Assembly: GCA_036378675.1 (NCBI GenBank)
Contig: DASUWA010000023.1
Location: forward strand, 62,001-126,000
DNA: 64,000 nucleotides
Direction of reading: 5' to 3'
DNA from: Acidimicrobiales bacterium
GTDB lineage: Bacteria > Actinomycetota > Acidimicrobiia > Acidimicrobiales > Palsa-688
The position numbers and the translations under genes were made by a program. Within the stretch, counting starts at the first letter, position 1, and every line of letters begins with the position of its first letter. The notes below the pieces were generated by a model. It made no database searches and was not told where the DNA came from. It was given only the letters and a program-made list of their open reading frames with translations. This document shows positions 1 through 64,000 of this stretch, one piece after another.

Positions 1-1
1 G

Positions 2-361
2 CTTTGGCTGACTCAGGCCGTGGTGCCTCACATGCAACAAAAGGGCTCGGGCGTCATCGTCCACGTATCAGCCCGCCAGGGGATCGAACCCACCGCCGGC
101 TACGCCGCCTATGGAGTGAGCAAGGCCGCTCTGGTCCACCTCGTCCGTACCCTCGACGTCGAGCTGCGCCCGAGCGGAATACGGGTCAACGTCATCGCCC
201 CGCAGATCATCGCAACTGCCAAGAACAAGGCGATGTTCCCGCCCGAGATGCTGGTCGGTGCCGTCGAGCCCGAGGCGATTGCCGACGTCATCGCCTTCCT
301 GGTCAGCGATGCGGCGGGCCCTGTGAGCGGAGCAGTAGTGCCAACCTACGGTGGGTCATAA
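2..361 (+). CDS. SDR-family oxidoreductase, C-terminal part (cut by window edge)
   Basis: This is the C-terminal 119 residues of a short-chain dehydrogenase/reductase whose start lies before the window. The reading frame is open from base 2. Visible family features are the active-site Ser in VHVSARQG, the YxxxK pair in YAAYGVSKAA, the RPSGIRVNVIAPQ strand and a C-terminal VSGAVVPTYGG that matches the usual 'TG..l.vdGG' ending. Reaction: NAD(P)-dependent oxidation or reduction of an alcohol/carbonyl; the substrate cannot be read from the sequence. It runs in the same direction as the aldo/keto reductase that follows 39 bp later, so the two may be co-transcribed. Confidence 0.85.
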   Translation, partial: LWLTQAVVPHMQQKGSGVIVHVSARQGIEPTAGYAAYGVSKAALVHLVRTLDVELRPSGIRVNVIAPQIIATAKNKAMFPPEMLVGAVEPEAIADVIAFLVSDAAGPVSGAVVPTYGGS

Positions 362-400
362 GCCAATGGCCCGGGGATCCGGGCCGCAAACGAGCCATCA

Positions 401-1342
401 ATGGACCGGGCGGCCGGGCGCACTCGGACGTACTCGGACGTGACCGGCCCGCGAGCAGACCTCGAATCCGCTGGGACGTTCGCCGTCGGTCAATGGAGGG
501 TGAACAGGATTGGATACGGTGCGATGCAGCTCGCCGGCGACAACGTTTTTGGACCGCCCCGAGACCGCGACGAAGCCTTGCGGGTCCTAGCAGCCGCCGT
601 CGAGAGTGGGATCAACCACATCGACACCGCTCAGTACTACGGGCCGGCTGTCGTCAACGAACTGATCCGCCAGGCGCTCTACCCGTACCCTCGGAACTTG
701 GCCATCGTGAGCAAGGTGGCGGCTCGACGCGATGACACTGGCGCGGTCTTGAAGTACGACGAGCCGGAACAACTGCGGGCCGGCATCGAAGAGAATCTGA
801 CAACGCTCGGTGTCGAGCGTATCGCCGCGGTGAACCTGCGAGTAATGGACGGATCCAGACCAGGCGAGCGGTTCGATGCGCAGCTAGCCGCTCTCACCGA
901 GGCTCGAGATCAAGGACTGATCGACGGTATCGGGCTGAGCAACATATCGATAGACCACCTTCGGAGAGCTCTCGACCAGACGGATGTTGTCTGCGTCCAG
1001 AACCTGTTCAACCTGGCCGATCAGCGCTCTTCCGACGTCCTGGACGAATGCAGTTCGCGCGGCATCGCCTTCGTGCCGTTCTGCCCGTTGGGCTGGCCGC
1101 GTGGTGTTCAGAACGAGATCCTTACGAGTCGGCTTGTTGCCGAGCTGGGTGAGCGGCTGGGCGCGACTCCGGCCCAAATCGCGCTCGCGTGGCTGCTCGA
1201 CCTGGCACCTAACGTCCTTCTTATCCCCGGCACCAGGACGCGCCAACATCTGACCGAGAACATCCGAGCTGGTGGTGTCGAGTTCGACGATGCCGCCCGA
1301 GCCGACCTAGCTCGCCAATTCCCGACCATCGGCGCGGAATAG
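401..1342 (+). CDS. Aldo/keto reductase family oxidoreductase
   Basis: The 313-residue protein has the AKR (beta/alpha)8-barrel signature: HIDTAQYYG gives Asp75 and Tyr80 of the tetrad, and SKVA gives Lys105. The catalytic His position reads VNLRVMD (Arg147) instead of the usual LHxxD, a variant I recall from the YdbC-like AKR group. NADPH-dependent reduction of a small carbonyl is expected, substrate unknown. The C-terminal IPGTRTRQHLTEN is the typical NADPH 2'-phosphate-binding stretch. The ATG at 401 has no clear Shine-Dalgarno and the first ~30 residues are unconserved in character, so the GTG at 437 is an alternative start. MarR follows in the same direction 22 bp later. Confidence 0.85.
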   Translation: MDRAAGRTRTYSDVTGPRADLESAGTFAVGQWRVNRIGYGAMQLAGDNVFGPPRDRDEALRVLAAAVESGINHIDTAQYYGPAVVNELIRQALYPYPRNLAIVSKVAARRDDTGAVLKYDEPEQLRAGIEENLTTLGVERIAAVNLRVMDGSRPGERFDAQLAALTEARDQGLIDGIGLSNISIDHLRRALDQTDVVCVQNLFNLADQRSSDVLDECSSRGIAFVPFCPLGWPRGVQNEILTSRLVAELGERLGATPAQIALAWLLDLAPNVLLIPGTRTRQHLTENIRAGGVEFDDAARADLARQFPTIGAE

Positions 1343-1397
1343 CAGCGCTGCCCTTATCCAACTATTGCTCCTAAAAGCAAGTTATGCTCGAGCCGAA

Positions 1398-1877
1398 GTG
1401 GCGAACCTTGAGCCGATGACCCCCACTGAAGAGATGTTCTGGCGGTCGCTAATGCGCATCGTCTTGAGCTTGCCTCGGCTCCTGCATGACGACATGGTTC
1501 GTGCTGCCGGACTGACGGCCAGTGAGTACACGGTCATCATGAACCTATCTGAAGCGCCTAACCGGCAGCTGCGAATGTCCGATCTGGCGATCGCCACTGG
1601 GTTGTCTCCGAGCCGGACGACGCGCCTAGTTGATGGCCTTCAGTCACACGGGATGGTAGTAAAGCGAGCTAGTTCCGCTGATGGGCGGAGCAACCTCGCC
1701 GAGCTGACGGCTCAGGGCCTGAGCAAACTCCGGTCCGCATGGCCGGCACATCTAACAAGCGTGCGCGGTCGGGTCCTCGACCACATCCCTCCTGGCACGC
1801 TCGCCAAGGCGGCCCAAGCGTTGGAAGCAGTAGCCGCACAACTGGATGACCAGCCTGTCGGCGCCCCTCAACCTTGA
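1398..1877 (+). CDS. MarR-family transcriptional regulator
   Basis: Winged-helix regulator of the MarR type. A dimerising N-terminal helix (FWRSLMRIVLSLPRLL) is followed by LTASEYTVIMNLSEAPNRQLRMSDLAIATGLSPSRTTRLVDGL, the helix-turn-helix, and the wing around RASSADGRSNLAELT. It probably represses the adjacent aldo/keto reductase/SDR genes or the flavoprotein downstream; this is inferred from position only. The GTG at 1398 is chosen because residues before it look unconserved; TTG 1365 and ATG 1416 are in the same frame. No operator palindrome is evident in the 22-bp gap upstream. Confidence 0.85.
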   Translation: MANLEPMTPTEEMFWRSLMRIVLSLPRLLHDDMVRAAGLTASEYTVIMNLSEAPNRQLRMSDLAIATGLSPSRTTRLVDGLQSHGMVVKRASSADGRSNLAELTAQGLSKLRSAWPAHLTSVRGRVLDHIPPGTLAKAAQALEAVAAQLDDQPVGAPQP

Positions 1878-1903
1878 TCTCCGGCGGCGACGTGCTGCGG
1901 AAG

Positions 1904-1933
1904 TCTCTTTCGGCTCGGTCTCTTTCGGCTCGG
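1904..1933 (+). repeat. 15-bp tandem duplication
   Basis: Two perfect adjacent copies of TCTCTTTCGGCTCGG lie in the gap between the MarR gene and the flavoprotein gene. They may be replication slippage or a paired binding site; nothing else supports a function. Confidence 0.6.
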
Positions 1934-2018
1934 CTCTCGAGGTAGTTGCAGCCATTCGTGGATGAGTTCACTAACAACCGAACAGGATTCCCGGGATACC
2001 ATTTCGGAGGATCGCAGG

Positions 2019-2987
2019 ATGTCCGAACGTCAACACGACTTGGTGATCATCGGAGGCGGAACGGCCGGAGTGAGCGCCGCGCTCGAGTGTCACGACATAC
2101 AGCTCGACGTCGTCTTGCTCGAAGCCCGCCCAGTGCTCGGCGGCCAACTGGTCGAGATCGACCACCCGGTCCGCAACGTCGCGACCGGTCGCTACGCGAA
2201 CGGGCCTCAACTGCAGGCGGGCCTGCAGGCCAGCGCCGAGGACCTTGCCGATCGGGTAATGACCGACCACGCCGTAACAGCCGCCAACGTCGCAGAAGGG
2301 TGGGTTGAGGCGGGCGGTCGACGGGTTCGGGGTAGAGCGCTGCTAATCGCCAGCGGGAGTGCGCCCGAGCATCTACCCGTTGCCGTCGAGGGCGCTTTCG
2401 GAGGAGATGTCACTTACCACGTTGAGAACGATCCGGACCACTTCGCCGGGCGGCCGGTAGTGGTGATCGGAGGCGGCGACAGCGCAACCCTCGACGCTTT
2501 GTTTCTGGCTTCGAAGGGGTCCTCGGTGATCCTTGCTCACCGCGCCGAGTCGTTGTCGGCCAGGCACGACATCGCCGCTGGGGTGCGCGCCGAGAAGCGC
2601 ATCGAAGATCTGCCCGGGTGGGAGGTCGACTCGGTTAGCGGTGGTGAACGTCTTGAAGAAGTCGTATTGATGAACCACGCTACGGGCGCGCGCAGGACGG
2701 TGCCCGCCGGTGGCTTGGTGGTCAAGATCTCTCGGCGCCCGTGCACCGAGCCCTTCCGTGGCCAGGTGGACCTGGATCGCAGGGGGTTCGTCCGGACGGA
2801 CGGCGAGTTGCGCTCCTCCCGTCGCGGCGTGTTCGCGGCCGGCGATGTGGTCAGCGGTTCCTACTGGCGGGTGTCGAATGCCCTGGGTCACGGTTCGCTC
2901 GTGTCCCGGACGATCCTGCGCTACCTACAAGGGCAGGACACCGAACCCGTGGATCGCGGGGGACTTGACGACCGGACCGGCCCGTGA
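2019..2987 (+). CDS. NAD(P)/FAD-dependent oxidoreductase, thioredoxin-reductase/FNR2-like
   Basis: Two-dinucleotide-binding flavoprotein of the low-molecular-weight thioredoxin reductase fold. The FAD Rossmann motif GGGTAG is at 12-17, the NAD(P) motif GGGDSA at 151-156, and the FAD-closing GVFAAGDV motif near the C terminus. The redox CxxC that defines thioredoxin reductase in the NADPH domain is absent, so it resembles ferredoxin/flavodoxin-NADP reductase type 2 (YumC-like) instead. The start is ATG 2019, preceded by GGAGG; the frame stays open upstream to 1962 but without a ribosome site. It overlaps the DUF4254 gene by 4 bp (GTGA), so translation is probably coupled. Redox partner unknown. 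Confidence 0.85.
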   Translation: MSERQHDLVIIGGGTAGVSAALECHDIQLDVVLLEARPVLGGQLVEIDHPVRNVATGRYANGPQLQAGLQASAEDLADRVMTDHAVTAANVAEGWVEAGGRRVRGRALLIASGSAPEHLPVAVEGAFGGDVTYHVENDPDHFAGRPVVVIGGGDSATLDALFLASKGSSVILAHRAESLSARHDIAAGVRAEKRIEDLPGWEVDSVSGGERLEEVVLMNHATGARRTVPAGGLVVKISRRPCTEPFRGQVDLDRRGFVRTDGELRSSRRGVFAAGDVVSGSYWRVSNALGHGSLVSRTILRYLQGQDTEPVDRGGLDDRTGP

Positions 2988-3562
2988 CTTCTGCGAGGGC
3001 GCTACCGAGGGCGGGTGATCTCGTTGCCCGCATGGAGCGGACGGTGATGGGGGAGCGGGGCGTATCAGGGTTCGCAGCGCAGGCCGATGGGTTGGGCTGG
3101 GCCAGGCTCGTCGATGATCTGGTGGGATCCAATCTGCGTCAGTGGGATCTGGAGGATGCGACTCGCGTCATTGGCGCGAACGACTCAGTCGTCGCCGGCG
3201 CAAAGCGGGAGATCGACCGGCTCAACGTCCGCCGCCATCGGCTCGTACAGGAAATCGATGTCGCGATAGACGCCATCCTGGACCAGCCGGCTTCGGCTCC
3301 CGTCGCGACCGAAAGCCCTGGCATGGTTCTTGACCGCCTGTCGGTGCTGGTCATCAGGCGGGCTCGAACTGCAACCGCGTCCGCGCGCGACCCGGCCTTT
3401 GCCGAGTGGATCCCTGCGCTCGATTCACAAGTCGCCGACTTGTCCGCCGCATTCGACCGTTACATGGACGAGCTGTCCACGGGAGTCCGCCGGTTCGTTC
3501 GCTACGAGTCGTTCAAACTCTACGGGGCTTCGTCCGCAGCGCCGGCCTCGGAAAAAGAGTGA
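2984..3562 (+). CDS. DUF4254 domain-containing protein
   Basis: The 192-residue, mainly helical protein carries the DUF4254 pattern W54-x-L-E-D58 followed by K74-R-x-I-D78-x-L-N81-x-x-R and E90-I-D92. The function of this family is not established. I recall members lying near glycosyltransferase genes, and here a GT9 glycosyltransferase operon converges on it: its 3' end overlaps the end of the minus-strand beta-propeller gene by 43 bp. It starts at GTG 2984 inside the stop codon of the flavoprotein gene (GTGA overlap), so the two are likely co-translated. No signal peptide or membrane segment is visible. Confidence 0.75.
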   Translation: MTSARALPRAGDLVARMERTVMGERGVSGFAAQADGLGWARLVDDLVGSNLRQWDLEDATRVIGANDSVVAGAKREIDRLNVRRHRLVQEIDVAIDAILDQPASAPVATESPGMVLDRLSVLVIRRARTATASARDPAFAEWIPALDSQVADLSAAFDRYMDELSTGVRRFVRYESFKLYGASSAAPASEKE

Positions 3563-4596
3563 AGCCGGTACCCTCCCCGATTGAATCCGCAGCACACCCG
3601 GCCGCCCACCTCCGCCACGTGGGCGATCCCCAGGGACGCGCTGGCCAGCGGTGCGCTCGAGCACTGACTGACGCCGCTGCGAGGATCCACCAGATGCAGA
3701 GAGCCCGTGCGGCCGGCAGCAGCCAAGCGCGGACCCATCGGCGTCGCGGCCACCCCGCCGGTACCCCATGCGACGTCGTCCGGCATCGGCCCGCGCACGA
3801 CGGTCCTGCCGTCCGCTGGATCCAAAGCGGCGAATCCGCCTCCGGTTAGCTGCTCCCAGTCGTAGTCGTCGGCCGCGCCGCCCCGGCTCGGCCCGACGGC
3901 CCACAGCGCCCCGCCATGCCAGGAGATTGTCGCGACCCGAAACTCGACCTCCGCCTCCCACCGGGGCCTCCCCACCTGACCGCCGGCCAGCGGAACTAGA
4001 GCAACATGTCCGTCGCCTCCTATGGCGACGAGCGGATCCCCGTCGGAGGGCACGACCCCGAGAGCGGTCACTTCGCCGAACGCCTTCGCACCAGCCTTGG
4101 CGGGAATCTCTGCTCCGTCGGCAACCGTGTCGAGGGGTCCGGTGAGGAGGACGCCGATCGCGCCATCAGATCGTGGTGCCGAGCCCACGAGGCGACCGGT
4201 CACCGCGACGGTTCGCTCGACGTCCGCCATAAAAGACCAATTCGCAGATGGCTCGACGAGACCACAGCCGGTGTAACCCAGAAGGTCGGCCCGCCGGAAG
4301 GCGCGAACGGTTCCCAAGTGGTTCAGGACCACGAGGAGCCCGAATTCCGGCAGGTCGAGGATGGCGTGCACGTCGAGGTCGTACTGGGACGGCTCGTCAT
4401 CGCCCGGGAAGAGTGTCGTGCCGAAGACGGCCAGGGGGCGCAGAGACGTGTCCGCAAAGACGACGTTGCGCCCAAGATTGTTCCAGCAGACCAGGTCGCC
4501 AAGGCCGACGACCCGGCCGATCCCTTCCGGTTGGCTGTTGCGCACGCCGGTGTCGGCGGCCGAGTCGACGGCCCTGTGCAAGATCCCGTTGATCAC
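3520..4596 (-). CDS. Beta-propeller-like protein of the queDC/GT9 operon
   Basis: The 358-residue protein is rich in short beta-strand repeats separated by Gly/Pro/Asp turns, for example LVCWNNLGRNVVFADTSL, LLVVLNHLGTVRAFRR, PLVAIGGDGHVALVPL and RTGSLHLVDPRSG. These resemble WD40/PQQ-type propeller blades, but I cannot name a family. No signal peptide is seen. It is the last gene of a minus-strand operon: its ATG overlaps the GT9 stop by 4 bp (ATGA). Its product is therefore expected to act with the glycosyltransferase and the QueC/QueD pair, perhaps as a binding or regulatory platform, which is inference. The 3' end runs 43 bp into the convergent DUF4254 gene. Confidence 0.7.
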   Translation of the reverse strand: MINGILHRAVDSAADTGVRNSQPEGIGRVVGLGDLVCWNNLGRNVVFADTSLRPLAVFGTTLFPGDDEPSQYDLDVHAILDLPEFGLLVVLNHLGTVRAFRRADLLGYTGCGLVEPSANWSFMADVERTVAVTGRLVGSAPRSDGAIGVLLTGPLDTVADGAEIPAKAGAKAFGEVTALGVVPSDGDPLVAIGGDGHVALVPLAGGQVGRPRWEAEVEFRVATISWHGGALWAVGPSRGGAADDYDWEQLTGGGFAALDPADGRTVVRGPMPDDVAWGTGGVAATPMGPRLAAAGRTGSLHLVDPRSGVSQCSSAPLASASLGIAHVAEVGGRVCCGFNRGGYRLHSFSEAGAADEAP

Positions 4597-5477
4597 AGGA
4601 GCTCCCGAAGCAGTGCGACGGCGTCGTCAGGTCGGGTGGCCGCCAGGCATGGTGAGCTCGAGGGGCAGACCCGCGGCCGTGGCTGAAAGTTCCGAAGGCT
4701 GACTCTTTCGTTGTATGCGTATCTGGTCTCGGCGTCGAGGCACGAGTCGGTGCAGGCGTCTCCGCGCAGCGCCGCGCTGTGCGTCCACGGCCGTATGTAC
4801 ACAGAGTTGAGCCTGCAGATGGTGACGGTCGGTGTTCCTTGTTGAACCGCAATGTGGGTGAGCCCGGTGTCGATGCCGATCACCCCCTGACACGCAGACA
4901 GGACGTCGACCGCGACCGCCGGCGTGGGCGCTACCAGTCCGGGAATGCCTGCTGGGGATGACCCCTCCGTTTTGAGGACCATGGCGGTGTCGTGTCCTTC
5001 GGCGCGAAGCATGGCGTCCACGGCCTTCCAATGGCGGGCCGGCCAGACCTTGTGGGCGCCGTCCGTCTCGTGGACCAGCAGCACGGTGCTGCTCAGATCG
5101 GAGCGAGGATCTGCGCGAAGCGGCCTGGGGCGGCTGAAGTCGGCCTCGATCCCGAAATCGACGCAGATGCGCTCGAGGATGTCATTGATGTTGAGTCGAC
5201 CGAACTGCGCCTCGAACGCAGCCGATCCCCACCAGAAGTCGCGTTGGAGCGGATGATCACGCAGGTCGACGATCCGGTCACCGGGACCGCACGTCAGCTC
5301 GGCCTCTTCTACGACGCCTGCCAGACCGGAGATCCGTTCGGCGAGGAGCCGTTGGGAGGATGCCCGCGCGACCAGCCACACCGGCTGGTCGCTGTCTATG
5401 AGGGCTTGGATCGCAGGAAGGGAGACCACTAGGTCCCCCAGCCCGTAGGACACCGGGGCGATAAAGGTGCGGCCCAT
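4593..5477 (-). CDS. Glycosyltransferase family 9 (heptosyltransferase-like)
   Basis: About 294 residues starting at ATG 5477 (MGRTFIAPVSYGLGDLVVSLPAIQAL). This is the GT9 N-terminal Rossmann pattern with the G-x-GD-x-V-x-S-P-A loop. The acceptor/donor domain contains LLVHETDGAHKVWPARHW and GVIGIDTGLTHIAVQQGTPTV, the family hallmark around the sugar-nucleotide site. The C terminus has clustered cysteines (CTDSC and RVCPSSSPC), seen in some GT9 proteins. The usual GT9 role is transfer of ADP-heptose to lipopolysaccharide, which an actinomycete lacks, so the acceptor must differ. It starts 2 bp after the queC stop and overlaps the propeller gene by 4 bp: a translationally coupled operon. Confidence 0.8.
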   Translation of the reverse strand: MGRTFIAPVSYGLGDLVVSLPAIQALIDSDQPVWLVARASSQRLLAERISGLAGVVEEAELTCGPGDRIVDLRDHPLQRDFWWGSAAFEAQFGRLNINDILERICVDFGIEADFSRPRPLRADPRSDLSSTVLLVHETDGAHKVWPARHWKAVDAMLRAEGHDTAMVLKTEGSSPAGIPGLVAPTPAVAVDVLSACQGVIGIDTGLTHIAVQQGTPTVTICRLNSVYIRPWTHSAALRGDACTDSCLDAETRYAYNERVSLRNFQPRPRVCPSSSPCLAATRPDDAVALLRELL

Positions 5478-5479
5478 GT

Positions 5480-6148
5480 TCAGCCCGAAGCGTAGGTGGG
5501 CCGATCTTCGAGGCCCGCCTCTGCGAAGGCCTTGCGTCGCTCCGCGCACTTGTTGCAGGCCTGGCAATGGTTGTCGCCGACGGGCGCCACGCAGGAGAAC
5601 GTGTGCTCGAGAGGTAGGTCGCGACCGATAGCCAGCACCTCGGCTTTGGTCATTTCGCCGAACGGAGTCACCACTTCGAGCTCGTGGTCGAGTGCCATTC
5701 CAGCCAGGCGGGCGACTCCAGAAAGAAACTCGTGGCTGCTGTCTGCGAACGGGTTGCCTCGAAGTGTCCCGAGGGCAATCCGCTGTATCCCGTGCAGTGC
5801 GCACCAAACGGTGGTCTTGGCCAGCAGCAGCAGGTTGCGTCCCGGCAGGTACACGGCCTCGTCAGCAGTGGTGTCATCCGGCGTGTCGGTCCCCGAGACG
5901 CTCCAGTGCGTTCCGTAGACGTCGGAGATGGGAAGCTCTAGGACGGTGAGCGACCGAATGCCGGGCCGGTCCGCAAGCGAGCCGAGGTAGCGCCGGAGAT
6001 GTGCCTCCTCGACCTGCTCCCACGTCAGTCCGAAGCGGATATAGACGGGATGCACGACGTTGCCGCGCGCGGCCTGATCGGCCAGGAGTATGGCGCTGTC
6101 GACGCCTCCGCTGGCCAGGACCACCACTTCTCGGTCATGGCCCGTCAA
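5480..6148 (-). CDS. queC: 7-cyano-7-deazaguanine synthase QueC
   Basis: QueC converts 7-carboxy-7-deazaguanine, ATP and ammonia to preQ0. The ATP PP-loop SGGVDSA is near the N terminus. Family motifs YLPGRNLLLL, GTLRGNPFADSS, TPFGEMTKAEV and the zinc-binding cluster CVAPVGDNHCQACNKCAERRKAF near the C terminus are all intact. The start is uncertain: TTG 6148 overlaps the queD stop by 14 bp and gives 222 residues, while GTG 6127 would be shorter. It is preceded by queD and followed after 2 bp by the GT9 gene. No queE or folE is visible nearby, so preQ0 supply would need genes elsewhere. Confidence 0.9.
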   Translation of the reverse strand: MTGHDREVVVLASGGVDSAILLADQAARGNVVHPVYIRFGLTWEQVEEAHLRRYLGSLADRPGIRSLTVLELPISDVYGTHWSVSGTDTPDDTTADEAVYLPGRNLLLLAKTTVWCALHGIQRIALGTLRGNPFADSSHEFLSGVARLAGMALDHELEVVTPFGEMTKAEVLAIGRDLPLEHTFSCVAPVGDNHCQACNKCAERRKAFAEAGLEDRPTYASG

Positions 6149-6503
6149 GGTCGCCTCGGTACACGCACCCTGACGCGCACGTCTCGCGGATGACGACTTG
6201 GGAGAGGTCGGGGACGGCCGGCCGGAGCCGGTCCCATATCCATTTGGCGAGGACCTCGCTGGTGGGGTTGTCGAGCCCTTCGATTTCGTTGAGGTAGTAG
6301 TGATCCAGGCAGCGGAGGAGAGGTTCCATCGCGCACGACAGGTCCGCGAAGTCACGGACCCAACCGGTATTGCTCCCAACGGGTCCTTCCACGTGGACCG
6401 CTACCCGATAGGAGTGACCGTGCAGGCGCGCACATTTGTGGCCCGGGGGTACGTGGGGGAGCCGATGGGCTGCTTCGAAGGTGAACTCCCTGAAAATCTC
6501 CAC
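6135..6503 (-). CDS. queD: 6-carboxy-tetrahydropterin synthase QueD
   Basis: The 122-residue protein from GTG 6503, which is preceded by GGAGG about 10 nt upstream. It has the zinc ligands His13 (FEAAHRL), His28 and His30 (LHGHSY), the catalytic Cys24 (KCARLHGH), the LDHYYLNE motif and the ET near the C terminus of the 6-pyruvoyl-tetrahydropterin synthase fold. It converts 7,8-dihydroneopterin triphosphate to 6-carboxy-tetrahydropterin, the second step to 7-deazaguanines. It is the first clear gene of the queD-queC-GT9-propeller operon. The open frame continues to 6617 but that stretch does not look like the family. Confidence 0.9.
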   Translation of the reverse strand: MEIFREFTFEAAHRLPHVPPGHKCARLHGHSYRVAVHVEGPVGSNTGWVRDFADLSCAMEPLLRCLDHYYLNEIEGLDNPTSEVLAKWIWDRLRPAVPDLSQVVIRETCASGCVYRGDLDGP

Positions 6504-6603
6504 CGCGCCGCGTCCTCCGTTTGTCAGGTTGAGTCCACGAAAACCGAAGCGATCATATGGCTCGCCCGCACCCCGCTGCTGAACCGGACGTCTCCGGACG
6601 TCG

Positions 6604-6783
6604 TTAGGGGCTCCCACCCATCCGCTCGACCATGAATTCGCGGTCGACGCCGTGCTTTTCGGCCCACTGCAAGAGCTGATCGAGACTCACGGGATCGGGT
6701 AGCTCTGATCGGGCCGGATCGACAAGATCTGTGAGCCCGCATCTCTTAAGAGTCGCGACTACCTCGTCGACTGGCATATCCAT
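6604..6783 (-). CDS. Small hypothetical protein upstream of queD
   Basis: A 59-residue ORF from ATG 6783 (MDMPVDEVVATLKRCGLTDLV...) with an amphipathic helical character, including LDQLLQWAEKHGVDREFMVERMG. It has protein-like composition and lies in the same direction 100 bp before queD, so it may be the first gene of that operon. The ribosome site is weak and I recognise no family. The frame remains open to 6834. Confidence 0.4.
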   Translation of the reverse strand: MDMPVDEVVATLKRCGLTDLVDPARSELPDPVSLDQLLQWAEKHGVDREFMVERMGGSP

Positions 6784-7300
6784 GAACCCACGGTATCTGT
6801 CGTCGCTCCTCGGCCGTGATCCCCTTCTCGACATAGGCGGGCTCGGAGGTAGCCCAAAGCGCGGGTCGAGTCACGGTAGGCACCGTCGGCGGTTGCCGCT
6901 ACTTCCTCGCTATGCCGCAGTTCCTGTCTCGCTACCCGGATCACCGGACGCACTCGGGGTCGAAAGCTGCGAGATAACCATGATTTCGGCAGCAGTCCTC
7001 AACTCCGAGTTGAAGCGAAGGGGCCCCCAAGGCGCGGACGCCGCCGGATCCCATCCCGGAGCCCTTCGAGTCTTTGCCCATCGCCGCAGCCGATCAAGGC
7101 TCACCGTCGACCCCTCCTTTTCCCAGCAAGCTCCCTTAGCTGGTCTACGACGGATGATGCCCGCGGCGGGTCACTATGACCACCACCCAAGGGCAATTTT
7201 CAAACAACTGGGCACACCGGAAGGATGTTCCTGAACCGTCATCCAAGCGCCGGCTCCGTGACGAAGTACCGATCGACGTTCAAGCGAAACGGAGGGATCG
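6784..7300. other. Intergenic stretch, no supported gene
   Basis: About 520 bp between the queD operon and the SnoaL-like gene. Open frames here have poor coding character and no recognisable motif. It must hold the divergent promoters for the queD operon and the SnoaL gene. The only clear element is the GGAGGG ribosome site just before 7301. Confidence 0.5.
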
Positions 7301-7714
7301 GTGTCCGAAGCGACCGAGGCGGTTGTCCGCCGCTTCTACGAGGAGATGAACAACGGCCGGCGACTGGAGCTGGCGCCGGCGCTGTTCAGCGCCGACCACA
7401 CCATGCACGACCCGCAGGTACCGACCCCCGACGGCCCGGAAGGGATGGCCGCGACGGTGAAGGTCTACCAGGAAGGCGTCGAAGGCCACTGGCAGATCGA
7501 GGACATCTTCTCCACCGGCGACAAGGTCGTGGTGCGCTGGACCGGCTCGGGCACCCACGTGGCTGAGGTCAACGGGATACCGCCGACCGGCAATAAGGTC
7601 CAGGTAGATGCGATATCGATTCACCGCATGGCCGACGGGAAGATCGCGGAGACCTGGGAGGTATGGGACACGCTCACGTTCCTCCGACAGATCGGCGTAA
7701 TTCCTGAGGGTTAA
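7301..7714 (+). CDS. SnoaL-like / ester cyclase family protein
   Basis: The 137-residue protein has the NTF2-like alpha+beta cone: N-terminal helix VVRRFYEEMNNG, LFSADHTMHDP, VVVRWTGSGTH, and the closing ISIHRMADGKIAETWEVWDTLTFLRQIG typical of SnoaL-like polyketide cyclases and 'ester cyclase' proteins. Most members have no proven reaction; a small-molecule hydrolase, cyclase or binding role is likely. It starts at GTG 7301 with GGAGGG just upstream. A decayed relative of the same superfamily lies at about 8.4-8.8 kb on the other strand. Confidence 0.8.
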   Translation: MSEATEAVVRRFYEEMNNGRRLELAPALFSADHTMHDPQVPTPDGPEGMAATVKVYQEGVEGHWQIEDIFSTGDKVVVRWTGSGTHVAEVNGIPPTGNKVQVDAISIHRMADGKIAETWEVWDTLTFLRQIGVIPEG

Positions 7715-7769
7715 GCGGCTTGGCATCTGCGCCGGGGCAACACAGACCCGCGGCCCGTGGAAGTGACTC

Positions 7770-7997
7770 TCAAGCTGCGTGCGGGGCGACCTCGTGGAGT
7801 TCGACGACCTCGACTTTCCTGACAAAGAGGTCGGCGCCTTCACGATCGAGCCATAGCGAATCCACCTCGCCTCGACCGGCTGAGATCAGCTCAACGTCGT
7901 CGAGCTGAGAACCGTCGGCGAGCACGACTGCGACCCGGTACCCCTCCAGATGGCGGAAGCGTGTCGCCGTGTCAATCTCGCTGCTGCTCATCGTCAT
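7770..7997 (-). CDS. Small hypothetical protein
   Basis: A 75-residue protein from ATG 7997, preceded by a strong GGAGGGAGG. The sequence (RFRHLEGYRVAVVLADGSQLDDVELISAGRGEVDSLWLDREGADLFVRKVEVVELHEV) suggests a small all-beta barrel, like Sm/PRC-type folds, but no family is recognised. It is convergent with the SnoaL-like gene. The reading frame, ribosome site and composition support a real gene. Confidence 0.65.
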   Translation of the reverse strand: MTMSSSEIDTATRFRHLEGYRVAVVLADGSQLDDVELISAGRGEVDSLWLDREGADLFVRKVEVVELHEVAPHAA

Positions 7998-8145
7998 ACC
8001 TCCCTCCACGCAACTTGTCGATCACGCATTGCAACCTGGCAAGTCCAGTCGGACATTCCCGATGTGACATTTGTCGTCGCCAGCTCGAAGGGAACCTCGA
8101 AGGGAAGTCGGCGCTTTTTGACCGCGCGAGTGGGGGATTCGAGAT

Positions 8146-8199
8146 GGAGCGTTGATCCCTAGTCGATCCATCGGAGCGTTGATCCCTAGTCGATCCATC
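8146..8199 (+). repeat. 27-bp perfect tandem repeat (2 copies)
   Basis: Two adjacent identical 27-bp units (8146-8172 and 8173-8199) centred on GTTGATCCCTAGTCGATCC. They lie in the 378-bp gap 7998-8375, which otherwise holds no supported gene; a shorter repeat of TCGAAGGGA occurs near 8085-8105. Slippage product or paired site. Confidence 0.8.
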
Positions 8200-8375
8200 G
8201 GTCCAGTGCTCCACGCTGCGAATCCGCGACCGACCATAGTGCGAGCGCTGCAGTTGGCGGGAGTCTACCGATACTTCTGCCCTGCAGCTGGTAGCACCGG
8301 AGACGAAGCGGCCTAGTCTGGGTTGGGATGAAGCATCGCTCCAAGGTGTCGACACTGCCGGTCGTGCCGGGGGCC

Positions 8376-8812
8376 CTAGGCGAGGCCGATTTGTTTCAGG
8401 AACGTCGCACTGTCGTAGAAGAGGTACTCCTCGATTATCTTGCCCTGTCGCCAGCGCGCAGTGGTCGAGAAGAAAACATCGAATGGCTTGCCGGTGGGCT
8501 GGACGACACTGCCATCTGGAAGTTCGAGAGCTCCGCTAAACGTTCCGGTGAACCGCGTGACAAAGCCGGTGCAATCGTCCTCGCCAAAGAGGAGATCGTA
8601 CGGATATGCGTCACTTTGTTGTTGGGGAACGCCCGACAGAACCTTTCCGATTCTGCTCGGTGGTCCGGCCCTCCGAGGGTTGGCGTGGATTGCCTGTCGG
8701 GCCAGTAGACCACTACGTGGTCGGGGTCGTGATAGGCGTCGAAGGTGTCCCAGTCTCGAGCGTTTCAGGCCTCGTCGAGGGCGTACATCCGCTCGATGTT
8801 GGTTGTAGGGAA
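8376..8812 (-). pseudogene. SnoaL-like / NTF2-fold protein, decayed
   Basis: Read on the minus strand, one frame gives NIERMYALDEA, then TGA (8767-8765), then NARDWDTFDAYHDPDHVVVYWP...FCRAFPNNKVTH. The rest continues in a second frame as PYDLLFGEDDCTGFVTRFTGTF...FSTTARWRQGKIIEEYLFYDSATFLKQIGLA. Together these make one NTF2-fold 'ester cyclase' protein. The stop replaces the Trp of the family motif AWNARDWD (TGG to TGA), and a frameshift lies near 8603-8607. No good start codon remains at the 5' end. Two independent lesions make this a pseudogene rather than a recoding event. Confidence 0.75.
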
Positions 8813-9154
8813 AAGCCGTCACGGACTGCCCACGCCCGGCAGGGCCACGTCGGTCATCGTCTTCATTTCGTCGGTCGTGGGCACTTGGAACATCCCTTCC
8901 TTCGCTGCTGGTTACCGGCCGCAACGGTACGGTTCCCGCCCTCTTCCAAACATCAGTCGATTGACTACCAGGACAAGCACAGCATGGTGAACTCGGCCGG
9001 CTAGCCGAGTGGGAAATTCCAGTCACATAACTGACCCCTTTCGCGATTCTCCGTCGTAGGATGGGGTAGCGCGAACCAGTCAGTCATAGACCATTCGTCG
9101 ATACGCGCGGTTTCGGTTGACCTGACATCGTTGACTCCTACTAAGAGGGCCTTT
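8813..9154. other. Intergenic stretch, only a doubtful peptide ORF
   Basis: About 340 bp between the pseudogene and the flavoprotein gene. On the minus strand 8893-8819 encodes a possible 24-residue peptide (MFQVPTTDEMKTMTDVALPG...) after AAGGAAGGG, but there is no other support. Nothing else recognisable was seen. Confidence 0.4.
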
Positions 9155-9874
9155 ATGTCATCTACTGCCCGGGACATAGGGCAATGGGAAATGGCCACGG
9201 TCTTGAGCACTGATCCCGAAGCGTCGCGAGCGAAGGTGCTCCGACTTCGGCTGCCGGAGCCGTCGAACCATCTCGCCGGTCAACACTACGTTGTTCGTCT
9301 GACCGCCCCCGACGGGTATACAGCGACACGCTCTTTTCCGGTGGTATCGCCACCGGATCGGTCTACTGATATTGAGATCGCCGTCGAACGGATTGCCGCG
9401 AATGAAGTATCGATGTTCCTCAACAAGGACGTGCAGGCGGGGGACCAGCTCGAGGTGCGGGGTCCGATTGGCGGGTGGTTTGTGTGGCCTGGAGACACTC
9501 CAGCGCTGCTCCTGAGCGGAGGGCGGTCCGCTCTTTTCCCCATGATCGCGATGCTCAGGCTTGCACGGCGAACCGGAGCTTCCGACCTCATCCGTCTCGT
9601 CGTGTGCGTAGGGAGTCCAGAAGGGCTCTACTTCTCGGGTGAACTGCCGGGCCCTGAAACGTCGATCGTCTACACGAATCGCGCTCCAGACACAGCGGGT
9701 CGACCGCCGGGTCGTCTAAAGAAACACGACGTACCGATCATGCCGACGGGTGCGCTCGCGTTCATCTGCGGCTCGTCGTCATTCACTGATCGAGCAACCG
9801 AGCTTGTTACGCGGACCGGCATCCCGGTTGGGCAGATAAGGACGGACCGGTTCTCTTCGTCAGGCAGTCACTAG
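9155..9874 (+). CDS. FNR-like flavoprotein, divergent copy A
   Basis: The 239-residue protein is clearly paralogous to the FNR-family reductase at 16758-17483. Shared blocks include LPEPSNHLAGQHYVVRLTAPDGYTATRS, QLEVRGPIGGWFVWPGDTPALL, MLRLARRTGASDLIRL and a terminal CGSSSF. The two cofactor motifs are changed, however. The FAD-binding RxYS is RSFP (RSYS in copy B) and the nucleotide motif GGGSGVVP is SGGRSALFP. The chain is full length with no stop. I infer weakened or lost FAD/NAD binding, or a new non-catalytic role. The start is ATG 9155; the frame is open from 9131. It is followed 69 bp later by a STAS gene. Confidence 0.75.
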   Translation: MSSTARDIGQWEMATVLSTDPEASRAKVLRLRLPEPSNHLAGQHYVVRLTAPDGYTATRSFPVVSPPDRSTDIEIAVERIAANEVSMFLNKDVQAGDQLEVRGPIGGWFVWPGDTPALLLSGGRSALFPMIAMLRLARRTGASDLIRLVVCVGSPEGLYFSGELPGPETSIVYTNRAPDTAGRPPGRLKKHDVPIMPTGALAFICGSSSFTDRATELVTRTGIPVGQIRTDRFSSSGSH

Positions 9875-9943
9875 CCACAGCAGCAGACCAGGCGCCCAGA
9901 ACGGATTGTCGGCGAGCGTGATGATCGAGAGCGGAGCGCTGTT

Positions 9944-10291
9944 TTGCTGAGGGTGCAGCAGGAAGCATCATCGAATGGCATAGCCGTGGTATCTGTCGCT
10001 GGAACGCTGGACGCCTCCACTGTGGGCTCGTTCCGTCAGGCCGTCGCAGAGACGATCTCGTCCGAGGATTTGGTCATTGACCTGTCGAGACTCGTCTTCA
10101 TTGATTCGTCAGGACTCGGCGCGTTGGTGGGCGTTATCCGACGAGTCCGAGAGTCGGGTGGTCAAGCTGCCGTCGCGTGCAGTTCACCCGTAGTAACTCG
10201 CGTGCTTTGCAGTGCTGGCCTGGACAGGATCGTCACCGTAAGCGAGTCCCTCGACGAGGCAACTGCCGCTCTCGCGAGCGCCGGAGGTTAG
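9944..10291 (+). CDS. STAS-domain anti-sigma factor antagonist-like protein
   Basis: The 115-residue single STAS domain starts with VVSVAGTLDASTVGSFRQAV, then has LVIDLSRLVFIDSSGLGALVGVIRRV. The Ser of IDSSGLG is the position phosphorylated by anti-sigma kinases in the SpoIIAA/RsbV family and is kept here. Expected role: partner switching with an RsbW-type kinase to free a sigma factor. No kinase or sigma gene is present in the window. The start is TTG 9944 or GTG 9953. Its 3' end overlaps the convergent LAL regulator gene by 4 bp. A second STAS gene is at 18589. Confidence 0.85.
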   Translation: MLRVQQEASSNGIAVVSVAGTLDASTVGSFRQAVAETISSEDLVIDLSRLVFIDSSGLGALVGVIRRVRESGGQAAVACSSPVVTRVLCSAGLDRIVTVSESLDEATAALASAGG

Positions 10292-13020
10292 TGCAGGACC
10301 CGGTGAAGCTGACCCCGGGAGGTGATGTCTAGTTTGGCGAATACCTTGCTGAGGTGATACTGGACAGTGCGTGCGCTTATGAACAGCCGAGCGCCTATCT
10401 CCGGGTTGGACAGGCCCTCACCTGCCATCCGGGCGACCTGCGCTTCCTGAGGCGTGAGCACGGTCGTTGAGCCAACGTCGCGCTTGCGGGCGGTTTCACC
10501 GGTAGCGAGCAGCTCACGTCTTGCCCTTTCAGCGAAGGCCTCCATGCCTATCTCCACAAGCATGTCGTGCGCGACTCGAAGCTCCGACCGGGCGTCGGTC
10601 CGTCGCCGCTGTCTGCGCAACCACTCGCCATATACGAGATGAGCACGGGCGAGCTCTGTTCGGAGGGGGGTTCGCCCGAGGCGCTCGATGGACTCGAGAT
10701 ATAGACGCTCGGCCTCATTTCCGTCGATCAACAGCGCGTGCGCACGGGCGTGAACTCCGGCTGCCCAGTCGGATCGTTGATCGGTGACTTCCGTGAGCCT
10801 CTCATAAGTCTCGGCGGCGGTGTCACGGTTTCCGGTCCGCGCCGCCGCTTCGATCAGCTCGACCAGGGCCCAATTCGCGAAGCCCACACCCCATCGATCC
10901 TCGGTCGCCCGCAAGGCTGCGCGCAGCGCGTCTTCGTATCGGCTGAAGCCGTTGTTCAGAACCGCCCTCGCCCACTCAGCTGCGGATATGGCAAGTCCCT
11001 GACCTCGCAGCGAGGCATGGTTGAGCGTGGCTTCGATCAGCCGCGATGCCTCTGCTTCGTGGCCACTAAACGATGCGACGCACAACGCTCCGTACGGCGG
11101 GAACTGGATTTCCGTGGCTTCCACGGCCACTTGAATCTCGTCGACCAGTGCTGTCGCGGCTGCCAAGTCACCGGCCATCACGAGCACCTGTGCTCGCGCG
11201 CTGAGCGCGAGCGGCAGCTCGCTGAGCGCCCCAAGCTCACGCGAAAGCCGAGCCCAGCGCTCGGAGAGTGCCAACCAACGCTCCTCGCTACGGATGTGCA
11301 TCGTTGCGACGTAAGCCAGCGGGAGCCACCGGAGTTCCTCATCTGGCGACATGCCATCCCCGAACGAAACTACGGCGCGCCGCAGGATCTCCAAGCCCGA
11401 GATATATCCGTGGTTGAAGCTCGCGGCGAGCCCGGCTATTAGCAGATCGGCTTCATTCCCCAGATCGGTTCCTCCGCCTGCCTGACCTGCAGCTTCGGCT
11501 ACTGCCGGCACGTCGGCGCCAGGACTGGCCAATCGGCCGGCAAAGAGGGCGGCGATCATGGCGTCCCGGTAGGTAGCCCGGGCAAGATTGGGATCGGTTG
11601 TCTCGAGCCGCTTTGCGGCCTTGACCAGCAGCAACGGAGCGTCATTTCCGCGACTCATCACGAAGGCGAGCCGTGCCTGCATCAGGTCCACCCGCGCGCG
11701 TTGGAGTTCGTTGAGTGGTCCAGCTAAAGCGATCGCGAGGAGGTCCATCGCGTCGCGCAGGGCACCCGCACCGACTTTGGCCTCGGCAGCAGTGATCGCC
11801 CGGATCGCTCGCTGAGTTGGATCCGGTGTCAGCCTGGTGGCTCGCTCCAAGAAGGCCGCCGCCGCCGCCATGCCTCCGCGAGCCCTTGCCCTGCCTGCAG
11901 AGCTCTCGAGCTCGGCGGCTACGTTCTCGTCAGGAACTGCCGACGACTGGGCCCGATGCCAGGCTCGGCGATCAGGGTCGAGCGCCTCGTCAGTAGCGTC
12001 AGCCAGCGCCCGATGGACGTTTTGCCGCTCCTCGGCGGACGCCGAGCGGTACACGGCCGAACGGACGAGCGGATGGTGGAATCGAACCCCATTGGAGAAC
12101 TCCACAAGGTCCGCCTGGTGTGTTGGCTTCGCTGCGGCGGCATCGATCCCGAGCCGCTCGGCGGCTCGCCACAGCAGCCCGAGGTCACCGACCGGCTCGG
12201 CGGCGGCAACTAGGAGCAGGCGTTGGGTATCGAGCGGAAGAGCCTCGACTCGCCGGCGAAAGCTCTCCTCTATGCTTTGCGAGAGCGCGACTGCGCCCGG
12301 TAGCCCGAACCCCCCGGCTAGTTCGCCGGCGGTCAAACCCCTCGGGAGCTCCAACAGCGCCAGCGGATTGCCACCGGTCTCGATGATGATGCGGTCCCGC
12401 ACCTGGGCGTCCAACGGCGCGCTTAAAACCGAATCGAGCAGTTTTCGGGCCGCGTCCTCCGCCAGACCTTGGACCAAAAGCCCGGGCAAACCCGCCAGCT
12501 CCTGATTGGGAATGCGAGCCGCGAAGACCAACCCCAGCGACTCGGCACCCAGGCGGCGGGCCACGAATCCCAGTACCTGAGACGAGGCACCATCAAGCCA
12601 TTGGGCATCGTCGATCAGGCAAACGAGCGGCCTCTTGTCTGCTGCCTCGGACAGCAGACTCAACACCGCTAACCCCAGCAAGAACCGATCGGGCACAGCG
12701 CCTTGAGTGATCCCAAACGTCGTTTTCAGGGCGTCACGCTGCGGTTCCGGAACTAGCTCCAGGTGGTCGAGAACGGGCGCGCACAGCTGGTGCAACCCCG
12801 CAAAGGCCAACTCCATCTCGGACTGGACGCCCGCCGAGCGGACCACCTGGCAGTCCCGCGCCTCGCCGACCAGGTATTCCAATAAGGCCGTCTTGCCGAC
12901 ACCCGAATCGCCATGAACGACCAGCGACCGACTCTCTCCTCCCCGAACAGCCTCGAGAAGATCCACGAGAACCCTACGTTCCGCGTCGCGGTTCGCGAGT
13001 TGTCCGGGTCGCACCCCCAT
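10288..13020 (-). CDS. LAL-type LuxR-family transcriptional regulator with AAA ATPase (copy A)
   Basis: The 910-residue protein has an N-terminal STAND/AAA module with Walker A GDSGVGKT (37-44) and Walker B LVCLIDDAQWLD (about 133-143). A long TPR-like helical middle region follows (about 400-830). The C-terminal LuxR helix-turn-helix reads LTPQEAQVARMAGEGLSNPEIGARLFISARTVQYHLSKVFAKL. The family binds an effector in the middle region, uses ATP to oligomerise, and activates nearby operons. It is closely similar to copy B (13716-16469), both in the ATPase (FAGLHQLC, ALRTTFG) and in the HTH. The targets may be the FNR/STAS genes around it; this is inferred from position. Confidence 0.9.
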   Translation of the reverse strand: MGVRPGQLANRDAERRVLVDLLEAVRGGESRSLVVHGDSGVGKTALLEYLVGEARDCQVVRSAGVQSEMELAFAGLHQLCAPVLDHLELVPEPQRDALKTTFGITQGAVPDRFLLGLAVLSLLSEAADKRPLVCLIDDAQWLDGASSQVLGFVARRLGAESLGLVFAARIPNQELAGLPGLLVQGLAEDAARKLLDSVLSAPLDAQVRDRIIIETGGNPLALLELPRGLTAGELAGGFGLPGAVALSQSIEESFRRRVEALPLDTQRLLLVAAAEPVGDLGLLWRAAERLGIDAAAAKPTHQADLVEFSNGVRFHHPLVRSAVYRSASAEERQNVHRALADATDEALDPDRRAWHRAQSSAVPDENVAAELESSAGRARARGGMAAAAAFLERATRLTPDPTQRAIRAITAAEAKVGAGALRDAMDLLAIALAGPLNELQRARVDLMQARLAFVMSRGNDAPLLLVKAAKRLETTDPNLARATYRDAMIAALFAGRLASPGADVPAVAEAAGQAGGGTDLGNEADLLIAGLAASFNHGYISGLEILRRAVVSFGDGMSPDEELRWLPLAYVATMHIRSEERWLALSERWARLSRELGALSELPLALSARAQVLVMAGDLAAATALVDEIQVAVEATEIQFPPYGALCVASFSGHEAEASRLIEATLNHASLRGQGLAISAAEWARAVLNNGFSRYEDALRAALRATEDRWGVGFANWALVELIEAAARTGNRDTAAETYERLTEVTDQRSDWAAGVHARAHALLIDGNEAERLYLESIERLGRTPLRTELARAHLVYGEWLRRQRRRTDARSELRVAHDMLVEIGMEAFAERARRELLATGETARKRDVGSTTVLTPQEAQVARMAGEGLSNPEIGARLFISARTVQYHLSKVFAKLDITSRGQLHRVLH

Positions 13021-13071
13021 CGGAAGCCCTAATCCGGACGATCGGTTAGGTGCTTCTACCCAGGTTGACTG

Positions 13072-13194
13072 TCACCCCTGGCGGGTCTTCCACCGGGGGG
13101 TCTTCTTGTTTGAAACGAACGTTCGACCTTTCCGCCGCACGACCACCGAGCCGGCCTTTTGCTTGAGGGACTTCAGCGAACTTCTGACCTTCAT
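13072..13194 (-). CDS. rpmJ: Ribosomal protein bL36, zinc-free (C-minus) type
   Basis: A 40-residue protein that reads [40 protein letters not shown]. This is bL36 of the large ribosomal subunit in the form without the zinc-binding CxxC...CxxxH (the YkgO-like paralogue): there is no Cys or His at all. ATG 13194 is preceded by GGAAGGG. Zinc-free paralogues are usually made under zinc limitation through Zur, but I see no convincing Zur box in the 105 bp upstream, and no other C-minus ribosomal gene is in the window. It is isolated from ribosomal operons, between the two LAL genes. Confidence 0.88.
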
Positions 13195-13299
13195 GACGGC
13201 AACCCTTCCTGGAGTGGTTACACCTCACCCGTGTGGGATCGTATCTCCGGGACGGCGCTACTTCTCAGTCCAGGATGTCTTTCAGCCTTGGTCAGCAGA

Positions 13300-13593
13300 T
13301 CAAAGGGTGGGGTTGGCCATTACGAGGTTGCCGATCTCGGCGATGCGCTGCTCCGGCTCACCTCTCAGACCGCCGTCGATCGAGGTGTGTAGCGACAACT
13401 TCTCGGTAAGAAAGCTTTCGAGCTGGTCGCTTGATTCCCACACCCCGGCAATCAGCACGCCCCCGTCAGTGGGTCCCGCCGCGTGATACGCCTCACCCTC
13501 GGGAAGGCCATTCGGGCGCCAAAGGATGGAGGCGGTTGTGTAGTACTCGTCCATCGAGGCACCGGGCCAGAACTGCGTGACAAGGTAAGCCAT
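13300..13593 (-). CDS. Small hypothetical protein, possible dimeric alpha/beta-barrel fold
   Basis: A 97-residue protein from ATG 13593 (MAYLVTQFWPGASMDEYYTTASILW...). The pattern of an N-terminal strand, the 'WxGASMDEYY' helix, GGVLIAGVWES and the ESFLTEKL helix resembles small ABM/ferredoxin-like dimeric barrel proteins. No family can be named securely. The frame is open from 13632 but the ATG at 13593 gives the natural start. It lies between rpmJ and LAL copy B on the same strand. Confidence 0.65.
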   Translation of the reverse strand: MAYLVTQFWPGASMDEYYTTASILWRPNGLPEGEAYHAAGPTDGGVLIAGVWESSDQLESFLTEKLSLHTSIDGGLRGEPEQRIAEIGNLVMANPTL

Positions 13594-13715
13594 ATCGCCC
13601 CAATCCTGGGTCGCGTCTTTGGCAAGCAACATCAGTCGAACGACTTTTACTCATGCCGATGCCTGTCCTTGTCGCAGCCACCATCTCAGCGGAAGCAACC
13701 TAGCGAGATCACGTC

Positions 13716-16469
13716 TCAGGTGAGGACCCGTCCGAGTTGGTTCCGTGAGTTGACCCCGAGCTTGGCGAACACCTTGCTCAGGTGGTACTGCACGGTGGGT
13801 GGACTTATGAACAGACGCGCGCCAATCTCCGGGTTAGACAGACCTTCGCTCGCCAGCTGCGCCACCTGCGCTTCCTGTGCCGTCAGCTGGCTCCGGGTAT
13901 CAGCAGCACGCTTGCGGACGGACGCGCCGGTTGCTTGCAATTCACGCCGCGCCCGCTCCGCGAAAGCTTCCATGCCCATCGAGGTGAAAAGCTCGAAGGC
14001 GGAGCGCAGGGTCTTGCGACAATCGGCGATCCTTCCGCTGCCGCGCAACCACTCGCCGTACAGCAGCTGGGCACGGGCGAACTCGCCACGCACTCGGGTC
14101 CGACCGAGCCGGTCTATCGCGTCTCTGTAGGCCTCCTCGGCGTGATCGTCCGTGCTGAGCAAGGCGCGGCAGCGTGACTCTATGCCGAGAGCCCAGTCTG
14201 AACCGGCGGCCTCGGTAGTCTCGCTTAGACGACGAAATGCCTGGGACGCAGGCTCGATCTGACCGATGCGTGAGCCCGCTTCGACCAACTCGACGAGGAC
14301 ACTCCAGGGTTCTACACCCATGACCGGTGGATACTGGCTCGCTTCGCGAGCCGCTTCCATAGCTTCCGCGTGCCGTCCCAGGCTGTTGCAGAGAAGCGCT
14401 TTCGCGAACCCGGTGACGATCAGCCCAAATCCCTCGCCCCTAAGCACGAGGTCAGCAACCGTCCGATCGATTAACCCGTCGAGTTCATCAGCGCCGCCGC
14501 GCCAGGCCGCGAGCAGCACCGCCCCGTACGAAGCCACGGGAATACCTGTGGCTTCGCTTGCAGCCTCGAGCTCGCCTAGCAATAGGTTCGCTCTGTCCAA
14601 CTCGCCCATGATCACATGAGCGCCCATGCGCGATGTGAGCGCGATGGGCAGCGTGGCGAGGGCCCCAGCTTCTCGAGCGATTCGAACGTGACGAGCCGTC
14701 TCCAGAGTTGCTTCGTCCCAGAAATTGCCTGCCAGAATGTGGGCGAGCCATAGCCAGCGCATCTCGTCGGCGGAGAGAGTCGACGAAGCAAAGGCTTCAA
14801 GCGCTTCCTTCAGGAACGGAATTGCGGCTGCGTACCCGTCCGTGAACCTGACCGCCAAGACATCCAGGAGGAGGTCCGCAGGGCTCGGATGGTCGGGGGC
14901 TGCAGGCCCAAAGCGCACCGCCTCCGCGACTTCCCGAACGCTGGTTCCAGTGCTCAGATGGGCCCCGAACAGCGCCGCTAGAAACGCATCGAGAAACGTC
15001 TCTCGGGTCAATCTGCGGTCGAACTGCTGCATCTGTCCGGCGGCTTTGAGCAGCAAGGAGACTACGTCCCCGCCCCGGTTCAGAGTCAGCGCAATCTGGG
15101 CGCGAAACAGGTCGAGTTTGGCGCGTTCGAAATCGCTGGTAGGACCTGCCGCTGCCACCTCTAGAAAGACGAGGGCTTTCTCTGGTGCGCCGGCCTGGTG
15201 TGCCGCGTCAGCTGCAGCCAGCGCGCGCTGGGAGCGCCGCGAGGCGTCTGGCGTCAGGTCCATGGCCTTCGCGAGGAACGCGGCTGCTGCGGCTAGTCCG
15301 CCGCGTCCCTGCGCCCGCTCGGCCGACGATTCCAAATCGCGAGCTACTTCCTCGTCGGGACCGTCGGCTGCCTGCGCCCGGTGCCATGCTCGGCGGTCGG
15401 GATCCATTCTCGGGTCCGTAGCCTCGGCCAAGACCCGGTGCGCTTCCTGACGCCCTTGATCCGAAGCGGACCAATAGATAGCCGAGCGAACGAGTGGATG
15501 CCGAAACCGGACGCGCACCCCGAACTCGACGAGGTCGGCGTCGATCGCCGGCCTCGCCGCCGTAGCCGCGATGCCCACGAGCCCTGCGGCTCGCCACACC
15601 AGCACCGGATCACCAACCGGGTCTGCCGAAGCCAGGAGAAGGAGGAGACGACTATCGGGCGGGAGAGCTTCGGCTCGCTGTCGGAAGCTCTGTTCGATTG
15701 TTTCGGAAACATCCACCGCGCGGGGAAGCGTGAATCCCCCCGCCAGCTCCGTCGCCGTCAGACTCCGTGGCAGCTCCAACAGGGCCAACGGGTTGCCGCG
15801 TGTCTCGGCGACTATCTGGTCTCGGACTCGCGGTTCGAGCGGGCCGGTGAGTACCGAATCCAGCAGGGCGCGGGCATCTTCTTGCTTCAGGCCCCCAATC
15901 TCCAGGCTCGGCAGACCCGCGAGCTCACTGCCAAGCGTACGAGTCCCGAAGACCATACCGACGGACTCGGCTCCCAGGCGCCGGGCCACGAAGGCGAGAA
16001 TCTGCGCCGAGGGCCCGTCGAGCCACTGTTCGTCGTCGATCAGGCAGAGCAGCGGCTGTCGAGAGGCCACGTCCGATAGCAAGCTCAACGTCGCGAGACC
16101 GACCAAAAATCGGTCTGCCACGGGCAGAGGACTCATGCCGAACGTCGTGCGCAAGGCGTCCCGTTGCGGACCGGGGAGACTGGCCAGGTGCTCGAGCATC
16201 GTGACGCACAGCTGGTGCAACCCAGCGAACGGGATCTCCATCTCCGACTGGACCCCGCTGCAGCGCCCGATACGGCACTCTGAAGCTCGACCCCCCAGGT
16301 ACTCCATCATGGCTGTCTTGCCCACTCCGGGCTCGCCGTGCACCACGATTGCTCGGCTCTGTCCCTCGCGGACCGCCTCTAACAGACCGTCGAGAAGGGC
16401 ACACTCATCTACGCGGTCTGTCAGGTTGAGTGGGCGTCTCCGACTTAGGGATGCCGAGGGCACCGGCAC
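13716..16469 (-). CDS. LAL-type LuxR-family transcriptional regulator with AAA ATPase (copy B)
   Basis: The 917-residue paralogue of the regulator at 10288-13020 has the same order of parts: Walker A GEPGVGKT (45-52), Walker B LLCLIDDEQWLD, a long TPR-like region, and a C-terminal LuxR HTH (LTAQEAQVAQLASEGLSNPEIGARLFISPPTVQYHLSKVFAKLGV). The HTH helices of the two copies are almost the same, with SARTVQYHLSK against SPPTVQYHLSK, so they may recognise the same or overlapping DNA sites. The start is GTG 16469 or GTG 16463. It is the last gene of the strand-minus group that includes the FNR/sulfite-oxidase pair. Confidence 0.9.
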   Translation of the reverse strand: MPVPSASLSRRRPLNLTDRVDECALLDGLLEAVREGQSRAIVVHGEPGVGKTAMMEYLGGRASECRIGRCSGVQSEMEIPFAGLHQLCVTMLEHLASLPGPQRDALRTTFGMSPLPVADRFLVGLATLSLLSDVASRQPLLCLIDDEQWLDGPSAQILAFVARRLGAESVGMVFGTRTLGSELAGLPSLEIGGLKQEDARALLDSVLTGPLEPRVRDQIVAETRGNPLALLELPRSLTATELAGGFTLPRAVDVSETIEQSFRQRAEALPPDSRLLLLLASADPVGDPVLVWRAAGLVGIAATAARPAIDADLVEFGVRVRFRHPLVRSAIYWSASDQGRQEAHRVLAEATDPRMDPDRRAWHRAQAADGPDEEVARDLESSAERAQGRGGLAAAAAFLAKAMDLTPDASRRSQRALAAADAAHQAGAPEKALVFLEVAAAGPTSDFERAKLDLFRAQIALTLNRGGDVVSLLLKAAGQMQQFDRRLTRETFLDAFLAALFGAHLSTGTSVREVAEAVRFGPAAPDHPSPADLLLDVLAVRFTDGYAAAIPFLKEALEAFASSTLSADEMRWLWLAHILAGNFWDEATLETARHVRIAREAGALATLPIALTSRMGAHVIMGELDRANLLLGELEAASEATGIPVASYGAVLLAAWRGGADELDGLIDRTVADLVLRGEGFGLIVTGFAKALLCNSLGRHAEAMEAAREASQYPPVMGVEPWSVLVELVEAGSRIGQIEPASQAFRRLSETTEAAGSDWALGIESRCRALLSTDDHAEEAYRDAIDRLGRTRVRGEFARAQLLYGEWLRGSGRIADCRKTLRSAFELFTSMGMEAFAERARRELQATGASVRKRAADTRSQLTAQEAQVAQLASEGLSNPEIGARLFISPPTVQYHLSKVFAKLGVNSRNQLGRVLT

Positions 16470-16546
16470 GGGACAACCGTAGATCGACAGAGGCTGCTTG
16501 GCGGATTTTGCGTCGAACGACCTAGGTGCGTTGCTGATCAGAGCGC

Positions 16547-16663
16547 CTATTCGGACGTATCTTCTCGCAGCAGAGTCTGGAGATTGGTGTTCTCGCTTGC
16601 TAGCTCTACCTCCGCGTTTTCGACGGCCTCATCAAGCCATTCGAGCAGCGTTTCGATCGACAT
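16547..16663 (-). CDS. Small acidic peptide ORF between the FNR and LAL genes
   Basis: A 38-residue ORF, MSIETLLEWLDEAVENAEVE then LASENTNLQTLLREDTSE. It is acidic and predicted to be one amphipathic helix. ATG 16663 has GAGGTG upstream. It lies in the same direction between the FNR-like gene (ends 16758) and LAL copy B (starts 16469). No family is recognised. The ribosome site and helical periodicity give modest support. Confidence 0.45.
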   Translation of the reverse strand: MSIETLLEWLDEAVENAEVELASENTNLQTLLREDTSE

Positions 16664-16757
16664 TTTTCACCTCGCCCTGAGATGACCGTTTGCGCATACG
16701 GTACGAACATCGATAGCTGTCCGGCGTCGGTCGGTTGACTGCGTTCGTCGCCGGGGC

Positions 16758-17483
16758 TTATCCCGAGGGGCCGAACTTTTCGATTCGCAACTCTTCGGCG
16801 GGAATGCCAGACGCGAGCAACAGGTCGCTTGCCGCCTCGGCGAACGACTCTGATCCGCAGACGTAGACAGTTCCATGCTCTGGCAGAAGAGGGACGTCGT
16901 CTAACGTCAGTCGTCCGGGGGGACGGGGACTGCCCGCGGGAGCCGAACGCGTGTATATGACTGTCGTTTCGGGACCAGAGATTTCGTCGGCGTAATAGAG
17001 GTCTTCGGGACGGCGGACCGAGACAAGCAGGCGAACGAGGTCGGCGACCCCAGTCCGCCGTGCGAGTCTCAGCATCGCCATCAACGGCACCACGCCCGAA
17101 CCGCCACCGATGAGGAGAGCAGGGGTGTTTCCCCGCCACACGAACCAGCCGCCAATCGGGCCCCTAAGATCGAGCTCATCCCCAGGGAGCACCTCGTCGT
17201 GCAGGAACATCGAGACTTCCCCCTCCGGAAGGCGCTCGACGGTAAGTTCGATCTCGGCTGAGCCATCAGGCGGCGAAGCGACGGAGTATGAACGAGATGC
17301 CGTGTAGCCGTCGGGGGCAGTCAACCGGACTATGTAGTGCTGACCTGCGAGATGTGCTGACGGCTTGGGGAGTCGCAGCCGAAAGGTCTTCGCCGTAGGA
17401 GTCTCTGGGCGGATGGCCACCACCCTGGCGGGGTGGTACGGCCCGGAAACCCGACCTTCCGCAGTTGGGTCAGTCACCGTCAT
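16758..17483 (-). CDS. FNR-like NAD(P)H:flavin oxidoreductase, copy B
   Basis: A 241-residue ferredoxin-reductase-type flavoprotein. FAD binding: RSYSVAS (RxYS motif) in the N-terminal beta-barrel. NAD(P) binding: GGGSGVVPLMAML, and the C-terminal CGSESF. All the motifs changed in copy A (9155-9874) are intact here. ATG 17483 lies 14 nt inside the end of the upstream molybdoenzyme gene, so the pair is translationally coupled. It probably passes electrons between NAD(P)H and the sulfite-oxidase-like protein, a pairing common in actinobacteria. It ends with KFGPSG and has no 2Fe-2S domain. Confidence 0.88.
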   Translation of the reverse strand: MTVTDPTAEGRVSGPYHPARVVAIRPETPTAKTFRLRLPKPSAHLAGQHYIVRLTAPDGYTASRSYSVASPPDGSAEIELTVERLPEGEVSMFLHDEVLPGDELDLRGPIGGWFVWRGNTPALLIGGGSGVVPLMAMLRLARRTGVADLVRLLVSVRRPEDLYYADEISGPETTVIYTRSAPAGSPRPPGRLTLDDVPLLPEHGTVYVCGSESFAEAASDLLLASGIPAEELRIEKFGPSG

Positions 17484-18078
17484 ATCTTTGCTCGCGCCAC
17501 GGATCGCCATAGTTGTGGTAGCCCCGGACTTCCCAAAATCCGGGCTCGTCGTGGTCGAGCACGCGCAGGCCAGCGACCCATTTCGCGCTCTTCCAGAAAT
17601 ACAGGTGCGGAACAAGCAGGCGAGCGGGGCCGCCGTGCTCTCGAGCGAGAGGCTGGCCGTCGGCTTCCCAAGCCACCCACGCTTGGCCGCCGGTCACGTC
17701 CTCAATTGGAAGGTTGGTGGTATATCCGGTGTGGCAGAAGGCGACCACATGGGAAGCGGTCGCCATCGGAGCGGCGGCAGCCAGGAGAGTATCGACCGAT
17801 ACGCCCCGGAAGGTCATTCCGAGTTTGGACCAAGCGGTGACGCAATGAATGTCCCCGTCATAAGTCGATCCCGGCAGTGCTTGTATCTCGTCCCAGCTCC
17901 ACGTAGTCGGATTCTGCACGAGCCCTTCCACCCTGAACGTCCAAGTCGACGTATCGAGCCGCGGGGTCGGCTCCGCGGTCAACACCGGCCACGATGGCCC
18001 AATGTCGTACTGGCCCGGTGGAAGCCTCGGATCTCGCTGTCCACCGCTGCGTCCACTGAAACCCCTGGTGAATCTCAC
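17470..18078 (-). CDS. Sulfite-oxidase-like molybdopterin-dependent oxidoreductase
   Basis: A 202-residue protein of the SUOX/MsrP molybdenum-cofactor fold. WTFRVEGLVQNPTTWSWDEIQALP starts the domain. The Mo-coordinating Cys is in IHCVTAWSKLGMTFRGVSV, and LVPHLYFWKSAKWVAGLRVLD is the family's substrate/cofactor block. It is short, with no haem domain or dimerisation domain and no Tat signal, so it is probably cytoplasmic. Start chosen: GTG 18078 with AAGGAGG 8 nt upstream; the frame is open to TTG 18108. It overlaps the FNR gene, which is its likely electron partner. Substrate (sulfite or an S-oxide) unknown. Confidence 0.85.
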   Translation of the reverse strand: MRFTRGFSGRSGGQRDPRLPPGQYDIGPSWPVLTAEPTPRLDTSTWTFRVEGLVQNPTTWSWDEIQALPGSTYDGDIHCVTAWSKLGMTFRGVSVDTLLAAAAPMATASHVVAFCHTGYTTNLPIEDVTGGQAWVAWEADGQPLAREHGGPARLLVPHLYFWKSAKWVAGLRVLDHDEPGFWEVRGYHNYGDPWREQRYDGD

Positions 18079-18120
18079 CGTGATCGCCTCCTTAAAGCCA
18101 ACGTCCAATAGTTGGGGCGG

Positions 18121-18318
18121 CTACTCCTTCTCGGCGTCCTTTTCGCCCATCGAGTCAGGCGCACCCATCGCGTCGTGACTGCCCATCGAGTCAGGGGCGC
18201 CCATTTTGTCGTGGCCGCTCATCGCGTCGTTACCGCCTTGCTCCTCGTGGTCCCAAGTCTGCTCCGGATTGCTCATCGTTTCAGGATTTTCCATCTTTTT
18301 CTCAGAATCTCGGGCCAT
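18121..18318 (-). CDS. Small acidic Met/His/Asp-rich repeat protein
   Basis: A 65-residue, very hydrophilic protein from ATG 18318 with a strong AAAGGAGAT site. It contains an internal repeat, MGAPDSMG at 39-46 and 51-58, with SGHDKMG and GSHDAMG between. It has no Cys, signal peptide or membrane segment and is probably disordered. It is the first gene of the run leading into the sulfite-oxidase/FNR pair. The Met/His/Asp content could bind metal, which is speculation. The lactonase-like gene at 19084 also begins with a Met-rich tail. Confidence 0.7.
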   Translation of the reverse strand: MARDSEKKMENPETMSNPEQTWDHEEQGGNDAMSGHDKMGAPDSMGSHDAMGAPDSMGEKDAEKE

Positions 18319-18588
18319 GTCGTTGATCTCCTTTCGAGGCAAGGGACGACATCTGAGGCGGGAACGAATGCTCCCCGGAGGCCGTCCGGAGCTTCAGACT
18401 CCCCCAGGAGCACGTTCGCCCACATCAGTCATATGGCGGTATCGCCACTCGGTGGAACTCGCCCTGCCGGCCCGAGGCGCCCGAACGACGTCGAGCGAAG
18501 TCAGTCGGTGTACCGATGCGACCTTCGAGCTGCTTCCGCACAATGGCCCGCGAAGGGGGTTCGGCGCCGAGCAAGGAGTCACGACGCA

Positions 18589-18915
18589 ATGATCCAAATC
18601 GAAAACTGTCAGGACAAGACGACAGTCCTCCGGCTATCGGGGGACCTGGACCTGATCTCGTCGTTTCACCTGCGGCACGTCGTCTACGACATTCTCGAAC
18701 CTGGCCTTGATCTGGTGATCGACCTAAGGCGGGTCCGCACGATCGACGCGGTAGGCGTGAGCGCGTTGATCGGTTCTGTTCGACGCGTGCGAGCTTCGGG
18801 TGGGAGAGCACGGGTCACTAACGCCAAGCCGCGGGTGCGATGGCTGTTTCATACCTTGGGAATGGAGCAACTCGTTGAACCCATAGCGATGGTGCAACGG
18901 CCGGGCGTTGCGTGA
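18589..18915 (+). CDS. STAS-domain protein lacking the phosphorylatable Ser
   Basis: A 108-residue STAS domain from ATG 18589 with AAGGAG upstream. It reads TTVLRLSGDLDLISSFHLRHVVYDIL, LVIDLRRVRTIDAVGVSALIGSVRRVRASGGRARVTNAKP. The phosphorylation motif is IDAVGVSAL, where the related protein at 9944 has IDSSGLGAL, so the usual Ser is absent. It may be a constitutively active or non-phosphorylated antagonist, or a pure binding module. It is divergent from the small acidic protein; the 270-bp gap between them should contain both promoters. Upstream in-frame sequence to 18112 is not coding in character. Confidence 0.82.
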   Translation: MIQIENCQDKTTVLRLSGDLDLISSFHLRHVVYDILEPGLDLVIDLRRVRTIDAVGVSALIGSVRRVRASGGRARVTNAKPRVRWLFHTLGMEQLVEPIAMVQRPGVA

Positions 18916-19083
18916 CGCGACTTAGCCGCCGGTCCGTCTTGCCACACATGAAGTCGTTCGACTGATGCTCGGGGGCCCTCCGATGAGCATCCTCGAAGGG
19001 AAGGGCGCCTTCCCTCGGACACGCATCTGGAGGTCGGGCGTCGATATAGCTGGGCATTAGCCCGACGTTCAAGGAGAAAGCGA

Positions 19084-20451
19084 ATGGCGACAGAGGAACC
19101 AACGATTCCCCAAGCAATGATGGCGCGACCCGGTCACGACGAAACGCAGTCCGGCGGGGTGATGTCCCCCCAGGATCAGATGATGTCTCGGCAGGGTCAA
19201 ATGATGTCAGCCGGGCACCTGTACATGCAGACGAACGAAGTTCATAACTCGATAGTTCACTTTGTGCGTGCTCCCAATGGGGCGCTCACCGAGGTGGAGC
19301 GAGTCGCAACTGGCGGTTCCGGGTCGGGAACGTTCAAACCGATCAGCGGGCAGGAGAGCGCTCCGAACGCTTTCGAAGGAGCAAAAAGTGTCATCGTCTC
19401 TCCTGATCGGCGGTTCCTCTTCACAACCAACGCCGGGGAGAACTCCGTCTCGAGCTTCTCTTTAGGCGAAGACGGAAAGCTGTCGCTCATCGACGTGAAG
19501 CGAACAGGCAATATCGTCGATCAGACATATGGTGTCCGCACGAACCTCCGGAGTGGCACGGCCAAGGCGCTCGCCTTCTTGCCTTCGCACGGAACTCTCT
19601 ACGTCCTTCACTCGTTCGGACCGAACCATGTGACCTTGATGTCCGTCGACAGCGAGGGACAGCTGACCGCTCGACCCGAGTGCTACACCGCTAATACCCC
19701 CGACAAGCCCTACCGCGTCGCAACGACACTAGCGATCTCACCCGACGAAAGGTTTGTCATCATCGGCACCACGTTTGATCAACCTGCGGAAGCCAATCCG
19801 GACGGCTCACCCATCCTGTGGGTGAAGGACGAGGAGGGGAACCCGCGACTCGTCGCGTCGAACGCTCCCGACCCAGACGGCCTGGTGGTATTCAAGGTCG
19901 AGGCGCACGGCACCCTGAGTGAGCCGTCGTTCCAGGATGGGGGCGGTGGATCCCCCTGGTACCCGCTCTTCCTGAACAACCGACCTGACCATTTCTTGAT
20001 CGGTTACGCGGTGGGCGACGGCGTGGCTCTAGCTAAGATCGACGAGGATGGCCAGGTATCAACCGGCCCGATCGCCCCGTTGGATACCACCCTCGGAAAA
20101 CCTGCAGAGCTCTGTTGGCTGTCCATTTCGCCGGATGATCGTTGGGTGTTCGCCACCAACTTCGGTTACGGATACCTTACGAGCTTCCGCCTCGAGGGCA
20201 ACGTGCTTACGAAGGCCAAGGACCCAGCCTGCCCGGTGGTCCCGGGAGACGGCACATTTCGGGGCCTCGACGGGACGATAACGAGCGGACCGAGCGACAA
20301 CTGGTTGTGCCCGCACGGCGCCTACCTGTACCAGATCTACGGGAACGCTTCGAAGCTCGTCGGTTATGCCGTGCATCCCGACGGGTCGCTCGAGGAGGTC
20401 ACCAGCGCCACGATCCCCTACAACAGCCCTCAGGGCCTCGCCGGCTGGTAA
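19084..20451 (+). CDS. Lactonase-like seven-bladed beta-propeller protein
   Basis: The 455-residue protein is related to 6-phosphogluconolactonase/3-carboxymuconate cyclase (YkgB-type) propellers. Repeated blades contain SPDRRFLFTTNAGENSVSSFSL, ISPDERFVIIGTT, ISPDDRWVFATNFGYGYLTSFRL and a final PHGAYLYQIYGNASKLVGYAVHPDGSL. The first 48 residues form a Met-rich tail (Met at 12, 13, 27, 33, 34, 40, 41, 48) without a signal peptide. The activity is a guess: hydrolysis of a lactone or a scaffold role. It is preceded by AAGGAGAAAGCGA. A strong hairpin follows the gene, separating it from the urease genes. Confidence 0.82.
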   Translation: MATEEPTIPQAMMARPGHDETQSGGVMSPQDQMMSRQGQMMSAGHLYMQTNEVHNSIVHFVRAPNGALTEVERVATGGSGSGTFKPISGQESAPNAFEGAKSVIVSPDRRFLFTTNAGENSVSSFSLGEDGKLSLIDVKRTGNIVDQTYGVRTNLRSGTAKALAFLPSHGTLYVLHSFGPNHVTLMSVDSEGQLTARPECYTANTPDKPYRVATTLAISPDERFVIIGTTFDQPAEANPDGSPILWVKDEEGNPRLVASNAPDPDGLVVFKVEAHGTLSEPSFQDGGGGSPWYPLFLNNRPDHFLIGYAVGDGVALAKIDEDGQVSTGPIAPLDTTLGKPAELCWLSISPDDRWVFATNFGYGYLTSFRLEGNVLTKAKDPACPVVPGDGTFRGLDGTITSGPSDNWLCPHGAYLYQIYGNASKLVGYAVHPDGSLEEVTSATIPYNSPQGLAGW

Positions 20452-20482
20452 ACCGCGACCGCCCACTTAGTCGATCGAGCTC

Positions 20483-20517
20483 GGCTGGCCCTGTCAATTG
20501 CTCTCACAGGGCCAGCC
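20483..20517 (+). terminator. Terminator-like hairpin after the lactonase gene
   Basis: A perfect 12-bp inverted repeat, GGCTGGCCCTGT (20483-20494) and ACAGGGCCAGCC (20506-20517), with an 11-nt loop, 32 bp after the stop codon. No T-tract follows, as is common for actinobacterial hairpins. It lies before ureA. Confidence 0.7.
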
Positions 20518-20568
20518 GGGCGGTCACCGCGGTGAGCCGACCGAAAACGCCCGATCTGGAGAACCAGA

Positions 20569-20919
20569 ATGAACCCCCGCCACAACAGCGCTCGCATCGA
20601 AGCGTTCGCCTCGTCGTTGATGCTCAGCCCGCGAGAGGTCGAGAAGCTTCTCATATACCAAGTGGCTGAGTTGGCCCGAAGGCGGAAAGGACGAGGCCTG
20701 AAGCTCAACTTTCCGGAGTCGATCGCGCTAATCACCGACGCGCTCCTAGAAGCAGCCCGCGATGGGAGATCGGTGGCTGAAACGATCGAGCTCGGCAAAC
20801 AGGTGCTGACGCGGGGCGAGGTGATGGAAGGAGTCGCGGAGATGCTCAACCTGGTTCAGGTAGAGGCGACCTTCCGGACAGGAACACAGCTCGTGACGGT
20901 TTCAGATCCGATTCCGTGA
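20569..20919 (+). CDS. ureA: Urease subunit gamma
   Basis: UreA forms the structural corner of the urease trimer with UreB and UreC, which hydrolyses urea to ammonia and carbamate. The family core begins at [51 protein letters not shown] and runs through [35 protein letters not shown]. It has 17 extra residues before the usual MxLxPRE start; they are kept because ATG 20569 has GGAG upstream while ATG 20620 has none. It is the first gene of ureA-B-C-F-G-D; the urease genes are separate, not a gamma/beta fusion. Confidence 0.95.
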
Positions 20920-20963
20920 GCGGCCTAGAACACGGTCAACGACAAGAGGCGAGGAGAACGATC

Positions 20964-21359
20964 ATGATCCCGGGCGAGTGGCTCCTTAGTGACGAGCCGA
21001 TAGAGATCAATGCAGGGAGGCGTGCCCTGCAGCTGCCGGTCCGTAACACAGGCGATCGGGCGATCCAGGTCGGCTCACATTTTCACTTCTTCGAAGCCAA
21101 CCGAGCCCTGGATTTTGATCGACCCGCAGCGCTGGGTATGCGCCTCGATGTCCCGTCAGGCCAGTCCATAAGGTTCGAGCCCGGGGATGAACGTGACGTC
21201 AACTTGGTCGCGTTCGGTGGAACCGGGACGATAATCGGATTCAACGGCCTTCTCGAGGGGGCTGTCTCTGCAAGCTGGACCGCGCAGCGGGCAAAGGATC
21301 AGGCGGCCTTGCTCGGCTATCGCGGAGCGCGTCACCAGTCGGAGGAAGTCGCGATATGA
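20964..21359 (+). CDS. ureB: Urease subunit beta
   Basis: The 131-residue beta subunit starts at ATG 20964 ([19 protein letters not shown]) with GAGGAG upstream. The hallmark [26 protein letters not shown] and [16 protein letters not shown] are intact, the usual region shaping the mobile flap over the active site. An upstream in-frame GTG (20916) would overlap ureA by 4 bp but adds only unconserved residues. It overlaps ureC by 4 bp (ATGA). Confidence 0.95.
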
Positions 21360-23074
21360 GCGTCGTATCCAGGCAGCAATACGCCGCCCTCTACGGACCC
21401 ACCGTCGGCGACCGTTTCCGCCTGGCGGACACGTCCCTGATCGCAAAAGTCGAGCGGAGTCTCATTCTCCCCGGGGAAGAAGCGATTTACGGGGGAGGGA
21501 AGTCCGTGCGTGACGGGATGGCTCAGGTCCCCGGACTTCGGAACGCTGACGGTGCCCTTGACCTTGTCATCACCTCGGTGATCGTCATGGACCCGATCTT
21601 GGGAATCTTGAAGGCAGACATCGGCGTCACGGACGGGCGTATCGCTGGAATCGGTCAGTCAGGGAACCCGCACCTGCAAGACGGCGTCGACCCACGCTTG
21701 ATAATCGGTGCGGGCACCGAGGTGATAGCTGGAGAGGGTCTGGTGGCGACACCCGGGGCGGTCGACACGCACGTGCATTTCCTCACTCCCACTCAGATAC
21801 CCCATGCGCTCTCGAACGGCGTGACCACGCTGATAGGCGGCGGAACGGGTCCCGCAGACGGCTCCAAGGGAACCACGTGCACTCCCGGCCCGTGGAACAT
21901 CGAGAGGATGCTCGAAGCGACCGCTACTCTCCCGGTGAACATCGGCCTTCTCGGGAAAGGCAACAGCAGCAGGCCGCAATCATTGATCGAACAGCTCGAA
22001 GCAGGGGCGTGCGGACTGAAGGTCCATGAGGACTGGGGCGCAACCGCCGCGGCTCTCGACTGCGCCCTTTCGGTTGGCGACGAGTTCGACGCGCAGATAG
22101 CCCTACATGCCGACACCCTCAACGAGGGGGGTTATCTGGTCGACACCATCCAGGCGATCAACGGCCGGGCGATCCATAGCTACCACACCGAGGGTGCAGG
22201 CGGCGGCCACGCCCCCGACATGATGGCGATAGCTTCGCTACCAAACGTTCTCCCGTCCTCCACCAACCCGACCCGTCCATACACAACCGATACCACGGAC
22301 AATCTCTTTTGGATGACGGTCATCACCCACCACCTGAACCCCGGCAACCCGGAAGACATCGCGTTTGCACAGTCCCGGATCCGCGCTGAAACCGAAGCAG
22401 CAGAGGACGTGCTGCACGACATGGGCGTGCTCAGCATGTACTCGTCCGACTCACAGGCGATGGGTCGAATCGGCGACACCGTTGCGACGTGCTGGCGGAC
22501 CGCCGACAAGATGAAGACGATGGTCGGCAGCCTGGATGGCGATCCGTCCGACAACGACAATCAGCGGATACTGCGCTATCTCGCCAAGCTGACGATCAAC
22601 CCGGCAGTCACCCACGGGATCGGCCACCTGGTGGGATCGCTCGAGACCGGAAAGGTCGCTGACATCGTGCTGTGGCCGACGAACACATTCGGAGTCAAGC
22701 CCAAGCTGGTAATCAAGGGCGGCCTGGTGAACTGGGCGACGATCGGAGACGCCAACGCATCGATTCCGACGCCCGAGCCCGTTCAGTTGCTCCAGATGTT
22801 CGGCGGACTCGGCAAGGCCGTCGGGCGCACGTGTTTGACGTTCGCCTCCCAGGCGGCGGTCGATCGAGGGCTAAAGGATCGTCTTGAGCTGGACCGGTGG
22901 ATCGAGCCGGTGAAGAACTGCCGAACGATTGGCAAGGCCCAAATGGTCCGCAACAGTGCCACCCCAGAAATTAGCGTCGATCCCGAGACCTATCAGGTTA
23001 CGGTCGACGGCCGGTCGGCGACCGTCGGCCCAGCGGAAACCGTGTCTCTATCACAGCTCTATTACCTCGTCTGA
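21356..23074 (+). CDS. ureC: Urease subunit alpha (catalytic)
   Basis: The 572-residue subunit carries the di-nickel centre. With an offset of +5 from Klebsiella numbering, the ligands are present: His139/His141 (THVHF), the carbamylated Lys222 with HED (KVHED, His224), His251 (LHAD), His277 ([10 protein letters not shown]), Asp365 (SSDSQAMGR) and the catalytic His325. The mobile-flap Cys, normally in VCHHLDP, is Thr324 (VITHHLNP); Thr here is known from a few ureases and lowers sensitivity to thiol reagents. Length and domain order are normal. It touches ureF by 1 bp (TGATG). Confidence 0.96.
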
Positions 23075-23832
23075 TGCTGGCGGGTAGGAGCGTCACGACG
23101 GTCGTCCCTCCCGGCGTCTCCGGTCGCTCCCTCGCCAGCCTCGTCTCTCTCCTGCAGCTCGCCGACTCAGCCTTCCCTACCGGCCGGTACACGCAGTCGT
23201 TCGGGCTCGAGGCTTACGCACAGGCGGGGGTTCTTGCTTCCGATAGCCCGGCGTCACTTCTATGGTGGCTCCTGACCGATTCGCTGCGGCTTGGCATGGC
23301 TACATCGGACGGCGCCGCGCTTGTGTGTGCCCACCGGGCCGTCGACGGAGCCGGTGGTTTCGATCTCGAAAAGATCCGGACCGCGGACCTTCGCCTCTCT
23401 GCGGTCAAACTCGCGCGTGAGTCACGTGAGGCCTCGGTCCGCATCGGACGTGCTCTCCTCAGTATCGCGGCATCGGCCTTCAAGGAGGCGGACATCTCCG
23501 ACGTGTCTCGGCTCGTTAGCAGCGGCGGGTCGCCCGGCAACCACGCCGTTGTAATGGGCGTGCTCAGCGCCAAACTGGGTGCGCCGTGCGCGGAGGCGGT
23601 CGTCGCCGAGATGTATTCGTTCTGTTCGAACTGGGTGGCCGCAGCCGTCCGACTCGGGCTGACTGACCACGGAGCGGGGCAGCGGATCCTCCATCTGGCG
23701 GGCCCGGTCATATCAGATGCCTCGGTCAAGGCGATGTCCGCCGAGATCGACGACATTTCCACCTGCACACCGCTAGTTGACGTGATGTCTACGCACCACG
23801 AGCAGTCAGCGGTTCGCCTCTTCTCCAGCTAA
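23074..23832 (+). CDS. ureF: Urease accessory protein UreF
   Basis: A 252-residue, all-helical UreF. LLQLADSAFPTGRYTQSFGLEAYAQAGVL is the family N-terminal block, then GDGAALVCAHRA-type and GSPGNHAVVMGVLSAKLG regions, ending with STCTPLVDVMSTHHEQSAVRLFSS. UreF forms the UreD-UreF-UreG nickel-delivery complex and is reported to act on the GTPase UreG. The ATG lies in the ureC stop (TGATG); about 22 N-terminal residues precede the conserved part. Confidence 0.93.
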   Translation: MLAGRSVTTVVPPGVSGRSLASLVSLLQLADSAFPTGRYTQSFGLEAYAQAGVLASDSPASLLWWLLTDSLRLGMATSDGAALVCAHRAVDGAGGFDLEKIRTADLRLSAVKLARESREASVRIGRALLSIAASAFKEADISDVSRLVSSGGSPGNHAVVMGVLSAKLGAPCAEAVVAEMYSFCSNWVAAAVRLGLTDHGAGQRILHLAGPVISDASVKAMSAEIDDISTCTPLVDVMSTHHEQSAVRLFSS

Positions 23833-23845
23833 GGATCCACCAGAA

Positions 23846-24565
23846 ATGCATGCTTTCGATCACACTCACGTCCACGCGCTCGACTGGGACACTGACCCGG
23901 ACCTGGGACTCACCCCCGGTCGTCGCTGTGGGATCGCCCGAATCGGTATTGGGGGCCCCGTTGGTTCAGGAAAGACAGCCCTTATTGAAGCACTCGTGCC
24001 GATGCTCATCTCCGCCGGTCACACGCCGCTCGTTGTGACAAACGATATCTTCACGCGAGAAGACGCAGAGCACGTCAGATCTACTCTCGCCGGAGTACTT
24101 GCCCCGGACAGGGTGGTTGGAGTCGAAACCGGATCGTGCCCGCATGCTGCCGTTCGGGATGATCCGTCGATGAATCTTGAAGCGATACAGGAACTCGGAG
24201 CTCGGTTTCCGGACGCGGACGTCGTTCTGGTCGAGTCGGGCGGCGACAACCTTACGTTGACCTTCAGCCGGGCTTTAGCGGACTACTTCATCTTTGTGAT
24301 CGACGTTGCACAAGGAGACAAGATTCCCCGGAAGCGCGGGCCAGGTGTCACCAACTCCGACCTGCTGGTGATCAACAAGATCGATCTTGCGTCGCACGTC
24401 AGATCCAACCTGGATGTCATGGCCCGAGACGCTCGAAAAGTACGCGGCGACCGACCATTCATCTTCACCAACTGCTACTCCGGGAGGGGGTTGAGAGCCG
24501 TAGTTCAACTGATCTGCCGGGTCATCGCGGACCCGGTTGTTCCACCAGAAGCGATGCGTCAATGA
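23846..24565 (+). CDS. ureG: Urease accessory GTPase UreG
   Basis: The 239-residue SIMIBI GTPase that loads nickel into urease. P-loop GGPVGSGK at 36-43 with T44. Metal-binding CPH motif Cys98-Pro-His100 in VETGSCPHAAVRDD. Base specificity is NKID. The N terminus is His-rich (HAFDHTHVHALDWD), as in other actinobacterial UreGs, and may partly stand in for the nickel chaperone UreE, which is absent from the cluster. It starts 13 bp after ureF; its stop overlaps ureD by 4 bp. Confidence 0.95.
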   Translation: MHAFDHTHVHALDWDTDPDLGLTPGRRCGIARIGIGGPVGSGKTALIEALVPMLISAGHTPLVVTNDIFTREDAEHVRSTLAGVLAPDRVVGVETGSCPHAAVRDDPSMNLEAIQELGARFPDADVVLVESGGDNLTLTFSRALADYFIFVIDVAQGDKIPRKRGPGVTNSDLLVINKIDLASHVRSNLDVMARDARKVRGDRPFIFTNCYSGRGLRAVVQLICRVIADPVVPPEAMRQ

Positions 24566-25509
24566 TTGGTACCGCCCGACCCGAGAGGGACCTGGCGTGG
24601 TGCACTCCAAAGCGCGTGCCAGGGGAGGTCACATCCCTCGAGGGCTCGACGTCCGGAGGACTCGCCGTGGGTGCAGCGGGAAAGGTCGGAGTCCTTGACC
24701 TGACCTTGGCGAGCACCGGCGGGGTCACCCGAATCGAGCGACACTATCAGCGGTCGCCGTTGCACATATTCCGACCGATATACCTCGATCAAGGCCGCCC
24801 AGACATGGCCTTCATCTTCCTGCAGCAGTCGGGTGACGGACTTGTCCAAGGCGACCGTTGTCGAATCGACATCTCGTTGATGGAGGGATCAGCGGCCCAC
24901 TTCGCGACCCAGTCTGCGACCACGGCATTCCCATGTCACAGCAACTATGCCAGCCAGTTGATCAATCTACGGGCCGATGCGGACGCTGTTTTCGAGTACT
25001 TGCCCGACCCGGTCATCCCTTTCAGGGCGTCGCGACTTGTTCAAAAGATGCGTGTCGTGGCGCACCCTCACTCGACTCTCATTATCGGGGAGACTGTCCT
25101 GCCGGGCCGTGTCGCGTTTGGCGAGAGCCATCAATACGATGTGTTCTGGTCGGAGACAGAAGTACTGGATCAAGATGGAAACTTGCTGTTCAGCGACCTG
25201 CTCCGCCTCCTGCCCGGCGAGACGAACCCGCATTCGCCGGCGGTCTTCGGAGCCCATGACGTTGTGGCGAGCCTTTATGTGATCACGGATCGGGTCCGCC
25301 CCGACTGCATGGTGGAAACGCTGAGGGCGACGATGTCGGGCGTGCCGGAGGTCCTCGTAGGTGTGAGCGAGCTACCAAACGGATGTGGTGCGGGTGTGAG
25401 GGTGCTCGCCCGCACGTCGAGGTCGGCCAAAGGGGCGATCAGGTCCGCCTGGGGTGCGGCGCATGAGGAAATATTGGGAACGCCCGTTCCTGACCTTCGC
25501 AAAGGATGA
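24562..25509 (+). CDS. ureD: Urease accessory protein UreD (UreH)
   Basis: A 315-residue beta-rich UreD. Family blocks are THRSPLHIF-like YQRSPLHIFRPIYL, VQGDRCRIDISLMEGSAAHFATQSATTAF, and FEYLPDPVIPFRASRLVQKMRVVAHPHSTLIIGETVLPGR. UreD binds apo-urease and carries nickel through a tunnel from UreG/UreF. ATG 24562 is within the ureG stop (ATGA). It is the last urease gene; a LAL regulator follows about 200 bp downstream, and that gap holds no gene. Confidence 0.92.
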   Translation: MIGTARPERDLAWCTPKRVPGEVTSLEGSTSGGLAVGAAGKVGVLDLTLASTGGVTRIERHYQRSPLHIFRPIYLDQGRPDMAFIFLQQSGDGLVQGDRCRIDISLMEGSAAHFATQSATTAFPCHSNYASQLINLRADADAVFEYLPDPVIPFRASRLVQKMRVVAHPHSTLIIGETVLPGRVAFGESHQYDVFWSETEVLDQDGNLLFSDLLRLLPGETNPHSPAVFGAHDVVASLYVITDRVRPDCMVETLRATMSGVPEVLVGVSELPNGCGAGVRVLARTSRSAKGAIRSAWGAAHEEILGTPVPDLRKG

Positions 25510-25716
25510 AGGTTGCCCGGTGAAGCCGGGATCAACACCTTACGAAAGCTCGCGGGAAGGCGGGATCCGAGGCAGAGGTTCTATGAAACAGCACGACGGC
25601 CAGTTTGTCGCGGTTGCGCGTGAAACTACGCGCCACCCACGACTATGCAGCTGGCGGATGCGAACGTGGTCGATACCCGTGACGATGGAGCTCAGCTCGG
25701 ATCGAGGAGGTCGGCG

Positions 25717-28497
25717 ATGGCGGTGGGGCTGGAGGATGACATTTCAGGGTCGCAAGGAAACCTGATCGGAAGGCAGTGCGAATCGAGAGCCCTTGGGGAC
25801 CTCCTGAGCCAGCTCCCGAGTGGTGGCGCTGCGCGGATTCTGCGCGGACGGGCCGGCGCTGGCAAATCCGCCCTCCTGGCAGAGGCCAGCCACAATGCGG
25901 AGAGTCGGGGAATGCGCGCGTGGACGGTGGGCGCTGTCCGCGCCGAAATGAACATGCCGTTGGCCGGCCTACACCAGTTACTGAGGCTTCTTCTTGGGTG
26001 GGTAGATGATCTATCACGAGCGCATCGGGAGGTCCTTCTCGGAAGCTTCGGAATGGACAATGCCCCGATGCGGGACGCTCGCTCGATTGCGCTCGCGACG
26101 CTAGAGCTGTTTGCGGAGGTTTCCAGGCACACGCCGGTCCTAGTAGCAGTCGATGACGCTCACTGGCTCGACGCAGAATCGGCAGAAGTGCTCGGCTTTG
26201 TCGCTCGGAGACTCGGATCGGACCCGGTAGCGCTGTTGATGGCGGTACGAGAAGGCTACGAGACAGATCTTCTGAATTTCAACATCCCCGAGCTCTATGT
26301 CGCTGCGTTAGACGAGAAGGCGTCCTCCGCCCTCCTCGCGAGGACAGCTCCCTCGCTAAGTCCCACGCTCCAGGAACAGATCTTGGCCCTGGCCGCTGGA
26401 AATCCGTTGGTCCTCGTGGAGCTTCCGGCTACGGCAGAGTCGGCGACGTCCGTCTTCGATCGTCCCAATGAACTCGTAACTACGAAACGCCTACAGACCG
26501 CTTTCGCGGAACGATTCCTTGACCTTCCTCCGGCCACCCGGCTGATGCTCCTGGTGCGGGCACTCGACGAGGACGCCACCCTCAACGAGATCCTCGCTGC
26601 TACCGAGGTTATGGGGAAAGGCTGTGAGGCTTCTATCGACGATCTGGCCCCCGCGGTCGACGCGAGCTTGGTCGAACGGAGCGAACTTGGCATCCAGTTC
26701 CTGCACCCCTTGACGCCACCTGCAATCTACTCGGCGTCCGCGGACACCTTGCGACGCCGGGTCCACGCTGCTCTGGCGACGACCCTCGCCGATCATCCTC
26801 ATCGGCGGGCATGGCATCGGGCCGCCTCCGTATCCACCCCCGACGAAACGATGGGACACGAACTCGAGGCCGCGGCGATGAGCTCCCGAGCAATGGGCCG
26901 CGCTAAATTCCGGATCGCCTCCCTGGAACGCGCCGCGAAGCTGAGTACTGATCCTGGAGTTCAACAGCGCCGACTGCTTCGCGCAGCTGAGCTCGCGCTA
27001 GATCTGGGACAGAGGAAGAGGGCCGACCGGCTGTTGAGCGGGATGGACGGATGCGGTTGCAGCCCACTTCATGACGTTCGAAGGATGCTCCTGCGAGATC
27101 TCATCGAAGTTGGTTTCGTCAGAGACGCTCAGTCCGTGGAACCACTGGTAGTCGCTGGCATAGCGGCAGGTTCGGACGGAGATCCCGCAGTGGCACTGCG
27201 GCTCCTCCGAGCCGCTGCCGAGCTCTGCTGGTGGTCGGGTCAGGGAACAGAACTGCGCGCCCGAATCTCCGAAGCCGGGCGGAGTGTGGCGCCACGGGAG
27301 GACGAGCCGGTACTCCTCTCAATCTTGGCCATGTGTCAAGTGGAGGGGAGTGACGAGGCCCTCCTTCGGATTGCGGATCGCGCCCCAGGAGCGGTTTGCG
27401 ATGCCGAAGGAGCATTTTCTCTCGGCAGCGCCCTTCACTTCTCTGGATCATTCGATCGTTCGAACGCCTATCTCGCCGAGGCGATACAACAGCTGCGCTT
27501 CGCAGGGTATGCGTGGTATCTGCCTGAGGCCCTCGCGCTCCAAGCTTGGAACGGGATCTACGTACACGACCTGAACACGGCCGAATCAGCGGCTGACAAA
27601 GCTGTGGTCGCGGGGAAGGAATTCCGGCAGCCGATTTGGGAGGCGATGGGTAAGAACGTCTTGGCGATCGTTCACGCGATACGCGGGAATACAAGCGTGG
27701 CGGAGACGTACCTGGCTGAAGCTGAGAGTATCGCAGTACCGATCGGAGCCAGCGCGGTGCTCGCCGACGCCCAACTGACCCGGGCGATCATTGCGTTCTC
27801 GACTGGCAGCTACGAGGAAGCCTTCGACCATCTTGAGCGAACGTTCGACCCTAGTGATCCTGTGCATCACTACCAGCGCAGCGCCTGGCGGATCGGCGAG
27901 CTGGCTGAAGCAGCGGTGCACGCCGGACGGATTGACGAAGCGCGGGGTCATCTTCTCTCCATCAACACCAGAGAGCCGAATCAAAGCGCACCAAATCGTT
28001 TGGAGGTGGGGGTGTTGTACGCCCGGGCTCTGCTCGCCAACGACGACGAGGCGGAGGGGCTGTTCGAGGCGGCCCTTGATCGGGACCTTAGGTCCTGGCC
28101 GGCCTACCGGGCTCGACTTCTTCTCCACTACGGGATGTGGCTTCGCCGGCAACGCAAGATCAGCCTGGCTCGAATGCCCCTGCGTGCAGCTCGGGACTCG
28201 CTCACCGCACTCGGTGCGTGCGTGTGGGTGGAACGGGCTCGGCAAGAGCTTCGGGCCTCCCGGGAGAAGCAGCACTCCGGGCCAGAATCTCGGTTCGTGC
28301 TTACCGAGCAGGAGCTTCAGATCGCCAAAATGGCCGCCCAAGGCCTATCGAACCGCGAGATCGGGCAACAGCTCTACATATCGCCAAGGACGGTAGGTTG
28401 CCACCTGTATCGGATCTTCCCGAAGCTTGGTGTCGCTTCACGCACCCAACTCTCTACGGTTCTCGACGACCGCGAATCAGCCGCCATTGCTTCGTGA
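25717..28497 (+). CDS. LAL-type LuxR-family transcriptional regulator with AAA ATPase (third copy)
   Basis: A 926-residue protein from ATG 25717, chosen for the GAGGAGG 8 nt upstream; ATG 25645 is in frame. Walker A GRAGAGKS (44-51), Walker B PVLVAVDDAHWLD, a long TPR-like region, and a C-terminal LuxR HTH (LTEQELQIAKMAAQGLSNREIGQQLYISPRTVGCHLYRIFPKLGV). It is more distant from copies A and B than they are from each other. It lies directly after the urease genes on the same strand, so it is a candidate urease or nitrogen regulator; this rests on position only. Confidence 0.9.
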   Translation: MAVGLEDDISGSQGNLIGRQCESRALGDLLSQLPSGGAARILRGRAGAGKSALLAEASHNAESRGMRAWTVGAVRAEMNMPLAGLHQLLRLLLGWVDDLSRAHREVLLGSFGMDNAPMRDARSIALATLELFAEVSRHTPVLVAVDDAHWLDAESAEVLGFVARRLGSDPVALLMAVREGYETDLLNFNIPELYVAALDEKASSALLARTAPSLSPTLQEQILALAAGNPLVLVELPATAESATSVFDRPNELVTTKRLQTAFAERFLDLPPATRLMLLVRALDEDATLNEILAATEVMGKGCEASIDDLAPAVDASLVERSELGIQFLHPLTPPAIYSASADTLRRRVHAALATTLADHPHRRAWHRAASVSTPDETMGHELEAAAMSSRAMGRAKFRIASLERAAKLSTDPGVQQRRLLRAAELALDLGQRKRADRLLSGMDGCGCSPLHDVRRMLLRDLIEVGFVRDAQSVEPLVVAGIAAGSDGDPAVALRLLRAAAELCWWSGQGTELRARISEAGRSVAPREDEPVLLSILAMCQVEGSDEALLRIADRAPGAVCDAEGAFSLGSALHFSGSFDRSNAYLAEAIQQLRFAGYAWYLPEALALQAWNGIYVHDLNTAESAADKAVVAGKEFRQPIWEAMGKNVLAIVHAIRGNTSVAETYLAEAESIAVPIGASAVLADAQLTRAIIAFSTGSYEEAFDHLERTFDPSDPVHHYQRSAWRIGELAEAAVHAGRIDEARGHLLSINTREPNQSAPNRLEVGVLYARALLANDDEAEGLFEAALDRDLRSWPAYRARLLLHYGMWLRRQRKISLARMPLRAARDSLTALGACVWVERARQELRASREKQHSGPESRFVLTEQELQIAKMAAQGLSNREIGQQLYISPRTVGCHLYRIFPKLGVASRTQLSTVLDDRESAAIAS

Positions 28498-28594
28498 GGC
28501 GTCCGCGGTTCCCCTCCGAATCACTTGCCTGTAACGGTTGTGCTTAGTCATTCTGCTGATGCGGCGCAAAGGCGAGTTCTCCCACCATGAGTGT

Positions 28595-28615
28595 CAGCGG
28601 ACAAGGGGTCCGCTG
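28595..28615 (+). promoter_or_regulatory. Hairpin in the leader of the membrane protein gene
   Basis: A perfect 8-bp inverted repeat, CAGCGGAC and GTCCGCTG, with a 5-nt loop. It ends 20 nt before the start codon at 28636 and just before the ribosome site AAGGAG. It could be a leader hairpin or an operator. Confidence 0.45.
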
Positions 28616-28635
28616 AACAAGGAGACATCACACCA

Positions 28636-29052
28636 ATGAGTACTAAATATCTGACGAGCGCGCCTATCGCGATACTCGCTGGATTTCTGATCGTCGTCAG
28701 CCAAGCCTTCCACCCCCACGTGCTCGGTTGGGTCGCCGTCGGAGTAGCGATCGGAATAGTCGCGGTCGTTGCGCTCGGTCAACTCGATCCCACGCGCGGG
28801 GGTGTACAGCGAGCCCTAGACGGAGCAACAGCTGTCACCGGCGGGCTTCTGATCGCCTTCGGCGTCGCTGCTTCCGGCTCTGCCCTGAAGTGGCTGACCT
28901 TCGGCCTTTCCCTGGGAATCGTGGGCGTGGCATTCGCCGCTCTCACCCTTCACGAAGTGTCGACCTGGCGGGCTGAGAACCGGCTCTCCAACCTTCATTG
29001 GCTGACCGGCACCGGAATTGAGGCTGGTTCGCCGCAGTCCCGGGCCGCATGA
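28636..29052 (+). CDS. Small integral membrane protein, four predicted TM helices
   Basis: A 138-residue protein with four hydrophobic segments: about 8-27 (PIAILAGFLIVVSQAF), 29-48 (VLGWVAVGVAIGIVAVVAL), 66-83 (AVTGGLLIAFGVAASG) and 87-105 (WLTFGLSLGIVGVAFAAL). These are followed by a charged tail. ATG 28636 follows AAGGAG. It resembles SPW-repeat/DUF-type small membrane proteins of actinobacteria but lacks a clear signature. Function unknown. A strong terminator-like hairpin follows. Confidence 0.75.
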   Translation: MSTKYLTSAPIAILAGFLIVVSQAFHPHVLGWVAVGVAIGIVAVVALGQLDPTRGGVQRALDGATAVTGGLLIAFGVAASGSALKWLTFGLSLGIVGVAFAALTLHEVSTWRAENRLSNLHWLTGTGIEAGSPQSRAA

Positions 29053-29076
29053 TCGCCTGAGGCGCTGACCCTCGAA

Positions 29077-29106
29077 GCCGGGCGGGACGAACGATTCCCG
29101 CCCGGC
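29077..29106 (+). terminator. Terminator-like hairpin
   Basis: An 11-bp perfect stem, GCCGGGCGGGA (29077-29087) and TCCCGCCCGGC (29096-29106), with an 8-nt loop, 25 bp after the membrane protein gene. There is no T-run. Confidence 0.7.
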
Positions 29107-29187
29107 CGAGCCTCCGGTTGACGGAGTCGAGCCACGGGGATTACGGTGTGATCGACCTGTTATCCATGCCGGGATTGGGGGCCTGAG

Positions 29188-30486
29188 CTGGCCTGGGACT
29201 TCGAGACCGAACCAGAGTTCGAAGAAAAGCTCGAGTGGATGCGCGCCTTCGTCGACTCGGAGGTCGTTCCTCTGGAGCCAATACTCGACCAGATCCCGCA
29301 GTCCGAGTGGGCACTGGTACAGCGTTACCTGCAGGAACAGGTCCGAGCTCAGGGGCTTTGGGGCGCGTTTCTTGACCCGAAGCTGGGAGGACCGGGGTTC
29401 GGGCAACTGAAGCTGGCTCTTATGTCAGAAATCATCGGCAGGTCCATGATCTCGATGACCCTGTTCGGGGTTCAGGCCCCGGACAGCGGCAACATGGAAC
29501 TGCTGGCCCACGGGGCCACCGAGGAGCAGAAGGAACGCTGGCTCTGGCCCAATTTCCGCGGTGAGATCTCGAGCGCGTTCGCACTCACCGAGCCGTTCCA
29601 CGCCGGCGCTGATCCGACGGTGATCGGCACGACCGCCGTCAAGGACGGGGACGAGTGGGTCATCAACGGCCACAAGTGGTTCATCACCAATGCCTCGGTG
29701 GCGGACATTGTCCTCGTCTTCGCCGAGACCAACCCCGACGGGCGCCCGCATCGCCACGCATCTGTGTTCGTAGTTCCGGCCGGGACCGGCGGGATGGAGG
29801 TCACTCGCGACATCGGCACCATGGCGCACCCGAGTGTGGAATACGGGCAGTACGGCAACCACGCCGAGATCGTCTTTCGCGACTGTCGTGTACCTGGCGA
29901 TCATCTAGTCGGCCGGCCGGGCGACGGCTTTGTCCTTGCCCAACAACGACTCGGCGGCGGGCGTATTCACCACGCCATGCGATGGCTGGGGCAGGCCCAA
30001 AGGGCGCTCGACATCCTTTGTGAGCGTGCGGTGTCGAGAGAGTCGCACGGAGCTTTGCTGGCTCAACATCAGATGGTGCAGGACTACGTCGCCCTCTCCC
30101 ACATGGAGATACAGGCCGCCCGGCTGCTCACCTTCCAAACAGCGTGGAAGATGGACCGCCACGGGGCAGCGGCGGTGCGCGCCGATCTCGGAATGATCAA
30201 GGCGCACGTGTCGAAGGTCGTGCTCTCCGTTCTCGACCGCACGATCCAGGTCTGCGGAGCTCTCGGATACTCGAGCGACCTTCCGGTCGAGGCCTGGTAC
30301 CGCTCGACTCGGTTCGGGCCTATCGGCGACGGTCCCGACGAGCTGCACAAGTCGGTGCTCGCCCGGACGATCCTGAAGGGTTACAAACCGGTCGAGGGCT
30401 GGCCCACCGAGCACATACCGAGCCGGCGACCTGCCGCCCAGGCCAACTGGGAACGGCTGCGGGCGGCGGCGGGAGTGTCGAGCTAA
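29188..30486 (+). CDS. Acyl-CoA dehydrogenase
   Basis: FAD enzyme that forms the alpha,beta double bond of an acyl-CoA. FALTEP and WFITNASVADIVLVFA are the FAD/substrate motifs, and the C-terminal helical domain contains IQVCGALGYSSDLPVEAWYR. The first ATG (29239) would remove the conserved N-terminal helix. The frame continues upstream as LAWDFETEPEFEEKLEWMRAF, the usual N terminus of this subfamily (MAWDF...), beginning at CTG 29188 with no in-frame ATG, GTG or TTG close by. I therefore place the start at a CTG. It heads a six-gene co-directional run. Confidence 0.9.
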   Translation: MAWDFETEPEFEEKLEWMRAFVDSEVVPLEPILDQIPQSEWALVQRYLQEQVRAQGLWGAFLDPKLGGPGFGQLKLALMSEIIGRSMISMTLFGVQAPDSGNMELLAHGATEEQKERWLWPNFRGEISSAFALTEPFHAGADPTVIGTTAVKDGDEWVINGHKWFITNASVADIVLVFAETNPDGRPHRHASVFVVPAGTGGMEVTRDIGTMAHPSVEYGQYGNHAEIVFRDCRVPGDHLVGRPGDGFVLAQQRLGGGRIHHAMRWLGQAQRALDILCERAVSRESHGALLAQHQMVQDYVALSHMEIQAARLLTFQTAWKMDRHGAAAVRADLGMIKAHVSKVVLSVLDRTIQVCGALGYSSDLPVEAWYRSTRFGPIGDGPDELHKSVLARTILKGYKPVEGWPTEHIPSRRPAAQANWERLRAAAGVSS

Positions 30487-30489
30487 CCC

Positions 30490-31503
30490 GTGGATTCGAC
30501 CGCGCTGGCGCGATTCCTCGACGAAGCGATCGGTGATTCTGTGCCGATCGACGTCCGACCGATGGCGGGAGGTGGGTCGTGCGAGATCTTCGCAGTAGAT
30601 CGAGGCGAAAACCGCTGGGTGCTTCGCCGCGCGCCGCGTCACTCGAGCTCGGCCACTGCTCACGACGTACTCCGTGAGTTCCGAATCCTCGACGCGATCA
30701 AAGACTCACGCGTGCCGATTGCGAGACCCGTGCTGTCCTGCGGCAACCCCGACGTCTTCGGGGCCCCTTTCTACGTGATGGCACGCACCGACGGACTGCC
30801 GGTGCGCTCGAGCATCCCTCCGGCATGGGCTGACGTCCCCGAGACTCACGGGCGGGCCCTCGAGGAGATGATCGACGCCCTCGCAGCGATCCATGCGCTC
30901 GACTGGCGAGACCACGGCCTCGCCGACCTGTCTCCCAAGCCGAACTACCTGGCGAACCAGATCGAACGATGGATGAAGCAGTTGGACTCCTACGTCGGCA
31001 GGCACCTTCCGCCGGCTCACGCCGCCGCCGATTGGCTCATGAGCCACCGGCCGCAGCACCATGATCTCACCCTCTGCCACGGGGACTACAAACTCGACAA
31101 CCTCTTGTTCGACGCCGCGCCACCACCAAGGCTGCTGGCTGTAGTCGACTGGGAAATGGCGGCTATCGGCGATCCTCTCGTCGACCTGGCGTGGACGCTG
31201 ATATTTCACCCCGGACCCGAAGGGACCATGCCGCTGGGCCGAGCAAAGGAGCCTTCCTTTAAGCCCGACGGCCTGCCAGACCGGCGAAAGTTGATCGAGC
31301 GCTACGCCAGTGCAACCGGCAGGGATACCGGAGCTATGCCGTGGTACGACGTCTTCGCGCGATGGAAGCTGGCAATCGTCCTCGAGGGCAGCTACGCGAA
31401 ATACCTGCGAGGGCTGTCCGACAAGCCGATCCACGAGTTCTTCGGATCTCAGGTGGATCTGCTTCTTTCCAGCGCGGGCGACATCATCGAAGCGATGGCG
31501 TGA
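30490..31503 (+). CDS. Phosphotransferase-family protein (APH/ACAD10-like)
   Basis: A 337-residue kinase-like fold. The catalytic loop is HGDYKLDN (His197, Asp199, Asn204) and the metal-binding motif is DWE (Asp220-Glu222) in VVDWEMAAIGDPLVDLAW. The N-lobe has VLRRAPRHSSSATAHDVLREFRIL. This APH subfamily regularly sits beside acyl-CoA dehydrogenases and is proposed to phosphorylate a hydroxyacyl-CoA before elimination, as for ACAD10/11 with 4-hydroxyacyl-CoAs. GTG 30490 starts 3 bp after the dehydrogenase, and it touches the next gene (TGATG). Confidence 0.88.
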   Translation: MDSTALARFLDEAIGDSVPIDVRPMAGGGSCEIFAVDRGENRWVLRRAPRHSSSATAHDVLREFRILDAIKDSRVPIARPVLSCGNPDVFGAPFYVMARTDGLPVRSSIPPAWADVPETHGRALEEMIDALAAIHALDWRDHGLADLSPKPNYLANQIERWMKQLDSYVGRHLPPAHAAADWLMSHRPQHHDLTLCHGDYKLDNLLFDAAPPPRLLAVVDWEMAAIGDPLVDLAWTLIFHPGPEGTMPLGRAKEPSFKPDGLPDRRKLIERYASATGRDTGAMPWYDVFARWKLAIVLEGSYAKYLRGLSDKPIHEFFGSQVDLLLSSAGDIIEAMA

Positions 31504-32477
31504 TGCGCGCGTGGCAGGTGTCCGGCGCGGGCGAGCCGGCGGACGTTCTCCGCATGGTCGAGCTTCCCGAACCTGAGCCCGGCCCCGGGCAGATCCGGAT
31601 CCGGGTCACCGCCGCAGGGATAGGTCTGCCAGACGTTCTCATGTGCCGTCACACCTATCCACTGACTCCCGCAACCGACTTCACGCCCGGGCAAGAGGCG
31701 ACCGGCGTCGTCACCGCCGCCGGCGCCGACGTCGAGTGGCAACGTGGCACCTCAGTTATGGGAGTTACCAGCTTCATCGATGGCCACGGGTCCTTCGCCG
31801 AGGAGTGCCTGTTGGTAGCCGACTCTGCGTTCCCGGTGCCGAACGGGTTGACCGATGCGCAGGCAGCCGGATTCTGGATCCCGCACTTGACCGCTTGGGC
31901 CGGGCTCGTGGATCGCGGTCGGGTGGAAGCGGGTGAGTGGCTCGCAGTGCTCGGGGCCGCGGGTGGCAGCGGTATCGCGGCCGTGCAGCTGGGCCGAGCT
32001 TTAGGCGCAAGGGTGATCGCGGTCGTGAGCGACGATGCTCGTGCCGAGTTCGCTAGTCGATTGGGGGCGGAGCACGTGGCCTTACTGGGTCCCGACCTCG
32101 CCGCCCGGCTGAGGGAGATCACCGGTGGTCAAGGCGTCGACCTGCTCTATGACCCGGTCGGCGGGACCGCGGCAGAGGAGGCGTGGAGTGCTTTGGGGCG
32201 TCATGGCCGGCTGCTTGCTGTTGGCTTCGCCAGCGGCTCGTGGCCTCGCATCGAGACTCACAACTTGGTCGTGACAAATACCTCGCTGGTCGGGGTGTTC
32301 GCCGGCGGCTACTCACGCCCGGAACTCGACTCGATTCATCGATCTCTCTCCGACCTCGTCGTAAGCGGCGGTTTGCGCAACGCGGTCACCGAAGAGGTGG
32401 CGTTCGATCAACTTCCCGCCGCCGTCCAGCGACTAGCGGACCGAGCCGTCATCGGAAAGCTGGTGATGATCCCGTGA
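31503..32477 (+). CDS. MDR-family NADPH:quinone oxidoreductase-like protein
   Basis: A 324-residue medium-chain reductase without structural zinc ligands. It has the N-terminal GroES-like fold (TPGQEATGVVTAAGADVE), the nucleotide motif GAAGGSG at 151-157 and VDLLYDPVGGTAAEEAW, as in quinone-reductase/enoyl-reductase members. It probably reduces an enoyl or quinone substrate with NADPH. ATG 31503 overlaps the previous stop by 1 bp, and the end overlaps the TetR gene by 4 bp (GTGA). Confidence 0.88.
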   Translation: MRAWQVSGAGEPADVLRMVELPEPEPGPGQIRIRVTAAGIGLPDVLMCRHTYPLTPATDFTPGQEATGVVTAAGADVEWQRGTSVMGVTSFIDGHGSFAEECLLVADSAFPVPNGLTDAQAAGFWIPHLTAWAGLVDRGRVEAGEWLAVLGAAGGSGIAAVQLGRALGARVIAVVSDDARAEFASRLGAEHVALLGPDLAARLREITGGQGVDLLYDPVGGTAAEEAWSALGRHGRLLAVGFASGSWPRIETHNLVVTNTSLVGVFAGGYSRPELDSIHRSLSDLVVSGGLRNAVTEEVAFDQLPAAVQRLADRAVIGKLVMIP

Positions 32478-33103
32478 AACCCAAGTCGACCGACCTGGGG
32501 CTCGACGCTGAGGAGATCGTCACCGCTGCAGTCGAGATCTTCCGTGAATCCGGGCTCGAGGCGGTGAGCATGCGCAGCGTTTCCAGCCGGCTTGGTGTCT
32601 CCCCGGTCCCCCTGTACAGCCGGGTGGGGAACAAGGAGGCCTTGGTCGAGGCGATCGCCGACCGGTTGCTGGGAAATCCGGCGCCGACGTTGCGGGAAGG
32701 CGAGGACTGGCCGGCCTACACGGTCCGCTGGGCGCGGGCGATGCGCAACCGGCTGCGCCTCGCCCGTGACAGCCGCCTCATGGTCCCACCGGACCGAGCC
32801 GCGTACCTCGAAGCGTCGCGTCCGCTCGTCGAAGCGCTAAAGCGAGACGGCATGACCGACGACGGTGCCGTGCAGGCCTGCCGTCTCGTCATGTGGGCGA
32901 CGGTCGGGTTCGCGACCGTCGAGTCCGGCGCATCCCCGCGAGAACGTCCCCGGCGCCGCAAGCAAACTGCAAGGGCAGGGGGAGACCCCGGTGGCGTGGA
33001 CCGACGGGAGGTCGACGCGCTCTTCGACATCCACCTTCGGTATCTGATCGACGGCATCCGGAGAGACCAGACAGACCGGACAGACCGAAAGCGGACCCGA
33101 TGA
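32474..33103 (+). CDS. TetR-family transcriptional regulator
   Basis: A 209-residue regulator from GTG 32474. HTH: IVTAAVEIFRESGLEAVSMRSVSSRLGVSPVPLYSRVGNKEALVEAIADRLL, then a TetR_C-type ligand domain. It is embedded in the operon with 4-bp overlaps on both sides, so it is probably made with the enzymes and controls the same operon in response to a pathway acyl-CoA (inference). The C terminus contains a charged, low-complexity tail (RRDQTDRTDRKRTR) from a short ACAGACCG repeat. Confidence 0.88.
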   Translation: MKPKSTDLGLDAEEIVTAAVEIFRESGLEAVSMRSVSSRLGVSPVPLYSRVGNKEALVEAIADRLLGNPAPTLREGEDWPAYTVRWARAMRNRLRLARDSRLMVPPDRAAYLEASRPLVEALKRDGMTDDGAVQACRLVMWATVGFATVESGASPRERPRRRKQTARAGGDPGGVDRREVDALFDIHLRYLIDGIRRDQTDRTDRKRTR

Positions 33104-33849
33104 CCGTTCCCGACCTCAGAGCAGATGGCAAGGTGGTGGTCGTTACCGGCGCCAGCAGGGGGCTGGGCCGGGCGATGGCCTTGGGTTTCGGTGAGGCGGG
33201 TGCGAGCGTTGTCGTGTCCAGCCGCAAGCAGGACCAGTGTGACGAGGTGGCGGCCGCGATAAAAGATCTGGGAGCTCAGGCAATCTCCGTACCCTGTCAC
33301 GTCGGCGACTGGGAGCAGTGCGAAGCGCTGATAGAAGCGACGGTCGAAGAGTTCGGGCGCATCGACGTGTTGGTCAACAATGCCGGCATCGCGCCGGTTC
33401 CGCCTTCGTTTTCAGAGATCACCTCCGAGCTTTTCGACAAGACGATCGCCGTGAACCTCAAGGGTCCGTTGCGCTTGACCGCACTGGCTGCGGACCGGAT
33501 GGAAGCCGGCGGTTCAATAGTGAACATCAGCTCCAAGGCGGCCTTGTACCCGAGCACCTTCACTGCCGTTTACGCCGCAGCAAAGGCGGGGCTCAACGCG
33601 CTCACCAAAGCTGCAGCGCAGGAGCTCGGCCCACGCGGAATTCGGGTCAACGCGATCGTCTGCGGGACCTTCCACACCGACAGCTTCCACGTGTCAATGC
33701 CGACGGCGGAGATGCAAGAGAACATGGCGTCTCGGGTCGCTCTCCGGCGGGTCGCGGAGGCGGACGAGATCGTGGGCACCGCGCTGTTCCTCGCCAGTCC
33801 GGCGTCGTCCTACCTGACCGGCGAGCTGATCGTGCTGGACGGAGGATAA
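33100..33849 (+). CDS. SDR-family oxidoreductase
   Basis: A 249-residue classical SDR. TGASRGLG at 16-23, NNAG at 92-95, catalytic Ser144, Tyr157 and Lys161 (YAAAK), and the C-terminal YLTGELIVLDGG. It resembles 3-oxoacyl/3-hydroxyacyl reductases, fitting beta-oxidation-like work in this operon. ATG 33100 overlaps the TetR stop (ATGA). Confidence 0.9.
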   Translation: MTVPDLRADGKVVVVTGASRGLGRAMALGFGEAGASVVVSSRKQDQCDEVAAAIKDLGAQAISVPCHVGDWEQCEALIEATVEEFGRIDVLVNNAGIAPVPPSFSEITSELFDKTIAVNLKGPLRLTALAADRMEAGGSIVNISSKAALYPSTFTAVYAAAKAGLNALTKAAAQELGPRGIRVNAIVCGTFHTDSFHVSMPTAEMQENMASRVALRRVAEADEIVGTALFLASPASSYLTGELIVLDGG

Positions 33850-33882
33850 ACGAGTGATTCGATCCAACGAGAGGAGCCCGAA

Positions 33883-34740
33883 GTGAATCAGCCGTCCGGT
33901 GGGGGAGTTATCGGACCAGGCCGCGTCGCTGTCGTTACCGGAGCCGCCAGCGGGATCGGCCGAGCTCTGGCCGAGCTGCTGGCAACCGAGGGTTCATCGG
34001 TGGTTGTTGCGGACATTGACGCCGATGGTGCCGAAACGGTGGCGGATGCCATCCGCAAGGCGGACGGTTCCGCGTTGGCTGTTCAAGCCGACGTCTCCGA
34101 CCCCCGCTCGGTCGATGCCCTCGCGGGCACGGCAGCCGAGCAATTTGGTGGCGTCGATTTGCTGTGCAACAACGCCGGGGTTTCGACCTTCAACCTCATT
34201 CAGGACCAGACCCTCGAGGACTGGAGCTGGGTGCTGAGCGTCAACCTGTGGGGGGTCATCCACGGCATTCACAGCTTCCTTCCGATCATGAGCCGGCAGG
34301 GTCGGCCCGGGCACATCGTCAACACGGCATCGGTCGCCGGCCTGCTGAGCGGTGTGCCGTTCATAGGCCCGTATTCCGCGACCAAGGTTGCCGTTGTGTC
34401 GATCTCGGAGACCCTGAGCCAGGAGTTGGTGTTGGCCGGCATTCCGATCGGGGTGAGTGTGCTCTGTCCAAGCGCCACCGAGAGCCGGGTCATGGAGTCA
34501 GAGCGGAACCGGCCGTCGGCGTTAGGGACCGAGACCCGGACGGAGATGGCCGAATCGGTCCGCGTCGCGATCCGCGATTCGTTCACCGGGCCCGACGGCC
34601 AGCATCCGTCGCAGGTCGCACGCCGAGTGGTCGAAGCGGTTCGCGCCGGCGAGTTCTGGATCATCACCCACCCGACCGAACGGCCTCTGGTGGAGACCCG
34701 ATTCGCCGGCATCTTGTCCGGCTACCCGGCTCCTAGCTGA
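33883..34740 (+). CDS. SDR-family oxidoreductase
   Basis: A 285-residue SDR. TGAASGIG at 19-26, CNNAG near 95, Ser150, Tyr164 and Lys168 (YSATK). The C-terminal extension (AVRAGEFWIITHPTERPLVETRFAGIL) is typical of the large SDR subgroup acting on steroids or other bulky alcohols. GTG 33883 follows GAGAGGAG. It is the last gene of the acyl-CoA operon, 33 bp after the previous SDR. Confidence 0.9.
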   Translation: MNQPSGGGVIGPGRVAVVTGAASGIGRALAELLATEGSSVVVADIDADGAETVADAIRKADGSALAVQADVSDPRSVDALAGTAAEQFGGVDLLCNNAGVSTFNLIQDQTLEDWSWVLSVNLWGVIHGIHSFLPIMSRQGRPGHIVNTASVAGLLSGVPFIGPYSATKVAVVSISETLSQELVLAGIPIGVSVLCPSATESRVMESERNRPSALGTETRTEMAESVRVAIRDSFTGPDGQHPSQVARRVVEAVRAGEFWIITHPTERPLVETRFAGILSGYPAPS

Positions 34741-35011
34741 CCGACAGCTTCGAGGGAGTCGAGGGTGGCGCTGGGACGCCCTTCGCGCCATAGAGGAAGT
34801 ACTCAGCGAATCAGATTGATGATCTCCGGCCCGATAAGCGGATAAATCCGCTGCTCACGGCTAGCTCTAAATGACTAGATAAGACGGAGCATCCGATTGA
34901 TTAACTAAAAGAGGATTGCGCAGAAATAGACGAATCCTTCTCGACAGAGAGAGGTTATTCGGCCACTCTGTGCGAGTCCGTTAGACACAAATGCATTGGG
35001 GCAGGGGTGCC
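34741..35011. other. AT-richer intergenic leader with inverted repeats
   Basis: A 271-bp gap before the subtilase gene with visibly more A/T than its surroundings. It holds a perfect palindrome, AGCGGATAAATCCGCT (34837-34852), and a longer imperfect pairing of AGAGGATT (near 34909) with AATCCTTCT. It probably carries the promoter and a structured leader of the subtilase gene. No known riboswitch consensus was recognised. Confidence 0.5.
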
Positions 35012-36787
35012 ATGAAAGGTTTTAGGGGTAGGGGCGTGGGCTGGCAGCGCAGACGGTTCGGGCTGTCGTGGACTTTGAAGCTCGGCGTCGTGGTTGGAGT
35101 GGGCGCAGCTGGTCTGGCGACTCTTCCACCAGCATTCGCTGACACGGGTGCCACGGCCAGTGGCGCTGACGAGTCGGTGATCGTGGAGTTCGGGCCGAAT
35201 GCCGGTAACGCTCTTGACCTGATTCACGGAGTCGCGCGCGGCGCCTCCGTAACCCAGGTCTTCGACAGCATTCCCGCCGTGGCTATCAAGGCTCGCAAAG
35301 GCCTCGTCGATGCTTTGCAGGCGGCCGGCGCGTCTGTAATTCCGGACGAGCCGGTCAACTTCCAGAGCAAGAGCGGTGCCACGAGCTGTCCTTCTTTCTC
35401 TGGGACATCGTCGCCGAGCGGAATCTTTTCCCAGGACACAGGCGCCAACCTTTTGGCTGCGCAGGGCGATACCGGCCAAGGCGTCACGGTCGCCGTGCTC
35501 GATACGGGCATCGATGGTGCGTTGCCCGACTTCGCCGGGCGACTTGTCGGCGGGGTTGACCTAACCCCGGGCAACTCCCCTTTCACCGATGAGTTCGGGC
35601 ACGGGACGTTTGTCGCCGGACTGGTTGCCGGCAACGGTGCATCTTCGAACGGCCAGTATCCCGGAGAAGCTCCGGGGGCAAACCTGGTCTCGATCAAGGT
35701 CGCCGGAGCCGATGGCCAGACCAGCATCTCGACCGTCGTATCTGGGATCCAGTGGGCGATCAAGAACCAAAAGAAGTACGGGATCAACATCCTTAATCTT
35801 TCGCTCGGAGCCGTGCCCACGGGACCGACTGCCACTGAGCCGATGGACCAGGCGATCGAGCAAGCGTGGCAGTCCGGCATAACGGTGGTTGTCGCCGCCG
35901 GAAACTCAGGACCCTCGGCAGGGACGATCACCAGTCCAGGGGACGATCCGCTCGCCATCACTGCGGGTGCTTACGCGGATAACAACTCGCCTTCGCCTTC
36001 CGATTGGTATGCCTGCCCGTTCTCGTCGGTCGGCCCGTCCCTGTACGACGGGTGGCTCAAGCCCGACCTGGTGGCCCCCGGCCGTTCGGTGATCAGCTTG
36101 CTAGCTCCCGGGTCCACGATCGCCCAGGACTTCCCGCACGCACACGTCGGTACCGGGAACTTCGTTGGCTCGGGGACTTCGTTCTCGGCCGGGATCACGT
36201 CAGGAGCCGCAGCGTTGGTGCTTGCCCGCAACCCGGGGATCAGCCCGGACCAGGTCAAGGGGCGCCTCTTGGGCAACGCGATGCCGGGCGAGACCCAGGC
36301 TCCGTTGATTGAAGGGCACGGATTCCTGAACGCCTACTACGCGGCCATCAGCCCGAGCCTGACGTACAGCCAAACCGCTGCAGCCGCGGCGGAGACGAGC
36401 AATCCACCTAGCACAATCAACCTCGGAACAAGCTGGTCGCCGTCAAGCTGGAATCAGGCGAACTGGACCGGTTCGTCGTGGACGGGGGCTGCTTGGAATG
36501 GCTCCTCATGGACCGGGGCCACGTGGAATGGCTCCTCCTGGACAGGATCCAGCTGGACCGGATCGTCGTGGACTGGTTCTTCGTGGACCGGATCTGCGTG
36601 GACCGGCTCCGCTTGGACGGGCTCTGCCTGGACCGGCTCGGCGTGGACAGGGTCGTCGTGGACAGGGTCCTCGTGGACTGGGTCGTCGTGGACTGGGTCG
36701 TCGTGGACTGGTTCTTCGTGGACAGGGTCGTCGTGGACGGGGTCGTCGTGGACAGGATCGTCATGGACCGACTTCCTGTGGACCTGA
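35012..36787 (+). CDS. Secreted S8 subtilisin-like protease with periodic Trp-repeat tail
   Basis: Numbered from ATG 35012 (GGGG upstream; ATG 34991 also in frame). A twin-Arg-like signal, RRRFGLSW plus a hydrophobic stretch, ends near PPAFA. An inhibitor-like propeptide follows (about 52-130). The catalytic domain has Asp164 (VLDTGID), His197 (FGHGTF), oxyanion Asn298 (AAGNSG) and Ser390 (GTSFSAG). After a short linker, the C-terminal ~115 residues are a TGSSW-type repeat with Trp at exactly every fifth residue, 24 in all. The tail may bind cell wall or polysaccharide, which is inference. The c-di-GMP gene follows 25 bp later. Confidence 0.9.
   Translation: MKGFRGRGVGWQRRRFGLSWTLKLGVVVGVGAAGLATLPPAFADTGATASGADESVIVEFGPNAGNALDLIHGVARGASVTQVFDSIPAVAIKARKGLVDALQAAGASVIPDEPVNFQSKSGATSCPSFSGTSSPSGIFSQDTGANLLAAQGDTGQGVTVAVLDTGIDGALPDFAGRLVGGVDLTPGNSPFTDEFGHGTFVAGLVAGNGASSNGQYPGEAPGANLVSIKVAGADGQTSISTVVSGIQWAIKNQKKYGINILNLSLGAVPTGPTATEPMDQAIEQAWQSGITVVVAAGNSGPSAGTITSPGDDPLAITAGAYADNNSPSPSDWYACPFSSVGPSLYDGWLKPDLVAPGRSVISLLAPGSTIAQDFPHAHVGTGNFVGSGTSFSAGITSGAAALVLARNPGISPDQVKGRLLGNAMPGETQAPLIEGHGFLNAYYAAISPSLTYSQTAAAAAETSNPPSTINLGTSWSPSSWNQANWTGSSWTGAAWNGSSWTGATWNGSSWTGSSWTGSSWTGSSWTGSAWTGSAWTGSAWTGSAWTGSSWTGSSWTGSSWTGSSWTGSSWTGSSWTGSSWTGSSWTDFLWT
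36434..36784 (+). repeat. 15-bp coding minisatellite (TGSSW repeats)
   Basis: About 23 tandem degenerate copies of a 15-bp unit like ACCGGATCGTCGTGG encode the 5-residue repeat at the end of the subtilase. Third-base differences between units show the array is old or under selection for the protein, rather than a fresh expansion. Confidence 0.85.
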
Positions 36788-36812
36788 GCGGCCAGCCAGG
36801 CGAGCCGGCGGG

Positions 36813-39554
36813 ATGCGTAACCCAGTAACGCCGGCCGAGTCCGGCCGCGGGCCCGCCTGGGACTCCGCGGCAGTTCCCACTCGAGACCTTTCGGTCGGCC
36901 GATTCTCGACGAAAAGCCCCGAAGACTCTGGGCGTCGGGTGAAGCCCACTAAGGATCCGTCACTCCACCGTGTGTGGATTCTCTCCACTCTGCTGGCCGG
37001 GGTCGCCGTCTCGATGGGGTTCGCCGCCGCAAGGCAGCCCGCGGCGGCGCATCCTCCGTTCCACGTTGCGTGGTGGGCCTTCGTGCCGGCAGTCATGGCT
37101 GCCGAAGGTCTCATGTTCCATGTCGAGCGAAAGGCGCAGACGCACTCATTCAATTTGAGCGAGATACCGCTCGTCGTCGGATTCTTCTTCGCTTCTCCGT
37201 GGGGTTTGATCGCTGGGCGGCTGGTAGGACATCTTGCCTACCGCGTCTTTGTCCGTCGTCAAGCCGTGGTCAAGGCGACGTTCAACCTGGCGTGCTTCGC
37301 CGCGGAGAGCGCCGCAGCGATCTTCGTTTTTCGGGTCATTGGTGCCTCGTCCAACCCGCTATCTGCACGCTCGTGGGCAGCGATTCTCGTTGCGGTCACA
37401 GTCGGAGACTTCATCAGCATGGCCTCCGTTTCGGCGGTGATCAGGTGGACCGGCGGCGACCCGGATATCAGCTCGGTTCTGGTCACCGGGATACTCACTG
37501 CCGGTGTGAACACAGGTCTTTCGATTGTGACCGTGATCGTGCTGTGGACCAGTCCCTGGGCGTTAGTGATCGTGTCCTTGTTGATCATCAGCTTCGCGGT
37601 GATCTATAGGCGTCATCTGGCGCTCAAGCAGCGGCACTCGAGCCTGCAGCGGATCTACGGGTTCAGTCAGCTGATCGGCGCGTCGCTCAAGGCGCGAGCG
37701 GTGACCGAAGAGGTTCTTGCAGAAGCCCGTAAGCTGCTTCGGGCGGCTGTCGCCGAGATCGTCTTGCTTGATGACCGAAGTGGCAAGTGCAGCTATCGGC
37801 TGAGCAGCCGCGAGGGATCGCTCTCCGACGATCACAGTGAAGCCTTAGTCCCGAAGCTCGAAGGTGAGCCGGTGTGGCGGCGAGTGGTGGACGAACAGAT
37901 CCCGGTCGCTATTCCTCGTGGAAGCCGTGACCCGGGCCACTTGTCGTACCTGGCTCGGGTGCGCGTCGCGGACTGTATGGTCGCTCCTCTGGTGTCAGAG
38001 GGCAAGGTCGTCGGCACGATCATGGTTGCGGACCGGATGAGCAACGTCACGACGTTCGACGATAGCGACCTCCAGATCTTCGCCACCGTCGCGAACCATG
38101 CGAGCGTCGCCTTCGAGAATGGCCGCCTCGTGGATCAGCTTCGCAAAGAGGCCGCCGATCGACAGCATGAGGCCCTTCACGACTCTCTCACCGGATTGCC
38201 GAACCGGATGCTCTTCGCGCAGCGGCTGAGCGACCTCGCCGCGTCCGCCCGCTCGGAGGGCGAGGGTGTGGCCAGCGTCATGCTTATCGACCTCGACCGC
38301 TTCAAAGAGGTCAACGACACACTGGGGCACCACAACGGGGACATCCTGCTCCAGCACGTGGCCCGTCGGCTGGGCACGGCGTTGCGCAGCTGTGACACCG
38401 TGGCTCGGCTCGGGGGTGACGAGTTCGCAATCTTGCTCCCTGAACAAGGTGATGCCGAGGAAGTGGTGCGGGTGGCGCAACGGATCGTCGAATTGCTCCA
38501 CGAGCCGTTCCAACTGGAAGGTCTCGCTGTTGCCGTAGGTGCGAGCATCGGCGTTGCCATGTTCCCTGAGCACGGCGACGACGCCACCGTCCTTCTGCAA
38601 AGAGCCGACGTGGCGATGTACGAAGCAAAGGGTGGCGACACCCGCGTCGTGATGTACTCGCCCGAGCGTGACGAGAACAGCCGTGCCCGCTTGACGATGG
38701 CCACCGAGCTTCGCCAGGCGATCGCAGAGGACCAGCTAGAGGTGTTCTATCAGCCGAAAGCCCGGGTGCGAGATGGTCTGATCACAGGTGCCGAGGCGTT
38801 GGTCCGGTGGCGCCATCCTGAGCGCGGGCTGTTAAGCCCAGCGGAATTCATCAACGTTTCCGAGCAGACCGGTCTGATAACGCCGCTCACCATGTTCGTG
38901 CTCAAAACGGCCCTTAAGAAGTGCCACGAGTGGAACGCCGCCGGGCGCGACATCGGCATTTCTGTCAACCTCGCGGTTCGCAGCTTGCTGGACCTTGAGC
39001 TGCCGAACCAGATCGAGTCCATCCTGCATGAGATTGGAATTCCCAGTCACCGTCTCACGCTCGAGATCACCGAGTCCAGCGTCATGGCCGACCCGCCCAG
39101 GACGATCAGCGTGCTGGATCGATTGGCTCGCGCCGGCATCAAGCTGTCCGTCGATGACTTCGGGACCGGCTATTCGTCACTGTCGTACCTGCGGCGGCTG
39201 CCGGTGAACGAGGTGAAGATCGACCGGTCGTTCATTTTGCGCGTCGCATCCGACCCGAGTGATGCAGCGATCGTTCGTTCCATAATCGAGCTCAGCCACA
39301 ATCTCGGCCTGGGAACTGTGGCGGAAGGCGTAGAAGACCGCGTTTCGTGGGACCGGCTCCGGGAAATGGGCTGTGACGAAGTCCAGGGTTACTTTCTAGC
39401 CAGACCGCTGACCGCCGAGAACATGAGCGCCTGGCTCGACACTTTCAACGACGACGCGGTTCTTCCGCCCCTGCGGCTCCTTCCAGACCCTCAACGGGCG
39501 GGTAAATCACCTGACGAGGCGACCGCTCTGATCCGCGGCGGGAAGGCCGGATAG
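36813..39554 (+). CDS. Membrane GAF-GGDEF-EAL protein (c-di-GMP turnover)
   Basis: About 913 residues from ATG 36813. The N-terminal part has about seven hydrophobic segments (for example VWILSTLLAGVAVSMGFAAA, SVLVTGILTAGVNTGLSIVTVIVLW). A GAF-like domain follows (about 290-450). The diguanylate cyclase domain has intact GGDEF (534-538) and the EAL domain has intact EAL (661-663) with DDFGTGYSSLSYL. Both signature motifs are complete, so cyclase, phosphodiesterase or both are possible. The start is uncertain; GTG 36939 is an alternative. The short distance to the subtilase suggests joint transcription. Confidence 0.9.
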   Translation: MRNPVTPAESGRGPAWDSAAVPTRDLSVGRFSTKSPEDSGRRVKPTKDPSLHRVWILSTLLAGVAVSMGFAAARQPAAAHPPFHVAWWAFVPAVMAAEGLMFHVERKAQTHSFNLSEIPLVVGFFFASPWGLIAGRLVGHLAYRVFVRRQAVVKATFNLACFAAESAAAIFVFRVIGASSNPLSARSWAAILVAVTVGDFISMASVSAVIRWTGGDPDISSVLVTGILTAGVNTGLSIVTVIVLWTSPWALVIVSLLIISFAVIYRRHLALKQRHSSLQRIYGFSQLIGASLKARAVTEEVLAEARKLLRAAVAEIVLLDDRSGKCSYRLSSREGSLSDDHSEALVPKLEGEPVWRRVVDEQIPVAIPRGSRDPGHLSYLARVRVADCMVAPLVSEGKVVGTIMVADRMSNVTTFDDSDLQIFATVANHASVAFENGRLVDQLRKEAADRQHEALHDSLTGLPNRMLFAQRLSDLAASARSEGEGVASVMLIDLDRFKEVNDTLGHHNGDILLQHVARRLGTALRSCDTVARLGGDEFAILLPEQGDAEEVVRVAQRIVELLHEPFQLEGLAVAVGASIGVAMFPEHGDDATVLLQRADVAMYEAKGGDTRVVMYSPERDENSRARLTMATELRQAIAEDQLEVFYQPKARVRDGLITGAEALVRWRHPERGLLSPAEFINVSEQTGLITPLTMFVLKTALKKCHEWNAAGRDIGISVNLAVRSLLDLELPNQIESILHEIGIPSHRLTLEITESSVMADPPRTISVLDRLARAGIKLSVDDFGTGYSSLSYLRRLPVNEVKIDRSFILRVASDPSDAAIVRSIIELSHNLGLGTVAEGVEDRVSWDRLREMGCDEVQGYFLARPLTAENMSAWLDTFNDDAVLPPLRLLPDPQRAGKSPDEATALIRGGKAG

Positions 39555-39580
39555 CACCGCGCAGCGTCCGACCGTTGGCT

Positions 39581-40108
39581 TTACGGCTGCTCCCTCGCTT
39601 GGTAGACCTGATCCCCGAACGCATCCAGAGCCTCGCCGCACTCCTTGAGACGCCGTTCGGCTAAGACCCCGGCGGGAGCGCTAAACAGGTCACGCGCCCG
39701 GATCTGGCGGTACCACCGCCGCAGACGATCCAGGCTTTGTTCTTCCTCGTCCAACTCGGCCAAGGTCAGCTTGCCTTTACGTACCTCGTCGACGAGTTCG
39801 GCTTCGTACTTGTCGCAGTCAGCGAGGAACTCCGACCACTCCGCCTCGCGCTGCTCAGTGAACAGTGCTTCGAGTTGGGCCACGCTGGCGTCATCATCTC
39901 CAACAGCCAGGACCACGGGGTGCCCGCCGGCTACGTCAATGGTCCGGACGACCTGATCGAAACCCTCGTCGAAGCCCTCACCTGTCGGCAGAGCCCAGGT
40001 CCCCTGCTGTAGGGAAACCGCGCCGAGGCGGCGCAGCTCGCGCCATGCCGCCACCCGGTGCCGGGACGGTTCGCTCGGAAGGCGGTAGGTGATGAGCCGC
40101 CAGGACAG
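39581..40108 (-). CDS. ChrB N-terminal-domain protein
   Basis: About 175 residues. The family N terminus WRLITYRLPSEPSRHRVAAWRELRRLGAVSLQQGTWALP continues upstream of the first GTG (40054) to a CTG at 40108, directly preceded by AGGAGGTGGTTCC, an ideal ribosome site. CTG therefore appears to be the start. The remainder is a charged helical region (EEEQSLDRLRRWYRQIRARDLF). The domain is the N-terminal half of the chromate-resistance regulator ChrB, but no ChrB C-terminal domain or ChrA transporter is present. It is divergent from uppP. Confidence 0.8.
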   Translation of the reverse strand: MSWRLITYRLPSEPSRHRVAAWRELRRLGAVSLQQGTWALPTGEGFDEGFDQVVRTIDVAGGHPVVLAVGDDDASVAQLEALFTEQREAEWSEFLADCDKYEAELVDEVRKGKLTLAELDEEEQSLDRLRRWYRQIRARDLFSAPAGVLAERRLKECGEALDAFGDQVYQAREQP

Positions 40109-40234
40109 GGAACCACCTCCTGAGATCCCTCGGGCGTTTCGGCCGACAGTGTAACGTGTGCTACTTCGAGACCCGTATCATCCGAGCGCCGAGTGGCGCC
40201 GCACCTCTGCCCGAACCCCCGAGGATTTTGCCCC

Positions 40235-41212
40235 GTGTCGTATTTGCAGGCCATCGTCATCGCCGTTCTCCAAGGCGTGACCGAACTGTTCCCGATCTCG
40301 AGCCTGGGGCACTCGGTGCTCGTCCCCGCGTGGATCGGCGGCAGCTGGCACACCCTGGTAACCCAATCATCACAAGCGAGCAGCGAGAAGTCCTTCTATC
40401 TCGCTTACATCGTCGCCCTGCACTGCGCCACTGCATTCGCGCTTCTGTGGTACTTCCGAGCCGACTGGTTCCGGATAATACGAGGCTTCATTCAGAGCCT
40501 CGGCCGATCCATGCGGCAACGGCAACTGATCATCGAGGGCCGTGATGAGCGACTGGCCTGGATGATCGTCTTCGCGACCATTCCCGTCGGCCTCACCGGG
40601 ATACTTCTAGAGCACACCTTCCGGACGGTTTTCGCCAAGCCGGTAGCTGCAGCGGCGTTCCTATTCATCAACGGCCTGATTCTCGTTGCCGGTGAACGCA
40701 TGCGGCGACACCAGCCGGCCTCACGGCCGGCGGATAGTTCAGCGATCGACCACAACGGCCGAGCTGACAGAGACTCTCGGTCGGGCGGCCGGCAGCGTTC
40801 GGAGATACAGGCGGCCCGTGAAGCAGACGCCCGGCTTGCCAACCTGTCACTCAGGGAGGCTCTCTATATCGGCTCTCTGCAGATCGGGGCCCTCTTCGCT
40901 GGCATCAGCCGTTCAGGAATCACGATGGTCGGCGGTCTGTGGCGGGGCCTCGACCATGAGGACGCTGCGCGCTTTGGGTTCCTCTTAGCCACCCCGGTTA
41001 TCTTCGCCGCAGGTGTGCTCAAACTCCCCTCACTCGCCGGCTCTGCCGGCGCGCACATCCACGGCCAAGTCGCAGTCGGAGTAATCGTCGCAGGAATCGC
41101 CGCCTACTTCTCTGTCAGATTCCTCATGCGGTACTTCCAGACCCGCACCCTCACGCCGTTCGCGATCTACTGCCTGATCTTCGGAGCGGCCAGCTTCTTC
41201 CGATTCGTCTGA
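40235..41212 (+). CDS. uppP: Undecaprenyl-diphosphatase (BacA/UppP)
   Basis: A 325-residue membrane phosphatase recycling undecaprenyl pyrophosphate to the monophosphate carrier for cell-wall synthesis. Motif 1 is QGVTELFPISSLGHS (the first Glu of EGxTE is Gln, as in mycobacterial homologues). Motif 2 is GISRSGITM. It has about eight TM segments. A hydrophilic insertion of ~45 residues (RMRRHQPASRPADSSAIDHN...READARLAN) between helices is longer than usual. GTG 40235 is chosen over 40193 because it gives the standard MSYLQAIVIAVLQG start. Confidence 0.93.
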   Translation: MSYLQAIVIAVLQGVTELFPISSLGHSVLVPAWIGGSWHTLVTQSSQASSEKSFYLAYIVALHCATAFALLWYFRADWFRIIRGFIQSLGRSMRQRQLIIEGRDERLAWMIVFATIPVGLTGILLEHTFRTVFAKPVAAAAFLFINGLILVAGERMRRHQPASRPADSSAIDHNGRADRDSRSGGRQRSEIQAAREADARLANLSLREALYIGSLQIGALFAGISRSGITMVGGLWRGLDHEDAARFGFLLATPVIFAAGVLKLPSLAGSAGAHIHGQVAVGVIVAGIAAYFSVRFLMRYFQTRTLTPFAIYCLIFGAASFFRFV

Positions 41213-41243
41213 GCCGCTGGGGCGCAACCGAGAGATCGTGATA

Positions 41244-43598
41244 TCAGCTCGTGCCGCTGTCGTAGACGATGCGATCGGCGATCAGCTGATCGATCTCGCC
41301 GTCGCCGTAGCCCAACTGACTCAGCACAACGCGGGAACTGTCGCCAACGACCAAAGGCGGACCGGCTATCCGCGCCGGCGTATCGGAGAAGTCGAACAGG
41401 AGTCCCAGCTGACTCAACGCGCCGACGAGGGGCTGGTCGTACGTGGTAACCCAACTCCGCTCTAACAAATCTGGATCGTCAAAAAGACCGAGGGCCACGT
41501 CGGGATCGCACAACTCGACCGGAACCCCTGCTGCGTCGAGGATTGAGCACCACTCGGCGGCCGGCCGCCCTGAGAACGTCGACTCCAGCTCTGCTGCCAG
41601 GGCCTCGTCGTCTCGGTCGGCCAGAAGGTCGGCCCGATCCACGGCCCGACAAAACGAGCCCCACTGATCGTCGGTGCGCACGCCAAGGCACAACCAGCCC
41701 GAACGGGTTCCGTACAGTCGGCGTCGGGCGCTGAAGCCGAGCTGGTTCGCGTCAAGAAGAGGCCGGCCGGAACCGGATCCGTCCGGGCCGAGCCACGCCG
41801 ACGCGGCGAGAAGCTGAGCGCGCACGATGGACGTGGTGACCAGCTGACCCTGGCCGGTGCGGTCGCGGTGGATAAGCGCCATGACGACACCGATGGCCGA
41901 CAGGAACCCGTTGCCGACGTCACCCAGCGACGTCAGGCTCGAAGCGGGTCGCCCGCCGCGTTCGCAACCGCCGTCAGCATGCAGTACCCCGGCCAGCGCG
42001 CCCCCGGTTTGGTCGTTGCCTGGTAGATCGGCGCGCGCGTCGTCGAAGCCCGCCGTGTGGCAGTAGATCAAGTCCGGGTTCACCCCGCGCAAACGCTCGT
42101 AGTCGACCCCGAGCCGGGTGGCGGCCGTGCGTCGCATGTTCGTGTGGACGACGTCGGCGCGCGCCACCAGGCTGTGGAGTACCTCCTGGCCCGCCGGTTT
42201 CCTCAGGTTTAGGGCCAAGCCGAGCTTGCCCCGGTTGCACGCCATCGCCATGTGGGTGGTGTGCCAGTAAGAGTCGGACTTCCGGTTGACCTTGATGACC
42301 TGGGCGCCGAGGTCGGACAGCATTTGCGTCCCCCAGGGGCCGGCCACGGCAAGGCCGAGGTCGACCACGAGGATGCCATCGAGCGGAGGCGCGTGAGAAG
42401 CGCGGGGCGCATCTTTTTCCCCTGTCTGTTGTGTATCCGCGGCTGCCGAGGGCTCCGCGACGGAAGGATCGCAGCCGTGCAGCCTGATTGCCAGGCCCGG
42501 CTGGCGAACCCCACGCACGGTTATGACAGAGCCGTCGGCGATGAGAAGCGGATCGTCGAGCGCCTCCTCCATCGTCATCACCGGCTGCAGTGCGTTGTCC
42601 GTCGCCGCAGCCACCTTCGTCCATTCCTCGGCAGAGAAACGGCGGAACGCCTCGACCATCAGCGGGTGATAGTGGTGCAGGACCGCCAGGTCGGCGGGGT
42701 CGGGCATGATGCGCGCCGAATCGAGGTGAATTGGAGGTATCTCCGCCTGGGGATCGAGCGCATCTCCGTCGGACACGCCTAGCACGAACGCAGGTCGCGG
42801 GACCCAGTGGCAGATCCATCGCCCGTCGGCGCACTCGAAGTGCCCTCGGTGTGACCTGGAGTCAAAGACCCAGCTGTCATAGCTCGGGGCGTCGGGATGC
42901 TCGGCCCGTTGCCACGCGCCCCAGGTTGTCGCCAGCACACCTTGCAGCATCGAGGTCTCCACCCGCTGCCCGCGTCCTGTCCGCCCCCGGGCGTGGATCG
43001 CGGAAAGAGCGGCCAGCGCCCCGAGGTAGGCGGCCGCGATCGCCGGCTGCGGGGTGGCGGGATGGATCGGTCCGGTCCGCTCGCAACCGTCCCAGCACCC
43101 TGGCGGCGCGACAAGGTCCGGCGCGAGCGGCGGGGTTCCAGAGAGGCGTGCGATCGGGCCGCCAACCCACCCCTTTTGTTCCCACATCAGCCCGGACCGG
43201 GCGGCGACGAGGAACGGATCGTCGGGCCGGCCGGCGTGGCGTGCGATGGAGCCGTACGCGGTGATCGAGCATCTGACGAGACGGGGGTTGGCGGAGGCGA
43301 GGAGATCATCGGTGATCCCGAGCTCCGCGGCTTGCGCCGGTGTCCAGCTGTCCAAGTACAGATCGGCGCCGCGGGCAATCTCAACCACGGCTCCGACGTC
43401 CGCGGGCAGGTCGACGGTGACGCTCCTCTTGTTGCGCATCCATACACGCGCGCCAGGTTCGTCGCGTACCGGATCACCGCCCGGCGGCTCGAGCTTGGTT
43501 ACGACGGCGCCCTGGTCGGCCAGAAGCATCGAGGCCATCGAGCCCGCGACGCTCCTGGTCATGTCGAGCACCTCCAACCCCTGAAGGGCTGCGCTCAT
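41244..43598 (-). CDS. Tandem CaiB/BaiF (family III) CoA-transferase fusion
   Basis: The 784-residue protein has two complete family III CoA-transferase halves (about 1-385 and 405-784): LEVLDMTRSVAGSMASMLLADQGAVVTKLE and GILVVDLGLAVAGPWGTQMLSDLGAQVIKV start each. The catalytic Asp, normally in GxGQxVDxSM, is Glu in the first half (GQRVETSML) and Thr in the second (GQLVTTSIV). Either Glu serves, or the protein binds acyl-CoA without canonical transfer. It overlaps the thiolase gene by 4 bp and forms an operon with it and the OB-fold gene. Confidence 0.88.
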   Translation of the reverse strand: MSAALQGLEVLDMTRSVAGSMASMLLADQGAVVTKLEPPGGDPVRDEPGARVWMRNKRSVTVDLPADVGAVVEIARGADLYLDSWTPAQAAELGITDDLLASANPRLVRCSITAYGSIARHAGRPDDPFLVAARSGLMWEQKGWVGGPIARLSGTPPLAPDLVAPPGCWDGCERTGPIHPATPQPAIAAAYLGALAALSAIHARGRTGRGQRVETSMLQGVLATTWGAWQRAEHPDAPSYDSWVFDSRSHRGHFECADGRWICHWVPRPAFVLGVSDGDALDPQAEIPPIHLDSARIMPDPADLAVLHHYHPLMVEAFRRFSAEEWTKVAAATDNALQPVMTMEEALDDPLLIADGSVITVRGVRQPGLAIRLHGCDPSVAEPSAAADTQQTGEKDAPRASHAPPLDGILVVDLGLAVAGPWGTQMLSDLGAQVIKVNRKSDSYWHTTHMAMACNRGKLGLALNLRKPAGQEVLHSLVARADVVHTNMRRTAATRLGVDYERLRGVNPDLIYCHTAGFDDARADLPGNDQTGGALAGVLHADGGCERGGRPASSLTSLGDVGNGFLSAIGVVMALIHRDRTGQGQLVTTSIVRAQLLAASAWLGPDGSGSGRPLLDANQLGFSARRRLYGTRSGWLCLGVRTDDQWGSFCRAVDRADLLADRDDEALAAELESTFSGRPAAEWCSILDAAGVPVELCDPDVALGLFDDPDLLERSWVTTYDQPLVGALSQLGLLFDFSDTPARIAGPPLVVGDSSRVVLSQLGYGDGEIDQLIADRIVYDSGTS

Positions 43599-44728
43599 TG
43601 GGCTCGGAGGATCAGCGCGCTGCTGAGCGACGACACCAGGACATGCTCGACGCCGGGGACCTGGTTCGCGGCCTGCCCGCGAGCCTGGCGCACCCCTTCG
43701 ATCACCGTGTTCATGCCGTGGATGTAGGCCTCGCCGAGCAGCCCGCCGTGAGTGTTGACGGGCAGTTCGCCGCCGAGGTCGATGGCACCGCTGGCGATGT
43801 AGGAAGCGGCTTCACCCCGGCCGCAGAACCCGAAAGCCTCCAGCACCAGCAGGGCGAGGGGGCTGAAGTTCTCGTAGATCTCGGCGACGTCGATGTCGCC
43901 GGGGCGGAGGCCGGTCTGGCCCCAGAGCCTCGCGGCGCATCGTTGTGCGTCGGCAAAGCCGGCCAGGTCGGGCAGGTAGTAGTTGTTCATAATGCTCGTG
44001 CCGGTGACATGAGCGTCGACCGCGCCCACCACCGAGACCGGTGCAGGCAGATCGGTCGCCCGATCGGCCGAGGTGACGACGATCGCGACTCCGCCATCGC
44101 TTTCTTGGCAGCAGTCGAACAGCCGCAGCACGGGCTCGACGATCCACCTCGACTGCTGATGCTCGTCGAGGGTGATCGGTCGCTGATAGAACCAGGCGTT
44201 CGGATTGGTCGCAGCGTGACGGCGGGCGACGACGACATAGCGACCGAAGTCCTCATTGGTCACGCCGTATTCATGCATGTAACGCCGGAACCAGAGGGCG
44301 TACATCTTCGCCGGTGTGTCGATGCCGTATGTGAAGTGGACGTCGAGCGGGGCTGCCGTCGTACGGCGGACGAGTGGTTGGCCGAACCTCCGGCCGGAGC
44401 GCTCGTTCATGGCTCTATATATGAGGACCGTCCGGGCGGCGCCGGCCGCGATCGCCGACGCTGCGACTTGGACGGTCGCACACGCGGCGTAACCCCCGCC
44501 CGGCACCCGCGACCAGTAATGAAGTTCAGACAAGCCGAGCGCCCGCATCAACGACAGCTCGTCGTTGTCGTCTACCGCGAAGGTGACCAGCCCGTCCACC
44601 TCGGAGGGCACGAGCCCGGCGTCCCGGATCGCGGCCAATCCGGCTTCCGCCGCCAGCTGCAGGGAGCTGCGGCCGGAGTCCTTCGAGAACTCGGTGTGCC
44701 CGATTCCCGCGATCACCGATCCGGTCAT
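43595..44728 (-). CDS. Thiolase-family protein (acetyl-CoA acetyltransferase/SCPx-like)
   Basis: A 377-residue thiolase fold from ATG 44728. VIAGIGHTEFSKDSGRSSLQLAAEA starts the domain. The position of the nucleophile Cys is in GGYAACATVQVAASAIAAG, and NTHGGLLGEAYIHGMNTVIEGVRQ contains the active-site His. This 'lipid-transfer' thiolase class works with a small OB-fold protein, here encoded immediately upstream with a 4-bp overlap. Likely role: retro-Claisen or aldol-type cleavage of a steroid- or isoprenoid-like acyl-CoA side chain. Confidence 0.9.
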   Translation of the reverse strand: MTGSVIAGIGHTEFSKDSGRSSLQLAAEAGLAAIRDAGLVPSEVDGLVTFAVDDNDELSLMRALGLSELHYWSRVPGGGYAACATVQVAASAIAAGAARTVLIYRAMNERSGRRFGQPLVRRTTAAPLDVHFTYGIDTPAKMYALWFRRYMHEYGVTNEDFGRYVVVARRHAATNPNAWFYQRPITLDEHQQSRWIVEPVLRLFDCCQESDGGVAIVVTSADRATDLPAPVSVVGAVDAHVTGTSIMNNYYLPDLAGFADAQRCAARLWGQTGLRPGDIDVAEIYENFSPLALLVLEAFGFCGRGEAASYIASGAIDLGGELPVNTHGGLLGEAYIHGMNTVIEGVRQARGQAANQVPGVEHVLVSSLSSALILRAQ

Positions 44729-45111
44729 GGCGACGCCCGAAACATTGGAATCACCGCGTCGTCCTGGTCGGCGAAGTCGACTTCGACCGGCAGATCCTCG
44801 TACGGTCCTGGCCCCGGCGGGTCGACCAGGTTCGAAACGACTCTGACTCCCTCCTCGAGCTCGACGAGGATCACGACCGTCGGCGGATCCTCCGGCCGGT
44901 TCGGGTGGTGGGACAACATCCAAGAGAGGACCCGACCCCGGCCCGATGAGGCCTCGTAGTCGCTGGACACGGAACCGCAGGCGCCGCACATCGGCACGGG
45001 CGGGTGCCTCCGAGCACCGCAGTCGGCACAGCGCTGGATCACCAGCTGGTGCCGATCGGCCCCTTCCCAGAAGCCGAGCTCGTCACGAGATCTCACCGGG
45101 CGGCTCGGCAT
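44725..45111 (-). CDS. Zn-ribbon OB-fold (DUF35) protein
   Basis: A 128-residue protein from ATG 45111. The N-terminal helix ELGFWEGADRHQLVIQRC leads into a rubredoxin-like zinc ribbon (CADCGARRHPPVPMCGAC: Cys-x2-Cys...Cys-x2-Cys) and then an OB fold (GRGRVLSWMLSHHP...PTVVILVELEEGVRVVSNLV). These proteins bind acyl-CoA and form complexes with SCPx-type thiolases. It is first in the operon OB-fold/thiolase/CoA-transferase. Confidence 0.92.
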   Translation of the reverse strand: MPSRPVRSRDELGFWEGADRHQLVIQRCADCGARRHPPVPMCGACGSVSSDYEASSGRGRVLSWMLSHHPNRPEDPPTVVILVELEEGVRVVSNLVDPPGPGPYEDLPVEVDFADQDDAVIPMFRASP

Positions 45112-45143
45112 CACGCAGGTATAGCAATATCTGTGCGAGCTGT

Positions 45144-45162
45144 GCCACAGTTTCCCTGTGGC
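45144..45162. promoter_or_regulatory. Inverted repeat at the divergent promoter and start codon
   Basis: GCCACAG (45144-45150) and CTGTGGC (45156-45162), a perfect 7-5-7 palindrome in the 46-bp gap between the OB-fold gene and the amidohydrolase gene. The right arm covers the GTG at 45158. This is a candidate operator, or it argues for ATG 45170 as the real start. Confidence 0.5.
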
Positions 45163-46345
45163 GACAGCGATGAAGGGCCTGTGCATTATCGACGCCGACA
45201 CTCACCTGACCGAACCCCACGACATGTGGACGTCCAGGGCGCCGGCGTCGATGCGCGAAAGGGTTCCGAGGGTAGTGGACGTAGATGGGATACCGACCTG
45301 GGTCGTTGACGGGGTTCGGATCAACCCGGCACTTGCCAACGGCGTCATCAACACCGAAGGGGTGAAGGTCCGGGGCACCCGCTTCTTCGGATGGACCATC
45401 GATCAGGTTCATCGCGGCGCCCACTCCGTGCCTGAACGCGTTGCGATGATGGACGAGCAAGGCATCTGGGCCCAGATCGTCTACCCGAATGCGTTCGGCT
45501 TAGGAACCCAGCAGTTCATGAGCGTGGTCGACGAGGATCTCCGCCTGCTCACGGTCCAGATCTTCAACGACGCAATGGCTGACATGCAGGACCAGTCGGG
45601 CGATCGCCTTTTCGGGATGGCCGCCTTGCCGTTCTGGGACATCGGTGCCTGCCTCGCCGAGGTCAACCGCATTCACGAGCGCGGCATCCGGGGGATCAAT
45701 CTGACCTCCGCGCCGCACGAGCACGGAATACCCGACCTCGGCACGGCGCACTGGGATCCGCTGTGGGAGATGTGCAGCGATCTCGGGTTGCCGGTCAACT
45801 TCCACATCGGGGCAGCTGTATCCGACATGTCCTGGTTCGGATCGGTGTGCTGGCCGTCGCTCGGGATGAACCAGAAGCTGGGGTTGGGTTCGGCGATGCT
45901 CTATCTCAACAACGCCGGCGTTTTTGGCAACCTGATCTACTCCGGTGTGCTCGAGCGCCACCCGGACCTCCAGTTCGTGTCGGTGGAGAGTGGCGTCGGG
46001 TGGATCCCGTTCTTCCTGCTGGCACTCGATTACCAACTGGGAGAGATGAGCGCGAGGTCGCTCGAGCATCTGTCGATGCTCCCGTCGGAGTACTTCCGCC
46101 GGCAGGTCAACGCCTGCTTTTGGTTCGAGACCACCGGGATAGACCGGGCGATCGAGACCATCGGCTACGAGCATCTCCTTTTCGAGACCGACTTCCCGCA
46201 CCCGACCTGTACATATCCCAATGGCGTGGAGATGGCGGCGGAGGCGCTGGCTGGAGTTGACGATGATGTACGGCGCGCGGTCATGGGCGGGAACGCGGCC
46301 CGGCTGTACCGGATCAAGACTTCCGAGGGAGTCCTAGGGAGTTAG
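45158..46345 (+). CDS. Amidohydrolase-family metal-dependent hydrolase/decarboxylase
   Basis: A 395-residue TIM-barrel protein of the amidohydrolase_2 group (ACMSD-like). The DxH motif is in IDADTHLTEP (Asp14, His16). NFHIGAA supplies a third His, and HLLFETDFPHP carries the catalytic Asp near the C terminus. It hydrolyses or decarboxylates a ring-derived acid; the context suggests catabolism of a cyclic compound with the CoA-transferase/thiolase operon. GTG 45158 or ATG 45170 is the start. The end overlaps the convergent AhpD-like gene by 4 bp. Confidence 0.9.
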   Translation: MATAMKGLCIIDADTHLTEPHDMWTSRAPASMRERVPRVVDVDGIPTWVVDGVRINPALANGVINTEGVKVRGTRFFGWTIDQVHRGAHSVPERVAMMDEQGIWAQIVYPNAFGLGTQQFMSVVDEDLRLLTVQIFNDAMADMQDQSGDRLFGMAALPFWDIGACLAEVNRIHERGIRGINLTSAPHEHGIPDLGTAHWDPLWEMCSDLGLPVNFHIGAAVSDMSWFGSVCWPSLGMNQKLGLGSAMLYLNNAGVFGNLIYSGVLERHPDLQFVSVESGVGWIPFFLLALDYQLGEMSARSLEHLSMLPSEYFRRQVNACFWFETTGIDRAIETIGYEHLLFETDFPHPTCTYPNGVEMAAEALAGVDDDVRRAVMGGNAARLYRIKTSEGVLGS

Positions 46346-46815
46346 GCAAACTGTCCCGGCTGGTAGTCGCCCGCAGGTTGCCGAACCATGACGTTGAGGC
46401 GGTTGTACGCGTTGATGACGGCTATGACCGCAACAAGGGCCCCCAGTTGTTCCTCGTCGTAATGCTTGGCCGCGTTCGCCCACACCTCGTCGGGGACGCC
46501 TCCCGCTGCGTCGGCGATCCGGGTTCCCTGTTCGGCCAGCTCGAGGGCGGCGCGCTCGGCCTCGGTGAAGACCGTTGCCTCCCTCCACGCCGCAACCAGG
46601 TTGAGCCGAAGCTGAGTCTCGCCGGCGTCAAGGGCGTCCTTGGTGTGCATGTCGGTGCAGAAGCCGCAGCCGTTGATCTGGCTCGCCCGAAGCTTCACCA
46701 ACTCTTGAGTCGCGGCCGGAAGGGTCGACTCGGTGAGGACTCGACCTGCGGAGTTGAGGTACTTGCCGAACTTCATGGCGAGGCTGTTCTCGAAAAGGTT
46801 CATGCGAGCGTCCAT
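46342..46815 (-). CDS. AhpD-like carboxymuconolactone decarboxylase family protein
   Basis: A 157-residue all-helical protein from ATG 46815 with AGGAGA upstream. The AhpD redox motif Cys50-x2-Cys53 with His57 (NGCGFCTDMH) is complete, followed by AAWREATVFTEAERAALELAE. A peroxidase or redox-carrier role is expected. In the gap to the divergent VOC gene (216 bp) lies GTTGTGACAAC (46881-46891), a small palindrome. Confidence 0.9.
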   Translation of the reverse strand: MDARMNLFENSLAMKFGKYLNSAGRVLTESTLPAATQELVKLRASQINGCGFCTDMHTKDALDAGETQLRLNLVAAWREATVFTEAERAALELAEQGTRIADAAGGVPDEVWANAAKHYDEEQLGALVAVIAVINAYNRLNVMVRQPAGDYQPGQFA

Positions 46816-47031
46816 GGTTGTCTCCTGTGTCGACTCGTGTTGGGGGTCGGTCTGCCACGTTTGACGACATACGGTCCTCTGTTGTGACAACGTTGGAGGC
46901 GTTCCAGCCGAGTGCGAATCATGGCTGCCAGCCGAATGCAAGGGGGAACCTCCATGAGTAGAGACGCGCGATGAGCTACGGGCCCGAGTTCCGTCCAACC
47001 AGGTGAGACCGTCGCGCGAAGGAGAACCGCC

Positions 47032-47505
47032 ATGCCCAAGATCACGCCCTTCCTGTGGTTCGATAACCAAGCCGAGGAAGCCGCTAGCTACTACGTTTCC
47101 ATCTTCAAGAACTCCCGGATCCTCGCCGTGCAGCGCCAGGGAGAAGGAGGCCACGGCGAACCCGGATCGGCGCAAACGGTCAGCTTCGAGCTCGACGGCC
47201 AGGAGTTCACCGCACTCAACGGAGGGCCGCAGTTCCGCTTCAACGAGGCGGTCTCGTTCGTGGTGCCGTGCAAGAACCAGGAGGAGGTCGACGAGTACTG
47301 GGAGCGCCTGAGCGACGGTGGTGAGGAGGGTCCCTGCGGCTGGCTCAAAGACCGCTTCGGGCTCTCCTGGCAGGTTGTCCCGGATCGGCTGATCGAGCTG
47401 CTCGGCGACCCCGATCCGGCGCGCTCGCAGCGGGCCTTCCAGGCGATGATGCAGATGAGGAAGATCGATATCCGGGCGCTGGAGGACGCAGTCGCGGGTG
47501 GGTGA
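47032..47505 (+). CDS. VOC-superfamily protein (PhnB-like)
   Basis: A 157-residue protein starting MPKITPFLWFDNQAEEAASYYVSIFKNSRI, the signature of PhnB-like '3-demethylubiquinone-9 3-methyltransferase' VOC proteins, followed by FELDGQEFTALNGGP, SFVVPCKNQEEVDEYWERLSDGG and CGWLKDRFGLSWQVVP. Despite the old name, no methyltransferase activity is expected. Start ATG 47032 with AAGGAGAA. Confidence 0.9.
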   Translation: MPKITPFLWFDNQAEEAASYYVSIFKNSRILAVQRQGEGGHGEPGSAQTVSFELDGQEFTALNGGPQFRFNEAVSFVVPCKNQEEVDEYWERLSDGGEEGPCGWLKDRFGLSWQVVPDRLIELLGDPDPARSQRAFQAMMQMRKIDIRALEDAVAGG

Positions 47506-47531
47506 CCCCGGCTTTGAAGTAGGTACACTGC

Positions 47532-49339
<1,808 letters not shown>

Positions 49340-49343
<4 letters not shown>

Positions 49344-49759
49344 GGACCGAAGCCAGCTTGCTGTCGTCGCGCCCGTCGAAACGGCAGGTTAATCCGTGGT
49401 TGTGGCAGGAGAAGTACGGCTTCTCGCAGGCTTGGAGGGTTGAGGATGCCCAGACTGTCGTGTTCCTCTCGGGGCAGGGTCCAGTGTTGCCCGACGGTCA
49501 CGTGCTCGAGGGAAACTTCGAAGAACAGGCCAGGCTCGCGTTCGAGAATCTCAAGACAGTTCTCGAGCAAGCAGGCGTTGGATTCGAATCGGTCGTGAAG
49601 CTGACGGCCTACTTCACCGACGTGTCGAACCTTCGAACTTTCTCTCGAGTCAGGAATGAATTCATCAGCGGTGACCCGCCGGCCTCAACCGTCGTGGAGG
49701 TTGCAGCACTTGCGCTTCCGGGGATGACCATAGAAGTGGAAGCGATAGCGGTTAGCTAG
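49340..49759 (+). CDS. Rid-family protein without the catalytic Arg
   Basis: A 139-residue YjgF/RidA-fold protein (NPWLWQEKYGFSQAWRV..., LSGQGPVLPDG, FEEQARLAFENLKTVLEQAG, VVKLTAYFTDVSNLRTFSRVRNEF). The Arg of the family's PPARSxVEV is missing: the sequence is PPASTVVEVAALALPG. Imine/enamine deamination is therefore unlikely, and it belongs with Rid subgroups of unknown activity. TTG 49340 overlaps the monooxygenase stop. Coupling to the BVMO suggests it handles a product of that reaction (inference). Confidence 0.82.
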
Positions 49760-49769
49760 CTGAAACCGC

Positions 49770-50213
49770 TCAAGTCGGCGGTACATCGAAAGCGAAGTAC
49801 TGAACCTCGATCATCATCGGCAGGAGGTAGCCAACGTAGAAGTTGGTAATCGAGAGGCCCGGATGCTTCTCGACTTTCTTGTCGATGATGTCTACGCGCT
49901 GATCACGGGTCCGGTACTCGATTGCACGGTCGTAGAAGAGGTCCAGCTCCTCTTCGCTGCCGACCCCGAGGCCGAAATGGTCCAGACGTGGCGCGCGCAT
50001 CGGATTGTCGTCAGCGATCAGGAAGACAAACTGATCGATGGTATGCGCGCCCAGAACAAGCTTCTCGCGGTCGACCGTCTCGGTAGGGTACTCGTGCCAT
50101 CCGAAGACTTCCGAGTAGAAGTCGACGATTTCGCGCCTTCCATCCTCGGCCAAGAGGTCGGCTGGAACACTCATGGCGACGTGGTTGAACCGGGGCTGTC
50201 CTGGCTTAGGCAT
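49770..50213 (-). CDS. VOC/glyoxalase-superfamily protein
   Basis: A 147-residue two-module VOC protein: FNHVAMSVPADLL...EIVDFYSEVFGWHEYPTE, then LDHFGLGVGSEEELDLFYDRA and a C-terminal NFYVGYLLPMMIEVQYF. Possible metal ligands are His12, His near LDHF and Glu at IEVQY. Function unknown. It lies 12 bp after the DUF3052 gene on the same strand. Confidence 0.85.
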   Translation of the reverse strand: MPKPGQPRFNHVAMSVPADLLAEDGRREIVDFYSEVFGWHEYPTETVDREKLVLGAHTIDQFVFLIADDNPMRAPRLDHFGLGVGSEEELDLFYDRAIEYRTRDQRVDIIDKKVEKHPGLSITNFYVGYLLPMMIEVQYFAFDVPPT

Positions 50214-50225
50214 GGCGTCTCACCG

Positions 50226-50696
50226 TCACTTTCCTGGACCCAGAGTTTGCTTCGTTCGCACTTGATTGCGGGCATGCGGGCGCAGCTCCTTACGAAGAAC
50301 GAGCTTCAACGCGGACCAGGTGTTGTCGATGGCGCAGACCTTCACGTCCACCCAGCCGATCGGCAGGGCGACATCCCGTACCGCGCGCTCGGTCATATCT
50401 GAAGCAATCTTCGACGCTTTCTTCGGCCACGCCACCCAGAATGCGCCCTCGGGAGGCAGGTTTGTGACCAACCATTGGATGTTGCGGGCCAGATGCTCGC
50501 GCTCCTTCACGAATCCTACGATGAGGTCTACCCGTTGACCGCGTCGCAGTCCATGCTGGATCGCGACGTCGTCGGGCAGCAGGCCGAGTGTCGCCTCGAA
50601 CCCCTCGGGAGCGTGGAGGAGCGCTACGTGCATGCCGGGCTTGATGCCAAGTTTCTTGGGTAGCGGGGTTCCCGAATATCCCGCAGTTGACTCCAT
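50226..50696 (-). CDS. DUF3052-like protein
   Basis: A 156-residue protein from ATG 50696. It has the pattern GYSGTPLPKKLGIKPGMHVALLHAPEGFEATLGLLPDDV, then LARNIQWLVTNLPPEGAFWVAWPKKASKIASDMTERAVRDVALPIGWVDVKVCAIDNTWSALKLVLRKE, which matches the actinobacterial DUF3052 family. No biochemical function is known. It sits after the truncated DJ-1 gene and before the VOC gene. Confidence 0.82.
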   Translation of the reverse strand: MESTAGYSGTPLPKKLGIKPGMHVALLHAPEGFEATLGLLPDDVAIQHGLRRGQRVDLIVGFVKEREHLARNIQWLVTNLPPEGAFWVAWPKKASKIASDMTERAVRDVALPIGWVDVKVCAIDNTWSALKLVLRKELRPHARNQVRTKQTLGPGK

Positions 50697-50729
50697 TGCC
50701 TGATGATATTTCCGCGGCACGTTGGTCGG

Positions 50730-51203
50730 TCAGACCGGTGGCTCGGGGTCGTATTGAATGAACTTCCGTACGTCTCGGGCCCGATCCTCGCTCGCCAAGC
50801 GGCGGACGAGGTGCAGGGCCATGTCTATTCCCGCAGATACTCCTGATGACGTGATCACATCTCCGTCGCCGACGAATCGCTCATTCGGGCGTACGTCGAT
50901 GGAGGGGTCAATTCGGGCGAGAAGTTCGAGGGAGGCCCAGTGGGTCGTTGCGGGACGATTCTTTAGGAGGCCTGCGGCTGCTAGAACGAGCGAGCCGGTG
51001 CAGACGCTTGCCACTATGGCGACCTGTTGCCGCTGGTCGTTTAGCCAATCGAGCTGCTCGCGGTCCGTCAGCTGTGGGCGTGTTCCCCGCCCGCCGGGGT
51101 AGATGAGGACTTCCAACGGCGGCGCGTCGAGATACACCGACTTCTCCCGGGCGCCTAACCCCGCGCGGAACCTAGGCCTGATTGACCAGCCCGGGCCATG
51201 CAA
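50730..51203 (-). pseudogene. DJ-1/PfpI (GlxA-like) protein, N-terminally truncated
   Basis: The C-terminal two thirds of a DJ-1/PfpI domain is intact. LEVLIYPGGRGTRPQL, the nucleophile elbow VASVCTGSLVLAAAGLLKNRPATTHW and VITSSGVSAGIDMALHLVRRLASEDRA are all present. The first beta-alpha-beta part (about 55-65 residues, normally LFDGxxxLDxxGPxEV) is missing: upstream sequence is the 3' end of the TetR gene. The frame opens at 51203 inside tetR, with GTG 51137 a possible start. Probably a deletion remnant, less likely a short functional protein. Confidence 0.6.
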
Positions 51204-51738
51204 GGGCCAAGATTCGATCCGCGGCGGCCGGGCTGTTCTGGCGGTGCCCGACGATCAGCCGCAACCAGAGTGGCGCGTACAGAAGGTCCACTGCGTCCTC
51301 TACGTCGAGGTCGGGGCGGAGCTCTCCGGTCCTTTTGCCTTCGGCGAGGGTGGCTGCGCCGCGCGCGCGGCGGTGCGCGAAAAACCGGTCCCGGAAGTCC
51401 TCTGCCAGCGCCGGGTCGCCCTGTGCGTCGGCCACGACTTCACGTATCAGGTCACCGTTGTGTGAGCTGAACATCGTTGCCACTCGGCGCATCTGGATTC
51501 GGATCGCTTCGTAGGTGGATTCGGGCAGGTGGGCGGGGACCGGATCGGTGATCTCGGCGAGAGCGTCCATGATCACAGCCGACTTCGAGGGCCACCACCG
51601 GTAGATGGTCTGCTTGCCAACCCCCGCCGCGGCAGCGATCTCGTCGACACTTACCGCCCTGGGACCCCGCTCGGACACCAGGTCTCGGGCGCTGTCGAGC
51701 ACCCTTCGTCGGGCCTCCGGGTCCCGGGTTCGCGCCAC
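51172..51738 (-). CDS. TetR-family transcriptional regulator
   Basis: A 188-residue regulator. HTH: RRRVLDSARDLVSERGPRAVSVDEIAAAAGVGKQTIYRWWPSKSAVIMDAL, then the ligand domain with ATMFSSHNGDLIREVVADAQGDPALAEDFRDRFFAHRRARG, a common actinobacterial subgroup (TetR_C, AcrR-like). GTG 51738, 41 bp after tag on the same strand. Two GAGAC...GTCTC repeats in the tag/SDR divergent gap are a good candidate for its operator. Confidence 0.9.
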   Translation of the reverse strand: MARTRDPEARRRVLDSARDLVSERGPRAVSVDEIAAAAGVGKQTIYRWWPSKSAVIMDALAEITDPVPAHLPESTYEAIRIQMRRVATMFSSHNGDLIREVVADAQGDPALAEDFRDRFFAHRRARGAATLAEGKRTGELRPDLDVEDAVDLLYAPLWLRLIVGHRQNSPAAADRILALAWPGLVNQA

Positions 51739-51779
51739 CGATCAATCCTGAGGGGGACGACGGATTGCCCGAGTTCGAG

Positions 51780-52406
51780 TCACTTCTTGCTCCGCGGGGT
51801 GCGGAGAAAGGCCTCTCGTTGCTTCTCCGTGATCGCTCGCCAGTGGCAGCCATCTAAGTGGTCGTTGACGACTCCGAGTGACTGCATGGCCGCGTAAACC
51901 GTGGTCGGACCGACAAACGAGAAGCCATTACGCCGCAGAACCGAGGACAAGGCTTTCGACTCGGGCGTCGATGATTGGAGATCACCAATTCGTCGCGGCG
52001 CCTTTTCAATACGTGGGCGGCGCTGCCATACCAGGTCCGCCAGGGATATTCCTTGTTCGCGAAGCGCGATGGTGGCTCGTGCGTTGGCGATGGTTGCGTT
52101 GATCTTGGCTCCGTTTCGCACTATCCCCGGGTTGCTGAGCAACCTGTCGACTTCAGCGTCCCCGAACTTGGCCACCACCGCCGGGTCGAACGAGGCGAAC
52201 GCCTCGCGGAATGCCTCTCGCTTTCGCAGGATCGTGAGCCAGGAAAGGCCGGCTTGGAAGCCTTCCAGGCACAGCTTCTCGTAAACCGCGTCGTCGTTGC
52301 CGACTGGGCGCCCCCACTCGTCGTCGTGGTAGGCCCCGAGCTCCGGGGGTGAGGTGCCCCAGACGCACCGCTGCAGGCCGTCATCGCCAAGGACTAAATC
52401 TTTCAA
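51780..52406 (-). CDS. tag: DNA-3-methyladenine glycosylase I
   Basis: A 208-residue HhH-GPD enzyme that removes 3-methyladenine from alkylated DNA. RCVWG and YHDDEWG start the protein, LEGFQAGLSWLTILRKREAFREAF is the helix bundle with the usual substrate-pocket residues, and the zinc site His/Cys lies in VNDHLDGCHW. Length and order are normal. ATG 52406; divergent from the SDR gene at 52558. Confidence 0.95.
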   Translation of the reverse strand: MKDLVLGDDGLQRCVWGTSPPELGAYHDDEWGRPVGNDDAVYEKLCLEGFQAGLSWLTILRKREAFREAFASFDPAVVAKFGDAEVDRLLSNPGIVRNGAKINATIANARATIALREQGISLADLVWQRRPRIEKAPRRIGDLQSSTPESKALSSVLRRNGFSFVGPTTVYAAMQSLGVVNDHLDGCHWRAITEKQREAFLRTPRSKK

Positions 52407-52483
52407 GGCATCTCCGTCTCTGTGCGACTCACTCGCGACCTCGCTACCCAGTCCCGTCCAACTCTAGCTGGACCCCCCGGAAT

Positions 52484-52527
52484 ACGAGACACCCGGTCTT
52501 TGTTAGAGATAACGAGACAAGCGGTCT
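52484..52527. promoter_or_regulatory. Twin operator-like repeats between tag and the SDR gene
   Basis: Two 16-bp copies of ACGAGACA-NN-CGGTCT, at 52484-52499 and 52512-52527, spaced 28 bp start to start. Each is an imperfect palindrome of GAGAC/GTCTC halves; the second is perfect (GAGACAAGCGGTCTC). The size and symmetry fit a TetR-family site, and a TetR gene lies two genes away. Confidence 0.65.
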
Positions 52528-52557
52528 CACTATCTGTCTTGCTAAAGAGGAGCTGAC

Positions 52558-53304
52558 ATGGCTGATCTGACCGGCAGAACTGCACTAGTCACGGGCGCCA
52601 CCAGCGGAATCGGGAAGGCCACTGCAATCGCCCTGGCCGAAGCCGGAGCTACGGTCGCGGTGAGCGGCCGAGACAAGGACAAGGGGCAGGGTGTGGTCGA
52701 GGAGATCCGCTCGGCTGGAGGTTCAGCGGTGTTCGTGGCTGCCGATCTGGCAGATGCCGAAGCTGCCCTTGACCTCGCTGCTCGTGCCAACGAATCCCTG
52801 GGCGGCCGGGTGGACATCTTGGTCAACAGCGCGGGCATCTTTCCCTTCGGTCCGACCGACTCCATCGACGAGCCCACTGTCGATGCCGTCTACGCCTTGA
52901 ACGTCAAGGCTCCCTGGTTCCTGGTCGCCGCGATCGCTCCGGGGATGGCTGCTCGAGGTTCGGGGGCGATCGTCAACGTGTCGACGATGGTCGCCCAGTT
53001 CGGGGCCGAGGGGATGGCGCTGTACGGGTCGAGCAAGGCCGCGGTGGAGCTGCTGACCAAGGCCTGGGCGGCGGAGTACGGCCCCAAGGGCGTGAGGGTG
53101 AATGCCATAAGCCCTGGTCCCACCCGCACTGAGGGCACCGCCGCGATGGGAGAAGCTCTCGATCAGCTCGCATCACTTGCGCCCGCCGGTCGCCCGGCCA
53201 CCCCGGAGGAGATCGCCGCGGGAATCGTGTTCCTCGTCAGCGACGAGGCGAGCTTTGTCCACGGAGCCGTGCTCGCGGCCGATGGCGGGCGCGCGGCTAC
53301 CTGA
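52558..53304 (+). CDS. SDR-family oxidoreductase
   Basis: A 248-residue classical SDR: TGATSGIG (12-19), NSAG in place of NNAG (90-93), Ser142, Tyr156, Lys160 (YGSSK), and the ending FVHGAVLAADGG. ATG 52558 is preceded by AAAGAGGAG. It is likely controlled by the twin repeats just upstream. Substrate unknown. It ends 9 bp before the convergent ArsR-type gene. Confidence 0.9.
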   Translation: MADLTGRTALVTGATSGIGKATAIALAEAGATVAVSGRDKDKGQGVVEEIRSAGGSAVFVAADLADAEAALDLAARANESLGGRVDILVNSAGIFPFGPTDSIDEPTVDAVYALNVKAPWFLVAAIAPGMAARGSGAIVNVSTMVAQFGAEGMALYGSSKAAVELLTKAWAAEYGPKGVRVNAISPGPTRTEGTAAMGEALDQLASLAPAGRPATPEEIAAGIVFLVSDEASFVHGAVLAADGGRAAT

Positions 53305-53313
53305 TCGGCGTGA

Positions 53314-53676
53314 TCAGGTGGGCGCCGGGCTAGCGACCAGGTCGAGGAGGTACTCGATGCTTGGGTCGGCTATGCGGTAACGGACGACGCGCCCGTCTCT
53401 TTCGGTGGTGACCGCCTGGCTCGCTCGCAGGTGACGGAGGGCTTGGGATGTGGTGTCGTCGTTGAGGTCGGCCGCCGCGGCGAGGTCGGAGACGCTGATC
53501 GGACCCGCGACCTTGATGCACGTGAGCACCTTCAGGCGAGTCAAGTCCGCCAGCACCGAGAAGCGGTTGGCCCAGTGAAGGATGGCCGCCTGGTCTTCGA
53601 GGGCCTCGATCGCGGAGCAAACACGGTTGCCGTCGATGACCCTTCTGTGCGCTCGCTCCGGGGGTACCAGGTGCAT
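53314..53676 (-). CDS. ArsR-type winged-helix regulator, candidate metal sensor
   Basis: About 120 residues from ATG 53676; GTG 53703 is in frame. The wHTH is FSVLADLTRLKVLTCIKVAGPISVSDLAAAADLNDDTTSQALRHLRASQAVTTERDGRVVRYRIAD. Candidate ligands are one Cys before the HTH (NRVC), one inside (VLTCI) and a His (ILHW). It is divergent from a cobalamin riboswitch and a Ni/Co transporter, so it probably senses cobalt or nickel, in the manner of NmtR/KmtR (inference). A perfect palindrome lies at its promoter. Confidence 0.75.
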   Translation of the reverse strand: MHLVPPERAHRRVIDGNRVCSAIEALEDQAAILHWANRFSVLADLTRLKVLTCIKVAGPISVSDLAAAADLNDDTTSQALRHLRASQAVTTERDGRVVRYRIADPSIEYLLDLVASPAPT

Positions 53677-53702
53677 GCTCCAGTATCCCAAACCGGCGCT
53701 CA

Positions 53703-53720
53703 CCTGATCGTCTGATCAGG
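53703..53720. promoter_or_regulatory. Palindromic operator candidate for the ArsR regulator
   Basis: CCTGATC-GTCT-GATCAGG, a perfect 7-4-7 inverted repeat, followed by a related half, CCTGATCGTCGATCG (53729-53743). They flank a TTGACT (53722-53727) that can be the -35 of the riboswitch transcript, with TTAGGG as a poor -10 about 16 bp later. Binding here would control both directions. Confidence 0.6.
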
Positions 53721-53744
53721 CTTGACTCCCTGATCGTCGATCGT

Positions 53745-53870
53745 TAGGGTGGCGTCGCTCCGGCTGACCGGGGCGACATCACGACAGCGAAGTCCGGTGA
53801 GATCCCGGCACTGTCCCGCAACGGTGAAGCCCTTCGGGGGTAAGTCCGGACGCCTGGGTGATGTCGACGT
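53745..53870 (+). ncRNA. Cobalamin riboswitch
   Basis: Core consensus is present: AGTCCGGTGAGATCCCGGCA and CTGTCCCGCAACGGTGA (53790-53827), then TAAGTCCGGACGCCTG. The closing stem pairs GCGACATCAC (53773-53782) with GTGATGTCG (53858-53866). It ends about 85 nt before the transporter gene, whose ribosome site (AAGGAG) could be sequestered. Adenosylcobalamin excess would turn off cobalt uptake. Confidence 0.93.
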
Positions 53871-53956
53871 GACCGAACCCTCGGCGCAAGGGCGGTGCGT
53901 TTCGACGCTCAGCAGTTGTCGGGCCACTCCACCTTCGAGGCAGCAAGGAGAAGTGG

Positions 53957-55063
53957 ATGACCGAGACGCTTGGGGGTACGGGTCGAGGAGGGGTGGTGTT
54001 GTCGACGGCCGAGCGAGCTCGGTTGGGCCTGATGGCCGCGGTGGTGCTCGCGATCAACGTCATCGGCTGGGGCATCTTCATCTTTGCCATCGCCCCGCAC
54101 CACTTCCGGTACAAGGGCCTCGGGATCGGCTTGGGCGTTGCGCTGACCGCGTGGACCTTAGGGGCGAGGCACGGCTTCGACGCCGATCACATCTCGGCTA
54201 TCGACAACACCACCCGAAAGCTCATGGCCGACGGCAGCCGGCCGTTGGGCACCGGCTTCTTCTTTGCTCTCGGTCATGCGACAGTCCTCGTTTTGGTCGG
54301 TGCCGGGTTGTGCGTCGCGGCGCGGGCAGTGTTCGGGGCGATAGTCGATCCTGCTTCGAGCTTCGAGACAACCGGAGGGGTGATCGGAACTTCCCTGGCA
54401 GCCGGGTTTCTATACCTCATCGCGGCGTTGAACCTGGTCGTTCTGGCTGGAATCCTCAAAGTGTTCCGGCGGATGCGCCAGGGCGGCTTCGACGAAGAAG
54501 AACTCGAGCGCCAACTCCAGGCGAGAGGGCTCATGTACCGATTCTTCGGACGGTTCGTGCGATCAATCACGAAGAGCTGGCACATGTTCTTCGTCGGAGC
54601 CGTCTTCGGGATCGGCTTCGATACCGCCACGGAAGTGCTGCTCCTCAGCGCGACAGCAACAGCAGCAACCCAAGGCCTCCCTTGGTACGCGGTCCTTTCT
54701 CTGCCCCTGCTCTTCGCTGGCGGGCTCACCATCTTCGACACCCTCGACGGGTTCTTCATGAACTTCGCCTACGGGTGGGCCTTCGCCCGGCCGGTCCGCA
54801 AGGTGTACTACAACCTAGTCATCACCGGACTGTCCATCGCCGTCGCGCTGTTGATCGGCACCATCGAGATCGCCAGCGTTCTATCGGACAAGCTCAACCT
54901 TCACGGTGGCATTTGGGACCTCATGGCCAACTTCGACATCAATCAGGCCGGTTACATAGTCGTTGGGCTCTTCATCGCCGTTTGGTTCGCCGCTGTCACC
55001 TACTGGAAGTTTGCCCGGATCGAAACCCGCTGGGCCACAAGTGTGATCGACCAACCGGAGTAG
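53957..55063 (+). CDS. Nickel/cobalt transporter, NiCoT family (HoxN/NixA)
   Basis: A 368-residue, eight-TM permease. The signature RHGFDADHI at 71-79 (HX4DH type) is intact, as are FFFALGHATVLVLV, GFDTATEVLLL and LFAGGLTIFDTLDGFFM. It imports Ni2+ or Co2+. The cobalamin riboswitch just upstream indicates cobalt supply for B12, and nickel for the urease in this genome is possible too. ATG 53957 with AAGGAGAAG. Confidence 0.95.
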   Translation: MTETLGGTGRGGVVLSTAERARLGLMAAVVLAINVIGWGIFIFAIAPHHFRYKGLGIGLGVALTAWTLGARHGFDADHISAIDNTTRKLMADGSRPLGTGFFFALGHATVLVLVGAGLCVAARAVFGAIVDPASSFETTGGVIGTSLAAGFLYLIAALNLVVLAGILKVFRRMRQGGFDEEELERQLQARGLMYRFFGRFVRSITKSWHMFFVGAVFGIGFDTATEVLLLSATATAATQGLPWYAVLSLPLLFAGGLTIFDTLDGFFMNFAYGWAFARPVRKVYYNLVITGLSIAVALLIGTIEIASVLSDKLNLHGGIWDLMANFDINQAGYIVVGLFIAVWFAAVTYWKFARIETRWATSVIDQPE

Positions 55064-55084
55064 CGCAGAGTGGCCCACAAGCGA

Positions 55085-55744
55085 TCATTCTGGACGCAAG
55101 ATCCCAAGCAGTTCTCCGTCCGGTGTCGTCACCAGAAGCTCACGAACGCGGCTGCCCGCCATGCGTTCCCGGGCTTCTTTTAGGTTCTCGCTGGGTCTGA
55201 TCGTGGTGGGTCCGGGTCTCATCACGTCGCCGGCGGAGCGCGGGTCTTCGGCATCGATCGCATCCAGGTGCTCTAAGCGTCCGGCCACGATTCCCTGACT
55301 GTTGACCACCACAGAAGCGGTGATGTTGGGTCCCAATCGCCGGCGGACTGCACCGACCTGTTCGTCGACGTCGCAGGTCCGCACGCCGCGATCCATCGCG
55401 GTCAGGACGCGGGGTTCGGACGGGCCAGGCCCCTCAGTCGCCCAACCCGCTGCGATCCAGTCGATCTTGCCGGTCGAGTAGTCGTAAACCTCGACGAATC
55501 CGAGTTGTTCGAGCCGCCACGCGGCTCGCGGGCTCATGTCTCAAAGGGCATCCCAGCAGTAGACGGCGACCGGCCGGGAGGCGTCGAGTCGAGCAGCGCT
55601 GTGGGAGTCGAGTTCTTTGAGGGGAATGTTCACCGCACCCGGAATGTGTTCCTCCGCATACTCATCGGCTGGGAGGACCTCAACCAGCTGGGCTCCGTTG
55701 TCCATCAGTTCGCGAAGGCGGTGACGATCAATCGACCTAGGCAT
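55085..55744 (-). CDS. Rhodanese-CBS protein with in-frame TGA (candidate selenocysteine)
   Basis: A single 219-codon frame from ATG 55744 (strong GGAGGAG) to 55085, broken only by TGA at codon 68 (55543-55541). Codons 1-67 are a rhodanese N part, LVEVLPADEYAEEHIPGAVNIPLKEL, ending in VAVYC63WDAL. After TGA the same frame gives DMSPRAAWRLEQLGFVEVYDYSTGKIDWIAAG, the rest of the rhodanese, then a CBS-pair-like region. I recall homologues with Cys at this position (YCxxxxCDxSPRAA). A hairpin follows 12 nt after TGA. Either Sec is inserted or this is a fresh nonsense mutation. Confidence 0.7.
55510..55528 (-). promoter_or_regulatory. Hairpin downstream of the in-frame TGA (SECIS-like)
   Basis: On the minus strand: CGAGCCGC-GTG-GCGGCTCG, a perfect 8-bp stem with a 3-nt loop starting with G. 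The loop begins 20 nt after the TGA (55541). These values fall in the range described for bacterial SECIS elements (16-37 nt, G at the first loop positions). High GC makes chance hairpins common. Confidence 0.45.
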
Positions 55745-55779
55745 CGGTCTCCTCCGGATGGGTTTCGATGTGTTCTCAG

Positions 55780-57575
<1,796 letters not shown>

Positions 57576-57679
57576 GCTCCCCTCACCATAGCGCCGGGCA
57601 CGACCAACCAAAGTCGTGCGCTGGGTTCAATCCTCGGTCCCGACGGCGACGAAACACGAGCTCTCGTTACGCTCACGCC

Positions 57680-57796
57680 GTGCCTGTGCCTCTGAAAGAC
57701 GGCTCTCAGACAGGGATCTCGTACGACTCGGTCGCTGCGACGTATCAGCGCGTCGCGGCTCCGCGGTTCTGCCTATCCATATTCCGGTTGGGATAG
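57680..57796 (+). pseudogene. Methyltransferase N-terminal remnant
   Basis: GTG 57680 opens a 38-residue frame, VPVPLKDGSQTGISYDSVAA then TYQRVAAPRF and a short tail to TAG. The stretch YDSVAATYxRVAAPRF resembles the start of class I SAM methyltransferases (YDxVAxxYD), but the SAM motif never follows. It lies in the 237-bp gap between the TPP riboswitch and a CoA-transferase gene. Probably the end of a deleted gene; a small real gene cannot be excluded. Confidence 0.35.
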
Positions 57797-57812
57797 GGCC
57801 CGGGCCCAAGAC

Positions 57813-58958
57813 TTAGCGCAACACCCCTGAAGCGCGCAGTTCGGCTGCCGCATCGGTATCGATGCCCGCCCACTCGGCGAGGACCTCGTCGGTGTGCTCG
57901 CCAATCTCGGGAGGGGGGCGGCGGAGCGAACCGGGGGTCACGCTGAACCGCGGCGCCGGCGCGGGTTGCGCAACACCGTCAACATCCGCGTAGGCGTGCC
58001 GACCCGAGTTGTGGGGGTGGTCTGGCACCTCGTCGATGTCGAGCACTGGGGTTACACAGGCATCGCTGCCCTCGAACGTCTTGCACCACTCTTCACGTGT
58101 GCGGGTTTTGAATACTTCAGAAAAACGTCGCTTGACCTCGGGCCAGCTGGCCGAATCCATCTGGGCAGGAAGCGAGCCGGGGTCGAGGCCGAGGCCCTCG
58201 ATCAACCGGGCGTAGAACTGTGGCTCGATCGCGCCCACCGAAACCCATCGGCCGTCTGCAGCCTCGTACGCGTCGTAGAAAGGCGCGCCGGAGTCGAGCA
58301 GGTTCGTGCCGCGCGGGGACGGCGGTGAACGTCGAGGCCCGAAGAAGGGGAGCATGAGCAATGCGCTCCCGTCGACCATCGCCGCGTCGACGACCTGACC
58401 CCGCCCGCTGCGCCGCGCTTCGACAAGTGCGCACATCAACCCGAACGCCAAAAGCATCCCGCCCCCTCCGAAGTCGCCGACCAGGTTCAGAGGCGGAGTG
58501 GGAGGCTGGCCCGCCCGACCGATCATTCCGAGCGCACCGCTCAGCGAGATGTAGTTGATGTCGTGCCCCGCGCTTTTTGCCAGCGGCCCATCCTGACCGA
58601 AACCAGTCATCCGTCCGTACACGAGCGCGGGATTGCGGCCGAGGCACACCTGCGGTCCCAATCCCAGGCGTTCCATGACACCGGGACGGAAGCCCTCGAT
58701 CAACATCTCGGCCGACTCAACCAAACGGAGGACGACATCGATTCCCGCGGGGTGCTTGAGGTCCACGGCTACCGACCGCTGCCCCCGGCCGAGCAGCTCA
58801 GAGCTGAAGGCAGGCGCACCCGCAAGACGGTCAACCCGCACGACGTCCGCTCCCATGTCGGCGAGCATGCAAGCGGCGAACGGTCCCGGCGCAAGGCTGG
58901 CGATCTGAAGCACCCTGATTCCGGCCAGCGGACCGACGGGAGGCATTGCCGCGTTCAC
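57813..58958 (-). CDS. CaiB/BaiF (family III) CoA-transferase
   Basis: A 381-residue single-domain enzyme: GIRVLQIASLAPGPFAACMLADMGADVVRVDRL starts it. The catalytic Asp is in GRGQVVDAAMVDGSALL, and LVGDFGGGGMLLAFGLM and DACVTPVLDIDE are family blocks. It resembles alpha-methylacyl-CoA racemase more than true transferases (MTGFGQDGPLAKSAGHDINYISLSGAL), so a racemase is possible. GTG 58958 or ATG 58946 is the start. Divergent from the tandem CoA-transferase gene, 49 bp away. Confidence 0.9.
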   Translation of the reverse strand: MNAAMPPVGPLAGIRVLQIASLAPGPFAACMLADMGADVVRVDRLAGAPAFSSELLGRGQRSVAVDLKHPAGIDVVLRLVESAEMLIEGFRPGVMERLGLGPQVCLGRNPALVYGRMTGFGQDGPLAKSAGHDINYISLSGALGMIGRAGQPPTPPLNLVGDFGGGGMLLAFGLMCALVEARRSGRGQVVDAAMVDGSALLMLPFFGPRRSPPSPRGTNLLDSGAPFYDAYEAADGRWVSVGAIEPQFYARLIEGLGLDPGSLPAQMDSASWPEVKRRFSEVFKTRTREEWCKTFEGSDACVTPVLDIDEVPDHPHNSGRHAYADVDGVAQPAPAPRFSVTPGSLRRPPPEIGEHTDEVLAEWAGIDTDAAAELRASGVLR

Positions 58959-59007
58959 GGCGGGGGAGGTTAGGGCAACACCATGTCTGCACGTTTATTA
59001 TCCGACA

Positions 59008-61338
59008 ATGACCGGACCGCTGGACGGCACCAGAGTGGTCGACCTCACCGACCTGCGGGGCGCAATGTGCGCACGCATCCTGGCTGATTTGGGAGCCGAC
59101 GTGATCCGGATCATGTCGCCCGCCGAAGATCTCAGTCCTCGCCTTTCCCACACGTACCGCAACGCCAACAAGCGCGGCACCACCATCGACGTTCAGTCCG
59201 AAATGGGAAGGGACGCGCTGGAGCCCTACCTGGCGTCGGCCGAAGTCCTGGTGAACAACCTCGGACCCTCTAAGTGCGCTGCCGCCGGCCTCGATCCAGC
59301 CGACGTGTATGAACGCCACCCCCACCTGGTTCACGTCGCCATCGCAGACTTCGGCCTCAGCGGCCCTCAGTCGGGATGGCACCTCGAGCCGCTTCCAGCC
59401 CTCGCCGCATCCGGCACTCTGCACGCAAGCGGGTTCCCGGACCGCCCACCTTGCTGGATCCCGGGACATCTCGCCCACGACTGCGCGTCTGTCTATGCGG
59501 CGCTCGGAGCGATCTCGGCTCTCATGGACCGGGGTCGGACCGGCGAGGGTCAGCTCGTCGAGGTCAGCGTGCAAGAAGCGGCGCTCGCCGGCACCGTGCC
59601 GTGGTCTGTGGTCCTGCAGGACTACGCCAAGATCAACCCGTTGCTCCCGGTCCAGGGAACCCGCAACGCAGACGGCTCCTACTGGGTACTGCCCGCCTCC
59701 GACGGTTGGGTGCGCACCGTCATCGGCAACAGCAAGCAATGGCGCGGCTTTCTGTCCGTCCTTGGAAATCCCGAGGCGCTCGAGCAGCCGGAATGGAAGA
59801 ACCCCGTCTTCCGGATCACCAACAGCGACGTGGTGCGCCTCATCGCGCAGGAGCGGCTGACCGACCGTACGCGCGCCGAGCTATTCCAGGAGGCGATGCA
59901 GTCGGGCGCGACCGTGGGAGTCATCCACCAGCCGTCCGAGTTCGTCGCCCATCCGCAAACCAAGGCTCGTCAGGTGTTCCTCGACACGGGTTTCGACGAG
60001 CTCGAGGGCGCGCCCTTCGTCGCACCGCCGCTTCGCCTCTCCGCAACGCCCAGCTCCTTGCGCAAAGGCGCGCCACGCAATGGCGATTCCGAGCCGGCCT
60101 GGGAGGCGCGAACGCCCTCACATCCTGTGTCTACCGGAACCGGAGGAAGAGGGCTGCTTCTCCAAGGGATCCGCGTCGTGGAATTCGGGATGGCGGCTGT
60201 CGTTCCCGAAACGTGCATGGTCCTGTCCGAGCTGGGAGCCGACGTCATCAAGATCGAATCCGAATCCCATCTCGACGTGCTCCGGGCGACCGGCATGGGT
60301 CGGGTCAACTGCGGCTTCGCGTTCAACGCCGAGTGTCGCGGCCGGCGCAGCGTTGCGCTGAACTTAGACTCGGCGGAAGGCCGGCGACTGGCGTTGGAGC
60401 TTTGCGCTACAGCCGACGTGGTTGCCGAGAACTACCGCGGCGGCGTTCTCGACGATCTGGGCCTCGGGTTCGAACAGGTGAAAAAAGTCAACCCGGCGGT
60501 GATCTACGTCACCTCGCAGGGATACGGCCGCGAGGGGCCGTTGGCCCGGGTTCCTGCATACGGGCCCCTCAACCTCGGATTCGTGGGGCTGCACGGCCTT
60601 TGGAACCACCCCGACGCGCCCTATCCGTGTGGTACTTCTCTCAACCATCCCGACCACATCGCCGGCAAGATGCTCGCGGTGGGAGTGCTCGCCGCGCTCG
60701 ACCACCGGCGCAGGACCGGTGAAGGGCAGCTGGTCGACATGGCACAGACGGACCTTGCCGCATTCCTTCTGGGCGAGGCTTACCTCGAGGCCTTCGCGTC
60801 CGGCGTCGACCCTCGGCCGCTCGGCAATGCCAGCCCTCACGCCGTTCCACACGGTGTGTATCCCGCGGCCGGAGAGGACAGCTGGCTCGCTGTCGCCGTT
60901 CCCGACGACGCCGCTTGGGTTCGGCTATGCGGGGCGTTGGGCTGGCCGGAGTCGGAGGATGAATCGACTCTGGCGGGCCGTCTCCAACGGCGCGGCCTGA
61001 TCGACGAACGCCTAACTGCATGGACCTCCTCCCGCGACTCCGCAGACGCGGCACGGTTCCTGCAGGAGGGAGGCGTCTCGGCGATGCCTGTGCTGGGCCC
61101 GCTCGATCATCTGTCCGACCCTCACTTGATGGAACGGGACTTCATAGTGCGGCTCCACCACCCCGAAGTGGGGGACGAGCGACACGCGGGCAACCCCCTG
61201 CGCATGTCGGCGCTTCGTCAACGCACCGCTGCATCAGCCCCGTGCCTGGGGGCGGACACCGAGGAGGTGTTGAACTCCGTATTGGGGTTGTCGGTCTCCG
61301 ACGTGGCTGCCCTGATCGAGAAGGGGGTCTGCCGGTGA
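59008..61338 (+). CDS. Tandem CaiB/BaiF CoA-transferase fusion
   Basis: The 776-residue protein has two family III halves (about 1-370 and 385-776). The catalytic position is Glu in the first half (GEGQLVEVSVQEAAL) and Asp in the second (GEGQLVDMAQTDL), so the second half is the likely active site. This is the same architecture as the 784-residue protein at 41244-43598. ATG 59008. It ends 4 bp before the convergent methyltransferase gene. Substrate unknown. Confidence 0.9.
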   Translation: MTGPLDGTRVVDLTDLRGAMCARILADLGADVIRIMSPAEDLSPRLSHTYRNANKRGTTIDVQSEMGRDALEPYLASAEVLVNNLGPSKCAAAGLDPADVYERHPHLVHVAIADFGLSGPQSGWHLEPLPALAASGTLHASGFPDRPPCWIPGHLAHDCASVYAALGAISALMDRGRTGEGQLVEVSVQEAALAGTVPWSVVLQDYAKINPLLPVQGTRNADGSYWVLPASDGWVRTVIGNSKQWRGFLSVLGNPEALEQPEWKNPVFRITNSDVVRLIAQERLTDRTRAELFQEAMQSGATVGVIHQPSEFVAHPQTKARQVFLDTGFDELEGAPFVAPPLRLSATPSSLRKGAPRNGDSEPAWEARTPSHPVSTGTGGRGLLLQGIRVVEFGMAAVVPETCMVLSELGADVIKIESESHLDVLRATGMGRVNCGFAFNAECRGRRSVALNLDSAEGRRLALELCATADVVAENYRGGVLDDLGLGFEQVKKVNPAVIYVTSQGYGREGPLARVPAYGPLNLGFVGLHGLWNHPDAPYPCGTSLNHPDHIAGKMLAVGVLAALDHRRRTGEGQLVDMAQTDLAAFLLGEAYLEAFASGVDPRPLGNASPHAVPHGVYPAAGEDSWLAVAVPDDAAWVRLCGALGWPESEDESTLAGRLQRRGLIDERLTAWTSSRDSADAARFLQEGGVSAMPVLGPLDHLSDPHLMERDFIVRLHHPEVGDERHAGNPLRMSALRQRTAASAPCLGADTEEVLNSVLGLSVSDVAALIEKGVCR

Positions 61339-61342
61339 CCCT

Positions 61343-62155
61343 TCAGGTCGGCTTGCGGGCCAGATAGCCGACGACCTTGATCTCCGCGCGCAAAGGCAGT
61401 CCGTCGGACAGGCGCGACCGGGCTTCTTCGACAGCGGCCTGGTAGAACGCTTCCTCGCCGACGTTCTGGATCGCCTCGTACGCCGGTCCGGTGGACGCGA
61501 GAGCGCGAGCAAACAGGTCGGGGTCAGGAAACTCCCACGCGAAGGGAACGTCCGCCCGCCGGACGTCGACGAACCCGCACGACTCGAGGAGTTGCTCGCC
61601 CAAACCGGGACGGCCGAGCGACACCATGGCCGCCTGATTGTCGACCTTCTCCTCGGTGGCGAGGCGGAACGGTGCCAGCGCCCACGCGCCCGGCGACACC
61701 TTCAGATGTCCCCAGACCGTCAGTCCGAACCGTCCGCCCGGCTTGAGGACGCGGTAAATCTCGGTGACCGCGTCAGGCGTCGTGCCCCAGATACCGCGGA
61801 AGCTGGTGGCGACGTCGAAGGATTCGGCTTCCCACGGGAGGTGGTTCATGTCCCCGACCCGGATATCCGAGCCCGGGCTGCGAAAGCGGGCGACCGACAC
61901 CAATCTCGGCGAGGCGTCGATGCCGGCGCATTGCGCGCCGCGCAGGTGCGCCAGCTCGAGAGACAGCCCGGCACCACAAGCGACGTCGAGAAGCCGGTCG
62001 CCGGCTCCTACCTCGAGTTGATGGTGGACGTAGATGTACTCGCGGCAGTTCTGCGGCTCGTGCAGGGTCGCACAGTCGACCGCTTTGCGGCCCCATCCTT
62101 CGTCGACCAACTTCCATTGCGGAGTGGACGAATCCGATGGGGTCATCGCCGTCAT
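61343..62155 (-). CDS. Class I SAM-dependent methyltransferase
   Basis: A 270-residue protein from ATG 62155, inside the stop of the CoA-binding gene (ATGA); ATG 62146 is also in frame. The SAM motif I is LLDVACGAGLSLELAHLRGAQCAGIDAS, followed by IRVGDMNHLPWEAESFDVATSFRGIWGTTPDAV and VLKPGGRFGLTVWG, a UbiE/Methyltransf_11-type core. The C-terminal part (RRADVPFAWEFPDPDLFARALASTGP) resembles methyltransferases acting on small molecules. It is the third gene of the metY operon; substrate unknown. Confidence 0.88.
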   Translation of the reverse strand: MTAMTPSDSSTPQWKLVDEGWGRKAVDCATLHEPQNCREYIYVHHQLEVGAGDRLLDVACGAGLSLELAHLRGAQCAGIDASPRLVSVARFRSPGSDIRVGDMNHLPWEAESFDVATSFRGIWGTTPDAVTEIYRVLKPGGRFGLTVWGHLKVSPGAWALAPFRLATEEKVDNQAAMVSLGRPGLGEQLLESCGFVDVRRADVPFAWEFPDPDLFARALASTGPAYEAIQNVGEEAFYQAAVEEARSRLSDGLPLRAEIKVVGYLARKPT

Positions 62156-62691
62156 TTCCCGGACGATCCCAGGCGGGTGGGGCGCTTGGCGCTGATCACT
62201 CCGGTGTCGAAACCGGCGAGGTGCAGGCCACCCGCAAAGCGGGCGTGCTCGATCTTCACGCAGCGGTTCATCACCACCGAGAGTCCCGCGGCGTGAGCCA
62301 GCTCGGCGGCGTCGTCGCTCCACAGCCCGAGCTGGGCCCAGAACGTGCGGGCCCCTGCCTCGACCGCGTCCGCCGCGACGGCCGGGAGCTCCGCCTCCCG
62401 GCGGAACACATCCACGAGATCCGGGGACTCCGGTAGATCGCCCAACGTCGCGTACACAGGGTGGCCGAGGATCGACTTCTCCCTCGGGTTGACGAACCAT
62501 ACGGTGAAGTCGGTGCTCGAACTCAGCAGGTAGGTAGCAACGAAGTGGCTTGCCCGCGCAGGGTTGGACGACGCGCCCACGATCGCGACTGTCTTGGTTC
62601 GGTTGAGGATCTGCAGTCGCTCCGGCGCGGTCGGTGGCCGCCACGGCTCTAGTGCGGATTCGGATCGCTCGGCGCGGAGCGGTGCGGTCAT
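62152..62691 (-). CDS. CoA-binding-domain protein (YccU-like)
   Basis: A 179-residue Rossmann-like CoA_binding_2 protein. TKTVAIVGASSNPARASHFVATYLL is the nucleotide-binding start, then FVNPREKSILGHPVYATLGDLPESPDLVDVFRR and GARTFWAQLGLWSDDAAELAHAAGLSVVMNRCVKIEHARF. The family role is unproven, but it is often beside metY as here, with 4-bp overlaps on both sides. Confidence 0.9.
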   Translation of the reverse strand: MTAPLRAERSESALEPWRPPTAPERLQILNRTKTVAIVGASSNPARASHFVATYLLSSSTDFTVWFVNPREKSILGHPVYATLGDLPESPDLVDVFRREAELPAVAADAVEAGARTFWAQLGLWSDDAAELAHAAGLSVVMNRCVKIEHARFAGGLHLAGFDTGVISAKRPTRLGSSGK

Positions 62692-63983
62692 TTGTCCGCC
62701 TTCGAAGCGATCGTCAGCGCCCGGTCGAAGTCCCAGATGATGTCGTCGAGATCCTCGATCCCGACTGACACCCGCACCAGGTCCGCCGCCACACCCGCGG
62801 CGGCGATCGCCTCGTCGGAAAGCTGCCGATGAGTGGTCGATGCGGGGTGGATCACGAGCGTCTTGGTGTCGCCGATGTTGGCCAGGTGGCTGGCGAGCTC
62901 AGTAGCCTCCACGAAGGCCTCGCCCGCTTCCCTCCCGCCCTTGAGTCCGAACGAGAAAACCGCACCGGGCCCGCGCGGCATGTAGCGGCGGGCGAGGTCG
63001 TGATAAGGCGAGGCGGTGAGGCCGGCGAACGCCACCCAGGCAACGGCAGGATGGTCGGACAGGTACTCGGCGAGGCGCATTGCGTTTGACACGTGGGCAT
63101 CCATACGGAGCGACAGCGTTTCGAGGCCCTGCAGCAGGAGGAACGCGTTCAGGGGCGCAAGGGCGGCTCCGAAATCGCGCAGCTGTTCGACGCGCAGCTG
63201 AGTGCAGAAGCCGTACTCGGCGAAGTTGTCCCAGTAGCGCAGGCCGCCGTAACTGGGAACCGGCTCCGTCATTCGGGGAAAACGGCCGTTGGCCCAATCG
63301 AAGCGCCCGCTCTCCACGACCACGCCACCCATCGACGTGCCGTGCCCTCCGATGAACTTGGTAGCCGAGTGCAGGACCACATCTGCGCCGTGCTCAAAGG
63401 GGCGGCAGAGGTAAGGAGTGGCCATGGTCGAGTCCACTACGAGCGGCACGCCCAAAGAGTGCGCGCCGTCGGCCAGAGCCTCGAGGTCGGCGACAACACC
63501 AGAGGGGTTGGCGATGATCTCGGTGTAGAACGCCTTGGTTTCGGGACGTGCTGCAGCGACGAAAGCGGCGGGGTCGTCCGGAGCGACGAACGTGGTCTCG
63601 ATACCCAATCGCCGAAGCGATACGTCGAGCAGGGTATGAGTGCCGCCGTAAAGGGCGGCGCTGCTCACGATGTGATCGCCAGCGCCGGCGACTCCGGTGA
63701 ATAGAAGTGTCTCTGCGGCTTGGCCGCTCGACGTGGCGACAGCACCGATACCGCCCTCCAGGTTCGCCATTCGTTCTTCGAACGCGGCAACGGTCGGGTT
63801 CGCGATCCGCGTGTAGATGTTTCCGTACTTCTGCAATGCGAACAGGTCGGCGGCGTCGGCGGCGTCCTCGAACACGAAGGCGGTGGTCTGGTAGATAGGA
63901 ACGGCGCGCGCCCCGGTCGTGGCATCGGGCCGGTTACCGGCGTGGACGGCTCTTGTGCGGAAACCCCACTCGTGATCCTGCAC
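62688..63983 (-). CDS. metY: O-acetylhomoserine sulfhydrylase (aminocarboxypropyltransferase)
   Basis: A 431-residue PLP enzyme of the Cys/Met metabolism family. It adds sulfide (or methanethiol) to O-acetylhomoserine for methionine synthesis. The PLP-Lys is Lys209 in LHSATKFIGGHGT; Tyr and Arg for phosphate binding are in YTRIANPT (57-63). GLRYWDNFAEYGFCTQLRVEQLRDFGAALAP and the long chain separate MetY from MetB/MetC. ATG 63983. First gene of metY/CoA-binding/methyltransferase. Confidence 0.95.
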   Translation of the reverse strand: MQDHEWGFRTRAVHAGNRPDATTGARAVPIYQTTAFVFEDAADAADLFALQKYGNIYTRIANPTVAAFEERMANLEGGIGAVATSSGQAAETLLFTGVAGAGDHIVSSAALYGGTHTLLDVSLRRLGIETTFVAPDDPAAFVAAARPETKAFYTEIIANPSGVVADLEALADGAHSLGVPLVVDSTMATPYLCRPFEHGADVVLHSATKFIGGHGTSMGGVVVESGRFDWANGRFPRMTEPVPSYGGLRYWDNFAEYGFCTQLRVEQLRDFGAALAPLNAFLLLQGLETLSLRMDAHVSNAMRLAEYLSDHPAVAWVAFAGLTASPYHDLARRYMPRGPGAVFSFGLKGGREAGEAFVEATELASHLANIGDTKTLVIHPASTTHRQLSDEAIAAAGVAADLVRVSVGIEDLDDIIWDFDRALTIASKADK

Positions 63984-64000
63984 CGTTGCAATGTTATTGG

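Follow-up and report, generated by a model that had tools for sequence, protein, structure and literature searches.

The rhodanese-CBS gene of this Acidimicrobiales genome raises the question whether a TGA codon within its frame is a premature stop or is read as an amino acid. The gene lies in a window of 64,000 nucleotides (the whole stretch of DNA that was analysed), begins with ATG at position 55744 on the minus strand and ends there with a terminal TGA at 55085. Its sole in-frame TGA is codon 68, located inside the rhodanese active-site loop, five residues from Cys63. The original prediction had described a frame of 219 codons interrupted by this TGA alone and preceded by GGAGGAG; frame, domains and ribosome-binding site were found as described, and the strand, which had not been stated, is the minus strand. 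The features of the gene are as follows.

55085–55744, minus strand: predicted rhodanese-CBS selenoprotein gene, 219 codons and TGA stop
55541–55543, minus strand: codon 68, UGA, predicted to be read as selenocysteine; TGA in 68 of 73 homologous genes
55556–55558, minus strand: codon 63 (TGC), the rhodanese-loop Cys of catalytic type, with TGA instead in 19 homologues
55749–55755, minus strand: ribosome-binding site GGAGGAG, read from the sequence ahead of the ATG
55451–55720, minus strand: rhodanese domain, residues 9–98 (Pfam PF00581, 53.6 bits, cut-off 22.2)
55097–55234, minus strand: CBS domain, residues 171–216 (Pfam PF00571, 42.0 bits, cut-off 24)
55510–55528, minus strand: SECIS-like hairpin, 8 perfect pairs, GUG loop

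The rhodanese match passes the Pfam cut-off for membership and runs across the TGA of codon 68. Single-sequence structure prediction of the protein gave no usable model (mean pLDDT 38.3, pTM 0.27).

Homologues were sought in a sample of 99 relative genomes, of which 20 matched the rhodanese-CBS query at E ≤ 1e-10. Full-length homologues comprised 17 genes with one TGA (from 14 of the 99 genomes, the present gene included) and two genes with Cys. All 17 TGAs fall at one aligned codon, amid invariant Cys63, Asp65, Asp69, Ser71 and Arg73. The TGA-bearing relatives have 41–54% protein identity to the present gene and show no decay after codon 68; beyond this codon, identity of the 18 homologues compared is 34–51%. 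The original prediction had left a recent mutation as the alternative and had looked to an alignment of relatives for a decision; relatives with a conserved TGA and an intact downstream sequence exclude it. The distribution of the full-length gene is patchy at the level of genus and family, since only one genome (G018) among 31 of the same family in the relatives sample contains it. In larger samples, matches at E ≤ 1e-30 were obtained in 34 of 395 genomes of the class and in 43 of 396 genomes of the phylum, and in two of the latter 43 carriers the match stops short of codon 68. Reading at the level of codons covered at most 30 of 34 rows in the class sample and at most 30 of 52 rows in the phylum sample. 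Among the matches listed from the relatives, class and phylum samples no TAA or TAG was present inside a homologue; in-frame stops were all TGA.

From the loci of these searches 73 distinct genes were extracted with a sequence pattern, and three states of the loop were found: CxxxxU (49 genes), UxxxxU (19 genes) and CxxxxC (5 genes). Codon 68 is therefore TGA in 68 and TGC in 5 of the 73 genes, i.e., a conserved in-frame UGA with Cys in homologues, by which selenoprotein genes are recognized. The homologues with Cys at codon 68, which the original prediction had mentioned, do exist, although most homologues have TGA; likewise, its C-x4-U motif was recovered, as one of three states. Two genes missed by the pattern, L055 (CxxxxU) and L078 (CxxxxS), were read separately, and thus residue 68 in homologues without TGA is Cys or, once, Ser. 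The genome (G130) of the homologue with Ser, L078 (YCSDAHSD), has a tRNA-Sec. In the 19 UxxxxU genes codon 63 is also TGA, e.g., VVYUHDGLUDMSPRAAC. On an unrooted tree of 74 rows the state of residue 63 (Cys or Sec) requires two changes, consistent with a single gain and a single reversion (L069), and that of residue 68 (Sec or not) requires four; the rows with Cys or Ser at residue 68 are scattered within Sec clades. The tree omitted L044, a Cys form with a broken frame from a Sporichthya MAG. This was one of two loci from a named genome collection; the other, L045, is a weak rhodanese match outside the rhodanese-CBS family.

A perfect 8-bp hairpin with a G-first loop, 20 nt after the TGA and within the range of bacterial SECIS elements, had also been predicted. 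The hairpin, CGAGCCGC-GUG-GCGGCUCG (arms 55521–55528 and 55510–55517, loop 55518–55520), indeed has eight pairs, with 12 nt between UGA68 and the stem and 20 nt between UGA68 and the loop; the minimum free energy (MFE) of the 45 nt following UGA68 is −17.8 kcal/mol. The bSECIS model, as quoted in the available part of PMC13188914, has a loop of 3–9 nt, a stem of 4–16 bp, a G in the first two loop positions, a distance of 16–37 nt from the UGA and an MFE of ≤ −7.5 kcal/mol; with its 3-nt loop, 8 bp, G in first place and 20 nt, the hairpin agrees with this model. Taken singly, the hairpin of the present gene is weak evidence for a SECIS element: synonymous-codon shuffles of this gene average 5.9 of 8 pairs (p = 0.037), and part of the pairing in the stem already follows from the encoded protein and from GC-rich codons. 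TGA and hairpin together are lifted above chance by their conservation in 68 homologous genes.

In the alignment of 17 genes, 95.6% of stem cells pair, a value reached by 4 of 500 shuffles, and slid controls gave 23–60% pairing; pairs changed on both sides numbered one, which is not significant (reached by 70 of 500 shuffles). Compared with synonymous shuffles, for which codon usage was pooled over the whole family rather than taken per genome, stem pairs amounted to 379 of 392 in CxxxxU genes (275.7 ± 6.9, highest 297, in 1000 shuffles), 133 of 152 in UxxxxU genes (92.4 ± 4.5, highest 108) and 28 of 40 in CxxxxC genes (25.6 ± 2.3), these pooled counts not being independent, since the genes are related. 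Mean z values of folding energy against synonymous shuffles were −1.46 (CxxxxU), +0.51 (UxxxxU) and −0.14 (CxxxxC). The UxxxxU genes are thus no stabler than their shuffles, and energy gives their hairpin no support.

The best evidence for the hairpin is the matching of Ala and Arg codons across the stem. In the 68 TGA genes the paired codons are GCC/CGG (62 genes), GCT/CAG (5) and GCA/CTG (1). Wherever Arg was replaced, by Gln in five genes and by Leu in one, the Ala codon on the other side of the stem had changed to match (6 of 6), which implies at least five changes on the tree; elsewhere in these genes GCT and GCA make up only 7.9% and 11.2% of Ala codons, respectively. All 68 TGA genes use GCG for the next Ala, compared with 31.7% of Ala codons elsewhere. 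No such regularity of the stem codons is seen in the five Cys genes, while a further Cys form from Nonomuraea (L151, outside the 73 genes) has kept 7 of 8 pairs, with a GCA loop. In UxxxxU genes the loop of the hairpin lies 20 nt past the second UGA and 35 nt past the first, both distances being within the 16–37 nt given in the available part of PMC13188914, and a single hairpin might serve the two codons.

The four components on which the original prediction had made its reading depend, SelA, SelB, SelD and tRNA-Sec, were all found in the same assembly (4.1 Mb in 75 contigs, completeness 97.3%, contamination 0.8%). A cluster on contig C71 encodes SelA (407 bits, cut-off 267.9), SelB (266.6 bits, cut-off 242.25) and SelD (324.7 bits, cut-off 125), the last in its Cys form, and contig C59 contains a tRNA-Sec with the anticodon UCA (66.7 bits), with which ARAGORN agrees. 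With lengths of 10.7 and 14.7 kb the two contigs are short, which leaves some possibility of misbinning. Formate dehydrogenase, sought as a further selenoprotein of this genome, gave neither a match above the cut-off nor one with an internal TGA.

The set expected of a selenoprotein producer is complete in this genome; among the carriers of the gene it was found only in part. Counting matches of at least 56 bits, tRNA-Sec was detected in 11 of 14 Sec-form genomes of the relatives sample vs 45 of 85 others (one-sided p = 0.064) and in 19 of 27 Sec-form genomes of the class sample, where seven of the eight without it are ≤ 81% complete. A tRNA-Sec was present in 27 of the 43 carriers in the phylum sample vs 176 of 353 others (E ≤ 1e-10; one-sided p = 0.074, before rechecking); a laxer recheck of the 16 carriers without it added one genome (G620, confirmed by ARAGORN), giving 28 of 43, and 11 of the 12 weak matches fetched were other tRNAs. 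Of the three Sec-form relatives without tRNA-Sec, G060 has a SelB above the cut-off, and G032 and G039 have SelB matches below the cut-off only; gaps in the drafts are a likely but unproven reason for the missing machinery of the latter two. Of the relatives with the Cys form, G092 has neither tRNA-Sec nor SelB, and G076 has tRNA-Sec and no SelB match. The association of tRNA-Sec with the Sec form is in the right direction and weak, since selenocysteine decoding is common in these bacteria.

The gene occurs also on plasmids. Seven plasmid records matched, four of them covering at least 80% of the query, and the hosts of these four are all Actinomycetota according to their records. The plasmids of Pseudonocardia broussonetiae and Pseudonocardia autotrophica have TGA at codon 67, and both records contain two genes, rhodanese-like and CBS domain-containing, which are split exactly at the UGA:

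L148, 438–1103, and L149, 5995–6663: Pseudonocardia plasmid copies (two species), annotated as two proteins

In these two records annotation cuts the gene in two, and proteins of the family are thereby hidden from searches by function. The copy on a plasmid of Rubrobacter marinus is of the TGA form, with a frame break upstream of the predicted Sec codon, and that of Nonomuraea gerenzanensis has TGC. The record of the Rubrobacter copy (L150, near 5001–5205) has the CBS part alone annotated.

Three other readings of the TGA may be weighed against selenocysteine. From a single genome, a mutation or sequencing error in a decaying gene with a premature stop could not be told apart, and TGC at codon 68 in five genes would suit such an origin. 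That 68 of 73 genes, spread over many families of genomes, share the TGA, that identity persists after it and that inner TAA or TAG codons are lacking among the matches listed makes this origin extremely improbable. Just as improbable appears the expression of two proteins by design, i.e., an N-terminal rhodanese part of 67 residues and, separately, a CBS protein which starts from the ATG after the TGA (TGA GAC ATG). Such an ATG is present two codons past the TGA here and in Pseudonocardia, where the records list two genes, but it is not kept, with Leu, Ile or Ser in its place elsewhere (UDLS in L026, UDIS in L083, UDSS in L055); moreover, the split would cut the rhodanese domain in its active loop, so that the second part would start inside the domain, and the Cys forms are one continuous frame.

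The codon could also be read without selenium, as Trp by reassignment, as Cys by a tRNA-Cys which reads UGA, as exists in some bacteria, or by leaky read-through, and the carriers in which no tRNA-Sec was detected would be accommodated in this way. We consider this very unlikely, if slightly less so than the other two readings: residue 68 in homologues without TGA is Cys (one Ser) and not Trp, the present gene uses TGA as its own stop, the complete selenocysteine machinery with a tRNA-Sec(UCA) is in this genome, and codon choice preserves the SECIS-like hairpin. As judged by these comparisons of sequences, UGA68 of the present gene is almost certainly decoded as selenocysteine.

Known rhodanese selenoproteins differ from the protein described here. 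A 2026 inventory (PMC13188914) contains 119 selenoprotein subfamilies, with proteins that differ in their Sec position counted as separate subfamilies; in its available part five rhodanese forms are given (UxxS, UxxG, CxU, UxxG and UxxxxU), and a CxxxxU rhodanese or a rhodanese-CBS form does not appear there among the 119. Forms 1, 2 and 4 (UxxS, UxxG, UxxG) have the rhodanese domain in common with the present protein, but Sec opens the motifs listed for them, and none is CxxxxU (PMC13188914, available part). Form 3, rhodanese_LYCAU (NF041203), likewise has one rhodanese domain and a Sec close to its catalytic Cys; its motif is CxU (PMC13188914, available part) instead of CxxxxU, and with its model the present protein reaches 17.0 bits, the cut-off being 115. 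TsoB (NF045694, rhodanese/DsbD fusion-like) has UxxxxU according to the same part of PMC13188914, the same spacing as in the double-Sec relatives found here. Its model, however, has 572 positions with a DsbD-like part and no CBS in the name, while the present protein, which possesses a CBS domain, reaches 19.1 bits with a cut-off of 805. TsoB was reportedly defined in the work of Haft and Tolstoy in 2025.

An NCBIfam scan of the protein gave 19 weak matches, none over the cut-off. The words rhodanese and CBS are absent from the main text of PMC12013277 (deep-Sep), and no literature joining selenoprotein, rhodanese and CBS domain was found, with prior mention being possible in Haft and Tolstoy 2025, Haft and Gwadz 2023 and supplementary tables. 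To this extent, no earlier description was found of what appears to be a family of rhodanese-CBS selenoproteins, some with two predicted selenocysteines. The best solved relative by sequence is BH2092 (PDB 3nhv, profile E 2.9e-17), a 144-residue chain which, unlike the present protein, has no CBS part. Its YCWGPAC, with both loop residues Cys, aligns with YCxDxxU, so that Sec68 would replace the second Cys of a CxxxxC rhodanese.

The surroundings of the gene were examined for hints to its function. Upstream are:

55780–57483, minus strand: open reading frame, presumably thiC, 35 nt before the ATG of the rhodanese-CBS gene
57490–57571, minus strand: TPP riboswitch ahead of the thiC-like gene (Rfam RF00059, 65.3 bits)

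In this genome, the distance of 35 nt suggests that both genes are probably on the same transcript, and the riboswitch that the selenoprotein gene may be under thiamine control. As a conserved partner thiC was rejected, being not common to the 36 neighbourhoods compared; this comparison excludes L137, in which no anchor was found. Two further Rfam matches in the window are a cobalamin riboswitch at 53740–53875 (plus strand, 32.8 bits, cut-off 31.5), which precedes a frame of 368 residues (53957–55063) which we take to be a nickel/cobalt transporter, and RF02514, 5_ureB_sRNA, at 21505–21806 (minus strand, 43.5 bits, cut-off 40).

A wider pattern, with near-identical genes merged, yielded a set of 81 genes (57 CxxxxU, 18 UxxxxU, 5 CxxxxC, 1 CxxxxS). 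Among the 81 neighbourhoods, which are of unequal length, tblastn detected a DF-family gene in 20, a MerR-type gene in 18 and MerB in 3; none of the three is at the present locus. DF (NF049942), a known (seleno)protein family, precedes the rhodanese-CBS gene in the same orientation in 19 of 20 cases, and nine of the 18 MerR genes share its strand. The DF neighbours listed carry Cys, and of three tested with NF049942 (cut-off 70), two scored just below (68.0 and 64.3) and one above (105). For the two MerR proteins that were tested, the matches were to metal-responsive models (Cd/Pb, Cu, Zn, Hg), none of them over the cut-off. Two of the MerB neighbours are supported by Pfam (98.7 and 93.9 bits, cut-off 27) and the third by similarity; the active-site pattern of MerA was absent from all 36 neighbourhoods scanned. 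The gene order in P. autotrophica is MerR, alkylmercury lyase, DF, rhodanese-CBS. Several UxxxxU genes (L058, L061, L062, L063, L066 and others) were observed with an upstream DF gene and a MerR-type regulator, and from the sequences a three-gene metal-responsive operon of DF, MerR-type and UxxxxU genes is possible. Selenoproteins with ties to metal or organometal chemistry include the Sao proteins and MerB-like SaoL (PMC13188914, available part), which belong to other protein families; the MerB neighbours match MerB better than SaoL. The neighbours favour a metal reading for part of the family only, the present locus having none of them; for the family, a role with metals or mercury, as suggested by MerR, DF and MerB, is a possibility which we regard as rather doubtful.

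Regarding the mechanism, decoding of UGA68 as selenocysteine would depend on SelB, on tRNA-Sec and, as the guiding signal, on the hairpin a short way downstream, and the product would be a full-length selenoprotein of 219 residues. Sec68 would close the six-residue rhodanese loop which is opened by Cys63 (Cys-x4-Sec), at a position where other members have Cys. Cys63 could attack a sulfur, selenium or metal-bound substrate; Sec68 could be the resolving residue or a second ligand, joined to Cys63 in a selenenyl-sulfide or a chelate, and a cellular reductant could then reset the pair. We consider this loop chemistry reasonably probable. In one clade of relatives the first loop residue appears to have become Sec as well, and the pair of Cys63 or Sec63 with Sec68 may serve in sulfur or selenium transfer, in reduction or as a chelate for soft metals; the CBS part probably senses a ligand. 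A more speculative and, in our opinion, unlikely proposal is an upgrade with selenium in two steps, from CxxxxC or CxxxxU to UxxxxU, within a metal-responsive operon, where the Sec pair would chelate or transfer Hg(II) released by MerB, or another soft metal, and one SECIS element would serve two UGAs.

The predicted selenoprotein would add a CxxxxU/UxxxxU rhodanese subfamily with a CBS domain to the known ones. Loops with Cys, with one Sec and with two Sec in related bacteria should allow direct tests of the benefit of each selenium atom, and the UxxxxU genes could be a testbed for the decoding of two UGAs, 15 nt apart, by one SECIS element. With MerR, DF and MerB as neighbours in part of the family, a role in the handling of soft metals becomes testable.
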